In this document: one piece after another, positions 1-64,000 of the stretch
Layout: every line of letters starts with the position of its first letter
Position numbering within the stretch: the first letter of the stretch is position 1
NCBI RefSeq assembly: GCF_010994095.1
Contig: NZ_WJYO01000001.1
Coordinates: 992,001-1,056,000 of the forward strand
DNA from: Mumia xiangluensis
Lineage (GTDB): Bacteria > Actinomycetota > Actinomycetes > Propionibacteriales > Nocardioidaceae
Direction: 5' to 3'
DNA: 64,000 bases
Made by a program: the position numbers and the translations under genes
Notes under the pieces: model-generated
What the model saw: only the letters and a program-made list of their open reading frames with translations
Told to the model about the DNA's origin: nothing
Database searches by the model: none

Positions 1-814
1 CGACGACCCGGTGCGCGGTCGTCGCGCCGGACTCGCTGTGGACGGAGATGCCGTCCGCGTCGTGCATGATCGTGCTGACCGGCTCGTACAGGCGGACCCA
101 CTGCCCGAGGTCCTCGGCGAGGCGCTCTGCCACCTGCTGCATCCCGCCGACGACGCGGGCGTCGTGGGCGCCGCCGCCGGTCGTGAGGAGGTGGAGCAGA
201 CCACCGCCCGACTGCGCGTAGAACAGCACGTGGAGCAGCGACACGTTCTGGGGCGCGGTCGCGAGCACGGCCTCGCAGGCCAGCCGGAAGTAGTCGCGCC
301 CCTTGCCTGTCAGGCAGGTCCGCCGGATCCAGCTCTCGAAGGTCTGGGCGTCGTACCGAGCAGCGTGCTCGCCGCGCCACGGTGCCGCGACGTCGACCTT
401 CTCGGCGGCTGCGGAGAATCGGAGCATCCCTTGGGCGATGTCGGCCGTGGTGACGGGATCGAAGGAACGTGCGGCGTCGGTGTACCGGCGCGACTTGCCG
501 CGCATCGACATGAGCGCGTCCCCGGGGCGTACCTGAGGTGTCGTCGCGATCCCGAACCGCTCGAGCTCGGCCAGCAGCAGGGTCTGGTCCGGGGCGACCC
601 AACCGGCGCCCGAGTCGACCACGAGGCCGGCGAGCGGCTTGGGATCCGCCTCCGAGTCGGTGCCGACGGGCGGCACGGGCTCGGAGAGCGTACGGCCTCC
701 CACCCGGCCGCGTGCCTCGAGCACGACGACAGTACGGCCGGCCGCGCGGACGCGGTCCGCCGTCACCAGACCGGACACGCCGGCTCCGACCACGACCACA
801 TCTACGTTCGCCAC
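1..814 (-). CDS. Flavin-containing amine oxidase (3' end outside window)
   Basis: The reverse frame is open from a GTG at 814 to the window edge, about 271 residues. It begins VANVDVVVVGAGVSGL, a Rossmann FAD-binding loop (GxGxxG at about residues 10-15), followed by EARGRVGGRT, the GG motif of the flavin monoamine oxidase family. Later residues (DSGAGWVAPDQ, MSMRGKSRRYTD, ESWIRRTC) also fit that family, which oxidises amines to imines with release of H2O2. The substrate cannot be told because the C-terminal FAD-cage region lies outside the window. It is transcribed in the same direction as the response regulator gene, 40 bases after that gene's stop, so co-transcription is possible. I see no stronger start upstream. 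Confidence 0.8.
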   Translation of the reverse strand, partial: MANVDVVVVGAGVSGLVTADRVRAAGRTVVVLEARGRVGGRTLSEPVPPVGTDSEADPKPLAGLVVDSGAGWVAPDQTLLLAELERFGIATTPQVRPGDALMSMRGKSRRYTDAARSFDPVTTADIAQGMLRFSAAAEKVDVAAPWRGEHAARYDAQTFESWIRRTCLTGKGRDYFRLACEAVLATAPQNVSLLHVLFYAQSGGGLLHLLTTGGGAHDARVVGGMQQVAERLAEDLGQWVRLYEPVSTIMHDADGISVHSESGATTAHRVV

Positions 815-854
815 GCGACGATCCTATGCAGAGGCGGCCCGGGCCTGCCGCTGG

Positions 855-1529
855 TCAGCCCGTCGAGGCGTCGCGGTCGCGCGGCTGGACGAGCCCGGTC
901 TCGTAGGCGAACACGACCAGCTGTGCCCGGTCTCGCACCCCGGTCTTGGTGATCGCCCGGCTGACATGGGTCTTCGCCGTCGTCGGGCTCACGACGAGCA
1001 GGTCGGCGATCTCGTCGTTGCTGAGCCCGCGCCCGACGAGCGCGACGACCTCTCGCTCACGGTTGGTGAGGTCGCCGACGGCTTCCGTCGTGACGACATC
1101 GGCAGGGCGGGCCACGAACTCGCTGATCAGCTGGCGGGTGACGCCGGGAGAGAGCAACGCGTCACCGTCGGAGACCACCCGGAGCGCCTGGACGAGCTCG
1201 GCGGGCTCGGTGTCCTTGACGAGGAACCCGCTCGCGCCCGCGCGGAGCGCGTCGAAGACGTACTGGTCGAGCCCGTAGTTGGTCAGCACTACGACGCGGA
1301 CGGCCTCGAGGCGCGGATCTGCGACGATCTGCCGCGTCGCCTCGATCCCGTCGAGCACCGGCATCTGGACGTCCATGAGGACGAGGTCGGGGGCGAGCTC
1401 GACCGCGAGCGCGACCGCCTCCTCGCCGTTGCTCGCCTCGGCGACGACGTCGACGTCGTCCTCCGCGTCGAGGAGGGCGCGCAGACCCGTGCGGATCAGG
1501 GGCTGGTCGTCGACGAGAAGAACGCGCAT
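855..1529 (-). CDS. NarL/LuxR-family response regulator
   Basis: This 224-residue protein has a receiver domain (about 1-120) and a LuxR-type helix-turn-helix (about 150-215). The acidic pocket is seen in LLVDDQ, the phospho-acceptor Asp in MDVQMP and the conserved Lys in FLVKDT. The output domain carries LTNREREVVALVGRGLSNDE and the recognition helix region TAKTHVSRAI. The ATG at 1529 shares its A with the TGA of the kinase gene upstream, so the pair is translationally coupled; a GTG one codon earlier is a less likely start. It should be phosphorylated by that kinase and bind DNA as a dimer. The likeliest target is the divergent ABC exporter operon, with the palindrome at 2371-2400 as candidate site (inference). 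Confidence 0.93.
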   Translation of the reverse strand: MRVLLVDDQPLIRTGLRALLDAEDDVDVVAEASNGEEAVALAVELAPDLVLMDVQMPVLDGIEATRQIVADPRLEAVRVVVLTNYGLDQYVFDALRAGASGFLVKDTEPAELVQALRVVSDGDALLSPGVTRQLISEFVARPADVVTTEAVGDLTNREREVVALVGRGLSNDEIADLLVVSPTTAKTHVSRAITKTGVRDRAQLVVFAYETGLVQPRDRDASTG

Positions 1530-2353
1530 CACACGCGGGATCCCTGGGCCACGGCGAGCGGCAGGTGCGCGACGACCGAGAATCCGCCGCCCTCGCGCGG
1601 ACCTGCGCTCAGGTGACCGCCCAGCGCGACCGTCCGCTCGCGCATGCCCACCAGGCCGAGGCCCGGCCGCGTCGGTGATGCGGACGGGGCAGGGCTGGCG
1701 CCATCGTCCTCGACGCTCACGGTGACGGCGTCAGCGGTGTAGTCGACGGTCACTCGGGTCCCGACCTGCCCCGCGTGGCGGGCGACGTTGGTCAGCGCTT
1801 CCTGAACGATCCGGTACGCGGCGGCGTCGACCTCGGCGGGGACGTGCCCGCGGTTGCCGGTGACCGTCAGCGTCGGCTCCAGACCGGCGCCACTGGTGCG
1901 CGCGACCAGTCCCGGCAGGTCCTGCAGCCCGTACCCGTTGACCTGGTCGTCGCGTCGCAGCACGCTCAACGTCTCGCGCAGGTCGCGCGACGCCTCGCCG
2001 GCTGCCTCTTGGATCGCTGCCAACGCGTCGGGAACCGTCTCTCCACGCTTGCGGGCGAGGTGCGCCGCCACGCCCGCCTGCATGGTGACGACGGAGATCG
2101 AGTGCGTCAGCGAGTCGTGGAGGTCGCGGGCGATCCGCAGGCGCTCCTCCGCGGCGCGGCGGCGCAGGACCTCGTCCCGAACACGCTCCGCCTCGTCGAG
2201 CCGCTCCTGCATCTCGGCGAGCCGCCCCTTCCACTCGTGCACCGCGACAGCACCGACGACGGCCGAGACCGCCCAGCCTGCCGTGTAGAGACGTCTCCAG
2301 CCGCGACCTGTACGCACTCCGGCACTGTAAGCGACCGCGGTGTCTGACCACAT
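1529..2353 (-). CDS. Sensor histidine kinase, HisKA_3 type, short sensor region
   Basis: From the ATG at 2353 the protein has 274 residues. It holds a single hydrophobic stretch near residues 22-40, a short coiled coil (about 40-70), a HisKA_3 dimerisation helix with the phospho-acceptor in RIARDLHDSLTHS, and a HATPase_c domain with the N box (VQEALTNVARHA), the G1 motif (VEDDG) and the G2 motif (GLGLVGMRERT). Most relatives have four to six membrane spans before the kinase core. Here only one remains, so the signal may be sensed at the membrane or through a partner such as the divergent ABC transporter. The open frame continues upstream to 2926, but that part is antisense to the ABC gene and shows no family features. 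Confidence 0.88.
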   Translation of the reverse strand: MWSDTAVAYSAGVRTGRGWRRLYTAGWAVSAVVGAVAVHEWKGRLAEMQERLDEAERVRDEVLRRRAAEERLRIARDLHDSLTHSISVVTMQAGVAAHLARKRGETVPDALAAIQEAAGEASRDLRETLSVLRRDDQVNGYGLQDLPGLVARTSGAGLEPTLTVTGNRGHVPAEVDAAAYRIVQEALTNVARHAGQVGTRVTVDYTADAVTVSVEDDGASPAPSASPTRPGLGLVGMRERTVALGGHLSAGPREGGGFSVVAHLPLAVAQGSRV

Positions 2354-2370
2354 CCTCCGCAGGGAGCGCC

Positions 2371-2400
2371 CACGGCCTACTCCCCAGGGAGTACGCCGTG
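2371..2400. promoter_or_regulatory. 30-base near-perfect palindrome between divergent operons
   Basis: The arms CACGGCCTACTCCC and GGGAGTACGCCGTG match at 13 of 14 positions around a CA centre. The site lies in the 154-base gap between the kinase start (2353) and the ABC exporter start (2508). A dimeric regulator such as the adjacent LuxR-type response regulator could bind it. It is not followed by a T run, so a terminator is less likely. Confidence 0.6.
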
Positions 2401-2507
2401 CCCTCCGCGTCTGCCGGTGGCCCGCGCGGAACTGCCCTCCCTGGGACGACGACCGGGACACCTCCGACGAGCGAGCCTGGGGCCTTCCGACGAACGAGGA
2501 GCACGAG

Positions 2508-3470
2508 ATGCGCGACGATCCGACGGCGCCGGCGGTGGAGACCGCGGGCCTCACCAAGACCTTCGGGCAGACACGAGCGGTGGACGGGCTCGACCTGGTC
2601 GTGCCGCGCGGCGGCGTGTACGGCCTGCTGGGCCCCAACGGCGCCGGCAAGACGACCACCGTCCGCCTGCTCGCGACGCTGCTGCGACCCGACGACGGCC
2701 GCGCGGTGGTCCTCGGCCACGACGTCGTGGACGACGCCGCCGCCGTGCGTCGCGAGCTCTCGCTGACCGGACAGTTCGCGTCGCTCGACACGGACCTGAC
2801 AGGCCGCGAGAACCTCGTCGTCCAGGCTCGGCTGCTCGGCCGCTCCCGCCGGTCGGCGCACGCGCGGGCCGACGAGCTGCTGGCGGCGTTCGGGCTCGAC
2901 GAGGCCGCCGGTCGGCTCGTCAACACCTACTCCGGCGGCATGCAGCGACGTCTCGACATCGCCGCCAGCCTCGTACGGACGCCGCGGCTGCTGTTCCTCG
3001 ACGAGCCCACGACAGGTCTCGACCCGCGCAGCCGCCGACACGTCTGGGACGTCGTCCGTGAGCTGGTCGACCGCGGGACCACCGTGCTGCTCACGACCCA
3101 GTACCTCGACGAGGCCGACCAGCTCGCCGACCTGATCGGTGTCGTGTCGGGCGGGCGCCTGGTCGCGACCGGCTCCCCGGACACGCTCAAACGATCGGTC
3201 GGCGGCGACGTCCTCGAGGTACGCGTCGCGGCCGCCGACGCCGTACGCGCGACGGAGAGCCTCGGGTTGCCTGCCGACGCAGCCCGGCCACCCGCCTCCG
3301 GAGCGGAGCACGACGCCACGACCGTGCTGTCCCTTCCGCTGACGAGGCCGGTGCGGGAGGTGCTCGACGTGCTCGACGACGCCGGGATCACGCTCGCAGG
3401 GTTCGACGTCCGCCGACCCACGCTCGACGAGGTCTTCCTGGCCCTGACCGACGAGGCGGTGCCGGCATGA
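2508..3470 (+). CDS. DrrA-like ABC exporter ATP-binding protein
   Basis: This 320-residue ATPase has Walker A ([10 protein letters not shown], about 41-50), the ABC signature (NTYSGGMQRRLDIA) and Walker B (LLFLDEPTTGLD), followed by the DrrA-type C-terminal extension (VRRPTLDEVFLALTD). The family powers export of drugs such as daunorubicin together with an ABC-2 permease. The ATG at 2508 follows an AGGAG at 2497-2501 and gives the usual family N-terminus; the longer open frame from 2340 is rejected as a start. The gene overlaps the permease by four bases (ATGA). The divergent two-component system may control it. The substrate is unknown. Confidence 0.92.
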   Translation: MRDDPTAPAVETAGLTKTFGQTRAVDGLDLVVPRGGVYGLLGPNGAGKTTTVRLLATLLRPDDGRAVVLGHDVVDDAAAVRRELSLTGQFASLDTDLTGRENLVVQARLLGRSRRSAHARADELLAAFGLDEAAGRLVNTYSGGMQRRLDIAASLVRTPRLLFLDEPTTGLDPRSRRHVWDVVRELVDRGTTVLLTTQYLDEADQLADLIGVVSGGRLVATGSPDTLKRSVGGDVLEVRVAAADAVRATESLGLPADAARPPASGAEHDATTVLSLPLTRPVREVLDVLDDAGITLAGFDVRRPTLDEVFLALTDEAVPA

Positions 3471-4291
3471 CCGCCACGATCCCGGCCGTGCGGGTCTCCG
3501 TGCTCGCGGACCCGGCCGCAGACACGACGCCGTCGACTGCGTGGGGTGCCGTGCGCGTGTTCGCGTGGCGCTCGCTGCTCAAGCTCCGCCACACCCCCGA
3601 GCAGGCGGCGGACGCGATCCTGATCCCGTTCATCTTCACGGTCCTCTTCACCTTCCTGTTCGGTGGCGCGCTGGCCGGATCGCCGCGGGAGTACCTCCAG
3701 TTCCTGCTGCCGGGCACGCTCGTGATGGCGATCCTGCTGATGACCGTGTACGGCGGCCTGTCGCTCAACACCGACGTCAGCAGGGGCGTGCTCGACCGGT
3801 TCCGTTCGCTGCCGGCGTGGCAGCCCGCGCACGTGGTCGGGACGCTCGCGGGCGACCTGGGGCGCTACCTCGTGGCGTCGGCCATCGTGGTCACGCTCGG
3901 GCTCGTCCTCGGCTGGCGTCCCGACGGCGGGGTCACCGGAGTCGTCGCCGGCATCGGTCTCGCGCTGGTCTTCGCGTACGCCCTCTCCTGGGTGTGGGCC
4001 GCGATCGGGCTGGTCGCGCGTTCGCCGCAGGCGGTCTCGATGCTGAGCTTCGTCCTCCAGTTCCCGTTGACCTTCGCCAGCAACGCCTTCGTCGACCCGG
4101 CCACGATGCCCGACTGGCTGCAGCCCTGGGTCGAAGCGAACCCGGTCAGCCTCCTCGTCACGGCCGAGCGCGAGCTGTTCGCGGGCACGGCCTCGTTCGG
4201 CGACGTCGCGTGGGTGCTCGTCGCCTCCGCGGTGGTCGTCGCCGCCTTCGCGCCACTCACCTTCCATCTCTACCGAAGGAGAACAGCATGA
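3467..4291 (+). CDS. ABC-2 type exporter permease, DrrB-like
   Basis: The 274-residue membrane protein has about six hydrophobic spans. An N-terminal cytoplasmic segment (about 1-45, ending WRSLLKLRHTPEQ) precedes the first span (ILIPFIFTVLFTFLFGGALA), and later conserved ABC-2 elements include LPGTLVMAILLMTVYGGLSL. It pairs with the ATPase upstream to form an efflux pump for hydrophobic compounds. The start overlaps the ATPase stop by four bases and its own stop overlaps the next gene's ATG by four, so all three genes form one operon. Confidence 0.92.
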   Translation: MTATIPAVRVSVLADPAADTTPSTAWGAVRVFAWRSLLKLRHTPEQAADAILIPFIFTVLFTFLFGGALAGSPREYLQFLLPGTLVMAILLMTVYGGLSLNTDVSRGVLDRFRSLPAWQPAHVVGTLAGDLGRYLVASAIVVTLGLVLGWRPDGGVTGVVAGIGLALVFAYALSWVWAAIGLVARSPQAVSMLSFVLQFPLTFASNAFVDPATMPDWLQPWVEANPVSLLVTAERELFAGTASFGDVAWVLVASAVVVAAFAPLTFHLYRRRTA

Positions 4292-5577
4292 CCTCGTACG
4301 GCACACCCGACACCGTGGTGCACGCCCGCACCGCCGCCGACGTCGCGGGGGCGATCCACCACGCTCGCGACACCGGCACACCTCTGACCGTCCGCAGCGG
4401 CGGCCACAGCATCGCCGGTCACAGCACCGCCGCCGGCGGGCTCCTGCTCGACCTCCGAGGGCTCTACGGCATCCAGGTCCTCGACGCCTCCCGGGGCCTC
4501 GTCCGGGTCGGGGCGGGCGCGACCTGGGGGCTGGTCGCACGGCGGCTCGCGCCGTACGGGCTGGCGATCAGCGCCGGCGACACGGCGAGCGTCGGGGTCG
4601 GCGGGCTGACCCTGGGTGGCGGGATCGGCTGGATGGTCCGCCGCTACGGCCTGGCGATCGACTCCGTGGTCGGGGCCGAGATCGTCACCGCGGATGGGCG
4701 TGTCCGAACCGTCGACCGGGATCGCGACCCGGACCTGTTCTGGGCGCTGCGCGGCGGCGGCGGGAACGCCGGCGTAGTCACGAGGCTCGACTTCGTCGCC
4801 GCGCGGGTGTCGAAGGTGGTGACGGGCACGATCGCGTACGACGCCGGTGAGCCCGCAGCGGTGCTCCGCGGGTGGCGCGACCACCTCCGGACCAGCGACG
4901 ACCGCCTGACCTCGGTCGCGTCGCTCGTGCCGGAGACGCCGGCGGGGCCTGCGCAGCTGGTCGTCCGATGGTGCTTCTCCGAGCACGACCCGGTGGCCGC
5001 CGATCGTGCGACCGCCCCGCTTCGCCGGATCGGCTCGGTCGTCGGCGACGACGTGGCGGTCATCCCGTATGCCGAGGTTCTGGAGGAGCACGTCATGCCC
5101 GACGGGATGCAGGTCGCGATGCGCAACGCGCTCGTCCCGAGTCTGTCTGACGACGGACTGGACGCTGCGCTCGCGCTCGCGGCGGCCACCCCTACCGTCC
5201 TCGCGTTCCGCGGGCTCGGCGGAGCGGTCGAGTGGGTCGATCGCGATGCGACGGCCTTTGCCCACCGCGACGCCGAGGCGATGGTGATCGCCGCACGAAT
5301 GGCGCCACCGGGAGCACCAGTGCCGTCCCTGGACGGACCGGGTGACGACTGGGCGGCCGTGGCACGCCACGGGACCGGCGCGTACGTCGGGTTCCTCGAC
5401 GAGTCCGACCCCGCGGCCGTGGCCAGCGCCTACCCGGAGGAGACGTACGCCCGACTGGCCGCGGTCAAGCACGCGTACGACCCCGAGAACCTGTTCCGGC
5501 GCAACCACAACGTGGTGCCGGAGCGGGGCGCGACCCCTACGCTGAGCGGGTGCCGAGCCTCCGTCTCTCCGGCCTGA
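4288..5577 (+). CDS. FAD-binding PCMH-type oxidoreductase, berberine-bridge-like
   Basis: The 429-residue protein has an FAD_binding_4 domain (about 8-150) with the flavin-attachment motif RSGGHSIAGHS (His40) and GVGGLTLGGGIGW, and ends with a BBE motif (NLFRRNHNVV). The Cys that forms the second flavin bond in bicovalent members (GxCxxVGxGG) is replaced: the sequence reads GDTASVGVGG. Monocovalent His-FAD is therefore predicted. Such enzymes oxidise alcohols, sugars or secondary metabolites with O2. The four-base overlap with the ABC permease suggests that it modifies or detoxifies the exporter's cargo (inference). The larger open frame beginning at 3541 is antisense-like noise before this ATG. 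Confidence 0.9.
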   Translation: MTSYGTPDTVVHARTAADVAGAIHHARDTGTPLTVRSGGHSIAGHSTAAGGLLLDLRGLYGIQVLDASRGLVRVGAGATWGLVARRLAPYGLAISAGDTASVGVGGLTLGGGIGWMVRRYGLAIDSVVGAEIVTADGRVRTVDRDRDPDLFWALRGGGGNAGVVTRLDFVAARVSKVVTGTIAYDAGEPAAVLRGWRDHLRTSDDRLTSVASLVPETPAGPAQLVVRWCFSEHDPVAADRATAPLRRIGSVVGDDVAVIPYAEVLEEHVMPDGMQVAMRNALVPSLSDDGLDAALALAAATPTVLAFRGLGGAVEWVDRDATAFAHRDAEAMVIAARMAPPGAPVPSLDGPGDDWAAVARHGTGAYVGFLDESDPAAVASAYPEETYARLAAVKHAYDPENLFRRNHNVVPERGATPTLSGCRASVSPA

Positions 5578-6734
5578 CCGCGCGCGATCCCGCTGAGCAG
5601 CACCGGGCTGCGACGCCGCTGGAGCTTCTCACCGACCTGTGCTTCGTGGTCGCCGTGGCTCAGGCGGCGACGCAGCTGCACCACTTCACGACCGAGGGCG
5701 ACCTCGCGAGCGGTCTCATCCGCTACGGGATGGTCTTCTTCGCGATCTGGTGGACCTGGCTGAACTTCGCGTGGTTCGCGTCGGCGTACGACGACGACGG
5801 CATCGCGTACCGGTTGCTCACCCTCCTGCAGATCGTCGGCTCGCTGGTGATCGCGGCGGGCGTGCCACGGATGTTCGAGGGCGACTTCACGCTGGTCGTC
5901 GTCGGCTACCTGATCATGCGGGTCGGCCTCGTCGTCCAGTGGTTGCGGGCAGCGGCCGGCGACCCCGACCACCGGCGTACGTGCTTGAGGTACGCCGTCG
6001 GCATCCCGGTCGTCCAGCTGTTGTGGCTGGTGTTCCTTACGGGCGACGTCGGGCTCGTCTACTTCCTCGTCTGCGTCGCCTGTGAGCTGGTCGTGCCGGT
6101 GTGGGCCGAGCGGCCCAACCAGACGCGATGGCACGCCCATCACATCGCCGAGAGATACGGCCTGTTCTTCATCATCGTGCTCGGCGAGACGATCCTGTCG
6201 GTCACGCTCGCGATCCAGGAGTCGGTCGACGAGCACGACCTGCAGCGCGGCCTGGCCTACGTCGTGCTCGGCGGCGTCCTCATCGTCTTCTCGCTCTGGT
6301 GGCTCTACTTCGCCCACGGCTCCGGCGACGCGTTGGAGCGGGCCCGAGGCACCGGCACGGAGTACGTGTGGGGCTTCGGCCACTACGCGGTGTTCGCGTC
6401 TGCGGCGGCGATCGGGGCGGCGCTGGCGGCACGGGTGGACTACTGGGAGCGCGAGCTGGTCCACGGACATGCCGTCGAGTCCGGTCCGAGCGCGACCCTG
6501 CTGTGCCTGTCGGTCGCTGCTCTGCTGGCGGCGAGCTGGGTGGTCAAGGTGCGACCCGACGATCCCTCCGCCGCGACAGCCGGCCGATGGGGCGCGGCCG
6601 TCGGTGCGGTCGTGGTCCTGGTCCTGGTCCCGGCGCCGGAGATCTGGGTCGGTCTCGTCTGCGTGGTCCTGTTGTTCACAGAGCTCCGCGGCCAGGCCCG
6701 CGGTGCGGATCGGGGTGCGCGCAGCCCCGCGTGA
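5550..6734 (+). CDS. LtrA family (low temperature requirement A) membrane protein
   Basis: This 394-residue protein with about ten membrane spans starts at a GTG inside the end of the oxidoreductase gene (28-base overlap). Family hallmarks are the N-terminal LELLTDLCFVVAVAQ and the central HHIAERYGLFFIIVLGETIL, where His, Glu-Arg and Gly-Glu are conserved. LtrA was named from a Listeria cold-growth mutant; its biochemical role is not known. It may be co-transcribed with the exporter operon because of the overlap, but nothing else links it to export. Confidence 0.85.
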   Translation: MPSLRLSGLTARDPAEQHRAATPLELLTDLCFVVAVAQAATQLHHFTTEGDLASGLIRYGMVFFAIWWTWLNFAWFASAYDDDGIAYRLLTLLQIVGSLVIAAGVPRMFEGDFTLVVVGYLIMRVGLVVQWLRAAAGDPDHRRTCLRYAVGIPVVQLLWLVFLTGDVGLVYFLVCVACELVVPVWAERPNQTRWHAHHIAERYGLFFIIVLGETILSVTLAIQESVDEHDLQRGLAYVVLGGVLIVFSLWWLYFAHGSGDALERARGTGTEYVWGFGHYAVFASAAAIGAALAARVDYWERELVHGHAVESGPSATLLCLSVAALLAASWVVKVRPDDPSAATAGRWGAAVGAVVVLVLVPAPEIWVGLVCVVLLFTELRGQARGADRGARSPA

Positions 6735-6759
6735 CGGCTCCGGTCGATACGCTGGCCAC

Positions 6760-9069
6760 GTGGGAGACGATCCGGCAGGCAGTTCAGCCGACACCGAGAC
6801 GACCGGCATCCGTGCAGTGATGCAGATCCCGGCGTTCCGCCGGTTCTGGGCGGCGCTGGGTGTGGCCTCGCTCGCCGACTGGATCGGCCTGCTCGCGCTG
6901 ACGGCGTTCGCGAACGACATCGCGACCGGATACGCCGGCAAGAACTTCGCGATCGCGGGTGTGCTGTTCGCGCGTCTGGCGCCGGCGCTCGTGATCGGAC
7001 CGTTCGGCGGCTACGTCGCCGACCGGCTCGACCGGCGGCTCGTCCTGACGACGGGGCTGTTCCTCCGCGCGGTCATCTTCGCAAGCATCCCGCTGGTCGG
7101 CACGCTGTGGTGGCTGCTCGTCGCGACCGTTCTGATCGAGGCGGTCAACGCGGTGTGGATGCCGACGAAGGACGCGACCGTCCCGACGCTCGTCTCGCGC
7201 GAGCAGCTCGAGGACGCCAACCGCATCAACCTCGCCACCACGTACGGTTCCGCGCTGCCGGCCGCGATCCTCTTCATCGTCGCAACCTTCACCACGAAGG
7301 TCGTGGACGGTCTGTCGTCCGTGACGATCCCGCCTGTCGACCCGGTGATGTACGTCGTCGCCGCCGCGTTCGCGATCGGCGGTCTCATCTTCCTCGGCGT
7401 CCGCGACATGCCGTCGGGTGCGGCCATCCCGGAGGACGAGCAGGTCGGCATCTTCCGCACCATCGTTGAAGGCTGGGCGTACGTCTTCAAGACCCCGCTG
7501 GTCCGTGGACTGGTGGTCGGCATCGTCGGTGCGTTCGCGTGCGGCGGTGTCGTGATCGGCCTCGGACGCGTGTTCGTCGGCGACCTCGGCGCAGGCGACC
7601 CCGGCTACGGCACGCTGTTCGGCGCGGTGTTCCTCGGCCTCGGACTCGGCATGTGGCGTGGCCCGTCTGTGCTCCCGCAGGTGAGCCGCCCGCGGCTCTT
7701 CGGCGTTGCGCTGCTCGGCGCGGGCATCGGGCTGTTCGTGACGGCGCTCGTGCACAACATGGCGCTGGTCGCGCTGCTCGTCATCGTCGTGGGCTTCTGT
7801 GCGGGCGTCGCCTGGATCACCGGCTACACGCTGCTCGGCCTGGAGGTCGACGAGCAGATGCGCGGCCGGACCTTCGCGTTCGTGCAGTCGATGGTGCGGC
7901 TGACGCTGGCGGCGGTGCTGGCTGTCGCGCCGCTGGTGTCGGGCGTCATCGGCTCCCACACCGTGCAGATGCGCGACCTCGGCCAGTACACCTACACGGG
8001 CTCCCAGATCACGATCCTCATCTCGTCGCTGTTCGCGATCGTGTTCGGTCTGCTGGCGTTCCGGCAGATGAACGACCGGCACGGGCTGTCGTTCTTCGCG
8101 GAGGTGCGCCAGGATGCGCGCACCGCCCCCGCGTACGCACCGCACGGCCTCTTCATCGCCTTCGAGGGCGGCGAGGGCGCCGGCAAGTCCACGCAGTCGT
8201 GGATGCTCGCCGAGGCCCTGCGCGCGGACGGCTACCGGGTGCTCCTGACGCGAGAGCCGGGTGCCACGGAGGTGGGTGCCACGGTCCGTTCGATCGTGCT
8301 CGACCCGGCGACGGGTGAGCTGTCGCCGCGGACGGAGATGCTCCTGTACGCCGCCGACAAGGCCGAGCACCTCCGGCAGGTCGTCAGTCCGGCGCTGGAG
8401 CGCGGCGACGTCGTGATCACCGACCGCTACGTCGACTCGACGCTCGCCTACCAGGCTGGAGGGCGGGGGCTCGATCTCGCCGAGGTCGAGTCCGTGGCGC
8501 GCTGGGCGACGTCTCGGCTGCGGCCCCACCTGACCGTCCTGCTCGACGTCACCCCGGGGCTCGGACGGTCGCGGTTCGGCGAGGCCGACCGGCTCGAGGC
8601 AGAGCCGGAGGAGTTCCACCAGCGCGTCCGAGAGACCTTCCTCGAGCTGGCGTCGAAGGATCGCGACCACTACATGGTCGTACGCGCCGAGCGCGCCGTC
8701 GTCGACATCGCCGATGCGGTGCTCGACCGGGTCCAGCCGCTGCTCGGCCACGTCGAGCGCGTGATCGACCCGATGCGGCCGCCGCCCGCGGGGTCGCCGT
8801 TCGAGCACAAGCCCTCACCGGTCGCCCCTCCGGGAGGCGGTGACGGACCCGGGTCGCGCGCACCGGTCGACCCGTCGGCACTCGAGGAGCACATCGAGTC
8901 CGTCGAGGAGGCGTTCCGCGGGTTCGACGCGTCGGAGCGCCCGGACCCGTCGTACGCCGACGAGCCCACGACCGAGCCCCCCTTCGAGACGCGCTCGCAA
9001 GCTCGCGCTCCTCAGGACGAGCCCTTCGAGACGCGCTCGCAAGCTCGCGCTCCTCAGGACGAGCGGTGA
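6760..9069 (+). CDS. tmk: Thymidylate kinase with N-terminal MFS-like membrane domain
   Basis: The 769-residue protein starts at GTG 6760 and joins two parts. Residues about 25-440 form an MFS-like region of some twelve membrane spans (FRRFWAALGVASLADWIGLL; DRLDRR loop). Residues about 460-660 are a dTMP kinase with a P-loop (FEGGEGAGKST, 468-478), the DRY motif (555-557) and the lid region. dTMP kinase makes dTDP for DNA synthesis. Fusions of this kind occur in other Actinomycetia, so the fusion is inherited rather than a sequencing error; the role of the membrane half is not known. The last 110 residues are Pro/Glu-rich and end in a 14-residue repeat encoded by a tandem 42-base duplication. 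The gene overlaps holB by four bases (GTGA). Confidence 0.95.
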   Translation: MGDDPAGSSADTETTGIRAVMQIPAFRRFWAALGVASLADWIGLLALTAFANDIATGYAGKNFAIAGVLFARLAPALVIGPFGGYVADRLDRRLVLTTGLFLRAVIFASIPLVGTLWWLLVATVLIEAVNAVWMPTKDATVPTLVSREQLEDANRINLATTYGSALPAAILFIVATFTTKVVDGLSSVTIPPVDPVMYVVAAAFAIGGLIFLGVRDMPSGAAIPEDEQVGIFRTIVEGWAYVFKTPLVRGLVVGIVGAFACGGVVIGLGRVFVGDLGAGDPGYGTLFGAVFLGLGLGMWRGPSVLPQVSRPRLFGVALLGAGIGLFVTALVHNMALVALLVIVVGFCAGVAWITGYTLLGLEVDEQMRGRTFAFVQSMVRLTLAAVLAVAPLVSGVIGSHTVQMRDLGQYTYTGSQITILISSLFAIVFGLLAFRQMNDRHGLSFFAEVRQDARTAPAYAPHGLFIAFEGGEGAGKSTQSWMLAEALRADGYRVLLTREPGATEVGATVRSIVLDPATGELSPRTEMLLYAADKAEHLRQVVSPALERGDVVITDRYVDSTLAYQAGGRGLDLAEVESVARWATSRLRPHLTVLLDVTPGLGRSRFGEADRLEAEPEEFHQRVRETFLELASKDRDHYMVVRAERAVVDIADAVLDRVQPLLGHVERVIDPMRPPPAGSPFEHKPSPVAPPGGGDGPGSRAPVDPSALEEHIESVEEAFRGFDASERPDPSYADEPTTEPPFETRSQARAPQDEPFETRSQARAPQDER
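8980..9063 (+). repeat. Exact tandem duplication of 42 bases at the tmk 3' end
   Basis: Two identical 42-base units (8980-9021 and 9022-9063) begin CCCTTCGAGACGCGCTCGCA and end CTCAGGACGAG. They encode FETRSQARAPQDE twice just before the tmk stop. The TTCGAGACGCGCTCG core resembles interspersed 3'-end repeats elsewhere in the window. Confidence 0.9.
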
Positions 9070-10223
9070 CTGTCTGGGACGACCTGGTCGGTCAGGACTC
9101 GGTCGTCGAGATCCTCCGTACGGCGGTGGCCTCCGCCCAGGAGCGTCTGGCCGGAGGCAAGGGTGCGGCGATGACGCATGCGTGGCTGTTCACAGGGCCG
9201 CCCGGCTCGGGGCGCTCGAACGCGGCGCGGGCGTTCGCGGCGGCGCTCCAGTGCCTCGACGGCGGCTGCGGCGAGTGTCAGACATGCCGTACGACGCTGG
9301 CCGGGGCGCACCCCGACGTCTCGCTCGTCAGCACCGACGGCCTGAGCATCGACGTCGCCGAGGTGCGCGAACAGGTCCGGCTGGCCGCGCTGCGCCCGGG
9401 CAGCGGTCGCTGGCAGGTGGTGGTGGTCGAAGACGCGGACCGACTCACCGAGAAGGCCGCCGACGCGTTGCTCAAGAGCCTCGAGGAGCCCCCGCCCCGG
9501 ACGGTCTGGATGCTGTGCGCCCCGACCGCTGAGGACGTGATCGTCACGATCCGCTCGCGGTCACGCCAGGTCGTCCTTCGTACGCCGCCGGTCGCCGCCG
9601 TCGCGCAGATGCTGACGGCGCGCGAGCAAGTGGCTCCCGACCTGGCACTGCAGGCTGCACGCGCCGCCCAAGGACACGTCGGCCGCGCTCGCGCCCTCGC
9701 GACGAAGGAGGCGGTGCGCGAGCGACGGCGTGCGGTGCTCGCGATTCCGGGTTCGCTGACGTCGGTCGGTGCCTGTCTCGACGCGGCCGCGACGATCACG
9801 CAGACCGCATCCGCGCAGGCCGACGAGGTGGCTGAGCGCTTGGAGGACTCCGAGCGCGACGCCCTCAAGATGGAGTTCGGTGTCGAGGACCGCGGCCGTC
9901 GACCGGCCGGCTACGCGGGTCGGCTCGCGACGCTCGAGAAGGACCAGAAGCGTCGGCGCACGCGCATCGCCCGCGACTCGATCGACGGTGTCCTCATCGA
10001 CCTGCTGTCGTACTACCGCGACGTGCTCGCGACGCAGACCGCGCCAGGTGCCGAGCTGGTGAACGCCGACGTCGCCGATGGCGTGCGCCGTCTCGCGGAC
10101 GCGGGTTCGCCCGAGCAGACCCTTGTCCGGATCGAGGCGATCCTGGGCTGCCGTGAGGCCCTCGAAGCCAACGCTGCGCCGCAGCTCGCGCTCGAGCACC
10201 TGCTGCTGACGCTGCGCCACTGA
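9066..10223 (+). CDS. holB: DNA polymerase III delta-prime subunit
   Basis: The 385-residue clamp-loader protein starts at the GTG that overlaps the tmk stop. It has a degenerate P-loop (GPPGSGRS, Arg replacing the usual Lys), a zinc-ribbon (CGECQTC, about 66-72 with an earlier Cys), and the sensor-type segment ADALLKSLEEPPP. Delta-prime completes the clamp loader that places the beta clamp on DNA at the fork; poor ATP binding is normal for this subunit. The tmk-holB order is common in bacteria, which supports both calls. A tRNA-Thr lies about 2.7 kb downstream. Confidence 0.95.
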   Translation: MTVWDDLVGQDSVVEILRTAVASAQERLAGGKGAAMTHAWLFTGPPGSGRSNAARAFAAALQCLDGGCGECQTCRTTLAGAHPDVSLVSTDGLSIDVAEVREQVRLAALRPGSGRWQVVVVEDADRLTEKAADALLKSLEEPPPRTVWMLCAPTAEDVIVTIRSRSRQVVLRTPPVAAVAQMLTAREQVAPDLALQAARAAQGHVGRARALATKEAVRERRRAVLAIPGSLTSVGACLDAAATITQTASAQADEVAERLEDSERDALKMEFGVEDRGRRPAGYAGRLATLEKDQKRRRTRIARDSIDGVLIDLLSYYRDVLATQTAPGAELVNADVADGVRRLADAGSPEQTLVRIEAILGCREALEANAAPQLALEHLLLTLRH

Positions 10224-10319
10224 GACCTCAGCATCGCCTGTGGATGGTCTCAACCGGTTGTCAGGAATCTCCCGTACGGTGGCTTGCACGGCACGATTCC
10301 ACACCCGGAGGGAGACTGC

Positions 10320-11870
10320 ATGCGCCGCCTGAAGGCACTGCGTCATCGAGGGCCCGTCGTCCTCGTCGCCGCAGCACTGGTGGCGCTCAGCGCCTGCGGT
10401 AGCGCCGCAGACTCGCGCGATGCTGGGCTCACCGCCGGCACGCCGACGAGTGCTGCACCCAGCGCCGACGAGGTCGATCCGGCACTGTCCGAGTTCTACG
10501 AGCAGGACATCTCGTGGGAGAAGTGCGGTCGCTACGAGTGCGCCAGCGCGGAGGTGCCGCTCGACTACGCCGCACCCGACGGCGACCGCTTGACGTTGAA
10601 GCTGCGGCGCCTGCCGGCGAACGATCCGGGTGCAAGGGTCGGCTCCCTGTTCATCAATCCCGGAGGACCGGGCGGGTCGGGTGTCGACTACGTCGCGTCC
10701 TTCACGGCGGTCGCCGGTGACGACGTCCTCGACGCGTACGACGTCGTCGGGTTCGACCCGCGCGGCGTCGGGGCGAGCACGCCGCTCGAGTGTGCCGACA
10801 CCGCTCAGCTCGACGCCTACGTCAACACAGACCCGACGCCGGACGACGCGTCCGAGGAGCAGGCCTACTACGATGCCGCCGAGGAGCTCGGAGCACGCTG
10901 CGAGACCCAGTCGGGTGCACTCGCCGCACACGTGTCGACCGTGGAGGTCGCCAAGGATCTCGACATCCTGCGGGCCGCCGTCGGTGACTCGACACTGCAC
11001 TACCTGGGCGCCTCGTACGGGACGATGATCGGCGCGACCTATGCCGAGCTCTTCCCGAAGCGCGCCGGACGTCTCGTGCTCGACGGGGCGATCGACCCGA
11101 CGATCGACTCCGAGGGCCTCAACCGTGGCCAGGCCGAGGGCTTCCAGACGGCACTCGTCGCCTACCTCGAGTCGTGCACCAGTCAGAGCGACTGCCCGCT
11201 CGGCGACGACGTGGCCGCTGCCCAGCAGAAGCTGTCGACCTTCCTCGACGACCTCGACCAGGAGCCGCTGCCGACGTCGACGCGTGACCGTCCGCTGACG
11301 GAGGCGCTCGGCTTCTACGGGATCGCCGTCACCTTGTACGTCGAGGACTACTGGGAGCTCCTGACGCGGGCGCTCCGGCAGGCGTTCGACGGCAACGGCA
11401 CGCAGCTGCTGTTCCTCGCCGACCAGTACCTCTCCCGTGACGAGAGCGGATACAAGGACAACTCCGTCGTCGCCCTCAACGCGGTGAACTGTCTCGACGA
11501 TCCGTCGACCCTGACGCTCGAGCAGGCGCGCGACTCGCAGCCGGAGTTCACCGATGTCTCGCCGGTGTTCGGGCGCAGCTTCGCGTGGTCGCCGGTGACG
11601 TGCACCGCGTGGCCGATCAAGCCCGCCGAGCCGGCTCCGGAGATCGATGCGGAGGGCGCGCCCCCGATCGTGGTCGTCGGCACCACGCGAGACCCCGCCA
11701 CCCCGTACCAGTGGGCCCAGGCTATGGCGGAACAGCTCGACTCCGGTGTCCTCGTGAGTCGCGACGGTGACGGGCACACCGGCTACGCGATGGGCAACGA
11801 GTGCGTCGACGATGCGGTCGACGACTTCCTGGTGACGGGCACTCCACCGAAGGACGGCCTCGAGTGCTGA
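10320..11870 (+). CDS. Secreted lipoprotein alpha/beta-hydrolase, tripeptidyl-aminopeptidase type
   Basis: The 516-residue protein begins with a lipoprotein signal peptide (VLVAAALVALSAC; lipid-modified Cys at about 27). An alpha/beta-hydrolase fold follows, with an oxyanion segment NPGGPGGSG, nucleophile Ser232 in LGASYGT, Asp458 in TTRDPATP and His486 in DGDGHTGY, the last two within the TAP-like C-terminal domain. Members such as Streptomyces SlpD/SlpE and Tap remove N-terminal tripeptides outside the cell. The ATG at 10320 has a GGAGGGAG upstream (10306-10313). A 96-base gap after holB contains the palindrome CAACCGGTTG at 10251-10260, so it probably has its own promoter. A repeat array follows 22 bases after the stop. 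Confidence 0.93.
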   Translation: MRRLKALRHRGPVVLVAAALVALSACGSAADSRDAGLTAGTPTSAAPSADEVDPALSEFYEQDISWEKCGRYECASAEVPLDYAAPDGDRLTLKLRRLPANDPGARVGSLFINPGGPGGSGVDYVASFTAVAGDDVLDAYDVVGFDPRGVGASTPLECADTAQLDAYVNTDPTPDDASEEQAYYDAAEELGARCETQSGALAAHVSTVEVAKDLDILRAAVGDSTLHYLGASYGTMIGATYAELFPKRAGRLVLDGAIDPTIDSEGLNRGQAEGFQTALVAYLESCTSQSDCPLGDDVAAAQQKLSTFLDDLDQEPLPTSTRDRPLTEALGFYGIAVTLYVEDYWELLTRALRQAFDGNGTQLLFLADQYLSRDESGYKDNSVVALNAVNCLDDPSTLTLEQARDSQPEFTDVSPVFGRSFAWSPVTCTAWPIKPAEPAPEIDAEGAPPIVVVGTTRDPATPYQWAQAMAEQLDSGVLVSRDGDGHTGYAMGNECVDDAVDDFLVTGTPPKDGLEC

Positions 11871-11892
11871 TGCCTTCTCGCCTCGCCCCGCC

Positions 11893-12047
11893 CGCTGGTT
11901 GGGGCTTGCTTCCTCCCGATGGTTGGGGCTTGCTTCCTCCCGCTGGTTGGGGCTTGCTTCCTCCCGCTGGTTGGAGCGCTCCTCCTCCCGCTGGTTGGAG
12001 CGCTCCTCCTCCCGCTGGTTGAGCGAGCGTAGCGAGTCGAAACCCCA
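11893..12047 (+). repeat. Six-copy array of the GGTTGAGCG 3'-end repeat
   Basis: Six copies start at 11893, 11917, 11941, 11965, 11989 and 12013 with an exact 24-base period. Each begins CGCTGGTTG (one has CGATGGTTG). The first three continue GGGCTTGCTTCC, the next two GAGCGCTCCTCC, and only the last has the full form ending AGCGAGTCGAAACC. The array lies between the peptidase stop (11870) and the convergent PPOX gene. The rest of the 255-base gap shows no gene. Confidence 0.92.
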
Positions 12048-12125
12048 ACCCCCTGACCGCCGGGTCGGGTGCGTGATCCCCCCGTCCGCACTCGGCCCGG
12101 CTTCCAACCCTCGTCCTGCAAGGTC

Positions 12126-12524
12126 CTACGGCAGGCGGCCCATGATCCGGTCGACGTCGACGATGATCGCGACCCGGTCGGGGTTCTCGCGCGGCTGGCG
12201 GTAGCGCTCCGCGTAGCGGCGTACGGCTTCGGCGATCTCGTCGGGGTCGCGGGTGACCCGGGCGACGCCCTCCAGGGTCAGCCAGTGTGCGCCGTCGATG
12301 TGGCCGAACGCGATCCGTGCCGGACCGTCGCTTGCCTCGACGTTGCGGACCTTGACCGATCCCTCGTTCGTGATGACGCGGGCCGTTCGTGTCGTCGCGT
12401 CGTAGGTGACACCGACTGGCACGACGTGTGGGGTTCCGTCCGGACGGAGCGTCGTGACGGTCGCGAGGTGGTAGGTGCTCATGAAGTTGACGAGCGCCGG
12501 CTCGTCGAAGGCGATGCGCGGCAT
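12126..12524 (-). CDS. PPOX-fold (pyridoxamine oxidase-like / F420-binding) protein
   Basis: This 132-residue single-domain protein has a split-barrel flavin/F420-binding fold: ATVTTLRPDGTPHVVPVGVTYD is the typical first hairpin (conserved Pro-Asp-Gly), followed by the Lys-Asn motif VKVRNVEAS and WLTLEGVARVT. Its length and motifs fit the TIGR03618/F420-dependent class found in Actinobacteria, which reduce small molecules or bind F420H2; the substrate is unknown. The ATG at 12524 overlaps the chorismate mutase stop by four bases, so the two are co-transcribed. Confidence 0.85.
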   Translation of the reverse strand: MPRIAFDEPALVNFMSTYHLATVTTLRPDGTPHVVPVGVTYDATTRTARVITNEGSVKVRNVEASDGPARIAFGHIDGAHWLTLEGVARVTRDPDEIAEAVRRYAERYRQPRENPDRVAIIVDVDRIMGRLP

Positions 12525-12847
12525 CAGCCGCGGAACGCTTCGTGATGGCGGATGACCTCGGAGATGATGAAGTTGAGGAACTTCTCGGCGAACGCAGGGT
12601 CGAGATCGGCATCGACTGCGAGCGCGCGGAGCCGAGCGATCTGGCGCGCCTCGCGCTCGGGATCGGCCGGTGGGAGGTCGTACTCGGCCTTGAGCCGTCC
12701 GACCCGCTTGGTGCACTTGAACCGCTCCGCGAGGATGTGGACCAGCGCTGCGTCGATGTTGTCGATGCTCGCGCGCATCGACTCCAGCTCGGCCAGGGCA
12801 GTCGGGTCGGCGGCTCCGCCGGTGGTCGGATCGAGGGGTTCGCTCAC
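12524..12847 (-). CDS. Chorismate mutase, AroQ class
   Basis: A 107-residue all-helical protein with the residues expected for chorismate-to-prephenate conversion: Arg25 in SMRASIDNID, Arg42 in LAERF, Lys53 in VGRLK and Glu66 in DPEREARQ. The reaction is the first committed step to phenylalanine and tyrosine. There is no signal peptide, so it acts in the cytoplasm. It is the first gene of a two-gene operon ending in the PPOX gene. It starts at the ATG at 12847, about 90 bases upstream of and divergent from the tRNA gene. Confidence 0.93.
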   Translation of the reverse strand: MSEPLDPTTGGAADPTALAELESMRASIDNIDAALVHILAERFKCTKRVGRLKAEYDLPPADPEREARQIARLRALAVDADLDPAFAEKFLNFIISEVIRHHEAFRG

Positions 12848-12938
12848 GCGACCAGAGTCTACGGCCCCCGCTTTGGGCCGCTTGGGGCGTCTCGGCTAGA
12901 CTCTCCTTCGGCCAGCGGGCGATCCTCGCGAGGCCGTC

Positions 12939-13014
12939 GCCGCCTTAGCTCAGTCGGCAGAGCGTCTCACTCGTAATGAGAAGGTCGTCGGTTCGATTCC
13001 GACAGGCGGCTCCA
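12939..13014 (+). tRNA. tRNA-Thr, anticodon CGT
   Basis: A 76-base cloverleaf: acceptor arm GCCGCCT paired with AGGCGGC, anticodon stem TCTCA/TGAGA with loop CTCGTAA (anticodon CGT, reads ACG), T arm GTCGG-TTCGATT-CCGAC, discriminator T and an encoded CCA. Confidence 0.97.
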
Positions 13015-13026
13015 ACAGCAAGTACA

Positions 13027-13064
13027 GGTCAGAGGCGGTCTTCGGACCGCCTCTGACCCGTTTT
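13027..13064 (+). terminator. Rho-independent terminator after tRNA-Thr
   Basis: A perfect 14-base-pair stem (GGTCAGAGGCGGTC with its complement) closes a TTCG tetraloop at 13041-13044. It is followed by CG and TTTT, 13 bases after the tRNA 3' end. Confidence 0.92.
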
Positions 13065-13121
13065 AGGGCCTCATCTGGCCGACTCCTGCCACGGCGCGCC
13101 GCGGTGGCTCTGACGGCCAGG

Positions 13122-14321
13122 TCACAGGTTGCGTACGCGCTCGACCTCGGCGCGGGAGTGGGCTACCGCTGGGCTGTCCTCCCCGTAGCTGGAGGCGAGG
13201 TCCTCGTTGAGGTCGAGGACGGCGGCGATGATGCGGCGGTGGTGCCAGCGCGAGGCCTTACCAGCGCGCTTCTTGCCGTCAGCGGGTGACTTGATGAAGG
13301 CCTTGCGTGCCTTGCGCCCGAACAGCGCGTCGACCTCCGACTGGTGCACGACACCGGTCGCGACCTCAGGCGCGAGCACCTTCGCGGCGTAGGGGGCCGC
13401 CTGGTGGGTCGCCCATTCGAAGACCCACCACAGCGCGACCAGCGCGACGGTTGCAACGCCGACCATGAGCACGAACGAGGCGACACCGTTGCCGCGGGCG
13501 AGTGCCGGCATGCCGTCCCAGACGCCGTGGATGGCCATGGCGCTGAAGACGAGCAGCAGGCCACGTCCGACTCGGCGCGGCTGCACCCGGCTCCCGACGA
13601 GGTAGATCAGCCCGGCACCGAAGAGGGCGGTGAAGAGCGGGTGGGAGACGAGGTCGGAGTAGATCCGGGCCGCGTTCATGTGGATGGACGTGTCCACCTG
13701 GTCCGCACCGAACCCCGCGCTGGCAGCGCGGCCGGAGTAGATGAAGTCCTCGAGCGCTTGAAACCCCAGACCGACGAAAGCGCCCAGGATCACGCCGTCA
13801 GCGACGGAGACGACGATGTGCCTGGCCAGCCCGATCAGCAGGAGGATGCCCGCACCCTTCGCCAGCTCCTCGGTGAACGGTGCCGACAGCGATGCCGCCC
13901 AGTCGGTGCTGAAGTCACGCCCGAAGAGCTTGCCGTACAGGTAGTTGAGAGCCGTGTTGGCGTCGATGGCCATGGCGAAGACCGCGGCGAATCCACCCCA
14001 GAGGAACGCGACGGTCACCATCGACCAGGGCTCGCGCTCGAACTTGTCCAGGTGCCGGAACCAGATCGCCCAGGCAGCGGTGAACAGGATCCCGATGCCG
14101 CCGCTGAGCGTGACCGCAGTGGCGAAGTAGTCCAGCTGCGGTGTGAACTCCGACCACGCCTTCACGACTCCGAACCCGACGATGACCAGGAAGGTCCAGA
14201 AGCACAGGTTCCGAGGCTGGAAGAACCGGAAGGGGAGACCCCACCCGGTCGCGTCGAGCGCGTCCCGGCGCTGCTGACGCAGGGTCGTCAGATCCTCGGT
14301 GCCGACCGTGGCGCTGCTCAT
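13122..14321 (-). CDS. PrsW-family intramembrane metalloprotease
   Basis: The 399-residue multi-span protein carries the PrsW signature: EE at 151-152 with Lys155 (PFTEELAKG), Glu191 in FQALEDFIYSG, His228 in SHPLFTALFGAG and His265 in HGVWDG, all within membrane spans. PrsW proteases cleave anti-sigma factors or other membrane proteins in the bilayer. The C-terminal 100 residues are cytoplasmic and basic. It overlaps the upstream membrane-protein gene by four bases, so that protein is a candidate partner or substrate (inference). Confidence 0.9.
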   Translation of the reverse strand: MSSATVGTEDLTTLRQQRRDALDATGWGLPFRFFQPRNLCFWTFLVIVGFGVVKAWSEFTPQLDYFATAVTLSGGIGILFTAAWAIWFRHLDKFEREPWSMVTVAFLWGGFAAVFAMAIDANTALNYLYGKLFGRDFSTDWAASLSAPFTEELAKGAGILLLIGLARHIVVSVADGVILGAFVGLGFQALEDFIYSGRAASAGFGADQVDTSIHMNAARIYSDLVSHPLFTALFGAGLIYLVGSRVQPRRVGRGLLLVFSAMAIHGVWDGMPALARGNGVASFVLMVGVATVALVALWWVFEWATHQAAPYAAKVLAPEVATGVVHQSEVDALFGRKARKAFIKSPADGKKRAGKASRWHHRRIIAAVLDLNEDLASSYGEDSPAVAHSRAEVERVRNL

Positions 14322-14965
14322 GACTGCTCCTGGGTATCGACGGGACCGAGGCTCTTGATCATCTGGTCGATCTCGGCTGCAAGGCGGTCCATCTCGTCGC
14401 TGGGACCGCCGACCTGGATCTCGATACCGGTGCCGTCGTCGGTGAGGGCGACGACCCGGCCGGTGGCGTTCGCTCCCTGTACGGTCTCGGACACGCCGGT
14501 GATGCCGGAGCTCGTCGTCACCGTGCTGCGCGCGGTGGCGGGCTTGAACACCCCGGGATCGGAAGCCTCGGAGACGCGCTCGATCTGGTCGAGCAGAGCA
14601 GTGGCGTCTCCGTCGAAGTCGTCGGCCTGGACGACGAACTGGACCCCGCCCTTCGTCAGCTCGATCGTCTCGGGGTCGCCGACGGCGTCGTCGGTGGTGC
14701 GCAGTCCGAGCTCGACCTGCCAGTCCGCGGTCGGTGTGATCGCGAGTGATCTCGTAACGAGCATCCGATCACCGGCGGCGGTGCTGTCGTCGCCAGTGAT
14801 GGCCTCGTTGAGATGGGGAATCGCAAGATGCATGACCAGCCACAGGGCGAGGACGATGAACGCGAAGGGGAAGCTCCGTTTGTCGAGACCGAGGAATCGG
14901 TGCTCCACCGGGACACGGAACTCGTCCGCCCCGGGGCGCGGCGGTGACGTCGTGGCACTGGGCAT
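14318..14965 (-). CDS. Single-pass membrane protein of unknown function, PrsW partner
   Basis: From the ATG at 14965, with AGGAG just upstream, the protein has 215 residues: a cytoplasmic N-terminus (about 1-32), one membrane span (FAFIVLALWLVMHLAI) and an extracytoplasmic domain of about 165 residues rich in Asp, Thr and Val. I do not recognise the domain. Its end overlaps the PrsW start by four bases. A one-span protein encoded with an intramembrane protease could be its substrate or regulator, but no cleavage site can be assigned from sequence. Confidence 0.7.
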   Translation of the reverse strand: MPSATTSPPRPGADEFRVPVEHRFLGLDKRSFPFAFIVLALWLVMHLAIPHLNEAITGDDSTAAGDRMLVTRSLAITPTADWQVELGLRTTDDAVGDPETIELTKGGVQFVVQADDFDGDATALLDQIERVSEASDPGVFKPATARSTVTTSSGITGVSETVQGANATGRVVALTDDGTGIEIQVGGPSDEMDRLAAEIDQMIKSLGPVDTQEQS

Positions 14966-15059
14966 GCTGCTCCTGGTCCGAGAATGGCTGGAGAGACGAT
15001 TGAACCCTTCTCGATCCTCGAGCGCCACCGGAGTCCCGCGGTGTGTCGGCCGCGTCGGT

Positions 15060-16115
15060 TCAGGCGGGCGGCAGGAGTACGACCTTTGCCGCCACGCCAT
15101 CGCGTTGCGCCTTCAACGCCGCGTCGAACTCATCCAGCGTGAACGTCGCGACGAGCCGGTCCAGCGGGAGCAACCCCTCGCGGTACAGCGCGACCAGGCG
15201 GGGGATCGTCACCGCAGGTACGGCGTCCCCCTCGACGCAGCCCCGCAGCTGGAGGCCGCGCAACATCACGTCGCGCAGATCGATCTCGCCGAGCACCTTG
15301 CCCAGGCCGACCAGGGCGAGGACCCCGCGTGGTGACAGTCGCTTCAGCGTCGCTGCGATCACGTCAGCGCGGCCGGTGGTGTCGAGGGCGTGGGTGATCG
15401 ACGGGAGCTGGTCCTCGAGACCTGCGTACGCCGTCGCGCCGAGCGACTGCGCCAGTGCACGCCGCTGCTCCATCGGATCGATGACGACGACCTCCACGCC
15501 GACGGCGAGCGCGGTTGCGGCCGCAGCCGCGCCGACTCCGCCTGCGCCGACCACCAGGAGGCGATCGCCGGCGGTCGGGGCCAACGTGTTGAGGACCGCG
15601 CCAGCGCCGGTGAGAAATCCGCAGCCCAGGGGAGCGGCGACGTGCGCAGGCACGTCGGCGGCGACGCGGACGCAGGACTGCGCGGGAGCGATCGCGTGGG
15701 AGGCGAAGGACGACTGTCCGAAGAAGGACGCGAAGACCGGCTGACCGTCCACGGTCACCGTCGGCGTACCGTCCGGGCGTCGTCCGGAGCTGTTCAGGTG
15801 AGCGGCGTGCTCGCAGTACGCGGGGTGGCCGGCGTCGCACTGCGCGCAGCGGCCGCAGAACCGGAAGGAGATCACGACCCGGTCTCCTGGGACGAGGTCC
15901 GTGACTGCCTCGCCGACGCGTTCGACGAGCCCGCACCCTTCGTGACCGAGCACCGCGGGTGCGCCGCGGAGTCCGGCGAGCGTCACGAGGTCGGTGTGGC
16001 AGAGCCCGGTCGCCTCGACACGGACGAGGACCTCATCGGGCCGCAGCGCGTCGAGCTCCGCGTCGACGAGTGCGGCCGGCTCGTCACTGCGGTGCAGGAG
16101 GACGGTCGTTCTCAC
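15060..16115 (-). CDS. Zinc-dependent alcohol dehydrogenase, MDR family
   Basis: The 351-residue medium-chain dehydrogenase has a GroES-like domain with catalytic-zinc ligands Cys39 and His58/Glu59 (GLCHTD, LGHEG) and structural-zinc cysteines at 87, 90, 93 and 101 (FCGRCAQC and YCEH). The NAD-binding domain has VVGAGGVGAAA, with an acidic residue at the end of the second strand (VVVIDP), so NAD rather than NADP is likely. Overall it resembles aryl/benzyl or S-hydroxymethyl-thiol alcohol dehydrogenases. Its start overlaps the upstream DUF4334 gene by four bases (ATGA). The substrate is unknown. Confidence 0.9.
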   Translation of the reverse strand: MRTTVLLHRSDEPAALVDAELDALRPDEVLVRVEATGLCHTDLVTLAGLRGAPAVLGHEGCGLVERVGEAVTDLVPGDRVVISFRFCGRCAQCDAGHPAYCEHAAHLNSSGRRPDGTPTVTVDGQPVFASFFGQSSFASHAIAPAQSCVRVAADVPAHVAAPLGCGFLTGAGAVLNTLAPTAGDRLLVVGAGGVGAAAAATALAVGVEVVVIDPMEQRRALAQSLGATAYAGLEDQLPSITHALDTTGRADVIAATLKRLSPRGVLALVGLGKVLGEIDLRDVMLRGLQLRGCVEGDAVPAVTIPRLVALYREGLLPLDRLVATFTLDEFDAALKAQRDGVAAKVVLLPPA

Positions 16116-16591
16116 TCGCGCTCCAGACCGAAGTAGAAGTGCTTGGCGTCAGCCAGCACCAGCTCCGGCTTGCCGTTCATGATCCCCATGAGCGTGGTGT
16201 CGTCGACCCGCTTGAAGTGGTCGAAGATCGGCATCCCGTCGTACACCATCGTCGCGGTGACCTCGCCGCGGAACTCGACGTTCCAGAGGCTCGCCTCGCC
16301 ACGCCCGGACTTGAGGTCGGAGACCAGCTCGCCGTCGTCGTCCGCGCAGATCAGGGGCTGGGCCCACTGCAGCGAGTGGAACCGCTTGCCGTGCCAGCGG
16401 CTCTTCGTGAGCGTGATCTGGAGCGGATGATCGGTCGGGAAGGCGAACCCTTTCCAGCTCCCGAGGATCTCGCCGGCGTCGACGGTCTCGAGGCTGGCCC
16501 ACAGCTCGTCGAGCAGCTCCGTGTCCACCGGACCCTCGCTCGAGCGCAGCTCGTCCCACAGGCTTCGTCCGGTGTGCGAGTCCGTGAGCAT
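16112..16591 (-). CDS. GXWXG/DUF4334 domain protein
   Basis: The 159-residue protein has the N-terminal GXWXG motif (GSWKG, residues 44-48) and the C-terminal DUF4334 signature (MPIFDHFKRVDDTTLMGIM). Proteins of this type are common in Actinobacteria, often next to oxidoreductases; their function is not established. The start is the ATG at 16591 with GGAGG nine bases upstream. An AT-rich TTAATTTAAT lies just upstream (16603-16612), which could be its promoter's -10 region. It forms an operon with the alcohol dehydrogenase downstream. Confidence 0.85.
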   Translation of the reverse strand: MLTDSHTGRSLWDELRSSEGPVDTELLDELWASLETVDAGEILGSWKGFAFPTDHPLQITLTKSRWHGKRFHSLQWAQPLICADDDGELVSDLKSGRGEASLWNVEFRGEVTATMVYDGMPIFDHFKRVDDTTLMGIMNGKPELVLADAKHFYFGLERE

Positions 16592-16718
16592 GTGAACCTC
16601 CGTTAATTTAATCCGCTGCAAACCCAATGTCATGAAGGCGAACAGGCGCCAGAGGCTGAGGGTAGTAGAGATTCACTTGTACGGCGAGCATCAGGTGCAC
16701 CTGCTGGGCCGTGCTGCG

Positions 16719-16760
16719 CCTGTATCGACATGTGTCAACATAGACGTATGTCGATACAGG
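16719..16760. promoter_or_regulatory. Perfect 13-base inverted repeat over the acr3 start, candidate ArsR operator
   Basis: CCTGTATCGACAT (16719-16731) and ATGTCGATACAGG (16748-16760) are exact inverted copies 16 bases apart. The right arm contains the acr3 ATG. ArsR-family repressors bind such AT-centred inverted repeats. There is no ribosome binding site before the ATG, which suggests a leaderless transcript whose start lies inside the operator. Confidence 0.72.
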
Positions 16761-17845
16761 CTCCCGTGCGCCTCTCCACGCTCGACCGCTGGCTCCCGCT
16801 GTGGATCGGTCTGGCCATGGCTGCGGGTCTCGTGCTCGGCCGCTTCGTCCCCGGCCTCTCCGACGCCCTCGCGATGCTCGAGGTCGGCGGCATCTCCGTG
16901 CCGATCGCCCTCGGCCTGCTCGTGATGATGTACCCGGTGCTCGCCAAGGTCCGCTACGACCGGGTCGCCGCCGTGACGGGCGACAAGCGACTCCTCGTCA
17001 GCTCGCTCGTCCTCAACTGGCTCCTCGGCCCGGCTCTGATGTTCGCGCTGGCGTGGGTCTTCCTCGCCGACCTCCCGGAGTACCGCACCGGCCTCATCAT
17101 CGTCGGACTCGCTCGTTGCATCGCCATGGTCGTCATCTGGAACGACCTCGCTTGCGGCGACCGGGAAGCCGCGGCGGTCCTGGTCGCGATCAACTCGGTC
17201 TTCCAGGTCGTCGCCTTCTCGCTCCTCGGCTGGTTCTACCTGACGGTCCTTCCCGAGTGGCTCGGCCTCGACACGCAAGGCCTCGAGGTCTCTGCCGGAC
17301 AGATCGCGCTCAACGTGCTCGTCTTCCTCGGCGTCCCCCTCGCGGCCGGCTTCGCGTCGCGCTGGATCGCGGAGCGTCGCCGCGGCCGGGACTGGTACGA
17401 GGCGCACTTCCTCCCACGGGTCGGCCCCTGGGCGCTGTACGGCCTCCTCTTCACGATCGTTCTGCTCTTCGCGCTGCAGGGCGAAGCGGTCACGTCGCAC
17501 CCGTGGGACGTCGTCCGGATCGCCCTCCCGCTGCTCGTCTACTTCGCCGTGATGTGGGGCGCCGGCATGGTGACCGGCAAGGCGTACGGCATGGGCTACC
17601 CGCGGTCGGCCACGCTTGCGTTCACGGCAGCGGGCAACAACTTCGAGCTCGCGATCGCGGTCGCGATCGGCACGTTCGGTGCGACCTCGGGTCAGGCGCT
17701 CGCGGGCGTGGTCGGCCCGCTGATCGAGGTGCCGGTCCTGGTCGGCCTCGTGTACGTGTCGCTGTGGCTCGCACGCCGGTGGTTCGGTGTCGACCCGTAC
17801 GGCGCTGCGACCGCCGCGCAGTCGCGTGAGGAGGTGCCCCGATGA
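16748..17845 (+). CDS. acr3: Arsenite efflux permease, Acr3 type
   Basis: The 365-residue transporter with ten membrane spans has the Acr3 hallmarks: Cys124 in GLARCIAMVVIWNDLACGD, the residue needed for As(III) transport, and Glu300 in AGNNFELAIAV. It exports arsenite at the cell membrane. The ATG at 16748 (MSIQAPV) is preferred to an ATG at 16730; neither has a ribosome binding site and the start lies within an operator. It overlaps the downstream ArsR-ArsC fusion by four bases, so efflux, sensing and arsenate reduction are co-expressed. Confidence 0.95.
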   Translation: MSIQAPVRLSTLDRWLPLWIGLAMAAGLVLGRFVPGLSDALAMLEVGGISVPIALGLLVMMYPVLAKVRYDRVAAVTGDKRLLVSSLVLNWLLGPALMFALAWVFLADLPEYRTGLIIVGLARCIAMVVIWNDLACGDREAAAVLVAINSVFQVVAFSLLGWFYLTVLPEWLGLDTQGLEVSAGQIALNVLVFLGVPLAAGFASRWIAERRRGRDWYEAHFLPRVGPWALYGLLFTIVLLFALQGEAVTSHPWDVVRIALPLLVYFAVMWGAGMVTGKAYGMGYPRSATLAFTAAGNNFELAIAVAIGTFGATSGQALAGVVGPLIEVPVLVGLVYVSLWLARRWFGVDPYGAATAAQSREEVPR

Positions 17846-19248
17846 CGCTGGACTGCACTCCGGCGAGCGCCGCGCACGCGATCGGCGAGGGCGTCGCCGT
17901 CTCCCTCGCCGGCACGCTCAAGGCGCTCGCAGATCCGCTGCGGCTGCGGATGCTGTCGGCGATCGCTGCCAGCCCGACCGGCGAGTCGTGCGTCTGCGAC
18001 CTCGCGGAGCTGGCCGACGTCTCGCAGCCGACCGTGTCCCACCACCTCAAGGTCCTCAAGGACGTCGGCGTGCTCGTCTCAGAACGCCGCGGGACCTGGG
18101 TCTGGTACCGCGTGGCCGACGCGTTCAAACCAGCCGTCGCGACGCTGCTCGACTCGTTCGCTCCCGCGGCGCTGGACCACCGGCTCGACGCGCGTGGGCG
18201 CACCGGACTGGCCGACGCGGATGCCGCGCTCGCGCACCTCGCCGACGACCTCGCGGCGGCGTACGGGTCGACGAGTCCGGCGCTGGTCCTCGCGACGGTG
18301 CGCGAGTCGTACACGGCGCTCGCCCGTGCCGCGTCCGTCACCCCGCACCTGATCGCGCTGACCGAGCGCTTCGCCCGCCAGCGTCTCGACGACCTCCAGC
18401 CCGACCGTACGGGCGCGCCGCCGCAGGTGCTCTTCGTCTGCGTCGCGAACGCGGGACGGTCGCAGCTCGCCGCAGCACTCGTGAACCACTACGCGGGCCC
18501 GCAGGTCGTCGTACGCTCTGCCGGTTCGGCGCCTGCCGCCGACCTGCACGCCGGGGTCGGCGAGATGATCGTGGCCCTCGCGCCCGACTCGGCGCCGGCG
18601 TTCCCCAAACCGCTGACCGACGACGCCGTGCGCGCCGCCGACGTCGTCGTGACCATGGGTTGCGGCGATGTCTGCCCGGTCATCCCCGGAGTCCGGTACG
18701 AGGACTGGCCCGTCGGCGATCCCGCGCTCGCCTCACCCGAAGGCCTGAATGCGATCCGCGCCGAGATCGACCGTCGTGTCCGCGCCCTGCTGGCCGACCT
18801 CGTCCCCGACCTGACGCTTTCCCCCGTCCGAAGGAGAGCCTCGATGACCGTGTCCCGCCCCCAGGTCCTGTTCGTCTGCGTACACAACGCCGGTCGGTCC
18901 CAGATGGCTGCCGGCTTCCTCGGAGCCCTCGCCGGTGACGCGGTCGTCGTACGCTCGGCCGGCTCGATGCCCGCCGAGCAGATCAACCCGGTGGCCGTCG
19001 AGGCCATGGCCGAGGTCGGCATCGACATCCGCGCCGAGGTCCCCAAGCTCCTGACGGCCGAGTCGGTCCAGGAGTCGGACGCCGTCATCACGATGGGCTG
19101 CGGTGACGCGTGCCCGTACTTCCCGGGGAAGCGCTACGAAGACTGGAAGCTCGACGACCCCGCTGGGCGGGGCATCGACGCCGTGCGTCCGATCCGCGAC
19201 GAGATCCGCGCCCGCGTCGTCACCCTGCTGGACGAGCTGGGGGTCTGA
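17842..19248 (+). CDS. ArsR / three-helix / ArsC / ArsC multi-domain fusion
   Basis: A 468-residue frame with four parts. Residues 15-110 are an ArsR helix-turn-helix with the As(III) site ESCVCDL (Cys50, Cys52). Residues 125-190 are a helical bundle typical of actinobacterial phosphatase-like ArsC proteins. Residues 195-325 are a low-molecular-weight phosphatase/ArsC domain with CVANAGR (Cys200, Arg206) and cysteines 274 and 278. Residues 339-468 are a second ArsC with CVHNAGR (Cys346, Arg352) and cysteines 420 and 424. A good ribosome binding site (GAAGGAGA) precedes an in-frame ATG at 18844, so a separate 134-residue ArsC may also be made. The protein should repress the operon and reduce arsenate to arsenite for Acr3. 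Confidence 0.9.
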   Translation: MTLDCTPASAAHAIGEGVAVSLAGTLKALADPLRLRMLSAIAASPTGESCVCDLAELADVSQPTVSHHLKVLKDVGVLVSERRGTWVWYRVADAFKPAVATLLDSFAPAALDHRLDARGRTGLADADAALAHLADDLAAAYGSTSPALVLATVRESYTALARAASVTPHLIALTERFARQRLDDLQPDRTGAPPQVLFVCVANAGRSQLAAALVNHYAGPQVVVRSAGSAPAADLHAGVGEMIVALAPDSAPAFPKPLTDDAVRAADVVVTMGCGDVCPVIPGVRYEDWPVGDPALASPEGLNAIRAEIDRRVRALLADLVPDLTLSPVRRRASMTVSRPQVLFVCVHNAGRSQMAAGFLGALAGDAVVVRSAGSMPAEQINPVAVEAMAEVGIDIRAEVPKLLTAESVQESDAVITMGCGDACPYFPGKRYEDWKLDDPAGRGIDAVRPIRDEIRARVVTLLDELGV

Positions 19249-19259
19249 GCGGCCGTTGG

Positions 19260-19955
19260 TCAGCGCTCGCCGCAGCAGCCGTCGGTGCATGCTGTGGACG
19301 TGTCTCCGGTGAGGGCGCCGACGGGGCTGCAGCAGACTTCGCCGCGCCATGCTTCGCGGCCCTCGCGGACGGCGAACCCGGCGATCACGAGTGCAGCGAT
19401 CGGATCCGCCCAGGACCAGCCCAGGGTGCTGTTGAGGAGCAGGCCGACGAGCAGCACGGCGGACAGGTAGGAGCAGATGAGCGTCTGCTTCGAGTCGGCG
19501 ACTGCAGACGCCGAACCGAGCTCGCGTCCTGTTCGGCGCTCGATCCAGGACAGCAGCGGCATCACGGCGAGACTGACGGCGGCGAGGGCGATGCCGACGG
19601 AGGAGTGGTCCGGCTCGGAGGCTCCCGCGAGCGCTCGGATGGCGTCAGCGCTGACGAAGACAGCGAGACCGAAGAACGAGAGCGCGATCAGCCGCATGGC
19701 GACCCGCTCGCGCGAGTGCGGGTCGGGTGCGGCGAACTGCCAGGCGACGGCCGCCGCCGACAGGACCTCGACGAGCGAGTCGAGGCCGAATCCGACCAGG
19801 GCCGACGACGAGGCGATGCGTCCGGCTGTCAGCGCGATGACGGCCTCGACAAGGTTGTAGACGATGGTCGTGGCGACGATCCACCGGATGCGCCGCTGAA
19901 GTCGGGTCCGGCGCTCCGCGGTCAAAGGTGGTCGGCCGATCGAGATCGACGTCAT
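19260..19955 (-). CDS. Cation diffusion facilitator-like transporter with Cys-rich tail
   Basis: The 231-residue protein has about six membrane spans and the CDF-type second-span segment VGFGLDSLVEVLSA. It is shorter than classical CDF proteins and lacks their large cytoplasmic domain; instead it ends in a Cys-rich tail (EVCCSPVG, ACTDGCCGER). Efflux of a soft metal or metalloid is plausible. It starts at ATG 19955, overlapping the upstream ArsR/CmtR-like gene by four bases, and is convergent with the ArsR-ArsC fusion (11-base gap). Confidence 0.85.
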   Translation of the reverse strand: MTSISIGRPPLTAERRTRLQRRIRWIVATTIVYNLVEAVIALTAGRIASSSALVGFGLDSLVEVLSAAAVAWQFAAPDPHSRERVAMRLIALSFFGLAVFVSADAIRALAGASEPDHSSVGIALAAVSLAVMPLLSWIERRTGRELGSASAVADSKQTLICSYLSAVLLVGLLLNSTLGWSWADPIAALVIAGFAVREGREAWRGEVCCSPVGALTGDTSTACTDGCCGER

Positions 19956-20209
19956 GAGCAGCCGCACTCCTCGCCTGCGCAACAGTCGGGATCGACGAGG
20001 AGGACGACGCGAAGAAGCTCGCTCAACGCGGGCGCGAGGTGCGGGTCGGCCAACCGGTACGAGGTCCGACGTCCCTCTGGGACGGCCTCGACCAGGCCGC
20101 ACCCGCGCAGGCAGGCCAGCTGGTTCGACATCACCTTTCGCGACACGCCGAGCGCGTCCGCGAGGTCGGAGGGGAACGCGGGAGCCTCACGACGGGCGCT
20201 CAGCTGCAC
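19952..20209 (-). CDS. ArsR/CmtR-like metal repressor, 5'-truncated
   Basis: The frame encodes the winged-helix half of a CmtR-like repressor (FPSDLADALGVSRKVMSNQL, then ACLRGCGLVEAVPEGRRTSY) and a Cys-rich end (DPDCCAGEECGCS). Full relatives are about 110-120 residues and start some 30 residues earlier with a dimerisation helix and an LADPTR motif. Here the conserved sequence stops abruptly at about 20195, where the flavoprotein gene ends. A GTG at 20209 directly after GGAGG would give 85 residues. The gene may be a remnant or a truncated, translationally coupled regulator. It overlaps the CDF gene by four bases. Confidence 0.6.
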   Translation of the reverse strand: MQLSARREAPAFPSDLADALGVSRKVMSNQLACLRGCGLVEAVPEGRRTSYRLADPHLAPALSELLRVVLLVDPDCCAGEECGCS

Positions 20210-21621
20210 CCTCCGCCCGCGTCCCCCGAGCGGCCGTGCTCGACGCCGGTCGCGAAACCGACCCCGGCGGGTGCGGAGGTCAGTGTGAGAAGTGCGGGCT
20301 CTGCCGGCGTGCTGCCGCAGCACGCGGCGCCCGCCTGCTGGCCGTCGGCGTCCAGCGCTAGGTCGGACGAGCACACACCGGTCTCGGGAAGGTTCAGCTC
20401 GACGGTGTCGGCGGCCGTGCGGTCACCGGCCAGCGCGGCTGCGATCGAACGCACCTGCTCGTAGCCGGTCGCCATGAGGAACGTCGGCGCACGGCCGTAC
20501 GACTTCATGCCGACGATGTAGAAGCCGTCGTCGGGCTGTGCGAGGAGCTTCTCCCCGTGCGGCGGGACGGTGCCGCACGAGTGGAAGTTCGGGTCGATCA
20601 TCTCGGCGATCCCGGCAGGGCACTCGAGCGCCGGGTCGAGGTCGAGGCGGACCTCGCGGATCACGTCGAGGTCGGGGCGGAAGCCCGTCGCGTTCACGAT
20701 CGCGTCCACCGTGACGTCGAGGACGCCGTCACGTGACCGGCCGACGACCCGCACATCGTCCTCGCCAGCGTCGAGCCGGTCGATCTCGACGAACGTGAGG
20801 AGTCGCACGCGTCCCGCATCGACGGCTGCCTTCAGGCGTGTCCCCAGCAGGCCGCGAGCGGGCAGCTCGTCGTCTGCACCGCCGCCGTACAGGCGACGCG
20901 CCGAGCCGCCGCGGATCGCCCAGACGACCTCGGTGCCGGGCTCGTCCTCCGCGAGCTGAATGAGGCTGAGCAGCGTGTTCGCGGCCGAGTGTCCCATGCC
21001 GACGACGAGGGTGCGCCGGCCGGCGAACCGGACGCGGTCCTTCCCCTCGACATCGGGCAGGGGGCCGGTGACGTACGCCCGTGCATCCGCCTCGCCCAAG
21101 GCGGGGAGCCCGCCGACGCCGAGCGGGTTGGAGGTGCCGTAGGTGCCGGAGGCGTCGATGACCGCGCGTGCGAGCAGGTCCTCGACCGCGCCGTCCGGGC
21201 CGACGACGCGAACCCGGTAGCCCTTGCCTTCGCGGCCGATGGTCCGGGTCTTGTCGGCGGTGAGGCGGGAGACGCCGAGCACCCGCGTGCGGGTGTGGAT
21301 GCGCCCGCTCAGCTGGGGTGTGTCGGCGAGCGGGGTCAGGTAGTCGTCGACGAGCTCACCCCCGGTGGGCAGCGCGTCGAGGTCGGGCACCGACCAGCCG
21401 GCGGGCTCGAGCAGGCGCCGGGCAGCGGCGTCGATGTTGTAGCGCCATGGCGAGAAGATGCGGACGTGCCCCCACGACGCCACCGCTGCGCCGACCTGCT
21501 CGCCGGCCTCGAGGACCAGCGGGTCGAGCCCGCGCTCCAGCAGGTGTGCCGCCGCCGCCAGCCCGACTGGGCCCGCGCCGATGACGATGGTCGGGAGGCT
21601 GTCTCGTGCCGGGTCGCTCAT
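20200..21621 (-). CDS. FAD/NAD(P)-binding flavoprotein of the arsenic island (ArsO-like)
   Basis: The 473-residue protein has an N-terminal FAD loop (VIGAGPVGLAAAAHLLERG), a second nucleotide loop (VVGMGHSAANTLLS) and NATGFRPDLD, the layout of flavin-dependent monooxygenases/oxidoreductases. Similar proteins in arsenic operons are called ArsO; their reaction is not settled. The C-terminus is Cys-rich (ETGVCSSD, GAACCG, GGGCS). It is divergent from arsR (21706) and shares the operator at 21638-21687, so arsenite induction is likely. Its final ten bases overlap the truncated ArsR/CmtR-like gene. Confidence 0.85.
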   Translation of the reverse strand: MSDPARDSLPTIVIGAGPVGLAAAAHLLERGLDPLVLEAGEQVGAAVASWGHVRIFSPWRYNIDAAARRLLEPAGWSVPDLDALPTGGELVDDYLTPLADTPQLSGRIHTRTRVLGVSRLTADKTRTIGREGKGYRVRVVGPDGAVEDLLARAVIDASGTYGTSNPLGVGGLPALGEADARAYVTGPLPDVEGKDRVRFAGRRTLVVGMGHSAANTLLSLIQLAEDEPGTEVVWAIRGGSARRLYGGGADDELPARGLLGTRLKAAVDAGRVRLLTFVEIDRLDAGEDDVRVVGRSRDGVLDVTVDAIVNATGFRPDLDVIREVRLDLDPALECPAGIAEMIDPNFHSCGTVPPHGEKLLAQPDDGFYIVGMKSYGRAPTFLMATGYEQVRSIAAALAGDRTAADTVELNLPETGVCSSDLALDADGQQAGAACCGSTPAEPALLTLTSAPAGVGFATGVEHGRSGDAGGGCS

Positions 21622-21637
21622 GGGTCACTCCTAGGGG

Positions 21638-21687
21638 ATCGAAGAACGTCGATGTTTGCCGCCTCGAATATATCCACGTTCTTCGAT
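21638..21687. promoter_or_regulatory. 12-base inverted repeat between flavoprotein and arsR, candidate ArsR operator
   Basis: ATCGAAGAACGT (21638-21649) and ACGTTCTTCGAT (21676-21687) are exact inverted copies 26 bases apart, enclosing the AT-rich GAATATATCC. The site lies between divergent genes with starts at 21621 and 21706 and is the natural binding site for the adjacent ArsR. Confidence 0.72.
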
Positions 21688-21705
21688 GCGTGGCAAGATG
21701 GAGGT

Positions 21706-22071
21706 ATGAGCGCGACGATCCCTCTCGAGGTCATCCCCACCGCTGGTGCCTGCTGCGCCCCGCTGGTCGGGACGGCCGTCACCCCGGAGACGGCACGTGA
21801 CCTCGCCCGTCGCTTCAAGGCGCTCGCGGACCCGGCGCGGGTGCAGCTGCTCTCGATCGTGGCTGCGCACGAGGGTGGGGAAGCATGCGTGTGCGACCTG
21901 ACCGAGCCCGTCGGCCTCAGTCAGCCGACCGTGAGCCACCACCTCAAGATCCTCGTCGACGCCGGCCTCCTCAGTCGCGAGAAGCGCGGCGTCTGGGCGT
22001 ACTACTCGCTCGTGCCGGGTGCGCTCTCCGACCTCGGCGCCGCGCTCGACGAGACCGCTGGAGCGTCCTGA
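21706..22071 (+). CDS. arsR: ArsR-family arsenite-responsive repressor
   Basis: The 121-residue winged-helix protein has the As(III)-binding motif EACVCDL (Cys61, Cys63) and the recognition helix SQPTVSHHLKIL; an extra Cys pair (16-17) precedes the fold. Arsenite binding should release it from DNA. The ATG at 21706 follows GGAGG four bases upstream. It is divergent from the flavoprotein and probably controls both through the inverted repeat at 21638-21687. Its TGA abuts the stop of the convergent MFS gene (TGATCA at 22069-22074). Confidence 0.93.
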   Translation: MSATIPLEVIPTAGACCAPLVGTAVTPETARDLARRFKALADPARVQLLSIVAAHEGGEACVCDLTEPVGLSQPTVSHHLKILVDAGLLSREKRGVWAYYSLVPGALSDLGAALDETAGAS

Positions 22072-23286
22072 TCAGGGGAGGACCGGGCGTCGCGGCATGG
22101 TCAGTGGAGTGAGCAGCGTCGCCGCGACGGCCAGCCCGGCGAGGACGCCGAACGCCGCAGGGTAGCCACCCAGGTTCTCCGCGAGGACCGTCCCGAGCCA
22201 CGGCGAGAGCGCGACCGCGAACATCAGCGGTGCCGAGAGCAGCCCGTTGAGCGTGCCGTAGCGGTGCACGCCCCAGCGATCTGTCACGGCGGTCGCCTGG
22301 ATGAGTGTGCATGCGCCCCGAGCGGTTCCTGCGAGGAACGAGACGACGGCCAGGAGTGCGTACGGCCCGGGTACGACGGCGAGGAGCAGTGTCGTCGCTG
22401 CGACCGCGGCGACGACCAGCGTCGTACGGGTTCGCACGCTGGTCGCCGCCTCCAGGCGTCGGTAGCCCAGCCGGCCACAGACCTGGCCGACTCCGCCGAC
22501 ACCGAGGACGACCGCCGCAGACTCCGTGCTGAGGCCGCGTTCGAGCAGCATGGGCACGAGATTGATCACGCCGGCGTAGATCGCAGCCGCCGCCAGGCAG
22601 ATCGCCGCGGTCAGCGCGAGGAACGCGCCCGACCGCCACACCGGTGGTCCGTCCAGGCCAGCCGTGGGCTCCGCCCGGTGGTGGGGGCCTGGCCACGGAT
22701 GGCGCAGACCCCACCAGTGCATCGGCACGGTGATCAGGAGGATGGCGGCAAGGACGCCGTACGTGTCACGCCACCCCAGGGGGCCGAGCAGGACGGCGGT
22801 CAAGGGGGCGAAGACCGTGCTCGCCAGACCTGCGACCAGCGTCACCGCTGTGAGCGCCTTGACTCGGTCCGCCCCGCCCCAGTGGGTCAGTGCGGCGAAG
22901 GCCGGCGCGTACAGGGTCGCGGCGCAGGCGACGCCGACCATCAGCCACGCGGCGACGAACCACGCGAGGTTCTGCGTCGCCGCCATGCCTGCCACGGCGA
23001 CGACGGCCAGGCCGGACCCTGCCGTCATGACGCCGCGCGGCCCGTGAGCGTCGATCCAGCGACCGACACCGACCCCCGTCACGCCGGCCACCACCTGGCT
23101 CAGGGAGAACGCGGCGACGACCGCCCCCATCGGCCACCCTGTGTCGGCCACGAGGTCCGCCAGGACGACAGGAAAGGCGTAGTAGAGGACGCCCCAGCTC
23201 ACGATCTCGGTCGCGCACAGCACCGCCGTGACGCGTCGCAGCGCCGGTGTCGGCAGGACGCGTTCGTCGGTCGCGAGCTCCGCCAT
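22072..23286 (-). CDS. MFS transporter of the arsenic/metal island
   Basis: The 404-residue protein with about twelve membrane spans has an MFS fold and a typical loop-2/3 segment (GVGRWIDAHGPRGVM). The start at ATG 23286 has GGAGG upstream (GACGGAGGTCGA). Its position directly after arsR suggests metalloid or organoarsenical efflux, as for MFS proteins in other ars islands, but no substrate motif is visible. A 39-base perfect palindrome lies 66 bases upstream of its start and may regulate it or the divergent dehydrogenase. Confidence 0.82.
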   Translation of the reverse strand: MAELATDERVLPTPALRRVTAVLCATEIVSWGVLYYAFPVVLADLVADTGWPMGAVVAAFSLSQVVAGVTGVGVGRWIDAHGPRGVMTAGSGLAVVAVAGMAATQNLAWFVAAWLMVGVACAATLYAPAFAALTHWGGADRVKALTAVTLVAGLASTVFAPLTAVLLGPLGWRDTYGVLAAILLITVPMHWWGLRHPWPGPHHRAEPTAGLDGPPVWRSGAFLALTAAICLAAAAIYAGVINLVPMLLERGLSTESAAVVLGVGGVGQVCGRLGYRRLEAATSVRTRTTLVVAAVAATTLLLAVVPGPYALLAVVSFLAGTARGACTLIQATAVTDRWGVHRYGTLNGLLSAPLMFAVALSPWLGTVLAENLGGYPAAFGVLAGLAVAATLLTPLTMPRRPVLP

Positions 23287-23351
23287 TCGACCTCCGTCCA
23301 GTGCGGGAGCACGAGCATACATCGAAGGCTGTCGATGGCATGGAGAGACGT

Positions 23352-23390
23352 GCTTCCAGCAAATGGAACTGCGTTCCATTTGCTGGAAGC
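23352..23390. promoter_or_regulatory. Perfect 39-base palindrome between divergent genes
   Basis: GCTTCCAGCAAATGGAAC (23352-23369) and its exact reverse complement (23373-23390) are separated by TGC. The core AATGGAAC-TGC-GTTCCATT resembles operators of TetR- or IclR-type dimers. It lies between the MFS start (23286) and the hydroxyacyl-CoA dehydrogenase start (23471). Confidence 0.75.
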
Positions 23391-23470
23391 CGGTTTGGAG
23401 TACCCGTCAGTAGTACGTACGGTCGACGGTGGGGCGTACGAGGTGTGCGCCTTCGTCATGAGGGAGAACC

Positions 23471-24316
23471 ATGGACAAGATCGGTGTGGTCGGCTGCGGC
23501 CTGATGGGTGCGGGCATCGTCGAGGTGTGCGCGCGATCGGGCGCACAGGTGATCGCGGTGGAGTCGTCGCCCGAGCGTGTCGAGGCCGGTCTGGCCCGGA
23601 TCACGAAGTCGCTCGAGCGCGCCGAGTCACGCGGCCGGATCGACAGCGCCGCCGCCGTCCTGGAGCGCATCGCCGTCGTCGAGGACATCAACGCGCTGCG
23701 TGACCGCGACCTCGTGATCGAGGCGATCGTCGAGGACGAGGCCACCAAGGTCGCCCTCTTCAAGCAGCTCGACGAGCTGGTCGAGTCGCCGGACGCGATC
23801 CTCGCCTCCAACACCTCGTCGATCCCGATCATGAAGCTCGCGGTCGTCACCAAGCGTCCTGACAAGGTCCTCGGGATCCACTTCTTCAACCCGGTGCCCG
23901 TCCTGTCCCTCGTCGAGCTGGTCCCGAGCCTGCTGACGAGCGAGAAGACCACGCTCGAAGCCCGCAGCTTCGTCGAGGGCGCGCTCGGCAAGCACGCGAT
24001 CCTCAGCCAGGACCGTGCCGGATTCGTCGTCAACGCGCTCCTGATCCCGTTCGTGCTGCAGGCGATCCGGATGCTCGAGTCGGGCTTCGCGACGGCCGAG
24101 GACATCGACGAGGGCCTGGTGCGCGGTGCCGCCCACCCGCAGGGCCCGCTCGCCCTGGCCGACCTCATCGGCCTCGACACGACGAAGGCCGTGGCCGAGT
24201 CGCTGTACGAGGAGTTCAAGGAGCAGCTGTACGCCCCGCCGCCGCTGCTCGCGCGCATGGTCGACGCGGGCCTGCTCGGGCGGAAGTCCGGTCGCGGGTT
24301 CTACACCTACGAGTAG
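23471..24316 (+). CDS. 3-hydroxybutyryl-CoA dehydrogenase
   Basis: The 281-residue protein has an N-terminal Rossmann domain (VVGCGLMGAGIVE) and the 3-hydroxyacyl-CoA dehydrogenase signature: Ser in SNTSSIPI, the catalytic His in GIHFFNPVP and Glu in LVELVPS, with Asn in VVNALLIPF. It oxidises (S)-3-hydroxyacyl-CoA to 3-ketoacyl-CoA with NAD(P). The start ATG follows GGGAGAACC. It stands alone downstream of a palindromic site, not in a beta-oxidation operon. A four-unit repeat array begins on the base after its TAG. Confidence 0.95.
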   Translation: MDKIGVVGCGLMGAGIVEVCARSGAQVIAVESSPERVEAGLARITKSLERAESRGRIDSAAAVLERIAVVEDINALRDRDLVIEAIVEDEATKVALFKQLDELVESPDAILASNTSSIPIMKLAVVTKRPDKVLGIHFFNPVPVLSLVELVPSLLTSEKTTLEARSFVEGALGKHAILSQDRAGFVVNALLIPFVLQAIRMLESGFATAEDIDEGLVRGAAHPQGPLALADLIGLDTTKAVAESLYEEFKEQLYAPPPLLARMVDAGLLGRKSGRGFYTYE

Positions 24317-24486
24317 AGGTCTCGATCACTTCGTGCCTCGACCAGCGGTGAGGTGGTAGAGGTCTCGATCACTTCGTGCCTCGACCAGCGTGAGGTGGTC
24401 GAGGTCTCGATCACTTCGTGCCTCGACCAGCGTTGAGGTGGTGGAGGTCTCGATCACTTCGTGCCTCGACCAGCGTTGAGGTGGTG
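24317..24486. repeat. Four-unit array of a 42-44 base repeat
   Basis: Four copies of a unit containing GGTCTCGATCACTTCGTGCC followed by TCGACCAGCG and TGAGGTGGT begin near 24318, 24361, 24404 and 24447. They fill the gap between the dehydrogenase stop and the stop of the convergent paralogue gene. There are no unique spacers, so this is not CRISPR. The CGACCAGCG end is shared with the repeat family at 54-56 kb. Confidence 0.92.
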
Positions 24487-25083
24487 TCACCCCCAGCGCG
24501 AGGCGAACCACGGCTGATGCAGGTCGAGGTACGACACGTCGGCCATCGCGGCCTCCATGTCGGCGCGTACCTCCTCCGGCATGTCCTGCTGCTCACCCCG
24601 CCGTGCCGACTCCTCGTCAGTGAAGGCGACGGTCTCGGTGAACGTGCCGTCGTCGGAGATCGCGAGCGTGGCGCCGATGATGTCCGGCCGGGCCTCGTGG
24701 AGCTGGTCGGTGTCGGTCAGCATCGACTTGAGACGGTCGGCGTCGGCGACCCTGCCCTGGATGACCTGCACGAACCCGGCGTCGTCCGAGCCGCCGTCGA
24801 GCGCGAGCGTGACGTCGGTGCAGTCGTGGAACTGCGGCTCGCTGTCGAACAGCCCGCGCGTCCGCTCCCACCAGTCGCTCTGCTCACGGCTGTCGGAGTT
24901 GGACCGTGCTGACTCCTCGGAGTCGAACCGTACGACGGCCACGAACATGCCGTCGTCGGTGAATCCGTAGGTGCCGCCGAGCCAGCCGACCACGTCGTCT
25001 GCGCGCTCGGTCCGCCACTGCTCCATCGTCGCGCGCATCTCGTCCTGCCGGGTGCACGGACCCTGGATGACCTGGATGAACAT
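24487..25083 (-). CDS. Conserved two-repeat protein, paralogue A
   Basis: The 198-residue protein has an internal twofold repeat: MFIQVIQGPC at residue 1 and FVQVIQGRV at about residue 104, each starting a roughly 95-residue unit likely to be a dimeric alpha/beta-barrel (ferredoxin-like) fold. Conserved blocks are GGTYGFTDDGMFVAVVRFDS, WWERTRGLF and the C-terminal HQPWFASRWG. I cannot assign a function; barrels of this type include small monooxygenases and stress proteins. It starts at ATG 25083 after AGGAGGCAG. A paralogue sits 23 bases upstream in the same direction. Confidence 0.8.
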   Translation of the reverse strand: MFIQVIQGPCTRQDEMRATMEQWRTERADDVVGWLGGTYGFTDDGMFVAVVRFDSEESARSNSDSREQSDWWERTRGLFDSEPQFHDCTDVTLALDGGSDDAGFVQVIQGRVADADRLKSMLTDTDQLHEARPDIIGATLAISDDGTFTETVAFTDEESARRGEQQDMPEEVRADMEAAMADVSYLDLHQPWFASRWG

Positions 25084-25106
25084 GTCTGCCTCCTGTGTCT
25101 CGGTCC

Positions 25107-25676
25107 CTATCCCCACCGGTTCGCGAACCACGGCTGCCTGAGGTCGAGGCGTCGTACCCCGTCCGCAGCCGGAGCCGGAGGGTTCTCGCCATGGCGGGCC
25201 GACGCCTCGTTCGTGAACGCGACCGTCTGGGTGAAGGTGCCCGACTCGTCGACGGCGAGGGTGGCGCCGATGATCTCCGGCCGTTCAGTGAGGATCTCCT
25301 GCATCTCCGCGGCCATCGCCTCGAGGTGGTCGGGGTCGTCAGCACGACCCTGGATCACCTGGACGAACCGCGCCTCTTCGAACCCTTCGTCGACGGCCAG
25401 CGCGACGTGCGAGCAGTTGTGGAACACCGGGTCGCCGTCGAAGAGGCGCCGTGTGCGCGCCCACCAGTCGCTGTGCTCGCGGGTCTCGGTGTTCTGGCGT
25501 GCGTCCTCGCTGGACCCGAACTGGACGACAGCAACGAACACGTCGTCGTCGGTGAAGCCGTACGTGCCGCCGAGCCATCCCACGACATCGGGTGCGCGCT
25601 CGTCCCGCCACTCCTCGATGGCGGCCCGCATGTCGTTGCGGCGGTAGCACTTTCCCTGGATGACCTGGATGAACAC
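25107..25676 (-). CDS. Conserved two-repeat protein, paralogue B
   Basis: The 189-residue protein aligns with its neighbour along its whole length: MFIQVIQGKC, GGTYGFTDDDVFVAVVQFGS, WWARTRRLF, FVQVIQGRA and RQPWFANRWG. The pair arose by tandem duplication and both copies appear intact. It is the first gene of the two-gene unit; its start ATG at 25676 lies after a 94-base gap from the thioesterase gene. No catalytic residue can be named. Confidence 0.8.
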   Translation of the reverse strand: MFIQVIQGKCYRRNDMRAAIEEWRDERAPDVVGWLGGTYGFTDDDVFVAVVQFGSSEDARQNTETREHSDWWARTRRLFDGDPVFHNCSHVALAVDEGFEEARFVQVIQGRADDPDHLEAMAAEMQEILTERPEIIGATLAVDESGTFTQTVAFTNEASARHGENPPAPAADGVRRLDLRQPWFANRWG

Positions 25677-25770
25677 AAGGGCTCGCCTCCGGCGGTCGAT
25701 GGGGAGGACCCTTCGAAACTACCGTTTCGCCCGCCCCGTTGGAAGGGGAGGCTGAACCGCCGGCCGAGGC

Positions 25771-26640
25771 TCATCGCTGCGGACGGACCAGCGCCTCCTG
25801 CGAGACCTGGCAGACCGCGTCGCCCGAGGTGTCGAACACCGCGGCGTTGATCAGCGCTCGACCGGCGTGCGCCATCGGCGTGGTGTGCTCGAACAGCAGC
25901 CACTCGTCCGATCGCAGGTCACCGCGGAACCACAGGGTGTGGTCGAGCGAGACGGCCCACCAGTCGGCCGCCATGGTCCGCTCGTGCCCGGTGACCGCTC
26001 CGTGCGGGGCGACCGCGGTGGCCATCAGCATCAGGTCGCTGGCGTACGCGAGCGCGGCCCGGTGCACGAGGGGGTCGTCGGGCAGCCGGTCGCTGGCGCG
26101 CATCCAGATGTTGCGCGGCGCGACCGCCGAGTGCGGCACGCGGTCGTTCTCGTCGATCGGTGCGACGCGCACCTCGATCGCGGTGAACCCGTCCCAGAAC
26201 TCGCCGAGACCGCCGTCGTCCTCGGCGAGCACCTGCAGGGGAACACTGTCCTCCGGTCCGACCACCGCCGGCGCGGGGCGTTCGTGCCGGACGCCGTCGT
26301 CGTCGGTCGCCGACGACACGATCGTCCGGCAGACGAGCCGCTCGTCCTGCCACGCGCTGACCTCGTGCACGGAGAGCCGGCGGCCGTCGCGCAGGGACTC
26401 CACGGAGAAGCGGACCGGCACGTGCGACACGCCTGGCCGGAGGAACGCCGTGTGCGACGAGTGGACCCGCTTGCCCGCGCCCGCCGACCGGCCCGCCGCA
26501 ACGATCGATTGGGCGACGAGCTGCCCGCCGAACAGCTGCGGGAGGGGGATCACGTCGCTGCCTCCGACCCAGGTGTCCGGACCGGCCTGCTCGAGGTCGA
26601 AGAGGCCTGCGAGGGTGCCCTCCGACTGGGCTGTCGTCAT
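25771..26640 (-). CDS. Acyl-CoA thioesterase, TesB type
   Basis: The 289-residue double hot-dog protein has the TesB features LPQLFGGQLVAQSIVAA (first half), HSSHTAFLRPG, and in the second half SLDHTLWFRGDLRSDEWLLF plus the C-terminal SQEALVR. The Asp of the second hot dog (SLDHTLWF) is the conserved catalytic Asp. It hydrolyses acyl-CoA to the free acid and CoA. ATG 26640 overlaps the stop of the DUF1295 gene by four bases, so the two are co-transcribed. Confidence 0.93.
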   Translation of the reverse strand: MTTAQSEGTLAGLFDLEQAGPDTWVGGSDVIPLPQLFGGQLVAQSIVAAGRSAGAGKRVHSSHTAFLRPGVSHVPVRFSVESLRDGRRLSVHEVSAWQDERLVCRTIVSSATDDDGVRHERPAPAVVGPEDSVPLQVLAEDDGGLGEFWDGFTAIEVRVAPIDENDRVPHSAVAPRNIWMRASDRLPDDPLVHRAALAYASDLMLMATAVAPHGAVTGHERTMAADWWAVSLDHTLWFRGDLRSDEWLLFEHTTPMAHAGRALINAAVFDTSGDAVCQVSQEALVRPQR

Positions 26641-27470
26641 CCGGCGACCTTGCCTGCCGTCGCCGTACGCCGCGGGGGACGGGGGAAGAACCCGCTGGTG
26701 CGTGCCACGTACTCGTCGTACGCCGCTCCCTTGCTGCGGCGCATGCCCTTCTCCAGGAGCGCCTTGCCGCTGAACCGCAGGAGCAGGACGGTCATCACGA
26801 TCGGCGAGATCACGGTGACGATGCCGATCGGGTGCCCGAGTGCGAGCAGCCACAGGCCGAACCACACGCAGGAGTCGCCGAAGTAGTTCGGGTGCCGCGT
26901 CCACGCCCACAGGCCGCGGTCCATGATCTTGCCGGCGTTCGCCGGGTCAGCCTTGAAGCGCTTGAGCTGCCAGTCGCCGATCGCCTCGAACGAGAAGCCC
27001 ACGAGCCAGACCAGGATGCCGAGCGTGCCGAGGATGCCCAGCGACGAGCTCTCGTACATCGCCACCTGCACGGGGAGGGACACGACGAACAGCAGGACGC
27101 CCTGGAGCCCGTAGATCTTGCGGATCAGGTAGCCGACGAGCGAGCCGGTCTGGTGACGCATCAGCGCGGTGTAGCGCTTGTCCTCGCCGTGGCCGCGGTT
27201 GCGGTTGCCGATGTAGATCCCGAGGCGCAGACCCCACGCGGCGGTGAGGAGGAGGACCACGAGCCTGCGGGTGTCGTCGCCGGAGGACGACGCCGAGACG
27301 AGGTAGGAGACCAGGGCGACCACGACGAAGCCGGGGCCCCAGAAGATGTCGATGATCGACTGGTTCTTGATCGCGATCGCGGTGGCCATGATGGCGCCCA
27401 TCAGGACGAGCACGGCCGCGGCGCTCACGATCAGGTTCAGGGCGAGATCGCCCCAGGGGAAGTCGGACAT
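26637..27470 (-). CDS. DUF1295 / steroid 5-alpha-reductase-like membrane protein
   Basis: The 277-residue protein with about seven membrane spans carries the family signature GLWAWTRHPNYFGD near its C-terminal third, plus IIDIFWGPGFVVVAL at the first spans. The family is related to steroid 5-alpha-reductases and isoprenylcysteine methyltransferases, but the bacterial DUF1295 reaction is not known. It is the first gene of an operon with the TesB thioesterase, which hints at lipid or acyl-chain work (inference). Confidence 0.85.
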   Translation of the reverse strand: MSDFPWGDLALNLIVSAAAVLVLMGAIMATAIAIKNQSIIDIFWGPGFVVVALVSYLVSASSSGDDTRRLVVLLLTAAWGLRLGIYIGNRNRGHGEDKRYTALMRHQTGSLVGYLIRKIYGLQGVLLFVVSLPVQVAMYESSSLGILGTLGILVWLVGFSFEAIGDWQLKRFKADPANAGKIMDRGLWAWTRHPNYFGDSCVWFGLWLLALGHPIGIVTVISPIVMTVLLLRFSGKALLEKGMRRSKGAAYDEYVARTSGFFPRPPRRTATAGKVAG

Positions 27471-27500
27471 GGGTGTGGTGTTCGCTCTCGCTCGGTGGGG

Positions 27501-28406
27501 TCAGACCAGGTCGGCGGCGAAGCCCTGGAAGGCTGCCTGTGCTTCGGGATACGTGTGCTGCTCGCCGGCGCGGCTCTCGTCCACGAGGGCGGCAAGCGTC
27601 TCGGGGTCGAGCGGCCCGTCGGGGATCCGTACGGTGCCGTGCTCGACGGAGTCGGCGACGCGGATGCCCGCAGCGCCCGCGACGACCACCTGGCCGTTGA
27701 GGGTCGATCGGGGGTCGACCAACGCGGAGGCGATCGGCGCGACGGACTCCGACGTCATCACCTCGGCGTAGCGGGGATCCATCCCTGCCTCGGTCATCTG
27801 CGTCGTCGCGTACGGGAGGAGGACGTTCGTCAGGACGCCTCGACGTGCACCCTCGACGGCGACCGTACGACCGAGCGCGATGACCGCGCCCTTGCTGGCG
27901 GCGTACGCGGAGACCGTCGGCTCGCCGTGGAGCCCCGCGGTCGAGGCGACGAGCAGGATGCGTCCGGAGCGTGCCTCGCGCATGACCTTGAGTGCCGCGG
28001 CCGCGACGAGCGCGGTGCCGGTGACGTTCACGCCGAGCACCTGGGCCAGGTTCTCGGGTGTCGTGCTGTGGAACATCTGTGGACTGCTGATCCCGGCGCT
28101 CGTGACGCAGATGTCGAGGCGGCCCCAGCGCGAGACGGCGGTCTCGACGAGGCGTGTCGCCGTCTCGGGCTCTTCGACGGCGCCGTAGTCGGCCACCGCG
28201 GTGCCGCCCGCGGCCTCGATCTCGTCGACCACGTAGTCGGCGGCGCTCCGGCCGTCTGCGTCGACGACCCGGTTGCGGTTGTTGACGACGACCGCGGCAC
28301 CGCGCGCGGCGAGGTCGAGGGCGAAGGCCCGTCCGAGGCCCTTCCCGCCGCCGGTGACGATGGCGACCTGGCCGTCCAGCGGACGGGCGCTCACGCTGCC
28401 GCTCAT
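27501..28406 (-). CDS. Short-chain dehydrogenase, (3R)-hydroxyacyl-CoA dehydrogenase-like
   Basis: The 301-residue SDR has the cofactor loop TGGGKGLG (18-25), the segment VVVNNRNR...ADYVVDEIEAAGG typical of the dehydrogenase part of MFE-2-type enzymes, and the active-site Ser, Tyr and Lys (LVAST, SAYAASKGA). The longer open frame to 28625 is rejected because the ATG at 28406 overlaps the thiolase stop by four bases (ATGA) and gives the normal N-terminus. With the thiolase upstream it should carry out the last two steps of a beta-oxidation-like cycle. Confidence 0.88.
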   Translation of the reverse strand: MSGSVSARPLDGQVAIVTGGGKGLGRAFALDLAARGAAVVVNNRNRVVDADGRSAADYVVDEIEAAGGTAVADYGAVEEPETATRLVETAVSRWGRLDICVTSAGISSPQMFHSTTPENLAQVLGVNVTGTALVAAAALKVMREARSGRILLVASTAGLHGEPTVSAYAASKGAVIALGRTVAVEGARRGVLTNVLLPYATTQMTEAGMDPRYAEVMTSESVAPIASALVDPRSTLNGQVVVAGAAGIRVADSVEHGTVRIPDGPLDPETLAALVDESRAGEQHTYPEAQAAFQGFAADLV

Positions 28407-29617
28407 GCGTCGACCAGCCGCTCGACCAGGACGGCGACGCCGAGACCTGCTGCGCCGCTGACCGCGGCGACGCCGTACCGGCCGTCGCGGCGCTCGAGCT
28501 CCTCGACGCAGCTGCCGACGAGGATGGCGCCCGTGGCGCCGAACGCGTGGCCCATGGCCATGGTTCCTCCGTTGGGGTTCATCCGGTCGGGGCCGGCGTC
28601 GAGGTCGCGGCGGAAACGCAGGCACAGCGCCGAGAAGGCCTCGGCGAACTCGAAGACGTCGATGTCGGACGGTCGCAGGCCGGCGCGGGCGATGACGGTC
28701 TCGACGGCGGTCTGCCCCGCGGTGAGCATCAGCACCGGGTTGACGGAGGTGGAGGCGGCGCCGATCACGCGCGCCCGTGGCCGCAGACCGGTGCGCTCGG
28801 CTGCTGCGTGGTCACCGATCAGGAGGAGCGCGGCGGCGTCGGCCATCGCCGGGGAGGTGCCGACGGTGTGGAGGTGCTCGATGGCGTCGACGACCGGGTA
28901 CGCGCCGAGGGCGATGGCGTCCTGGCCCTGGGCGCCGAGCTCGGCGAAGGCGGGCGGAAGCTCGGCGAGGCCCTCGAGCGTGGTGCCCGGTCGTACGAGC
29001 TCGTCGTGGTCGAGACCCGGGCTGGACTCGGTCGGGCGGATCGGGATCAACGAGCCCGCGAACGCGCCGGCGGCCTGGGCGGCTGCTGCCTTGGTCTGCG
29101 TCTCGAGCCCGTACGCATCGAGCTCGGCGCGGGTGAAGCCTTCGATCGTCGCGTTCAGGTCGGCGGCGACTCCCATGTGGACGGAGCCGATGCGCTTGAT
29201 GGTGGCCGGGTCGCTCCACAGCGGGCCGCGGTCGACGAACATCGGCACGCGGGAGACGCTCTCGACGCCGCCGGCGACGGCCAGCGAGAGGTCGCCAGCG
29301 CGGACGCGTGCGGCGGTCTGGCCGACAGCGTCGACGCCGGACGCGCAGAAGCGGTTGATGGTGGCACCCGGGACGTCGTCGCCCCAACCGGCGAGGAGCG
29401 CGGCGGTCCGCGCGATGTTCGAACCCTGCTCGTCGACCTGCGACGCACAGCCCAGGGTCACGTCGTCGACACCCGCAGGGTCGATCCCGGTCCGCTCGAC
29501 GAGCGCATTCTGGAGGTGGACCACGAGGTCGGTCGGGCTCTGGGAGTGCAGGGATCCCTTCGGGGACGCCTTGCCCCGTGGGGTGCGGACGTAGTCAAGG
29601 ACGAGTGCCTCAGCCAT
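28403..29617 (-). CDS. Thiolase (acetyl-CoA acetyltransferase family) with altered active site
   Basis: The 404-residue thiolase has the acyl-accepting Cys91 (INRFCASG) and His357 (MAMGHAFGATGA). Two canonical residues are changed. The NEAF motif reads AEAF, and the second catalytic Cys of the C-terminal CxGGG motif is Ser387 (VAAVSGAAGLG). Classical thiolases use that Cys as the base for condensation or thiolysis. The enzyme may act on an unusual acyl-CoA or be less active. It starts at ATG 29617 and is divergent from the SCP-x-like thiolase; its SDR partner follows with a four-base overlap. Confidence 0.9.
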   Translation of the reverse strand: MAEALVLDYVRTPRGKASPKGSLHSQSPTDLVVHLQNALVERTGIDPAGVDDVTLGCASQVDEQGSNIARTAALLAGWGDDVPGATINRFCASGVDAVGQTAARVRAGDLSLAVAGGVESVSRVPMFVDRGPLWSDPATIKRIGSVHMGVAADLNATIEGFTRAELDAYGLETQTKAAAAQAAGAFAGSLIPIRPTESSPGLDHDELVRPGTTLEGLAELPPAFAELGAQGQDAIALGAYPVVDAIEHLHTVGTSPAMADAAALLLIGDHAAAERTGLRPRARVIGAASTSVNPVLMLTAGQTAVETVIARAGLRPSDIDVFEFAEAFSALCLRFRRDLDAGPDRMNPNGGTMAMGHAFGATGAILVGSCVEELERRDGRYGVAAVSGAAGLGVAVLVERLVDA

Positions 29618-29635
29618 AGGGGCTCCTTCTCGGGC

Positions 29636-29714
29636 GTTGTCACGGGGGGTGACAACGTCGGCAATGTGATCTAGCGCGCTTCAACTGGTGGTGTAACTCT
29701 GTTAGTTGTAGTAC
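29636..29714. promoter_or_regulatory. Divergent promoter region with inverted repeat and shared 22-base motif
   Basis: GTTGTCAC (29636-29643) and GTGACAAC (29649-29656) form an inverted repeat with a five-base G spacer, 19 bases upstream of the thiolase start. At 29693-29714 lies a 22-base motif (GTAACTCTGTTAGTTGTAGT plus AC) that matches 15 of 22 bases of the element at 39734-39755 in the island's other divergent promoter. Both regions are unusually AT-rich here. Confidence 0.55.
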
Positions 29715-29783
29715 GGTTAGGCAGCAGTTGGCAACCCGGCGCGGGCTCGCGTCTCGCCGGAGACTGAAGAGATGGAGCGACAG

Positions 29784-31010
29784 ATGAGCGACAGTGACGT
29801 CTGGGTCCTCGGTGGCTACCAGAGCGACTTTGCCCGAAACCTCACTCGTGAAGGCCTCGATTTCGCCGACCTGACGCGCGAGGTCGTCGACGGCACGCTC
29901 GCCGCCGCCGCCATCGACGGCTCTGCCATCGGTGTCGTGCACGTCGGCAACGCGTTCGGGCAGCTCTTCGCCCACCAGGGACAGCTCGGGGCGATGCCGG
30001 CGACCGTCCGTGAAGACCTCTGGGGACTTCCGGCCTCGCGCCACGAGGCCGCGTGCGCCTCCGGCAGCATCGCCGCCCTCGCCGCGATGGCCGACCTTCG
30101 CGCGGGGTCGTACGACGCAGCACTCGTCGTTGGCGTCGAGCTCGAGAAGACCGTGTCCGGTGACGCCGCCGCCCACAACCTCGGTGCCGCCGCCTGGGCA
30201 GGGCACGAGGGCGAGGACGCCACGTTCATGTGGCCGTACATGTTCGCGCGTGTCGCCGACGAGTACGACCGTCGCTACGGTCTCGACGACGCGCACCTGC
30301 GCGCGATCTCCCAGCTCAACTTCGACAACGCCCGTCGCAACCCCCTCGCGCAGACCCGCGGCTGGGACGTCCCGGACCTCGCGGCGAACGGGCTCGACGA
30401 CGACGTCAACCCGGTCATCGAGGGCCGCGTACGTCGGTTCGACTGCAGCCAGATCACCGACGGCGGCGCCGGGGTCGTGCTCGTCAACGACGCCTACCTC
30501 CGCAACCACCCCGAGGCCCGTCCGATCGCCCGCATCGACGGATGGGGCCACCGTACGGTCGGCCTGGGTCTGCAGCGCAAGCTCGAGATCTCGGCGGACC
30601 AGCCGTACGTGATGCCGCACCTGCGTCAGACCGTCCTCGACGCGTTCGACCGCGCCAAGGTCACGCTCGACGACCTGGACGGCCTCGAGACCCACGACTG
30701 CTTCTCGCCGAGCGAGTACGTCGCCATCGACCACATCGGCCTCACCGGACCGGGTGAGTCGTGGAAGGCGATCGAGAACGGCGACATCGCACCCGGCGGC
30801 GTCCTCCCGATCAACCCCAGCGGCGGCCTCATCGGCGGCGGCCACCCCGTCGGCGCGAGCGGCGTCCGGATGCTGCTCGACGCGGCCAAGCAGGTCAGCG
30901 GCACCGCCGGCGACTACCAGGTCGAGGGCGCCCGTCGCTTCGGCACGCTCAACTTCGGCGGAAGCACCGCGACCACCGTCAGCCTCGTCGTCGGCGCCGT
31001 CCCGGACTGA
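29784..31010 (+). CDS. SCP-x-like thiolase / acetyl-CoA acetyltransferase
   Basis: The 408-residue protein is of the SCP-x/lipid-transfer type: nucleophile Cys91 in AACASGSIA, LETHDCFSPSEY and the C-terminal GGGHPVGASG His motif. Such thiolases cleave branched or bulky 3-ketoacyl-CoA, for example from sterol side chains or terpenoids. The ATG at 29784 has GGAGCGAC upstream; an ATG at 29772 would add four residues. It begins the plus-strand arm of the catabolic island and is followed by the carotenoid oxygenase gene. Confidence 0.92.
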   Translation: MSDSDVWVLGGYQSDFARNLTREGLDFADLTREVVDGTLAAAAIDGSAIGVVHVGNAFGQLFAHQGQLGAMPATVREDLWGLPASRHEAACASGSIAALAAMADLRAGSYDAALVVGVELEKTVSGDAAAHNLGAAAWAGHEGEDATFMWPYMFARVADEYDRRYGLDDAHLRAISQLNFDNARRNPLAQTRGWDVPDLAANGLDDDVNPVIEGRVRRFDCSQITDGGAGVVLVNDAYLRNHPEARPIARIDGWGHRTVGLGLQRKLEISADQPYVMPHLRQTVLDAFDRAKVTLDDLDGLETHDCFSPSEYVAIDHIGLTGPGESWKAIENGDIAPGGVLPINPSGGLIGGGHPVGASGVRMLLDAAKQVSGTAGDYQVEGARRFGTLNFGGSTATTVSLVVGAVPD

Positions 31011-31060
31011 CCGCCACCTGCCACCACGGGCCGTACGCACCCCCACGTTGAAGGAGAACC

Positions 31061-32578
31061 ATGGACATCGAGATCGTCGGCCGGATGCTGTCGACTCTGC
31101 CGGAGGATGACGACCACCCCTACCGGACCGGGCCGTGGCGTCCGCAGACGACCGAGTGGAAGGCCGACGACCTCGAGGTCGTGGAGGGTGAGATCCCGCG
31201 TGACCTCGACGGGATCTACCTGCGCAACACCGAGAACCCGCTCCACCCGTCCCTGAAGAACTACCACCCGTTCGACGGCGACGGCATGATCCACGTCGTC
31301 GGGTTCCGTGACGGCACCGCGTTCTACCGCAACCGGTTCATCCGCACCGACGGGCTCGAGGCCGAGGCCGCGGCCGGCGGCCCGCTCTGGGCCGGGCTCG
31401 CGGAGAGCCCGGCGATCGCCAAGCGTGAGGACGGTTGGGGCGCACGCCGCCGGATGAAGGACGCGTCCAGCACCGACGTCGTGGTCCACCGCGGCACCGC
31501 GCTCACGAGCTTCTACCAGTGCGGCGACCTCTACCGGCTCGACCCGTTCAGCGCGCAGACGCTGGGCAAGGAGAGCTGGAACGGCCACTTCCCGTTCGAC
31601 TGGGGCGTCTCGGCCCACCCGAAGGTCGACCCCAAGACCGGCGAGATGCTGTTCTTCAACTACAGCAAGGAAGCGCCGTACATGAACTACGGCGTCGTCG
31701 ACGAGAACAACGACCTCGTCCACTACACCGACATCCCGCTGCCCGGGCCGCGGCTGCCGCACGACATGGCGTACACCGAGAACTACGCGATCCTCAACGA
31801 CTTCCCGCTGTTCTGGGACCCGGAGGCGCTCAAGAAGGACGCGCACATCGCGCGGTTCCACCAGGACATGCCGTCGCGCTTCGCCGTGATCCCGCGGCGT
31901 GGCCAGAGCAAGGACATCATGTGGTTCGAGGCGGAGGCGACGTACGTCCTCCACTTCGTCAACGCCTACGAGGACGGCGACGAGATCGTCCTCGACGGCT
32001 TCTTCCAGGGCGACCCCGAGCCGGCCGACAACGGCATGGGCAACAAGTGGCAGCGCGCGTTCCGCTTCCTCGCGCTCGACCGGATGCAGTCGCGCCTGCA
32101 CCGCTGGCGGCTCAACCTCGTGACCGGCCTGGTCAAGGAGGAGCAGCTCAGCGACAGCATCACCGAGTTCGGGATGATGAACGGCGACTACTACGGCGGC
32201 AGCTACCGCTACGCGTACGCCGCGACGGGCAAGCCGTCCTGGTTCCTCTTCGACGGGCTCGTGAAGCACGACCTGCTCGACGGCACCGAGGAGCGCTACT
32301 CCTTCGGTGACGGCGTGTACGGCAGCGAGACCGCGATGGCGCCTCGCGTCGGGAGCACCGGTGAGGACGACGGCTACCTCGTCACCCTCACCACCGACAT
32401 GAACACCGACGCCTCGTACTGCGTCGTGTTCGACGCGGCGCGCGTCGGCGACGGCCCGGTGTGCAAGCTGAAGCTCCCGGAGCGGATCTCCAGCGGCACC
32501 CACTCGACCTGGGCACCGGGCGAGGAGCTTCGTCGCTGGCAGACTGCGGACTCGGCCGCGAGCGCGGTCGGGCTCTAG
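31061..32578 (+). CDS. Carotenoid cleavage oxygenase family protein
   Basis: The 505-residue protein belongs to the RPE65/lignostilbene dioxygenase family. The four iron-binding His are visible: His186 (SAHPKVD), His234 (LPHDMAYT), His298 (VLHFVNAYE) and His481 (SSGTHSTW). The N-terminal block IPRDLDGIYLRNTENP and FDGDGMIHVV are also typical. Enzymes of this family split a conjugated C=C bond with O2, giving two carbonyls from carotenoids, apocarotenoids, stilbenes or isoeugenol-like compounds. A strong ribosome binding site (GAAGGAGAACC) precedes the ATG. Its neighbours (ligases, thiolases) suggest that the cleavage product is fed to CoA-dependent catabolism. Confidence 0.93.
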   Translation: MDIEIVGRMLSTLPEDDDHPYRTGPWRPQTTEWKADDLEVVEGEIPRDLDGIYLRNTENPLHPSLKNYHPFDGDGMIHVVGFRDGTAFYRNRFIRTDGLEAEAAAGGPLWAGLAESPAIAKREDGWGARRRMKDASSTDVVVHRGTALTSFYQCGDLYRLDPFSAQTLGKESWNGHFPFDWGVSAHPKVDPKTGEMLFFNYSKEAPYMNYGVVDENNDLVHYTDIPLPGPRLPHDMAYTENYAILNDFPLFWDPEALKKDAHIARFHQDMPSRFAVIPRRGQSKDIMWFEAEATYVLHFVNAYEDGDEIVLDGFFQGDPEPADNGMGNKWQRAFRFLALDRMQSRLHRWRLNLVTGLVKEEQLSDSITEFGMMNGDYYGGSYRYAYAATGKPSWFLFDGLVKHDLLDGTEERYSFGDGVYGSETAMAPRVGSTGEDDGYLVTLTTDMNTDASYCVVFDAARVGDGPVCKLKLPERISSGTHSTWAPGEELRRWQTADSAASAVGL

Positions 32579-32602
32579 CAGCAGCGAACGCACGAGGTGA
32601 CT

Positions 32603-33550
32603 ATGGACGACCCCACGACGCCGACTCTCCTGGAGCCGGGCGCGACGAACGCCGTCGGCCGTATGCTCGGGCTGCTCGGCGACGAGTGGACGCTGCTCGT
32701 GCTGCAGCGCGCCCTCACGGGGGTCACGCGGTACGCCCAGTTCCGGGCCGACCTGCCGATCTCCAACTCGGTCCTCACGGCGCGTCTGCAGCTGCTGACG
32801 GACGAGCTGCTGCTGGAGCGGAACGTCTACCAGACGAACCCGCTGCGTGCCGAGTACCTCGTGACGGCGCGGGGCCGCGCGCTGTGGCCCGTGATGCTGT
32901 CGATCTGGGAGTGGGAGCGTCACTGGGTCGCCGAGCGCGCTGACGACCTCCCGGTGATGCACCACGACCTGTGCGGGCACGACTTCGCGCCGGTGCTGTC
33001 GTGCCGGGCGTGCGGGAAGCCGGCGTCGGTCCGCGAGGTCGGCGCCGAGTGGGGTCCGAGCGGCAGCTGGAAGCGGTCGGTCCCCGAGGGTGCACGTCGT
33101 CGCCGGTCCGAGTCCGACTCGGGCCGCACCCAGGCGGGGCTGTTCCCGGAGACGATGACGATCTTCGGCAACCGCTGGGCCTCCGCCCTGATGGGCGCCG
33201 CGTTCCGCGGTGTCACGCGGTTCAGCGACTTCGAGTCCGCGCTCGGTGCGCCTCCGACCCTGGTCGCCGACCGTCTCAAGGCCTTCTGCGCGCTCGGTGT
33301 CCTCGAGGCGACGCAGAACGCCAAGCGGCCCGACTGGGCCGAGTACCACCTGACCGAGAAGGGCCGGGCCTTCTTCCCGGTCGTCGCCGCCTCGCTCCAG
33401 TGGGCCGACCACTGGTTCAAGGCGCCCGAGGGTCCTGCCCTCGTCCTCAGCCACGTGCCTTGCGGAGCGGAGTTCGTCGCCACCTTCACGTGCGACCAGT
33501 GCCAGGCCCCGCTCACCGGTCACGAGATCAGCATCATCCCCGCCCCCTGA
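32603..33550 (+). CDS. Twin-domain HxlR-family regulator with Cys clusters
   Basis: The 315-residue protein has two HxlR winged-helix domains in tandem, about 15-110 (LLGDEWTLLVLQRALTGVTR) and 180-280 (IFGNRWASALMGAAFRGVTR). Each is followed by a metal-site-like segment: CGHDFAPVLSCRACG and CGAEFVATFTCDQC. Single-domain HxlR proteins dimerise; here one chain carries both halves, so it could bind DNA as a monomer and sense metal, redox or an aldehyde through its cysteines (inference). The ATG at 32603 after GAGGTGA is preferred to a GTG at 32597. Placed between the oxygenase and ligase genes, it is the likely local regulator. Confidence 0.88.
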   Translation: MDDPTTPTLLEPGATNAVGRMLGLLGDEWTLLVLQRALTGVTRYAQFRADLPISNSVLTARLQLLTDELLLERNVYQTNPLRAEYLVTARGRALWPVMLSIWEWERHWVAERADDLPVMHHDLCGHDFAPVLSCRACGKPASVREVGAEWGPSGSWKRSVPEGARRRRSESDSGRTQAGLFPETMTIFGNRWASALMGAAFRGVTRFSDFESALGAPPTLVADRLKAFCALGVLEATQNAKRPDWAEYHLTEKGRAFFPVVAASLQWADHWFKAPEGPALVLSHVPCGAEFVATFTCDQCQAPLTGHEISIIPAP

Positions 33551-33584
33551 CACCGGGCGCCGCACGACGAAGGAGTCGCACACC

Positions 33585-35144
33585 ATGACCGAGCACGCCA
33601 CCCTCGCGGACATCATCCGTACGACGGCCAAACGGACCCCGGACGCGCCGGCGATCGTGGGAGAGGGCCGGTCGGTGACGCACGGCGAGCTCTCGACCCG
33701 TTCCGACGCCCTCGGCTCCGGGCTCGTCTCGCTCGGCCTCGAGGTCGGCGACCGCGTGGCGTACCTCGCGCGCAACGCGACCGAGTACTGGGAGCTCTTC
33801 TTCGCCGCCGCCAAGGCGGGCCTGGTCATCGTGCCGCTCAACTTCCGGCTGTCCGCGGACGAGGTGGCGTGGATCCTGAGTGATGCCGAGCCTGCCGCGA
33901 TCCTCGTGGAGGACCATCTCGCACACCTCGTCCCCGGGGACTTCTCCGGACCGCGTCTGGTGTTCTCGCAGGACGGTGACCCGCAGGTCCCCGCCGGCTG
34001 GGAGTCGTACGAGGCATGGCTCGCCACACTCCCCGCGGTCGATCCCCACCGTGAGCTCTCGGGCGACGCGCTGTTCTCGCTGATGTACTCGTCGGGCACC
34101 ACGGGTCGCCCCAAGGGTGTGACCACGACGGTTGCCGGCTTCCTGTGGGCGGTCGAGGCCTTCGGCGCCCAGTTCGACGTGTCTCCCGCGTCCGTCAGCC
34201 TCGTACCCACGCCGTACTACCACATCGCTGCGGGCGGATGGTCGCTCATCGCGCTCGCCGCGGGCGGCCGCATCGTGCAGTTCACCGAGGTCACGCCCCA
34301 GAACATGCTCGGCCTCATGGTCGGCCACCGCGCGACCCACGTGATCATGGTCCCGACGGTCATGCAGCTCTTCATCACGAGCCCGGAGGCGTCGAAGGCG
34401 GACTACTCGAGCGTCGAGTGGGTCGTGTACGGCGGGTCGCCGATCTCGGAGACGGTCATGGTGGGCGCCAAGAAGGTCTTCGGCGCCGAGCTCGCGCAGA
34501 GCTACGGGCTCACCGAGACCATCGGCGTCACGACCATCCTCGGTGCTGGCGACCACGTCGTCGGTGCCACCAAGCTGCGCTCGGCCGGTCGGGCGGTGCC
34601 GGGCGTCGACGTCGCGGTGTTCGACCCCGAGACCGGCGAGGAGTGCCCGACGGGCGTCGTCGGCGAGATCGTCACGCGCGGGCCGGGCGTCACGAAGTCC
34701 TACTGGCGGCGGCCCGAGGACACTGCGGCCTCGTACTGGCCGGGCGGCTGGTTCCGCACCGGGGACGCGGGCTACATCGACGAGGACGGCTACGTCTTCC
34801 TCAAGGACCGCATCAAGGACCTGCTGATGTCCGGCGGCGAGAACATCTATCCCGCCGAGGTCGAGAACGCGATCATGACCCACCCGGCAGTCCAGGAGGT
34901 CGCCGTCATCGGCGTGCCGTCGGAGAAGTGGGGCGAGACGCCGCACGCCGTCGTCGTCGCGAAGCCGGGCCAGGAGATCGACGGCGCCGAGCTGATCGCG
35001 CACACGCGCGAGCGCCTGGCGCACTACAAGTGTCCGACCTCCGTCACGGTGGTCGACGCCCTCCCGCGCAACCCGTCCGGGAAGGTACTCAAGCGCGAGC
35101 TCCGCGCCCCTTGGTGGGCCGGGCACGAGAGGAGCATCGGATGA
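33585..35144 (+). CDS. Acyl-CoA ligase, AMP-binding family (1 of 4)
   Basis: The 519-residue ANL-superfamily enzyme has the P-loop-like YSSGTTGRPKGVTTT, the substrate segment QSYGLTET, the hinge/core motif GWFRTGDAGYIDEDGY and the catalytic Lys in LPRNPSGKVLKREL. It converts a carboxylate, ATP and CoA to acyl-CoA, AMP and PPi. The start follows GAAGGAG. It overlaps the VOC-protein gene by four bases. Its acyl pocket cannot be read, so chain length or aromatic preference is open. Confidence 0.92.
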   Translation: MTEHATLADIIRTTAKRTPDAPAIVGEGRSVTHGELSTRSDALGSGLVSLGLEVGDRVAYLARNATEYWELFFAAAKAGLVIVPLNFRLSADEVAWILSDAEPAAILVEDHLAHLVPGDFSGPRLVFSQDGDPQVPAGWESYEAWLATLPAVDPHRELSGDALFSLMYSSGTTGRPKGVTTTVAGFLWAVEAFGAQFDVSPASVSLVPTPYYHIAAGGWSLIALAAGGRIVQFTEVTPQNMLGLMVGHRATHVIMVPTVMQLFITSPEASKADYSSVEWVVYGGSPISETVMVGAKKVFGAELAQSYGLTETIGVTTILGAGDHVVGATKLRSAGRAVPGVDVAVFDPETGEECPTGVVGEIVTRGPGVTKSYWRRPEDTAASYWPGGWFRTGDAGYIDEDGYVFLKDRIKDLLMSGGENIYPAEVENAIMTHPAVQEVAVIGVPSEKWGETPHAVVVAKPGQEIDGAELIAHTRERLAHYKCPTSVTVVDALPRNPSGKVLKRELRAPWWAGHERSIG

Positions 35145-35869
35145 CGACCGAGCAGTCGGGGTGGGCGATCCTTCGCCAGACGGTGATCGGGTCCGCGGAC
35201 ATCGAGACCACCAGCAAGGAGCTGCGCGAGACGTTCGGGCTCTCGGAGGGATTCGCCGACCCGATCCTCGAGGACGTCGGCCTGGCCGACGAGACGATCC
35301 GCGTCGGGCCCCAGACCCACCTCGAGGTCGTGGGTGCGCTCCGTGACGACGTGTCGATCGCGCAGTGGATCGCCAAGGGCGGCGGTGGCGGCGGCTACGC
35401 GCTGTCGATCCAGGTGCCCGACGTGGCGGCGCTCGTCGCTGCGGCCGAGGCCGAGGGCGTACGCGCCGTGGCTGACCAGGAGGTCTACGGCCACCGCATC
35501 GTGCAGCTCCACCCGAAGGACATGGGGCTGCTCGTCGAGCTCGACGAGATCGCCGACCCCGCCGTCTGGTTCTGGGACGACATCGAGACGACCCCGCCGG
35601 CCGACCCGGTGATCGACGACGTGGTCGCGGTCGACGTCGCATCGGCAGACCCGGCCGCGCAGGCAGCGCGGTGGAGCGCGGTCTTCGGCATCGCGGTGGA
35701 CGAGTCCGACGGTGTCCCGCAGATCGCGCTCGGCCACCGGACCGTACGCTTCGTCCGCGGCGAGCGCCCGATGCTGACGGCGATCGACGTCGCCCTCACG
35801 CCGGACCACGCCGACCGCGCGGGCGAGGTCGAGATCTCCGGGGTGCAGTTCCGGCTCGCGGCCGGCTGA
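35141..35869 (+). CDS. VOC/glyoxalase-fold protein, two modules
   Basis: The 242-residue protein has two vicinal-oxygen-chelate-like halves (about 8-130 and 137-240). The first contains HRIVQLHPKDMGLLVELDEI, with His and Glu spaced like VOC metal ligands, and a run of six glycines before YALSIQVPDVAALV. The second half is more divergent. The family includes lyases, isomerases and dioxygenases, and I cannot choose among them. The ATGA overlap with the acyl-CoA ligase upstream ties it to the catabolic operon, which ends at the terminator 18 bases downstream. Confidence 0.8.
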   Translation: MTTEQSGWAILRQTVIGSADIETTSKELRETFGLSEGFADPILEDVGLADETIRVGPQTHLEVVGALRDDVSIAQWIAKGGGGGGYALSIQVPDVAALVAAAEAEGVRAVADQEVYGHRIVQLHPKDMGLLVELDEIADPAVWFWDDIETTPPADPVIDDVVAVDVASADPAAQAARWSAVFGIAVDESDGVPQIALGHRTVRFVRGERPMLTAIDVALTPDHADRAGEVEISGVQFRLAAG

Positions 35870-35886
35870 CAGGCGGCCCGACGGAG

Positions 35887-35922
35887 GAACGGGCCCGAGC
35901 TCATGGGAGCTCGGGCCCGTTC
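35887..35922 (+). terminator. Strong hairpin terminator after the VOC gene
   Basis: GAACGGGCCCGAGCTC (35887-35902) pairs perfectly with its complement (35907-35922) around an ATGG loop. TTTCG follows. It ends the plus-strand operon that begins with the SCP-x thiolase. Confidence 0.88.
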
Positions 35923-35940
35923 TTTCGTGCTGCGACGGCC

Positions 35941-36010
35941 ACGAAGCCACGTTTCCTGGTACGAAGCCACGCCTCCAACCCGCGCTTCGTGCTAGCAGAC
36001 GTGGCTTCGT
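35941..36010. repeat. ACGAAGCCACG repeats, two direct and one inverted
   Basis: ACGAAGCCACGT (35941-35952) recurs as ACGAAGCCACG (35961-35971) and, inverted, as ACGTGGCTTCGT (35999-36010). The site is between convergent genes, so it may form a second hairpin for the minus-strand operon that ends at 36097. The rest of the 227-base gap shows no gene. Confidence 0.65.
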
Positions 36011-36096
36011 TCGAGAGAGGGACGGCGGGTGGCGCCAAGGGCAAGAACCTTCACAACCCTTCGGGTGGGCCGAGAGCCAGTCGGTGTGGCGACGTG

Positions 36097-37710
36097 TCAG
36101 CCGGCGTACTCCGACCGCAGGGCCGTCTTGAGCAGCTTGCCGCTCGCGTTGAGCGGGAGCGCATCGACGAACGCGACGCCGACGGGGCACTTGAAGTGCG
36201 CCATCCGCTCGCGCGCCCAGGCGATGATCTCCGCCTCGGTCACGGTGGCATCCGGGGCCGGGACGACGACCGCGTACGCCGACTCGCCCCACCGCTCCGA
36301 CGGCACGCCGATCACGGCGACCTGTGCGATCGCGGGGTGCCCGGTGAGCGTGCTCTCGACCTCCGCGGGATACACATTCTCGCCGCCGGACACGATCATG
36401 TCCTTCAGCCGGTCGTGCAGGTAGAGGTAGCCGTCCTCGTCGAACGAGCCGCCGTCGCCCGTCCGCAGCCAGCCGTCGTCGGTGATCGCGGCAGCGGTGG
36501 CCTCGGGGTTGCGCCAGTAGCGCTTCATCACGTGGCCGCCGCCGATCAGCACCTCGCCGCGCTCCCCGGGCGGGAGGTCGGCGCCGGTCGTGGGGTCGAC
36601 GACCCGGACCGGGACGTTCGGCATCGGCCGTCCGACCGACCGCAGCCGGTGCGCCGTCTCCGGCGTCGGGCGGTGGTCCTCCGGCGAGAGCATCGTGACG
36701 CCGCCGGTCGACTCGGTCAACCCGTACGACTGCAGGAACTTGCAGCCGAACACGTCCGTCGCCTCGCGCAGGACGGGCTCCGGGATCGGTGACGAGCCGT
36801 AGATGAGGTACTTCAGCGCGCTCCAGTCGGCCGTGCGTGCCTCCGGCTGCGCGACCATGAACTGGATGAGCGTCGGCACCGCGACCGCGTGCGAGACGTG
36901 GTACTCCTGCAGGATGCTCAGCAGGTCCGCGGGCGACGTCTGGTTGCGCAGCAGCAGGGCCGCGCCGTTCACGCCGGCGACCAGCGCGAGACCCAGACCG
37001 GAGACGTGGAAGAACGGCACCGGCGCGAGCGCGACCGACGTCGTGTCCAGCTCGAGCAGGTAGTGCATCGCCGCGATCGCCTTGCCGATGTTGGGCCCGG
37101 TGAGCTCGATGCCCTTCGGGTACCCGGTGGTGCCCGACGTGTAGAACATCAGCGCGCTCTCGTCGGGCCCGCGGGAGTAGCCCGGGTCGGTCGCGGGCAC
37201 ATCCGCCAGCCACTCGTCGTACGACGTGGTGCCGGGGTGTCCGGCGATCGTGACGACGAGCCCGACCCCGGCTTCGCGCGCGACGTTAGCGAGGTGCTCC
37301 ATGCCGCGCCCCAGGACGATGGCCGCGGGCTCGGCGTTGCCGAGGATGTACGCGACCTCAGGGCCGGCGAGCCGGAAGTTGAGCGCGGTCGGCACCCCGC
37401 CCATCTTCGAGGCGCCGTACATCACGGCGAGGAACGAAGGCGCGTTCTCACCGACGTACGCGACCCGGTCGCCCGGCGTGACACCTGCGGCGAGCAGCGC
37501 CTGCGCCACCTTGCTGGCCTCGAGGTCGAGGTCGCGGAACGTCGTCGTCGCCTCGGGCGTGATGACGGCGACCGCGTCGGGCGTGACGGCGGCACGGCGG
37601 CGCGTGATGTCCTCCAGCCGCTCGACGCGGGTGCCGTCGGGGTGCAGCGCGTACTCGGGGTCGCGGTACTCCGGCGGCGTCGGTACGAGCGTGGGGGTGG
37701 TGGTCTGCAT
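36097..37710 (-). CDS. Acyl-CoA ligase, AMP-binding family (2 of 4)
   Basis: The 537-residue enzyme has YTSGTTGYPKGIELT, the QSYGLTESTGG segment, GWLRTGDGGSFDEDGYLYL and the terminal catalytic Lys in LPLNASGKLLKTAL. The chemistry is ATP-dependent CoA ligation. It overlaps the DapB-like gene upstream by a single base (TGATG) and is the last gene of the minus-strand operon (SDR, DapB-like, ligase). The low identity to the other ligases here suggests a different substrate in the same pathway. Confidence 0.92.
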   Translation of the reverse strand: MQTTTPTLVPTPPEYRDPEYALHPDGTRVERLEDITRRRAAVTPDAVAVITPEATTTFRDLDLEASKVAQALLAAGVTPGDRVAYVGENAPSFLAVMYGASKMGGVPTALNFRLAGPEVAYILGNAEPAAIVLGRGMEHLANVAREAGVGLVVTIAGHPGTTSYDEWLADVPATDPGYSRGPDESALMFYTSGTTGYPKGIELTGPNIGKAIAAMHYLLELDTTSVALAPVPFFHVSGLGLALVAGVNGAALLLRNQTSPADLLSILQEYHVSHAVAVPTLIQFMVAQPEARTADWSALKYLIYGSSPIPEPVLREATDVFGCKFLQSYGLTESTGGVTMLSPEDHRPTPETAHRLRSVGRPMPNVPVRVVDPTTGADLPPGERGEVLIGGGHVMKRYWRNPEATAAAITDDGWLRTGDGGSFDEDGYLYLHDRLKDMIVSGGENVYPAEVESTLTGHPAIAQVAVIGVPSERWGESAYAVVVPAPDATVTEAEIIAWARERMAHFKCPVGVAFVDALPLNASGKLLKTALRSEYAG

Positions 37711-38765
37711 CAGGACTCCTGGGCGAGCTGGAACGGAGCGAAGACCGGCGGCTCGAAGATGCCGGGCGGTGCGTCGACGACGGGACGGATCGCCCGGAGC
37801 GCGGGTCCAGCCGTCACGAACTGGCCGGCCGTGGTGCGGCTGGTCGGGTCGTCGGGCTCGACGAGGTTGACCGTCATCACCATCTCGGGCTTGCCGTAGA
37901 GGTGGATCTCCCAGTGGTCACGACCGGCGTACTCCTCGCGGTCCGGCTCCATCGTCCAGATGATCGCGAGCGTGAGGAACGGCTTGCCGTCCCGCATCGC
38001 GTGCCAGCGCCACTCCGTCGAACCCACGGTGCCGGCCGCGATGTGACCGGCGGCGACCTCGAGGTCCCGCGAGGCGGGGACGACCCGGTGGTCGGGGACG
38101 ACCTCGTCGTACGAGACACCCATGCGCTCGCACATGAACGCGATGGTCTCCAGGTAGAGCGACGCGTACAGCGTCGGGAGCGGGCCCGACTGGTCCAGGG
38201 TCGCCGGGTCGGAGCCCATGCCCATGACCGTGAACGCGAAGTCCGGGTCGGGCATCCGGCGGGCGTCGAGGACCTCGTCGATCGTGATGCGGTCGAGCGT
38301 CATGCTGGCGCCCGTCAGCGCGAGCGTGAGCCGCTCGCCGATGATGCCGGGGCTGACGCCGATGCCGAAGAGCGTGCTGCCACCCTTCTCGCACGCCTCG
38401 AGGAACATCTGCTCGCGAGCCGACCCGTGCGCGCGTGGGAAGTGCTGGCCCGCGGTCGTGATGACGTTGATCCCGGCTCCGAGCAGGCGCAGCAGGTCGG
38501 CGTCGTGCTTCTCGTACGGCACCTGGAGCCGTGGAGCGTGCATGACCACGTCCGGCTCGGCGGCGATGATCTCGTCGATGTCGCGCGTGGCGAGGACACC
38601 CGTGGGCTCGCGGCGGGCGATGTCACCGGCATCGCGGCCCACCTTCTTGTCGCCGTACACGTAGAGCCCGACGAGCTCGAGGTCGTCCCGGTCCAGCACG
38701 CCGCGCAGGATCGTCTTGCCGACCGCGCCGGTCGCCCACTGCGCGACCCGGATCGGGCGGCTCAC
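37710..38765 (-). CDS. DapB-like NAD(P)-dependent oxidoreductase
   Basis: The 351-residue protein has an N-terminal dihydrodipicolinate-reductase-like Rossmann domain (IRVAQWATGAVGKTILRGVL) and a C-terminal domain like that of 2,4-diaminopentanoate dehydrogenase. Actinobacterial homologues lie in lipid or terpenoid catabolic clusters, but the reaction is not known; lysine biosynthesis is unlikely because of the C-terminal domain and the context. It starts at the GTG at 38765, overlapping the SDR stop by four bases (GTGA). Confidence 0.82.
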   Translation of the reverse strand: MSRPIRVAQWATGAVGKTILRGVLDRDDLELVGLYVYGDKKVGRDAGDIARREPTGVLATRDIDEIIAAEPDVVMHAPRLQVPYEKHDADLLRLLGAGINVITTAGQHFPRAHGSAREQMFLEACEKGGSTLFGIGVSPGIIGERLTLALTGASMTLDRITIDEVLDARRMPDPDFAFTVMGMGSDPATLDQSGPLPTLYASLYLETIAFMCERMGVSYDEVVPDHRVVPASRDLEVAAGHIAAGTVGSTEWRWHAMRDGKPFLTLAIIWTMEPDREEYAGRDHWEIHLYGKPEMVMTVNLVEPDDPTSRTTAGQFVTAGPALRAIRPVVDAPPGIFEPPVFAPFQLAQES

Positions 38766-39532
38766 GGCTTCGTCCGGAGCTCGGTGGCGAACAGGAGCTT
38801 GCCGAGTCCGCGCTCGTAGCGGATCGGGTCGCGCGCGAGACGTGCACGCGACTCGACGGCCATCCGGTCGGTGTCGCAGACCCACTCGCCGCGCTCCATC
38901 GCCTTGAGGCTCGTGGCCGCGATGTCGCGCGGCGCCTCCTTGGCTCCCTGGACGTGCGAGGCCATGCGGGTGTCGACGGACCCGACGATCAGCGAGGTCA
39001 CCGAGATGCCGTACTGCTCCAGCTCGGCGCGGGCGATGCCGCCGAGGTAGAGCGCTGCGGCCTTCGACGGGGAGTAGCCGCCCATGAACGCGGTCGGGGC
39101 GATGGCGGCGACCGACAGGACGTTGACGAACGAGCCGCCGCCGTTCGCCGCGAGCACCGGGGCGAACGCGCGGATCGTACGCAGCGGGCCGAAGTAGTTG
39201 ACCTCCATCTCGGCGCGGGCGGCGTCGGGGTCGGAGGCCTCGATCAGGCGGTCCCCCGCGTGGAGGCCGGCGTTGTTGATGACGATGTTCGCGTCGGCGC
39301 AGGCCTTGGCAGCAGCCTCGACGTCTCCGTCGCTGGTCACCTCCAGCGCGACGATCTCGGCGCCGGTCGCCTTCAGCTCGTCGGTCACCGAGTCGACGTC
39401 GCGCACCCCGGCGTACACCTTCGCCGCGCCACGGGCGAGCGCCTCTTCGACGAAGGCGAGTCCGATGCCGCGGTTGGCGCCGGTCACGACCACACGTGCG
39501 CCCTCGACGGCGGCGCCGCGCAGGGCGCTCAT
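38762..39532 (-). CDS. Short-chain dehydrogenase/reductase
   Basis: The 256-residue classical SDR has VTGANRGIG (cofactor), NNAG, and the active-site Ser, Tyr and Lys (NVLSVAAI, GGYSPSKAAAL). It interconverts an alcohol and a ketone with NAD(P). It overlaps a possible small upstream frame by four bases and the DapB-like gene by four bases, so the minus-strand operon is tightly packed. Confidence 0.9.
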   Translation of the reverse strand: MSALRGAAVEGARVVVTGANRGIGLAFVEEALARGAAKVYAGVRDVDSVTDELKATGAEIVALEVTSDGDVEAAAKACADANIVINNAGLHAGDRLIEASDPDAARAEMEVNYFGPLRTIRAFAPVLAANGGGSFVNVLSVAAIAPTAFMGGYSPSKAAALYLGGIARAELEQYGISVTSLIVGSVDTRMASHVQGAKEAPRDIAATSLKAMERGEWVCDTDRMAVESRARLARDPIRYERGLGKLLFATELRTKP

Positions 39533-39654
39533 GCGGAGGCTCCGGAGTACTTCGCGCGCTTCGTCATCTGCCCACGATCCACCAGGTTGCCGAGCACCGA
39601 TCCGTCGGCCCTGTCCTGAGTGGTGGGGGGAGCGGTGAGACCTACGTCTGTCAC
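39529..39654 (-). CDS. Possible 41-residue leader protein of the SDR operon
   Basis: A short frame from a GTG at 39654 would encode VTDVGLTAPPTTQDRADGSV and end KRAKYSGASA. Its stop overlaps the SDR ATG as ATGA, the arrangement used by the real genes around it, and it lies downstream of the shared promoter motif. No ribosome binding site is obvious and I do not recognise the product. It may be a chance frame. Confidence 0.35.
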   Translation of the reverse strand: MTDVGLTAPPTTQDRADGSVLGNLVDRGQMTKRAKYSGASA

Positions 39655-39733
39655 GGGGAACGCGTCCTTTCGTTCGGTGGAGGAGGTCAGCACTTCGGTT
39701 GACGGACTCACTCCGTTTGCTGTAGTAATCTCT

Positions 39734-39755
39734 ATCACACTGTTAATTGAAGTGT
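39734..39755. promoter_or_regulatory. 22-base motif in the divergent SDR / livG promoter
   Basis: ATCACACTGTTAATTGAAGT plus GT matches the element at 29693-29714 at 15 of 22 positions, with TGTTA-TTG-AGT fully conserved. It contains the inverted pair ACACT/AGTGT. The region from 39720 to 39757 is strikingly AT-rich for this genome, and the livG start is 22 bases away. Confidence 0.55.
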
Positions 39756-39776
39756 CACGAGTGGAAGGCCAGCGGA

Positions 39777-40588
<812 letters not shown>

Positions 40589-40592
<4 letters not shown>

Positions 40593-41296
40593 GCCTCCTG
40601 AGCATCCGCGACCTTCACGCGGGATACGGCTCGGCCGACGTCCTCCACGGCATCTCGATGGACGTCGACGCCGGACAGGTCGTCGTCGTCCTCGGGGCGA
40701 ACGGAGCCGGCAAGACCACCACGATGCGCGCGATCGCCGGACTGATCGGCCGCCGCGGCACCGTCGAGCTCGACGGCAAGCCGCTCGGCAAGCGTCCCGA
40801 GCAGGTCGTCGGGGCCGGCATCAGCCTCGTCCCGCAGGGCCGCGGCACGCTCGGCCAGCTGACCGTGATGGACAACCTCCGCGTCGGTGCCGCGCTTCGC
40901 GACGACAAGGACGGCGTCGCCTCCGACATCGAGCGCTGGACCGAGGTCTTCCCGGTCCTCGGCCGCCGCTCGCACCAGATCGCCGGCTCCCTCTCCGGCG
41001 GCGAGCAGCAGATGCTCGCCGTGGCTCGCGCCCTGATGAGCCGTCCGAGGCTCCTGCTCTGCGACGAGCCGAGCCTCGGTCTCGCTCCGATCGTCGTGCA
41101 GGAGCTGTTCGACACCCTCTCGCAGATCAACAAGGCGGACGGTACGGCGCTGCTCATCGTCGAGCAGAACGCCGAGCTCGCGATGGATCTCGCCGACACG
41201 GTCTACCTGCTGGACGTCGGCACCATCGCGGCCACCGGCACACCGGCCGAGTTCCGGTCCGACGACGCGGTACGCAGCGCGTACCTCGGTTACTAG
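40589..41296 (+). CDS. livF: Branched-chain-type ABC importer ATPase, LivF-like
   Basis: The 235-residue ATPase has Walker A (GANGAGKTTT), the signature SLSGGEQQMLAVARAL, Walker B (LLLCDEPSLGL) and the H-loop segment VEQNAELA. It forms a heterodimer with LivG. The start overlaps the livG stop by four bases, and livH follows after nine bases. Confidence 0.94.
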
Positions 41297-41305
41297 GAGT
41301 CCACC

Positions 41306-42202
41306 GTGGAGCTCTTCCTCGAACGTCTCATCACCGGCCTCACCAACGGGTCGATCTACGCGCTCCTCGCGCTCGCCCTCGTCGTGGTCTTCCGCGGCAC
41401 CGGCACCCTGAACTTCGCCCAGGGCGAGCTCGCGCTGTTCACGACCTTCTTCGCGTGGTGGCTGACGACGGAGTCGATCCCCGTGTGGATCGCGATCATC
41501 GCCTCGCTCATCGCCGGCTTCGTGCTCGGGGCTCTGATCGAGCGCCTGCTGATCCGGCCGGTGCAGCGGCGCAACGACATGGCTGTCCTCATCGTCGCCC
41601 TAGGCTTGTTCACAGGGTTGAACTCGTTAGCCGGGTTGATCTGGGGCAGCGAGACCAAGATCATGCCGAGCCCGTTCCCGAACGGGATCGACGACTTCGT
41701 CTCGGTCGGCGGCGCGCGGCTCTACTTCGACGCGCTCGGCGTCGTCGGTGCCCTGGTGGCGCTCATGATCGTGCTGACGCTGCTCTTCCGCTACACCCGC
41801 GTCGGGCTCCACATGCGGGCCGTCGCGGACAACGCGGAGTCGGCCACGCTCGCCGGGGTCCGGACCAGCCGGATCCTCGCGATCGGATGGGGCCTGTCCG
41901 GCGCGATCGGCGCCCTCGCGGGTGTGCTCGTCACACCGCTCTCGCCGCAGCAGCTCGGACTCACCAGCATGTTTCACGTCTTCATCGCCGCCTCTGCCGC
42001 GGCGCTGTTCGGCGGGCTCGACAGCCTGACCGGCGCCGTGGTGGGCGGCATCACCATCGGCGTGCTCGAGGCGATGCTGACCGGCTACGTCTCCTTCATC
42101 GGAGGCTCGCTCCAGCAGACCTCTGCGCTGTTCATCATCGTCGCGATCCTCTTCCTGCGACCCAACGGCCTCTTCGGAACCAAGCGATTGGTGAGGGTAT
42201 GA
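41306..42202 (+). CDS. livH: Branched-chain-type ABC importer permease, LivH-like
   Basis: The 298-residue permease with about eight spans has the LivH start (LITGLTNGSIYALLALALVV) and FAQGELALF. It starts at a GTG (41306) with AGGAG directly after the livF stop. It overlaps livM by four bases. It pairs with LivM to form the translocation path. Confidence 0.93.
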   Translation: MELFLERLITGLTNGSIYALLALALVVVFRGTGTLNFAQGELALFTTFFAWWLTTESIPVWIAIIASLIAGFVLGALIERLLIRPVQRRNDMAVLIVALGLFTGLNSLAGLIWGSETKIMPSPFPNGIDDFVSVGGARLYFDALGVVGALVALMIVLTLLFRYTRVGLHMRAVADNAESATLAGVRTSRILAIGWGLSGAIGALAGVLVTPLSPQQLGLTSMFHVFIAASAAALFGGLDSLTGAVVGGITIGVLEAMLTGYVSFIGGSLQQTSALFIIVAILFLRPNGLFGTKRLVRV

Positions 42203-43338
42203 CGACCATCGACGACACCGCCGCACCATCGACGGCGAAGCCCGGGGCGCGTCCCGGAGGCAAGCCCAAGGGCCCCCGCTTCCTCGTGGTCCAGGGGACC
42301 CTGCCCTATCGCGGACTGCAGCTCGGTGCCGTGCTGCTGGTCGCCCTGCTGCTGCTCTGGGCGTCCGGTCTGCCGGCCTTCCGGATGGGCCAGATCACCA
42401 ACGTCTTCATCATCGCCATCGCGATCGCGGGGCTGAACCTCGTGACCGGCTACACCGGTCTGCTCTCGATCGGGCACTCGGCGTTCTTCGGGCTCGGCGC
42501 CTACACGACCGGCATCCTGATCGTGAAGTACGAGTTCGCGCCCTTGAGCACCATCCCGGTCGCGATCGGGCTCTGCTTCGTGCTGGGCCTCCTCGTCGGA
42601 CTTCCGTCGCTGCGGATCCATGGGCTCTACCTGGCCCTGGTCACGCTCGCCGTCGCGGTCTCCTTCCCGGAGATCGTGCGCCGCGCCGAGGAGCTCACCG
42701 GCGGCGCTGCGGGCATGGTCGTACGATCCCGGTTCCTGGCGCCGCCCGAGTGGACGGGGCTCGTCCGGGCCGAGCGGGGCATCTGGATGTTCTGGTTCTC
42801 CGCAGCGGTCCTCGCAGTCGTGATGCTGCTGTGCCGCAACCTCGTACGGAGCCGGTTCGGCATCGCGATGCGGGCCACCCGCGACAACGAGATCGCCGCG
42901 GCGGCCAACGGCATCAGCGTCGCGCGCACCAAGATCGTCGCGTTCGGGATCTCCGGTGCCATCACCGGCCTCGCGGGCTCGCTGTTCACGATGTACATGG
43001 GTGCGCTCTCGCCCGACGGCTCGTTCACCCTGCTGAAGTCGATCGAGTTCATCACCGGTCTCGTCCTCGGCGGTGTCGCCACCCAGATCGGCCCGCTCGT
43101 CGGGGCCTTCGCGGTGGTCTTCCTCCCGTACCTCACCGCCTCCTACACCGAGGGGCCGCTCGCCGGGGTCGTCTTCGGCATCGTCCTCATCGTGATCGTC
43201 TTCCTCATGCCCGAGGGAATCGTCGGTCGCGTCGGGATCCTCGCCCGCAAGGTCGTCCACATCGTCCCTGCGGACCATCCACGCCTCGGCCGCGCCGACC
43301 GGGAAGGACCTCCTGAACCAGCGCGCGCCGAGCAATGA
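42199..43338 (+). CDS. livM: Branched-chain-type ABC importer permease, LivM-like
   Basis: The 379-residue permease has a cytoplasmic N-terminal extension (about 1-45) and about nine spans, with LLSIGHSAFFGLGAYT and the EAA-like loop RATRDNEIAAAANGI. The C-terminal 35 residues are charged and cytoplasmic. It overlaps livH by four bases; the binding-protein gene follows 65 bases later with its own ribosome binding site. Confidence 0.93.
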   Translation: MTTIDDTAAPSTAKPGARPGGKPKGPRFLVVQGTLPYRGLQLGAVLLVALLLLWASGLPAFRMGQITNVFIIAIAIAGLNLVTGYTGLLSIGHSAFFGLGAYTTGILIVKYEFAPLSTIPVAIGLCFVLGLLVGLPSLRIHGLYLALVTLAVAVSFPEIVRRAEELTGGAAGMVVRSRFLAPPEWTGLVRAERGIWMFWFSAAVLAVVMLLCRNLVRSRFGIAMRATRDNEIAAAANGISVARTKIVAFGISGAITGLAGSLFTMYMGALSPDGSFTLLKSIEFITGLVLGGVATQIGPLVGAFAVVFLPYLTASYTEGPLAGVVFGIVLIVIVFLMPEGIVGRVGILARKVVHIVPADHPRLGRADREGPPEPARAEQ

Positions 43339-43403
43339 ACCACCCGGCCACCCCGGGCACAGCACGACCAATCTCTCCACCTCTTCACCGACGAAGGAAC
43401 ACC

Positions 43404-44687
43404 ATGAAGCGACTCCTCCGTGTGGCGGCCGCCGTGTCGGCCACCACGCTCGTACTCACCGCGTGCGGCTCGAACTCCGGGGCGTCCGACGACAGCGACG
43501 CCTCGGCGTCCGGCGTGATCACCGCCGACGACTGTGCCGATCCTGACGCGGCCACCGCCGAGATCACCGACACGCTCAAGGTCGGCTGGACGGCCGCGAC
43601 CTCCGGCCCGCTCGCCGACGCCGTCGGCAACGTCATCGAGGGCATGGAGGCACGCTTCGCAGTCGCGAACGAGGCCGGCGGCATCGACGGCGTCAAGCTC
43701 GAGGTCATCGTCAAGGACGACGCGTTCAACCCTGAGCGCGCCAAGGCGAACGTCGGCGAGCTGATCCAGAAGGACAAGGTCGACGTGCTCGACACCTTCG
43801 GCTCCGGCCAGGTCGACGCGATCGCCGACGACCAGAACGACGCCTGCGTCCCGCTCCTCTTCGCCCAGGCGAGCGTCCCGGCGTACCGCGACATCGAGAA
43901 CTTCCCGTGGACGACCGAGTACCTCCCGTCGGCCGACGTCGAGATGGCCGTCGTCGTCGAGGGTCTGAAGAAGCAGTACCCGGACGGCGCCGACGTGGCG
44001 CTGGCCGTGAACCAGACCGAGTCCGGTCAGGGCATCGCCGACGGCTTCAAGAAGGCCGCCGAGGGCACCAACCTCAAGATCGTCGCCGAGGAGCCGCTGA
44101 CGGATCCGAAGACGGCCGCCTCGACGCTGAAGGCCAGCGGAGCACAGGTGCTCGTCGACGCCGGCGTGACCACCGACTGCCTCGCGCTCACGCAGGCCAT
44201 CGCGCGGGTCGGCTGGAAGCCCGAGACCGTGATCCAGCCCTCGAACTGCGCCGACGGCGCGACGCTCTACGAGCCCGCCGGTGACGCCGCCGACGGCCAG
44301 CAGATCCTGCGCTGGCTGAAGGACCCGGCCAACGACGAGTTCAAGGACGACCAGGCCGTCCAGGAGTACCTCGAGCAGACCGAGGCCAACGGCGCCGACT
44401 CGCCGACGAACAGCTACACGGTCAACGGCTGGGCGATCGCCGACCTGATGGTCGACAACTTCACCCGTGCCGCTGCGTCGGAGGACGGTCTCTCGCGCCT
44501 CTCGATCATGGAGGCCGCTCGCACGCAGGACTACCAGCCCCCGATGTTCATCGACGGGATCAAGTTCATGATGAGCCCGACCCAGTCGTACGGGATCCTC
44601 GCGTTCAAGCCGTACACGTGGGACGCCGCGGGAACGACCTTCACCCCCGCGGGTGAGGTCATCGACATCTCGTCGAGCTACGAGTGA
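43404..44687 (+). CDS. ABC importer substrate-binding lipoprotein, LivK-like
   Basis: The 427-residue protein has a lipoprotein signal (VSATTLVLTAC, Cys21) and a type-1 periplasmic-binding fold (LKVGWTAATSGPLADAVG; FNPERAKANVGELIQKD). It should capture the substrate at the outer face of the membrane for LivHMGF. The ATG at 43404 follows GAAGGAAC. It is longer than LivK of E. coli (about 367 residues), and its neighbours suggest an aromatic or terpenoid acid as ligand (inference). Confidence 0.92.
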   Translation: MKRLLRVAAAVSATTLVLTACGSNSGASDDSDASASGVITADDCADPDAATAEITDTLKVGWTAATSGPLADAVGNVIEGMEARFAVANEAGGIDGVKLEVIVKDDAFNPERAKANVGELIQKDKVDVLDTFGSGQVDAIADDQNDACVPLLFAQASVPAYRDIENFPWTTEYLPSADVEMAVVVEGLKKQYPDGADVALAVNQTESGQGIADGFKKAAEGTNLKIVAEEPLTDPKTAASTLKASGAQVLVDAGVTTDCLALTQAIARVGWKPETVIQPSNCADGATLYEPAGDAADGQQILRWLKDPANDEFKDDQAVQEYLEQTEANGADSPTNSYTVNGWAIADLMVDNFTRAAASEDGLSRLSIMEAARTQDYQPPMFIDGIKFMMSPTQSYGILAFKPYTWDAAGTTFTPAGEVIDISSSYE

Positions 44688-44692
44688 TCCAC

Positions 44693-44735
44693 CGTCGCGC
44701 GTCCCGGGGCCATGGACCCCGGGACGCGCGACGGC
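44693..44735 (+). terminator. 18-base-pair perfect hairpin after the binding-protein gene
   Basis: CCGTCGCGCGTCCCGGGG (44693-44710) pairs perfectly with 44718-44735 around CCATGGA. It starts five bases after the stop codon. No T run follows, so it could be an actinobacterial terminator or an mRNA-stabilising 3' hairpin that keeps binding-protein levels above those of the ligases downstream. Confidence 0.75.
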
Positions 44736-44787
44736 GTGCCCGGCCCCGACCGGGCCACCAACGAGACGAAGCCAGGAAGGCGGGAGT

Positions 44788-46524
44788 ATGACGGACGGAC
44801 GTGGACTCCACCCGCGTGCACGGGTCGAGGACTACACGAGCAAGGGCTGGTGGTCGGACGAGACCGCCGACCAGGTCTTCCGGGACCAGGTGGCCGCGCG
44901 TGGCGACGCGCTCGCGGTCGTCGACCCCGCCAACCGGGTCGCGCTGCTCGGCACCGAGCCGCGACGGCTCAGCTGGGACGAGCTCGACCAGGAGGTCACC
45001 TTCCTGGCCGCGCGACTGCTCGACCTCGGCCTCGAGCGAGGAGACGTGCTCGGCGTCCAGCTCCCCAACACGATCGAGCTCGTCGAGGTGTACCTCGCTG
45101 CGTGGACGCTCGGTGTGGTCGTCTCGCCGCTGCCGATGCAGTACCGCGAGCGCGAGGTCGTCGGGATGGCCAACCAGGCGGAGTTCGCCGCCTTCATCAC
45201 CACGTACGCGTTCGGTGACCGCCGGCCGGCCGACGACGCCGTCGCCGTCCGTGACCGGATCCCGTCGCTGCGGGCCGTCGTCGGGTTCGGGTTGCCGGGT
45301 GAGGCGACCGAGGAAGCCGCCTCCGAGATCGTCCAGGTCGTGCCGACGGCCGCGGACGCGGACGACGTGCGCCGGGTCGCGGCGTACCGTGCCGAGGACC
45401 CGAACGACCCCAACGACTGCCTGACGATCTGCTGGACCTCGGGCACCGAGAGCGAGCCGAAGGGTGTGCCGCGCACGCACTACGACTGGCTGGCGATCTC
45501 GTGGGCCACCGTCGACGCTCCGCGCGTCACGGTGGACGACGTCCTCCTCAACCCGTTCCCGATGGTGAACATGGCCGGGATCAACGGGATGTACCTCCCG
45601 TGGCTGCGTACGGGCGGGGTGCTCGTCCAGCACCACCCCTTCGACCTGCCGACCTTCCTCGCACAGATCGCCGCGGAGCGCGTGACCTACACCGTGGCGC
45701 CGCCGGCCCTGCTGTGGATGCTGCTGCACAACGAGGCGCTCCTCGCGAGCGTCGACCTGTCGAGCCTCACCCGCATCGGCTCGGGCTCGGTGCCGCTGCA
45801 GCCGGCGATGGTCCGCGGCTGGCAGGAACGCGGCATCCCGGTGATCAACTTCTTCGGGTCCAACGAGGGCATCGGCCTGCTGTCCAGCTTCGAGGACTTC
45901 CCGGATGCCGACGAGCGAGCTCAGTACTTCCCCCGGTACGGCGCGCCCGGCGTCACCTGGTCGTCGCGGGTGTCGGAGTGGATGCACGTCAAGCTCGTCG
46001 ACGTGCTCACCGGTGAGGAGATCACGGAGCCCGGCCGCAGTGGCGAGCTGCACATCATCGGCCCGACGGTGTTCGCCGGCTACCTTCACGGTGACCGCCG
46101 CCCCTCGCCGTTCGACGACGAGGGCTACCTGAAGACCGGCGACCTGTTCGAGATCGCCGGTGACCAGGGTCAGTACCTGCACTACCTGGACCGGGCGAAG
46201 GACCTCGTGATCCGTGGCGGGATGAACATCGCCCCGGCCGAGCTCGAGGGCCTCATCGGCGCGCACCCGGCGATCGCCGACGTCGCGGTGATCGGCGACC
46301 CCGACGAGGTGCTCGGCGAGCGCGTCGCCGCCGTGGTGACGCTCAAGCCCGGCACGTCGCTGACGCTCGAAGAGCTCGTCGCCTACCTCAAGGACCAGAA
46401 GATCGCGTCGTTCAAGCTCCCCGAGCGGCTCGAGGTGCGCGACGACCTGCCGCGCAACCCCGTCGGCAAGATCTTGAAGCGGGCGCTGCGGCAGCCTGCA
46501 GACTCGACAGGAGCGAACGCATGA
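44788..46524 (+). CDS. Acyl-CoA ligase, AMP-binding family (3 of 4)
   Basis: The 578-residue enzyme has CWTSGTESEPKGVPRTH (a variant of the SGTTG motif), GYLKTGDLFEIAGDQGQYLH and the C-terminal Lys in LPRNPVGKILKRAL. It resembles cyclohexanecarboxylate/benzoate-type ligases more than fatty-acid ones, though this is a weak inference. The ATG at 44788 has GGCGGGAG upstream. It overlaps the small NTF2-fold gene by four bases. Confidence 0.9.
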   Translation: MTDGRGLHPRARVEDYTSKGWWSDETADQVFRDQVAARGDALAVVDPANRVALLGTEPRRLSWDELDQEVTFLAARLLDLGLERGDVLGVQLPNTIELVEVYLAAWTLGVVVSPLPMQYREREVVGMANQAEFAAFITTYAFGDRRPADDAVAVRDRIPSLRAVVGFGLPGEATEEAASEIVQVVPTAADADDVRRVAAYRAEDPNDPNDCLTICWTSGTESEPKGVPRTHYDWLAISWATVDAPRVTVDDVLLNPFPMVNMAGINGMYLPWLRTGGVLVQHHPFDLPTFLAQIAAERVTYTVAPPALLWMLLHNEALLASVDLSSLTRIGSGSVPLQPAMVRGWQERGIPVINFFGSNEGIGLLSSFEDFPDADERAQYFPRYGAPGVTWSSRVSEWMHVKLVDVLTGEEITEPGRSGELHIIGPTVFAGYLHGDRRPSPFDDEGYLKTGDLFEIAGDQGQYLHYLDRAKDLVIRGGMNIAPAELEGLIGAHPAIADVAVIGDPDEVLGERVAAVVTLKPGTSLTLEELVAYLKDQKIASFKLPERLEVRDDLPRNPVGKILKRALRQPADSTGANA

Positions 46525-46931
46525 CCACAGGCACGATGGACGACGCGGACAAGCTGGACCTGGCACGCCGGATGTTCGACGCGTGGGACACGCTCGACTG
46601 GGATCTCGTCCTGGCGCTGTTCGCCGAGGACGGCGTGCTGCACAGCGTCATGCAGGAGCCGGTCGTCGGGCACGACGCGATCCGCGAGCGGCTGGCGATC
46701 CTGGGGTCCAAGGCTGAGAGCATCACGCTGCGCATCAAGGCGCTCGGCGTCATCGACGGACGGGTGTTCGTGGAGCGCGTCGACGACTTCTGGTTCGACG
46801 GCCACCACGGCGAGGTCCCGGTCGTCGGGATCATGCGCATGGCCGGTGGCCGCGTCACCGAGTGGCTCGAGTACTACGACCGTCCCACGCTGCTCGCCGG
46901 CATGGGGATCGCCGAGGACTTCGGGCACTGA
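46521..46931 (+). CDS. NTF2-fold protein, limonene-epoxide-hydrolase-like
   Basis: The 136-residue protein has the cone-shaped SnoaL/NTF2 fold (ARRMFDAWDTLDWDLVLALF). VFVERVDDFWFDG and VTEWLEYYD match the Arg-Asp and final Asp positions of limonene-1,2-epoxide hydrolase, whose Asp-Arg-Asp triad activates water. It may therefore open an epoxide or a related intermediate; isomerase or lyase activity is also possible. It is embedded between two ligase genes with overlaps of four and one bases, so it is a pathway enzyme rather than a bystander. Confidence 0.78.
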   Translation: MTTGTMDDADKLDLARRMFDAWDTLDWDLVLALFAEDGVLHSVMQEPVVGHDAIRERLAILGSKAESITLRIKALGVIDGRVFVERVDDFWFDGHHGEVPVVGIMRMAGGRVTEWLEYYDRPTLLAGMGIAEDFGH

Positions 46932-48481
46932 TGACGTCGCCGACCTGGGCTCGTACGGTCGTCGCGGCGATGGGGCGCGCCGCGCCGGACGCGGTCGCGT
47001 TCCGCGGCCACGGCACGGTCAGGACCCATGCGGAGTCCCGTCGCCGTGCGATCGCCTTCGCGCACGCCCTGGGCGCACGCGGGATCGGTCCGGGGGACCG
47101 GGTCGCGCTGGTCGTCGAGGACCGTGCCGACGCCGTCGAGGCGTACCTCGGGGTCGGCCTCGCGGGCGCGACCGCCGTCCAGGTCAACGATCGGCTGCAG
47201 GTCGCGGAGATCGAGGAGGTCCTCGCGCTGGCGGGCGTCCGGGCCGTCGTCCACACCGACGGCCACGGTCCTCGTCTCGAGGACCTGCTCCGCGGCACCG
47301 GAGCCGACGTCGTCTCGATCGGCGCGCGCACGTCCGCCACCACGCTCGCGTACGACGAGGCGACCGCCGGCGCGACGTCGTACGCGTTGCCGGTGGTGCG
47401 GATCGACCCCGAGCAGCCCGGCATCGTCGGGTTCACCAGCGGGACCACCGGGCGTCCGAAGGGAGTCGTGCACACGCACGCGAACCTCGACCGGATCGTG
47501 CGCCACATGCCCGTGCACGACGGCATCCGCTGGGGCAGCCGTTGCGGCTTCACCGGGACGCTCGCGTTCGCCGCGGGGATCTGGGGAGTGGTGCTCCCGC
47601 ACCTGTACGTCGGTGGCGAGGTCTCCTTCATGGCGGGGCTCGACCCCGATGCGTGGGTCGACCGGATGCTCGCCGAGCGGACCAGCTTCACGTACGCCCC
47701 CACCCCCCTCATGGGGGCGTTCGCCGACCGCGTGCGCGAGCGCCCGGTCGTGCTCGAGCATCTCGACACCGTCCTGCACTCCGGCTCTCTCGCGCCGCGC
47801 GAGGCCGTCGAGGACCTCGTCGACGCGATCGGCCACCGGTACGTCGAGACGTACGGGATGACCGAGACGGGCGCGCCGGTGACGGCGACCGTGCCGGACG
47901 ACTGGCGTCCCGGTAGCGGCGCCGAGGACGCGTACGCCTCGGCGGGCCGGCCGGCGACGATCGCCGAGATCCGGATCACCGGCGACTCAGGCGTGCTTGC
48001 GGCCGGTGAGGTCGGGGAGATCGAGGTGGCGAGCGAGACGCTCTTCTCGGGCTACCTTGACCAGCCCGATCTCACCGCCGAGGCCCTCCGTGACGGATGG
48101 CTCCGTACGGGTGACCTCGGGTCTCTCGACGCTGCCGGGCACCTGTACGTGCGTGGCCGCGCGAAGGACATGATCGTCACCGGGGGGATGAACGTCTATC
48201 CCGCCGAGGTCGAGCGCGTGCTCGTCCAGGCCGAGGGTGTCGCTGACGCGGCGGTCTTCGGTGTCGCGCACCCGCGCTGGGGCGAGACGGTCACGGCCGC
48301 GGTCGTCGCGCAGGCCGGTGCCGAGATCGACGTCCCCGGCGTGACGGCGTACGTCCGTGAACGGCTCGCCGGCTACAAGAAGCCGACCGCGATCCACGTG
48401 GTCGAGGCGCTGCCGCGCAACGCCAGCCTGAAGGTCCGCAAGGACGAGCTCCGTAGGAGGTTCGAGAATGCCCACGACTGA
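46931..48481 (+). CDS. Acyl-CoA ligase, AMP-binding family (4 of 4)
   Basis: The 516-residue enzyme has FTSGTTGRPKGVVHTH, ETYGMTETGAPV, GWLRTGDLGSLDAAGHLYV and the terminal Lys in LPRNASLKVRKDEL, where the usual Gly before the Lys is Leu. It starts at the ATG at 46931, sharing one base with the previous stop (TGATG), and its end overlaps the flavoprotein gene by 14 bases. Confidence 0.9.
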   Translation: MTSPTWARTVVAAMGRAAPDAVAFRGHGTVRTHAESRRRAIAFAHALGARGIGPGDRVALVVEDRADAVEAYLGVGLAGATAVQVNDRLQVAEIEEVLALAGVRAVVHTDGHGPRLEDLLRGTGADVVSIGARTSATTLAYDEATAGATSYALPVVRIDPEQPGIVGFTSGTTGRPKGVVHTHANLDRIVRHMPVHDGIRWGSRCGFTGTLAFAAGIWGVVLPHLYVGGEVSFMAGLDPDAWVDRMLAERTSFTYAPTPLMGAFADRVRERPVVLEHLDTVLHSGSLAPREAVEDLVDAIGHRYVETYGMTETGAPVTATVPDDWRPGSGAEDAYASAGRPATIAEIRITGDSGVLAAGEVGEIEVASETLFSGYLDQPDLTAEALRDGWLRTGDLGSLDAAGHLYVRGRAKDMIVTGGMNVYPAEVERVLVQAEGVADAAVFGVAHPRWGETVTAAVVAQAGAEIDVPGVTAYVRERLAGYKKPTAIHVVEALPRNASLKVRKDELRRRFENAHD

Positions 48482-49421
48482 CCGGACGCGGATCGACGCG
48501 ATCCTGGACCGGCTCCGGATGCCGGTGCTGGCGGCACCGATGTTCCTGGTGTCCGGCCCCGACCTGGTGGTCGCGTCGTCACGAGCCGGCGTGATGGGGT
48601 CGTTCCCGTCGCCGAACTGCCGCACCACCGCGGAGCTCGACGCGTGGATGGGGACGATCACCGACGGTCTGCGCGGCGTCGAGACCCCGTGGGCCCTGAA
48701 CCTGGTCACGCACCGCACCAACACGCGACTCGACGACGATCTCCGGCTGGTCAAGGAGTACGAGCCGCCGGTCGTCGTCACTGCGCTCGGCTCCCCGGCG
48801 CCGGCGCTCGACGTCGTCCACGAGTACGGCGGTGTCGTCGTCGCGGACGTGGTGAGTCTCCGCCTCGCGCGCAAGGCCGTGGCGATGGGCGCTGACGGAC
48901 TGGGCCTCGTGTCGGCGGGCGCGGGAGGGCACACCGGTCACCTCTCGCCGTTCGCGTTCGTGTCTGCCGTGCGCGCGTTCTTCGACGGGCTCGTCGTCGT
49001 GGGCGGCGGGATCAGCGACGGTGCCGGTGTCGCCGGAGCCGTCGCTGCCGGGGCAGACCTGGTGTCGATCGGGACGCGCTTCCTGGCGACGACCGAGAGC
49101 ATGGCAGTCGATCCCTACAAGGAGATGGTGGTCGAGCACGGCGTGGACGACCTCGTCGTGAGCGCCGGCGTCACGGGCACCCCGGCCTCCTGGCTGCGCC
49201 CGAGCCTGGTCGCCAACGGGTTCGACCCGGATGCGATGGCGTTCGACGGGGAGCGCAGCTACGACGCTGCCGCGTCTCCGGCCGGACGCTGGAAGGACAT
49301 CTGGGCGGCGGGTCAGGGTCTGGAGACGATCAGTGCCGTGGAGCCGGTCGCGGAGGTCGTGGACCGGTTGGAGGCGGAGTACGTGGTTGCGCTCGATCGC
49401 GTCGCCGCACGCCGCCGCTGA
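48468..49421 (+). CDS. Nitronate-monooxygenase-like FMN protein
   Basis: The 317-residue TIM-barrel flavoprotein has the NMO-type start (RLRMPVLAAPMFLVSGPDLV), the catalytic-His loop (GAGGHTGHLSPF) and the FMN phosphate segment (VVGGGISDGAGV). Family members oxidise nitronates or reduce enoyl/quinone substrates, so in this context an enoyl-reductase role is also possible. It is the last gene of the Liv-ligase operon and is convergent with iclR (nine-base gap). Confidence 0.88.
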   Translation: MPTTDRTRIDAILDRLRMPVLAAPMFLVSGPDLVVASSRAGVMGSFPSPNCRTTAELDAWMGTITDGLRGVETPWALNLVTHRTNTRLDDDLRLVKEYEPPVVVTALGSPAPALDVVHEYGGVVVADVVSLRLARKAVAMGADGLGLVSAGAGGHTGHLSPFAFVSAVRAFFDGLVVVGGGISDGAGVAGAVAAGADLVSIGTRFLATTESMAVDPYKEMVVEHGVDDLVVSAGVTGTPASWLRPSLVANGFDPDAMAFDGERSYDAAASPAGRWKDIWAAGQGLETISAVEPVAEVVDRLEAEYVVALDRVAARRR

Positions 49422-49430
49422 CCTGCCGGC

Positions 49431-50132
49431 TCATCCGCGCGAGGCGTCGCCGATCCGCCGCGCTGCCTCGCGGACGAGGGGCTCGGCGCGTTCGGCGACG
49501 TCGGGGCGGCTCGTGATCACTGCGACCGCCGCACGCCCGTCGCGCAGTCCGGGCACGGGGGCGGCGATGCCGTACGCGCCCGGGTTCAGCTCGGCGTACG
49601 TCGTGACGACCCCGGTGGTGCGTACGGCGGCGACGCGCGGCGGCTCGTCCGCTGCGGGTGGGCCCGAGGCGAGCGCGGCCAGACCGCCTGCTCCGCGGTC
49701 CAGCGGGTCGCGGTTGCCGAGACGGTAGGAGAAGCGCGGCCCGTCCGTCAGGGGCTCGGCGACGACCGTCGTGACCGCAGCGCCGGCGACGACCTCGACG
49801 AGGCTCGCGGTGGAGTCGAGCTCCACCGCGAGCTCGCGCAGGACCGGCTCGGCCACGGGGTGCAGGCGCGGTCGCGCACGGTCAGCCAGGGTCGTGAGCG
49901 TCCTGCCGACGCGGTAGCGACCGGCCTCGTCGCGCTCGACGTACCCGGTGCGCTCGAGGCTGACGAGGAGCCGGTGGACGATCGAGCGGTGCAGCCCGGC
50001 CTGCGCGGTGATCTCTGCCGCGCTCGCGCCAGGAGCGTCGGCGACGACCTGGAGGACGTGCAGCCCCCGCTCCAGCGTCTGCGAGCCCGTCCCGTCCGCG
50101 ATTTGTGGAGTTCGTCCAGGTTTTGCGGTCAT
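49431..50132 (-). CDS. IclR-family regulator of the homogentisate locus
   Basis: The 233-residue protein has an N-terminal winged helix (LERGLHVLQVV, then AAEITAQAGLHRSIVHRLLV) and a C-terminal IclR effector domain (YGIAAPVPG). It overlaps the fahA stop by four bases and probably controls fahA, hmgA and related genes in response to a tyrosine-pathway intermediate (inference). The overlap lies within a long inverted repeat (50091-50158) that may be its own binding site. Confidence 0.9.
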   Translation of the reverse strand: MTAKPGRTPQIADGTGSQTLERGLHVLQVVADAPGASAAEITAQAGLHRSIVHRLLVSLERTGYVERDEAGRYRVGRTLTTLADRARPRLHPVAEPVLRELAVELDSTASLVEVVAGAAVTTVVAEPLTDGPRFSYRLGNRDPLDRGAGGLAALASGPPAADEPPRVAAVRTTGVVTTYAELNPGAYGIAAPVPGLRDGRAAVAVITSRPDVAERAEPLVREAARRIGDASRG

Positions 50133-50158
50133 GATTCCTTGCCAAACTCCACAAATCG
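50091..50158. repeat. 22-base inverted repeat spanning the fahA/iclR junction
   Basis: The left arm (50091-50112, ending CGATTTGTGGAGTT) and the right arm (50137-50158, starting AACTCCACAAATCG at 50145 in its inner part) match with one mismatch when the outer CCCGTCC/GGACGGG ends are included. The 14-base inner parts are exact. The repeat contains the end of fahA and the start of iclR. Confidence 0.65.
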
Positions 50159-51373
50159 GGGACGGGACGCCGGCGGGAGGATGCGCCCGCGCACCTCGCC
50201 GAGGGAGACGGTGCCCGCTCGTGCGCGGAGGACGACCTCGTCGCCGTCGCGCAAGAACGTCCGCTCCTCGCCGCCGAGGCTCCACGGCTCGCGCCCACCC
50301 CACGAGAGCTCGAGGAACGACCCCACCTGCTCCCGCTCCGGGCCGGACACCGTCCCCGACGCGAAGAGGTCTCCGGTCCGCAGTGACGCGCCGTTGCTGG
50401 TGAGGTGGGCGAGCATCTGTGCGGGACCCCAGTACGTGGTGCGGTACGGGGGTCGGCTGACGACCTCGCCGTCGACCTCGACCTCGAGCGCGAGGTCGTA
50501 CCCCGCTGGCTCCTCGACCTGCAGGTACGGCAGGGGTGGCGGGTCCTGCCCGGGCAGCGGGACGCGCGCGGGCTCGAGTGCGGCGAGCGGTGTGACCCAC
50601 GCCGAGACCGAGGTGGCGAACGACTTGCCGAGGAATGGGCCGAGCGGCACGTACTCCCACGCCTGGATGTCGCGCGCCGACCAGTCGTTGAGGAGGACGA
50701 CACCGAAGACGTGATCGGCGAACGCGCTGGTGGGCACCGCCTCTCCGAGCCTGCTGGGCGTGCCGACGACGAAGCCGACCTCGGCTTCGACGTCGAGCCG
50801 CGTGCTCAGACCGTACGAGGGTGCGGGGTCGTCCGGAGCCTTGCGCTGGCCGGTCGGACGTACGACGTCGGTCCCGGAGACGACGACGGTGCCGGCCCGG
50901 CCGTGGTAGGCGACGGGGAGGTGGCGCCAGTTCGGCAGCAGCGGCTCGGCGTCGGGGCGGAAGAGGCGTCCGACGTTGCTCGCGTGATCGAGCGAGCAGT
51001 AGAAGTCGACGTAGTCGGCCACGTCGAACGGCAGGTGCAGGACGACGTCCTCGAGCCGGACCAGGTGCTCGGACACGTGCTGTGCGGCGCTGTCGTGATC
51101 GACGAGCGTGGCCTGCAGCCACCGTCGTACCTCGTCCCACGTCGCCCGCCCCGCCGCCATCAAGGGGTTGAGCGTCCCGCCGCCCACGTGGCCGGCCCAG
51201 CGCTCGTGCCGTACGGCTGCCGCCAGGTCGAGCACGTGGTCCCCGATCCGGACGCCGATGCGGCGTCGGCTCGCCGGACCCTCGGCGCGGAGCCCGAACA
51301 CGCCGTACGGCAGGTGATCGACGTCGTACCCGGACCCTCTGCTGCCGGGCACCCAGCTCGCCGGCGTGCTCAC
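50129..51373 (-). CDS. fahA: Fumarylacetoacetase
   Basis: The 414-residue enzyme has the N-terminal SH3-like domain and the C-terminal FAH domain with the metal/catalytic motifs DFYCSLDHASNVG, VAYHGRAG, DVEAEVGFVVG and LLNDWSARDIQAWEYVPLGP. It hydrolyses fumarylacetoacetate to fumarate and acetoacetate, the last step of tyrosine breakdown. The start is the GTG at 51373, overlapping the upstream gene by four bases (GTGA). Hydrolysis of maleylacetoacetate needs an isomerase that I do not see in this window. Confidence 0.96.
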   Translation of the reverse strand: MSTPASWVPGSRGSGYDVDHLPYGVFGLRAEGPASRRRIGVRIGDHVLDLAAAVRHERWAGHVGGGTLNPLMAAGRATWDEVRRWLQATLVDHDSAAQHVSEHLVRLEDVVLHLPFDVADYVDFYCSLDHASNVGRLFRPDAEPLLPNWRHLPVAYHGRAGTVVVSGTDVVRPTGQRKAPDDPAPSYGLSTRLDVEAEVGFVVGTPSRLGEAVPTSAFADHVFGVVLLNDWSARDIQAWEYVPLGPFLGKSFATSVSAWVTPLAALEPARVPLPGQDPPPLPYLQVEEPAGYDLALEVEVDGEVVSRPPYRTTYWGPAQMLAHLTSNGASLRTGDLFASGTVSGPEREQVGSFLELSWGGREPWSLGGEERTFLRDGDEVVLRARAGTVSLGEVRGRILPPASRPRFVEFGKES

Positions 51374-52341
51374 AGCAGCCCCAGTGCTCGCAGGTCGGCG
51401 ACGGGTTCGGCGATGCTGCACGAGCCGAACGACGTGAACCAGCGGCGCGCCTCCGTCAGCGCGTCCGGGCCGACGGCGTGGACGTCCTCCACGAGCACGT
51501 CTACCGACCGCTCACCGAGGATCGTCGCGACCGTCCGCACGTCGGCTCCGTCCGCGCTCGCGCGGGTCGCCAGCAGCACGTTGAGGAATCCGTGGTGGAC
51601 GAGACCGTCGTCAGGGTCCTCGGCGCGTACGGCGTGGTGCAGGCCGGCAGTGCACTGGAACGCCACTCCCTGAGCGACGAGGCTCGTCACCGCCGTCGCG
51701 AGCTCGTGCGGCGTCGGGAACGCCTCGGGCGTCGGGCCGCCCGTACGGAGCTTGACCCGTACGCCGTGGGTGGACGCGGCGGCGACCGCGTCACGCCACG
51801 CGGTGTCGAGGTCCGCGCCGGCGAGGGGCAGCTCGAGCGCGATGGGTGTCGTATCCCCGATGCCCTTGCGCAGCGTGGCGACGGCCTCGTCCACGGCGTG
51901 TCGGGTGCCGACCGGGACCCGCGCCGCTACGGCAGTGAGCCTCAGGCTCGGTGTCGCCGCAACCTGCGGGCCAGCGGCCGCGAGCTCGTCGGGTGTCCCC
52001 ACCAGTGCGACGTCGAGCGCCTTGTCCGCTGGTTGAGCGTGCGCCCCGTCCGCTGGTTGAGCGTGCGCAGCGAGTCGAAACCCCTCCACCCCGTCCGCTG
52101 GTTGAGCGTGCGCCCCGTCCGCTGGTTGAGCGTGCGCCCCGTCCGCTGGTTGAGCGAGCGAAGCGAGTCGAAACCCCTCCACCCCGTCCGCCGGGAGCAC
52201 GAGTGGTCCCACGAGATCGGCCAGCGCCGACGCGCGGTGCTCCCGGTGCGACTGCACAGCGTCGGGTAGCGATGCATTGCCGGGCGGGAAGACGGCGGCA
52301 TCGTCCACCAGCGCGTGGAGCCACGGGGGAACGGTTGACAT
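51370..52341 (-). CDS. Conserved protein of the homogentisate locus with in-frame repeat insertion
   Basis: The 323-residue protein starts MSTVPPWLHALVDDAAVFPP, a form common beside fahA and hmgA in Actinobacteria; its function is not known. Between LVLPAD (residue about 52) and KALD (about 107) it contains 54 residues made of GVEGFRLASLAQPAD-, GAHAQPAD- and GVEGFRLAAHAQPAD-type units. These are translations of the interspersed repeat, in frame, so the ancestral protein was probably about 269 residues. It is divergent from hmgA and co-transcribed with fahA. Confidence 0.8.
   Translation of the reverse strand: MSTVPPWLHALVDDAAVFPPGNASLPDAVQSHREHRASALADLVGPLVLPADGVEGFRLASLAQPADGAHAQPADGAHAQPADGVEGFRLAAHAQPADGAHAQPADKALDVALVGTPDELAAAGPQVAATPSLRLTAVAARVPVGTRHAVDEAVATLRKGIGDTTPIALELPLAGADLDTAWRDAVAAASTHGVRVKLRTGGPTPEAFPTPHELATAVTSLVAQGVAFQCTAGLHHAVRAEDPDDGLVHHGFLNVLLATRASADGADVRTVATILGERSVDVLVEDVHAVGPDALTEARRWFTSFGSCSIAEPVADLRALGLL
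52027..52178 (+). repeat. Five-copy repeat array inside a coding region
   Basis: Five copies of CGCTGGTTGAGCG occur, two of which continue to GCGAGTCGAAACC. The array is on the plus strand while the host gene is on the minus strand. Its 162-base contribution is a multiple of three and adds no stop codon to the minus frame. Confidence 0.92.
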
Positions 52342-52379
52342 ACCGGCAGCCTAAACCCACGATGTTCTGAAAGGGAATA

Positions 52380-52404
52380 TCGCTTTCCGATAATAGGAAA
52401 GCGA
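52380..52404. promoter_or_regulatory. Nine-base inverted repeat in the hmgA promoter
   Basis: TCGCTTTCC (52380-52388) and GGAAAGCGA (52396-52404) are exact inverted copies seven bases apart, 12 bases before the hmgA start, in a 75-base divergent gap. It is a candidate operator for the IclR or another regulator. It overlaps the likely transcript start, so repression is likely. Confidence 0.65.
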
Positions 52405-52416
52405 GAGGAGGTCGCC

Positions 52417-53628
52417 ATGACCTACTACCGTCAGGTCGGCAGGGTCCCCCGCCAGCGCCACACTCAGCTGCGCAACGATGACGGCGCGCTGCACTACGAG
52501 GAGCTGATGGGTGAGGAGGGGTTCTCGTCGGACTCGTCCCTGCTCTATCACCGCGGTGTTCCTCATGCGGTGAGCGCGAGCGAGGTCTGGGAGCTGCCCG
52601 ATCTGGCCACGACTGCGAACCATCCGCTGCGGCTGATCCATCTCACGCTGCACGACCTGTTCGACGAGACCGAGGCCAAGGCGCTCGATCCGGTCACCGG
52701 GCGGCGGCTCGTGCTGGGCAACGGCGACGTGCGGATCTCGTACGTGGTGGCTGGCGAGTCGTCGCCGTACTACCGCAACGCGGTCGGAGACGAGTGCGTG
52801 TTCGTCGAGGCGGGGACGGGCGTGGTCGAGACCGTGTTCGGTGTCGTGCCGTACCGGGCGGGTGACTACGTCCTGATCCCGCGGGCGACCACGCACCGAT
52901 GGGTGCCGGCTGAGCTCAGCCGTCTGTACGCGATCGAGGCCAACAGCCACATCGCGCCACCGAAACGCTATCTCTCGCGGTATGGGCAGCTGCTCGAGCA
53001 CGCCCCGTACTGTGAGCGCGACCTGCACGGACCCGAGGAACCGTTCGTCGTCGAGGGAACCGATGTCGAGGTGTTGGTGAAGCACCGTGGGCGGGGCCCG
53101 TCGGGGATCGTGGGGACGCGGCTGACGTACGCCACCCACCCGTTCGACGTGGTCGGCTGGGACGGGTGTCTGTATCCGTACACGTTCAACATCGAGGACT
53201 ACATGCCGATCACCGGCAAGGTCCACCAGCCGCCGCCGGTGCACCAGGTCTTCGAGGGCTACAACTTCGTGGTCTGCAACTTCCTGCCGCGCAAGGTCGA
53301 CTACCACCCGCTGTCGATCCCGGTGCCGTACTACCACTCCAATGTCGACTCCGACGAGGTGATGTTCTACGTCGGTGGGGACTACGAGGCGCGTAAGGGG
53401 ACGGGGATCGGTGTCGGCTCGATCTCGTTGCATCCGGGTGGGATCGCGCACGGTCCGCAGCCCGGCGCGGTCGAGGCGTCGATCGGTGTGCACGAGTTCG
53501 ACGAGGTCGCGGTCATGGTCGACACGTTCCGTCCGCTGGAGATCGGGGAGGCCGGAGCAGCGACCGACGACCACGTGTACGGCACCGCCGCCGCCCGAGC
53601 GCTCAGCGACCGCCCCTCCGCCGGTTGA
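52417..53628 (+). CDS. hmgA: Homogentisate 1,2-dioxygenase
   Basis: The 403-residue enzyme has the cupin-like C-terminal iron site PVHQVFEGYNFVVCNFLP, YYHSNVDSDEVMFYVGGDY and SLHPGGIAHGP. It opens homogentisate with O2 to maleylacetoacetate in tyrosine breakdown. The ATG at 52417 follows GAGGAGG. The last residues (DRPSAG) and the TGA at 53626-53628 are encoded by the first copy of an interspersed repeat, so the native C-terminus has been replaced or extended. Confidence 0.96.
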   Translation: MTYYRQVGRVPRQRHTQLRNDDGALHYEELMGEEGFSSDSSLLYHRGVPHAVSASEVWELPDLATTANHPLRLIHLTLHDLFDETEAKALDPVTGRRLVLGNGDVRISYVVAGESSPYYRNAVGDECVFVEAGTGVVETVFGVVPYRAGDYVLIPRATTHRWVPAELSRLYAIEANSHIAPPKRYLSRYGQLLEHAPYCERDLHGPEEPFVVEGTDVEVLVKHRGRGPSGIVGTRLTYATHPFDVVGWDGCLYPYTFNIEDYMPITGKVHQPPPVHQVFEGYNFVVCNFLPRKVDYHPLSIPVPYYHSNVDSDEVMFYVGGDYEARKGTGIGVGSISLHPGGIAHGPQPGAVEASIGVHEFDEVAVMVDTFRPLEIGEAGAATDDHVYGTAAARALSDRPSAG

Positions 53629-53810
53629 GCGCCCCCTCTCCCGCTGGTTGAGCGAGCTCCTTCCCGCTGGTTGAGCGAGCGAAGCGAGTCGAAACCCTCA
53701 CCCGTCGAGCGCCCCCTCTCCCGCTGGTTGAGCGAGCGAAGCGAGTCGAAACCCCCGCCGGTCGAGCGCCCCCTTCCCGCTGGTTGAGCGAGCGAAGCGA
53801 GTCGAAACCC
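53619..53810 (+). repeat. 3'-end repeat array after hmgA
   Basis: Several copies of C(C/T)GGTTGAGCG occur, at least three full-length with AGCGAAGCGAGTCGAAACC, separated by CCCGTCGAGCGCCCC-type spacers. They run in the same orientation as hmgA and provide its stop codon. The stop of the convergent GIY-YIG gene begins on the next base (53811). Confidence 0.93.
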
Positions 53811-54098
53811 TCACCCCGGCTCCACCCTGTGCTTCCCGAGCCCCTTGAGTCCCTCGAAGTCCCGCCGGATCAGGGCTTCACGCTTCACGCGTGACCACCC
53901 CTGGATTCGCTTCTCCCAGGCGTACGCCTCGGCGATCGAGTCGGTCTCCTCGAAGAAGACGAGCTCGACCGGGCGCCGAGTGCGCGTGTAGGTGGCGCCA
54001 GAGCCCGCATTGTGCTGGTCGACACGCGCTGCCAGGTTGCGGGTGCTGCCGACGTAGTAGCTCCCGTCGGCGCATCGAAGGATGTAGACCCATGCCAT
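53811..54098 (-). CDS. GIY-YIG endonuclease domain protein flanked by repeat arrays
   Basis: The 95-residue protein is a single GIY-YIG domain: WVYILRCADGSYYVGST (the two motif strands), Arg in RNLAARVDQHNAG, and Glu in EAYAWEKRIQGWSR, the metal-binding Glu. Relatives (UvrC-like, YhbQ type) may cut or process DNA, but cellular roles are unclear. The start is the ATG at 54098; the frame upstream (MSERSESKP) is translated repeat and is rejected. Arrays of the same repeat lie on both sides in opposite orientation. Confidence 0.88.
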   Translation of the reverse strand: MAWVYILRCADGSYYVGSTRNLAARVDQHNAGSGATYTRTRRPVELVFFEETDSIAEAYAWEKRIQGWSRVKREALIRRDFEGLKGLGKHRVEPG

Positions 54099-54145
54099 GG
54101 GATGAACTGTGGCGTCTCTTGAGGTGTGAGCGGTGGTTGTCCACA

Positions 54146-54304
54146 GGGGTTTCGACTCGCTTCGCTCGCTCAACCAGCGGACGAGGGGCGCTCGACCGGC
54201 GGGGTTTCGACTCGCTTCGCTCGCTCAACCAGCGGACGAGGGGCGCTCGACCAGCGGACGGCGGGGCGCTCAACCAGCGGACCTGCGCTCGCTCAACCAG
54301 CGGG
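54146..54304 (-). repeat. 3'-end repeat array between the MFS and GIY-YIG genes
   Basis: Full copies reading GGTTTCGACTCGCTTCGCTC then GCTCAACCAGCGG alternate with short CGCTC(A/G)ACCAGCGGAC units. The orientation matches the upstream MFS gene (minus strand), and the TGA of that gene (54293-54295) lies in the array. It is inverted relative to the array at 53619-53810. Confidence 0.93.
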
Positions 54305-55699
54305 AGGGAGCGGCGGGTCGACGAGCCGCGGCACCAGCGTCGCGCCGTACAGCGCCAGACCAACGGGCACGGCGAGGATCGTCGCCAACGCGGCCGCAGA
54401 TGCTGCCCCTGCCGCGAGGAGTGCACCGGCGAACGAGATGTAGAGCGACTGGGCAACCGTGGCGGAGAGCATCGCGGCTGCCGACATCCGTCCCTGGGTG
54501 TCCGGGGGCGTGAGCGTCAGCACGTGGTTGGCAAGCGTCGGGGACCCGATCCCCATTCCTGTCCCAGCGAGCGCCCACAGTGCGAGGCCGAGCCAGACCG
54601 GGACGGCGTCGAGAGCGACCAGTACGGGACCGGTGACCCCTGCGGCGATCAGGCAGAACGACACCCGCATCCGGCCCACGGTCGTGGTGCGGCGTTGGAC
54701 GGTCCCCGTCCCGTTGAGCTGTGACCCGGCTGCCCAGGACAGACCGGTGATCGTCAGGCTGGCGCCCGCGAGCGTCGCCCCGAGTCCGTGTGTCTGCGTC
54801 AGCATGAGAGGGATGAAGGCGCCGGCTCCCGCGAAGGCTGAGGCCTGCACGCCGCGGAGCGCGACGGTCGCCGGGACACCGGGCCGGAGCCGGAGCGTGC
54901 CACGCGGCAGCACCCGGCGCGCGCCGAGGGCAACCATCGGCGTACCGATCGCCAGGGCGAGAACTCCGGCGTACCGGAGGGTGTCGTCGGTCGCCGCCGG
55001 ACCCCCGAACGCCAGCGCACCGAGGCCGATCCCGATGAGCACCGCCGAGCCGATCGCCGCGCGGTCGGTCGCCGCGGCGTCCTGGACGTCCTGGGCGGAG
55101 GAGCGCAGGCGTCGCAACGACGGTGCGAGGCACAGCGCGGCCGGCGCCATCAGCACGACCGCCGCCGCGAAGACCGCACGCCAGCCCATGTGCTCGGCGA
55201 TCGCCCCCGCGACCGGCGGGCCGACGAGCGACGGAAGCACCCACGCCGTGGCGATGGCGCCGAACATCGCTGGGCGGAGCGCGGCGGGCAACATCCGCGC
55301 GACCATCACCGTGAGCGCGACGTCGAGGAGTGCCTCGGCGACGCCCGCGGCGAGCCGCCCCGCGATGAACACGCCGATCGTCGGTGCGGCCGCCATCGCG
55401 AGCTGCGAGACGGCGAACACACCCATGCCTGCCACGAGCGCGGGCGCCGGACCACGGCGGTCGCACCACTGTCCGGCCGCGACCATCGCGATCACCGAGG
55501 CAGCGAGGGGAGCCGCCGCTGCGGTCCCGAACAGGCCGAGGCCGTCGAGCCGCTCGGTGACAGTCGGGAGGATCGCGATCGTGGCCCGGTTCTCGAAGGC
55601 CCCGAGCGTGACGAGCGCGAGAGCGCCGATGACGAACGGGAGGTGGCGGGGGTCGCGGAGCCGAGCGGGCGCTGTCGGACGCGAGACGGAGAGGGTCAC
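54293..55699 (-). CDS. MFS drug/metabolite transporter
   Basis: The protein has about twelve to fourteen hydrophobic spans and an MFS start (FVIGALALVTLGAFENRATI, then the loop GQWCDRRGPAPALVAG). It is probably a proton-driven exporter. I place the start at GTG 55699 (468 residues) because a MerR-type palindrome covers the alternative GTG at 55726, and a TTGACT at 55731-55736 would put the transcript start near 55699. The last residues (PLPPAG) and the stop are encoded by a repeat copy. Confidence 0.82.
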   Translation of the reverse strand: MTLSVSRPTAPARLRDPRHLPFVIGALALVTLGAFENRATIAILPTVTERLDGLGLFGTAAAAPLAASVIAMVAAGQWCDRRGPAPALVAGMGVFAVSQLAMAAAPTIGVFIAGRLAAGVAEALLDVALTVMVARMLPAALRPAMFGAIATAWVLPSLVGPPVAGAIAEHMGWRAVFAAAVVLMAPAALCLAPSLRRLRSSAQDVQDAAATDRAAIGSAVLIGIGLGALAFGGPAATDDTLRYAGVLALAIGTPMVALGARRVLPRGTLRLRPGVPATVALRGVQASAFAGAGAFIPLMLTQTHGLGATLAGASLTITGLSWAAGSQLNGTGTVQRRTTTVGRMRVSFCLIAAGVTGPVLVALDAVPVWLGLALWALAGTGMGIGSPTLANHVLTLTPPDTQGRMSAAAMLSATVAQSLYISFAGALLAAGAASAAALATILAVPVGLALYGATLVPRLVDPPLPPAG

Positions 55700-55716
55700 C
55701 CGACGAGGGTCGTTGC

Positions 55717-55730
55717 TCAAGTGCACTTGA
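55717..55730. promoter_or_regulatory. Perfect palindrome TCAAGTGCACTTGA, MerR-type operator
   Basis: The 14-base palindrome lies directly downstream of TTGACT on the minus strand, the place where MerR-family activators bind (between -35 and -10). No merR gene is visible in this window. It is predicted to control the MFS gene. Confidence 0.65.
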
Positions 55731-55740
55731 AGTCAAGGGT

Positions 55741-55954
55741 GGGGTTTCGACTCGCTTCGCTCGCTCAACCAGCGGAGGGAGGGGGTCGCTCAACCAGCGG
55801 AGGGAGGGAGCTCGCTCAACCGGCGGAGGGGGGTTTCGACTCGCTTCGCTCGCTCAACCGGCGGAGGGAGGGAGCTCGCTCAACCGGCGGAGGTGGGGTT
55901 TCGACTCGCTTCGCTCGCTCAACCAGCGAGGGAGGGAGCTCGCTCAACCAGCGG
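55741..55954 (-). repeat. 3'-end repeat array after the formamidase gene
   Basis: Three long copies of GGTTTCGACTCGCTTCGCTC then GCTCAACC(A/G)GCG are interleaved with short AGCTCGCTCAACC-(A/G)GCGG units. The orientation follows the formamidase gene on the minus strand, whose TAG lies ten bases away (55964-55966). Confidence 0.93.
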
Positions 55955-55963
55955 GGGCGGGGG

Positions 55964-58189
<2,226 letters not shown>

Positions 58190-58210
58190 CGCCGGTCCCG
58201 CCCGTACCGG

Positions 58211-60100
58211 TCACGGTGTGACGATCGCGAACGCGTCGTCCGGATCGTCGAGGGCTCCGATCAAGGCGGCGAGCGCGCCCGCGTCGCCCGCGACCTGGAC
58301 GCCCGCTGCTTCCAGGTCGCCTCCGCCGACTGCCTGGAGCAGCCCGATCTTCGTCGCCGTCAGCGTCGCCTGGGCGTCTCCCTCGCTGTCGAGCACGAGG
58401 TCGCTCCTTCGGTGGACGAGGACGCCGTTGCGCAGCGTGAGGCGGTAGGTCTCCTCCAGGTCGGTGATCGACAGGTCGATGGAGACGTCGAGGTCCCACA
58501 CCCGCGGCCCGTTGACGCGGATCGCCATCGAGTCGAACAGCTGGCTCGGGCTGAGCTGCGCGAGGATCGACGGTGCGTCGCTCGCGGTCGGGGTGCCGAA
58601 GTTGCTGCCGCGCAGCTCGGTGGCGCCGGAGAGGAAGAAGTTGCGCCAGGTCGCGTTCTCGGCGCCGTACGCGAGCTGCTCGAGGGTGTCGGCGTAGAGG
58701 TCGCGCGCGGCGGCGTGACTCTCGTCGGTGAACACCGCGTGGTCCAGCAGCGTCGCGGCCCAGCGGAAGTCACCGTCGTCGAAGGCGGCTCGGGCCAGGG
58801 AGACGACGTTGTCGATCCCGCCCATCGCCCCCACGTACCGCTTGGCCTGCTCCGCCGGAGGGTGCGGCCACAGACGTGCCGGGTTGCCGTCGAACCAGCC
58901 CATGTAGCGCTGGTAGACCGCCTTCACGTTGTGGCTGACCGAGCCGTAGTAGCCCCGCGTGTGCCAGGCGTTCTCCAACGCGGGCGGCAGCGTGATCTCC
59001 TCGGCGATCTCGGCCCCGGTGAGTCCGGTGTTGAGCATGCGCAGCGTCTGGTCGTGCAGGTAGGCGTACAGGTCGCGCTGCTGCGAGAGGAACGTCAGCA
59101 CGCGGTCCGTGTCCCAGGTCGGCCAGTGGTGCGACGCGAACAGGACGTCGGTGCGCTCGCCGTACAGCGCGATGGCCTCGGTGAGGTACTGCGCCCAGAT
59201 GTGTGGGTCGCGTACGAGGGCGCCGCGGAGCGTGAGGAGGTTGTGCAGGTTGTGGGTCGCGTTCTCGGCCATGCACAGCGCGCGCCAGCGCGGGAAGTAG
59301 AAGTGCATCTCCGACGGCGCCTCGGTCCCCGGTGCCATCTGGAACTCGATCTCGACGCCGTCGATCGTGCGCGTCTCACCCGTCTCGCTGATCGTGACCG
59401 TCGGCACGATGAGGCCGGGATGCCCGGTCGAGACGGTGGGTCCGAGACCGGCGTTCAGCTGGCCGGCGGGACCGCGATCCAGGGCCGCCCCGTACATGTA
59501 GGCGGCTCGACGGCCCATGGCCGTGCCGGCGTACACGTTCTCCGCGATCGCGTGCTCGAGGAAGCCCTCGGGAGCGATGACCTGCACCTTCCCCGAGTCG
59601 ACCTCGTCCTGCGTGACCACCCCGAAGACGCCGCCGAAGTGATCGATGTGGCTGTGCGTGTAGATGATGGCGACGACGGGGCGGTCGCCACGTTGCGCGC
59701 GATAGAGCTCGAGCGCGGCTGCGGCGGTCTCCGCGGAGATCAGCGGGTCGATCACGATCAGCCCGGTGTCGCCCTCGACGAACGTGATGTTGGAGAGGTC
59801 GAGGCCCCGCCCCTGGTAGATCCCCTCGACGACCTCGTACAGCCCCTGCTTGGACGTCAGCTGCGCCTGCCGCCAGAGGCTCGGGTTCACCGTGGTCGGC
59901 GCATCGCCCTGGTGCACGAACGCGTAGTCGTCGGAGCTCCACACCACCCGCCCGTCCTCGGCCCGGACGACACCAGGGTCGAGAGCGACGAGGAAGCCGC
60001 GGTCGGCGTCCTCGAAGTCCTGCCGGTCGGACAGCGGCAACGATGTCAGCAGGTCGGCGTGGGCCGACTCGATCGAGGGTGTCGGGGGCTTGGGCTGCAT
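58211..60100 (-). CDS. Alkyl sulfatase, MBL-fold (SdsA1/BDS1 type)
   Basis: The 629-residue protein has a metallo-beta-lactamase domain with [10 protein letters not shown] (His149, His151, Asp153, His154), the second metal-site segment [11 protein letters not shown] and ASHHWPTWD, a central helical dimerisation domain (about 390-510) and a C-terminal SCP2-like domain (about 520-629). This is the type III alkylsulfatase layout, which hydrolyses alkyl sulfates such as SDS to alcohol and sulfate. There is no clear signal peptide at the chosen ATG (60100, preceded by GGAGGAACC), unlike secreted SdsA1, so it probably acts inside the cell. It is divergent from ppgK. Confidence 0.93.
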
Positions 60101-60199
60101 GGTTCCTCCAGTAGCGACGAGACACGGCAACTGTGGCCGATCTGCCGAGGTCCGCAACCCGACCGGCGCGCTGCGCCTCGGAGTGGCACGTTGGTGCTC

Positions 60200-60961
60200 A
60201 TGAGCAAGCACGCACGTCCGATCGGTGTGGACGTCGGCGGCAGCGGGATCAAGGGCGCGCCCGTCGACCTGAACAAGGGCGAGTTCGCCGACGACCGGCT
60301 CCGGATCGACACGCCCAAGGAGTCGACGCCGGACGCGGTCGCCGACGTGATCGCGGAGATCGTGGACCATTTCGCGAAGGACGACCGGAAGGTTCCCGTG
60401 GGCATCACGGTTCCGGCGGTCGTGACGCGTGGGCTCGTCCGTACGGCCGCGAACATCGACCGCAGCTGGATCGGCACCGACGCCGTACGCCTCCTCAGCG
60501 ACCGTCTGAACCGGCAGGTCGTCGTCACGAACGACGCGGATGCGGCGGGGATCGGCGAGCTGGAGTACGGCGCCGGTCGCGGCACGTCAGGCCTGGTCAT
60601 CATGACGACGCTCGGCACCGGGATCGGGACTGCGCTCATCAACGACGGCGAGCTGGTGCCCAACAGCGAGCTCGGCCACCTGCGCATCGACGGCGAGGAC
60701 GCCGAGAAGTCCACCTCGTCCGCCGCACGGGAGAACGAGGACCTCTCGTGGGAGGAGTGGGCCGAGCGCCTCCAGCGCTACTACGCGCGCCTCGAGGACC
60801 TCCTCTGGCCCGACCTGTTCATCGTCGGAGGCGGGGTCGCCAAGCACGCCGACCAGTTCCTGCCGCTGCTGCACCTGCGCGCGCCGATCGTCGCCGCGCG
60901 CCTCGGCAACGCCGCCGGCATCATCGGCGCGGCGTTCCTCGCGTCACGCGCGCAGGGCTGA
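60200..60961 (+). CDS. ppgK: Polyphosphate glucokinase
   Basis: The 253-residue ROK-type kinase has the phosphate loop [19 protein letters not shown] (the KGAPVDL block is the polyphosphate-glucokinase mark), [13 protein letters not shown] and [11 protein letters not shown]. It phosphorylates glucose with polyphosphate or ATP. The ATG at 60200 lacks a ribosome binding site (CGTTGGTGCTC precedes it), which suggests a leaderless message. Confidence 0.95.
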
Positions 60962-60967
60962 CTCCCG

Positions 60968-61456
60968 TCACGTCGCCTGGAGCCCGCTCTCGGTGGCGCC
61001 GTCGGCGGAGTCGTCCGCGTCGTAGGTGAAGAACGAGATCCGTCCGTCGACCTCGAGGACGGCGATCTCGACGTCGGAGAGACGGCGTACGCCCTGTTCA
61101 CGCGCCGAGGTCACCAGGTCCTCGAGGGCGAGCCGCTGGTCCTTCAGCACCTTCATGCGCGGCTCTCCGTCGCGCATGACCACGACGGGCGATCCCTTGA
61201 TGAAGCGCAGCCGGTCGGGGAAGCGCCACGACAGCCAGGACAACGAGACCGTCAACAGCGTGAACGTGCCCACCGCGAGCACGGCACCGGTGATGGAGGT
61301 GTCCTGCTGGGTGACGGCGCCCTGGACGAGGTCTCCCATGACGATGAAGAGCACCAGCTCGAACGTGCTCAGCTCGCCGAGGGTGGAGCGGCCGACGGCT
61401 CGTGTGATGAGCCAGAGGAAGACGAAGACGATGATCGCGCGGACGACGATCTCCAT
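60968..61456 (-). CDS. DUF421 (YetF-like) membrane protein
   Basis: The 162-residue protein has three N-terminal spans (IIVFVFLWLITRAVGR, LSTFELVLFIVMGDLVQGAV, AVLAVGTFTLLTVSLSWL) followed by a soluble domain (KGSPVVVMRDGEPRMKVLKD, RRLSDVEIAVLEVDGRISFF). Members such as YetF affect spores or phospholipids in Bacillus, but no general role is known. It is convergent with ppgK and follows a small membrane-anchored protein gene after a 72-base spacer rich in GGTGGTGCGG repeats. Confidence 0.88.
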   Translation of the reverse strand: MEIVVRAIIVFVFLWLITRAVGRSTLGELSTFELVLFIVMGDLVQGAVTQQDTSITGAVLAVGTFTLLTVSLSWLSWRFPDRLRFIKGSPVVVMRDGEPRMKVLKDQRLALEDLVTSAREQGVRRLSDVEIAVLEVDGRISFFTYDADDSADGATESGLQAT

Positions 61457-61528
61457 CGTCGGCCTCCCTTCTCTGCGGTGGTGCGGTGGTGCTGCGGTCC
61501 TGGGGTACGGCGGTGGTGCGGTCGAGCG

Positions 61529-62050
61529 TCAGGGGAGGAGCGTCGTCCGGATCTCGGTCTCGGCCACCCGCTCGCTCCCGTCGGCGACGAACACCGTCGC
61601 CTGCTCGCCCTCCTGGCTCGAGGGCTGGATGTAGACGTCGAAGTCGATGCGCACCTCGGTGGCGCCGGGCTCGGCGGCGATCGTGAGGTACATGTACGTG
61701 CCGTCGGTGCTGGTGTCGCTCGGGTCGGGGAAGATCCCCTGGTGCTCGAAGATCGACATGTAGTCCTGCGAGATTCCGACCACGACCTCCTCGCCGACGC
61801 CGTCGGGGTTGGACACCGTGATGGTGAGGGGTGTGTCGAGCCCTGCGCGCGCGAGCCTCGGGTAGTCCACCGACAGCGTGAATCCGCCACCCTCGTCGGT
61901 CGCCGTCAGGTTGCGGACACCGAGCAGCCCGATCGCTCCGGCGACGACGAACAGGAAGAGCGCCCCGAGGATGAGTCGCGTCGTCCATCGCGCGGTGCCG
62001 GTGGTGCTGCCCTCGGGGACGTCGTCGTACGTGGTCGTCACGGGAGCCAT
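61529..62050 (-). CDS. Membrane-anchored protein of unknown function
   Basis: The 173-residue protein has a cytoplasmic N-terminus (about 1-25), one span (LILGALFLFVVAGAIGLLGV) and a beta-rich outer domain (FTLSVDYPRLARAGLDTPLT, VRIDFDVYIQPS), possibly Ig-like. It lies upstream of the DUF421 gene in the same direction and may work with it. I do not recognise the family. Confidence 0.75.
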   Translation of the reverse strand: MAPVTTTYDDVPEGSTTGTARWTTRLILGALFLFVVAGAIGLLGVRNLTATDEGGGFTLSVDYPRLARAGLDTPLTITVSNPDGVGEEVVVGISQDYMSIFEHQGIFPDPSDTSTDGTYMYLTIAAEPGATEVRIDFDVYIQPSSQEGEQATVFVADGSERVAETEIRTTLLP

Positions 62051-62112
62051 CCTGCCGTGCCCGAGCCGGTGGGCGACCGACCTCGTCGGGCGGGTCGCAC
62101 TAACGTGGGGGC

Positions 62113-63123
62113 ATGGACTTCCGTCATCTCGGCAACAGCGGACTCAAGATCAGCGCGATCTCGTACGGCAACTGGCTGACGCACGGCTCTCAGGTCGAGG
62201 CCGACGTCGCGACCGCGTGCGTGAGGCAGGCCCTCGAGGAGGGCATCACCACGTTCGACACGGCGGACGTGTACGCCAACACCGCCGCGGAGTCGGTGCT
62301 CGGCGACGCCCTCGCCGGCGAGCGCCGCGAGTCGCTGGAGATCTTCACGAAGGTCTACTGGCCCACCGGACCCCGCGGGCACAACGACTCGGGTCTCTCG
62401 CGCAAGCACATCATGGAGTCGATCAACGGCTCGCTCCGTCGGCTCCAGACCGACTACGTCGACCTCTACCAGGCCCACCGCTACGACGTGGAGACGCCGC
62501 TGGAGGAGACGATGCAGGCCTTCGCCGACGTCGTACGCTCCGGCAAGGCCCTCTACATCGGTGTCTCGGAGTGGACCGCGGAGCAGCTCCGGGCCGGCCA
62601 CGCGCTCGCGCAGGACCTCGGCATCCAGCTCATCTCGAGCCAGCCCCAGTACTCGATGCTGTGGCGTGTCATCGAGGCCGAGGTCGTCCCGACCAGCGAA
62701 GAGCTCGGCATCAGCCAGATCGTGTGGTCGCCGATCGCGCAGGGCGTCCTCACCGGCAAGTACAAGCCGGGACAGCCCGCTCCCGAGGGTTCGCGCGCCA
62801 CCGACGACAAGGGCGGCGCGGACATGGTGTCCCGCTTCATGGACGACGACCTGCTCGGCCGGGTCCAGAAGCTCCAGCCGATCGCCGACGACGCGGGCCT
62901 GTCCATGGCGCAGCTCGCCGTCGCCTGGGTGCTGCAGAACCCGAACGTCGCCTCGGCGATCATCGGCGCATCCCGCCCCGAGCAGGTGACGGACAACGTC
63001 AAGGCTGCCGGCGTCACGCTCGACGCCGAGGTCCTCGCGTCGATCGACGACGTCCTCGGAGACGTGGTCGTCCGTGATCCCGCGATGACCGCCCGCAACG
63101 CGCCGAAGCACCGCCCGAGCTGA
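62113..63123 (+). CDS. Aldo/keto reductase, potassium-channel-beta-like
   Basis: The 336-residue TIM-barrel reductase has the catalytic tetrad Asp49, Tyr54, Lys80 and His122 (FDTADVYAN, FTKVYW, YQAHRYD) and the NADP-binding end IIGASRPEQV. The start (MDFRHLGNSGLKISAISYGNW) and WSPIAQGVLTGKY place it with the Kv-beta/YghZ-like group that reduces aldehydes and ketones. It has its own promoter region, divergent from the membrane-anchored protein; the PPOX gene follows after 14 bases. Confidence 0.93.
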   Translation: MDFRHLGNSGLKISAISYGNWLTHGSQVEADVATACVRQALEEGITTFDTADVYANTAAESVLGDALAGERRESLEIFTKVYWPTGPRGHNDSGLSRKHIMESINGSLRRLQTDYVDLYQAHRYDVETPLEETMQAFADVVRSGKALYIGVSEWTAEQLRAGHALAQDLGIQLISSQPQYSMLWRVIEAEVVPTSEELGISQIVWSPIAQGVLTGKYKPGQPAPEGSRATDDKGGADMVSRFMDDDLLGRVQKLQPIADDAGLSMAQLAVAWVLQNPNVASAIIGASRPEQVTDNVKAAGVTLDAEVLASIDDVLGDVVVRDPAMTARNAPKHRPS

Positions 63124-63137
63124 CCGAGGGAGACAGG

Positions 63138-63566
63138 ATGAGCCCGTTGGAGGACAAGGGACCGAGCCGGCACCTCACCGCGCTGTCCGAGCCGGAGTGC
63201 TGGTCGTTGATGGCCACCCAGGAGGTCGGTCGGATCGGGTTCGTGGCCGAGGGATACCCGCAGATCTTCCCGGTCAACTTCCAGGTGCACGAGCAGCGGG
63301 TCCTGTTCCGGACCACCCCGTACGGCGCGGTCGCGCGGGCAGTCACCGGCACGCCGATCGCGTTCGAGGTGGACACGATCGACGGGTCGACCCAGACCGG
63401 ATGGTCGGTGCTGCTCACCGGCACGGGTCAGCACGAGACGGACCCGAAGGTGCTGGCCGACCTGTGGGGGCCGGACCGGGCGACGCCGTGGGCCGACGGC
63501 AGCCGCGTCCTGTGGATCGGGCTCACCCCTCTCGCCGTCAGCGGCCGCCGGATCGCCTGGTCCTGA
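63138..63566 (+). CDS. Pyridoxamine 5'-phosphate oxidase-like flavin protein
   Basis: The 142-residue split-barrel protein has the PNPOx-like_2 pattern: LSEPECWSLMATQEVGRIGF, YPQIFPVNFQVHEQRVLFRT, and a late WIGLTPLAVSGRRI. Such proteins bind FMN or F420 and are often of unknown role. It is downstream of the aldo/keto reductase with GAGGGAGAC before the ATG and ends three bases before the acyl-CoA dehydrogenase start. Confidence 0.85.
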   Translation: MSPLEDKGPSRHLTALSEPECWSLMATQEVGRIGFVAEGYPQIFPVNFQVHEQRVLFRTTPYGAVARAVTGTPIAFEVDTIDGSTQTGWSVLLTGTGQHETDPKVLADLWGPDRATPWADGSRVLWIGLTPLAVSGRRIAWS

Positions 63567-63568
63567 CC

Positions 63569-64000
63569 ATGACCCAGCAGGTGAGCGCCGACGAGTTCGC
63601 GGACGTCCTCGACCAGGTGCGCCAGTTCGTGCGCAAGGAGGTCGTCCCGCGCGAGCGCGAGATCGCCGACTCCGACGCGATCCCCGACGACCTCCGGGCG
63701 ATGGCACGCAAGATGGGGCTGTTCGGGTACGCGATCGACCAGGAGTGGGGCGGCCTCGGGCTCGACCTCGTCCAGGAGGTCGAGCTCGCCATGGAGCTCG
63801 GCTACACGTCGTTGGCGTTCCGCTCGATGTTCGGCACCAACAACGGGATTGCTGGGCAGGTCCTGGTCAACTTCGGGACCGACAGCCAGAAGGCGACGTG
63901 GCTCGAGCGGATCGCGAGCGGCGAGGTCGTGGCGTCGTTCGCGCTCACCGAGTCCGGGGCCGGCTCGAACCCCGCGGGGCTGCGCACCAAGGCCGTCCGC
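63569..64000 (+). CDS. Acyl-CoA dehydrogenase (3' end outside window)
   Basis: The 144 visible residues form the N-terminal helical domain of an acyl-CoA dehydrogenase: FVRKEVVPREREIADSDAIP, MGLFGYAIDQEWGGLGLD, and the flavin-contacting ASFALTESGAGSNPAGLRT. The family oxidises acyl-CoA to enoyl-CoA with FAD. The start is the ATG at 63569, two bases after the previous stop. The catalytic Glu region lies outside the window. Confidence 0.92.
   Translation, partial: MTQQVSADEFADVLDQVRQFVRKEVVPREREIADSDAIPDDLRAMARKMGLFGYAIDQEWGGLGLDLVQEVELAMELGYTSLAFRSMFGTNNGIAGQVLVNFGTDSQKATWLERIASGEVVASFALTESGAGSNPAGLRTKAVR

Follow-up and report, generated by a model that had tools for sequence, protein, structure and literature searches.

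Proteins in which an ArsR repressor is joined to an arsenate reductase (ArsC) have been described in different actinobacterial genera. They make up clusters C4 and C7 in one study (PMC6514093) and are named for Microbacterium and others in a review (PMC6205960). These proteins combine ArsR with an LMWP-type ArsC in one chain and are described there with one ArsC; in relatives compared here they stand beside acr3 and a separate arsC. The same sources report ArsC units linked to other arsenic functions. An ACR3-ArsC fusion is found in mycobacteria (PMC6514093, PMC6205960) and recurs in two genera, and an aquaglyceroporin-ArsC fusion of an actinomycete was reported as functional (PMC6205960); both resemble the ArsR-ArsC type in joining ArsC to a further arsenic function and differ in the partner. 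The thioredoxin-dependent arsenate reductase Cg_ArsC1' of Corynebacterium glutamicum uses the catalytic residues C88, C162 and C166 (PMC6514093), and another paper lists an arsC1-acr3-arsR-arsC-arsC operon as separate genes (PMC8852316). A chain joining ArsR to two ArsC units was not found among the matches listed in a search of the open-licence PMC literature.

The window analysed here, a 64,000-nt stretch of Mumia xiangluensis DNA, contains an arsenic operon in which the arsC following such a fusion gene stands in the same frame, with no stop between the two. From ATG 17842 to TGA 19246-19248 the plus strand is a single uninterrupted frame of 468 codons, as seen in the open reading frame and its translation. 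The features of the locus are as follows:

16719-16760, no strand assigned: imperfect inverted repeat, likely ArsR operator; 18-nt arms at 16719-16736 and 16743-16760, 89% complementary, with 6 nt between them
16730-17845, plus strand: acr3, arsenite efflux permease; TIGR00832 426 bits (cut-off 282.8) and SBF
17842-19248, plus strand: open frame of ArsR, three-helix bundle, ArsC1 and ArsC2; frame, Pfam and NCBIfam
17842-18177, plus strand: ArsR domain, about residues 1-112; HTH_5 and NF033788 (88.5 bits, cut-off 55)
18217-18396, plus strand: three-helix-bundle dimerisation domain, residues 126-185; PF21234, NF046112 and the helices of the structural model
18424-18801, plus strand: ArsC1, residues 195-320, with C200, R206, C274 and C278; LMWPc and PDB 3t38 (E 3.6e-41)
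18802-18861, plus strand: junction and linker, residues 321-340, between the last helix of ArsC1 and the first strand of ArsC2, with the putative former end of arsRC
18830-18837, plus strand: Shine-Dalgarno sequence GAAGGAGA of arsC2; CGAAGGAG is likewise present in the congener G005
18844-19248, plus strand: arsC2, 134 residues, from an internal ATG, with C346, R352, C420 and C424; LMWPc and PDB 3t38 (E 1.3e-39)

Residues 1-333 of the frame make up an ordinary ArsR–three-helix-bundle–ArsC protein, and the last 134 residues a complete thioredoxin-type ArsC. Pfam recognised HTH_5 (ArsR) at residues 31-77 (6e-14), Phosphatase-like_N (PF21234) at residues 130-183 and LMWPc in two stretches, the better one at 342-463. 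The NCBIfam three-helix-bundle domain NF046112 was placed at residues 127-182, and the NCBIfam arsenate reductase models matched two stretches, both below the equivalog cut-offs. The bundle, with helices at 126-140, 146-163 and 170-185 in the AlphaFold model, precedes ArsC1 only; ArsC2 has no bundle of its own. The ArsR-ArsC part is of the published fusion type and not novel, and its helical bundle already has a name in both databases (PF21234/NF046112).

The PDB entry 3t38, which we take to be C. glutamicum ArsC1', aligned to residues 130-317 as a single stretch (E 7.4e-49). Its first active-site cysteine is at chain position 88, as in Cg_ArsC1', which supports this identity. The corynebacterial enzyme resembles the frame over residues 130-317 in having a three-helix bundle followed by an ArsC with catalytic cysteines spaced by 74 and 4 residues; unlike the frame, it has neither an ArsR domain nor a second ArsC. 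The spacing of 74 and 4 occurs in both units of the frame (C200/C274/C278 and C346/C420/C424), each with a CX5R motif.

Conservation was followed in 114 relatives aligned from 130 separate arsRC/arsC pairs, the 16 left out being those in which the first unit was better matched by the ArsC2 query or the start codon was unclear. C200, R206 and C274 of ArsC1 were present in 114/114 and C278 in 113/114, and in ArsC2 C346 and R352 were found in all 114 and C420 and C424 in 113. In the ArsR part of the alignment C5 was kept in 106 of the 114 relatives, and C50 and C52 in 112. These three residues are the probable As(III) ligands, a role that we presume from what is generally held about ArsR proteins. 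The N-terminal ArsR/SmtB winged helix, the LMWP-type ArsC in the chain and the layout common to the 114 aligned relatives are those of ArsRC proteins, whereas the end of the chain after one ArsC is lacking in the window frame, the sole such case among 131 pairs.

At the junction, ATG 18844-18846 of arsC2 shares the frame of arsRC and is preceded by the Shine-Dalgarno sequence given above. The initial annotation had described an ArsR-ArsC protein running stop-free into a second ArsC, a ribosome binding site at 18830-18837 followed by ATG 18844, and CX5R plus the later cysteine pair in both active sites. The frame is open over 468 codons as it had stated, GAAGGAGA is present and in the same frame as the start, and the alignment shows both ArsC units intact. 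In our judgement it would not be unlikely, given GC-rich DNA, for the 14 codons from residue 320 to ATG 18844 to stay free of stops. What is unusual about the junction, judging from the sequences compared, is the absence of the open frame from every relative. RNA folding of 18800-18890 gave a z of 0.09, with no special structure concealing or exposing the arsC2 start.

Relatives were collected in two ways. A first sample, consisting of the 80 best among at least 528 relatives confirmed in a species-genome scan together with G045, G005 and the window, gave 82 pairs that could be judged, 81 separate and one fused. Further loci came from whole-genome searches covering 1613 genomes (counted with repeats) and from three plasmid records. 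The loci were supplied by six of these searches, run at E limits from 1e-60 to 1e-95 and with at most the best 30 loci each; for most rows of four of the six at most the best four candidates per genome were scored. Pooling all loci gave at least 154 distinct pairs of neighbouring ArsC units separated by less than 300 nt, and in 131 of the 154 an ArsR domain stood in frame ahead of the first ArsC (74 from genome contigs, 56 from whole genomes, the window among them, and one from a plasmid). The 23 pairs with no ArsR domain ahead comprised 19 separate and four fused ones.

Among the matches listed, a stop split 130 of the 131 distinct arsRC/arsC pairs, and the window alone was open. This agrees with the two-gene ancestral state that had been proposed for the locus, and in relatives with a stop ahead of this point ATG 18844 corresponds to the start of a separate arsC2. 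The matches listed in the genome searches (E limits mostly 1e-60 to 1e-95) contained no other stop-free span of the whole query, and the ArsR-ArsC-ArsC architecture was thus seen in one lineage. The second gene of the 130 separate pairs was in the same frame as arsRC in 57 cases and in the other two frames in 43 and 30; an ATGA overlap was used by 15, and an eight-base overlap as in G005 by three. A Shine-Dalgarno match of at least 4 bases preceded the second start in 86/131 pairs, the window included, and was missing from 45. The named nearest matches of the frame were nearly all actinobacterial records. In the plasmids NZ_CP081863 (Cellulomonas) and NZ_CP072388 (Cellulosimicrobium), acr3, an ArsR-family gene and arsC are listed as separate genes.

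The closest comparison came from the genus itself. Six genomes were compared, the window genome included, and a match at E <= 1e-60 was obtained only in the window genome and in G005, whose arsRC and arsC2 are 77% and 82% identical to those of the window. In G005 arsC2 lies in a different frame from arsRC, and the arsRC stop overlaps the arsC2 start (ATGCCTGA), beginning five bases into arsC2. An alignment of the two junctions, one of four equally good ones, placed four one-base gaps inside about 25 bases of spacer; the flanking coding sequence shown was gap-free except for a two-base end effect. These data suggest that the fusion probably arose when the reading frame was shifted by a net one or two bases within the short spacer of an ordinary acr3-arsRC-arsC2 operon. 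The ancestral junction would have consisted of two overlapping genes, arsRC followed by arsC2, and the shift, in a direction that we infer from the comparison, would have brought them into a single frame. The initial annotation had assumed that an intervening stop was lost. The result is as it assumed, although a base substitution would be the less probable way of reaching it. A frame change is preferred over a point mutation of the stop because arsC2 of G005 is out of frame and its start overlaps the arsRC stop. The window frame one base away from that of arsRC also favours it: this frame ends at TGA 18845-18847 and would form an ATGA with the arsC2 start, the form of 15 of the separate pairs and of the acr3/arsRC boundary in the window, where the acr3 stop TGA (to 17845) overlaps ATG 17842 by 4 nt. 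On the other hand, 57 of the 130 separate pairs have arsRC and arsC2 in one frame, which leaves room for simple stop loss from another ancestral arrangement, and since the operon occurs in one congener only, direction and timing depend on a single close comparison and on distant ones.

The open frame could also have been produced by an assembly or base-calling indel. In that case the genome would really have separate arsRC and arsC2 genes overlapping as ATGA, and a one-base error in the spacer would make the frame look continuous. The ATGA junction of the neighbouring window frame, a form shared with 15 of the separate pairs, fits this reading too. Five consecutive C at 18821-18825 are a possible error site in the spacer, and the matches listed in the genome searches contained no other ArsR-ArsC-ArsC frame. 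The C run, however, is short, and the assembly is in nine contigs with a completeness of 98.64%. In a frameshift census of the window genome against G005 (400 kb vs 440 kb, with a codon-usage filter) frame changes were found in 5/145 G005 genes in window-genome DNA and in 5/150 genes in the reverse direction. As there is no excess, the assembly is not visibly indel-ridden. The census flagged 11/145 and 13/150 genes overall, 5 and 5 with a frame change and 6 and 8 with an internal stop only; these flags count real breaks and gene-model effects together, and the census does not clear the junction itself. On balance we regard an indel error as rather unlikely, and a true frame change in the spacer remains the preferred origin.

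Three other versions of the census were discarded: the two first attempts compared regions that were mostly non-corresponding, and without the codon-usage filter 35/201 and 47/200 genes were flagged, the result being swamped by shadow ORFs. A separate observation was made on a 323-aa ABC-ATPase of the window genome (L179, 16669-17637, minus strand), the first 95 residues of which match G005 DNA in another frame, possibly because of another change of frame or an effect of start-site choice.

That the frame encodes an established four-domain sensor-reductase-reductase protein maintained by selection is very improbable. The open frame, the two intact active sites and the suitable length of the linker would be compatible with it, and fusions between ArsC units recur in related clusters. 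At four loci of relatives with the same gene order (L117, L122, L126 and L127) the frame of ArsC2 continues into another ArsC-like domain, and these proteins come from three genera of one family. Two of them are:

L122, 633-1481, minus strand: tandem ArsC-ArsC frame, 282 aa
L117, 1051-1911, minus strand: tandem ArsC-ArsC frame, 286 aa

Their recurrence indicates that tandem ArsC proteins are tolerated. The tandem chains share with the window frame two LMWP-type ArsC units in one frame and differ from it in having no ArsR; the ArsC-ArsC fusion recurs, whereas the ArsR-ArsC-ArsC frame of the window does not. The window frame was the one fused case among 131 pairs and absent in the congener, and arsC2 has kept its Shine-Dalgarno sequence and start, as it would if free ArsC2 were still of use. 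The searches turned up no further case among the matches listed that would point to selection for a four-domain protein. The window frame is best described as a singleton variant of a known arsenic operon, probably the result of a small, isolated change of frame or of a slip in sequencing.

In the tandem proteins of L122 and L117 the second ArsC domain has CX5K instead of CX5R, and that of L122 is nearest to PDB 3rh0 (E 4.4e-39), presumably the mycothiol-linked ArsC2 of C. glutamicum. Because of this similarity and the CX5K motif, the tandem genomes may have joined a thioredoxin-type to a mycothiol-type ArsC, with two redox couplings per chain.

The product of the window frame was modelled with AlphaFold from an alignment of 22 rows (A2), which gave a mean pLDDT of 81.3 and a pTM of 0.42. 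Another alignment (A1) had been set aside for modelling; to judge from its invariant columns, the single ArsC of the ArsRC rows fell on the second ArsC of the query. The model contained two complete ArsC folds, the last helix of ArsC1 ending at residue 320 and the first strand of ArsC2 starting at 341, joined by a 20-residue linker (321-340) with pLDDT below 50 at 330-336. Given the low pTM, the relative placement of the domains is not predicted. An active full-length protein with a flexible linker is plausible on this model, because the catalytic cysteines are intact and the linker joins two complete ArsC folds. Free ArsC2 from ATG 18844 is likely to be made as well, because the internal start site has been kept. 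From the intact active sites together with the arsC2 start and Shine-Dalgarno sequence, a fusion plus a free ArsC would be expected, and the fusion protein could also be unstable or absent in the cell.

If the frame is real and translated, it may specify an As(III) sensor and two thioredoxin-type reductases in one polypeptide, with ATG 18844 giving free ArsC2; we put this forward as a tentative possibility, more doubtful than the spacer origin of the fusion. In the working model of the operon, which goes with the spacer origin of the fusion, the ArsR end would, as a dimer, occupy the inverted repeat at the acr3 start and repress the operon, and As(III) bound at C5, C50 and C52 would free the ArsR end from the DNA. 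Both ArsC units would reduce As(V) to As(III) by a three-cysteine relay, presumably fed by thioredoxin, and the As(III) would be exported by Acr3. Ribosomes passing the arsRC part would run on into ArsC2 and produce the predicted 468-residue protein, while initiation at ATG 18844 would still yield the predicted free ArsC2.

A real frame would be a gene fusion near its birth, with the old start untouched and a congener in the two-gene state. One small frame change would have made a regulator with two tethered reductases plus a short isoform, and the locus would be a test of how well a repressor copes with a further enzyme, of 134 residues, at its C-terminus. An indel error, in turn, would urge caution with fusions called in GC-rich draft genomes.

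The inverted repeat that lies across the beginning of acr3 is the presumed ArsR operator. As it covers the listed start of acr3, the real start may be ATG 16748. A similar repeat was recognised by eye at the same place at acr3 in G005 (L148, 7650-7689). A strict repeat pattern matched 3/111 upstream regions of relatives and missed the G005 repeat, so a wider conservation is not demonstrated. Between 16400 and 19600 a scan detected no terminator-like site; it detected one promoter-like site, on the minus strand.

Downstream of arsC2 a CDF cation transporter (19260-20102, minus strand) precedes the next gene. The block of G005, collinear in other respects, lacks this transporter, and the counterparts of window blocks 16719-19245 and 20197-23338 stand 50 nt apart there (window gap 19246-20196). 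A CmtR-like regulator frame (19955-20374, minus strand) overlaps the transporter. The rest of the arsenic island consists of an ArsO-like flavoprotein (20203-21621, minus strand), a second ArsR (21730-22068, plus strand), which scored over the general NF033788 cut-off, and an ArsK-like MFS exporter (22075-23379, minus strand); the ArsO, Rv2640c and ArsK models scored below their equivalog cut-offs on the island genes. Directly beside the end (24314) of the block shared with G005, a 43-nt unit is repeated four times at 24316-24486. Arrays of units of about 23-93 nt were also found at 11891-12021, 52017-52191, 53605-53816, 54146-54315 and 55759-55965; the unit arrays share a core like CCGCTGGTTG or its complement and form a scattered repeat family.
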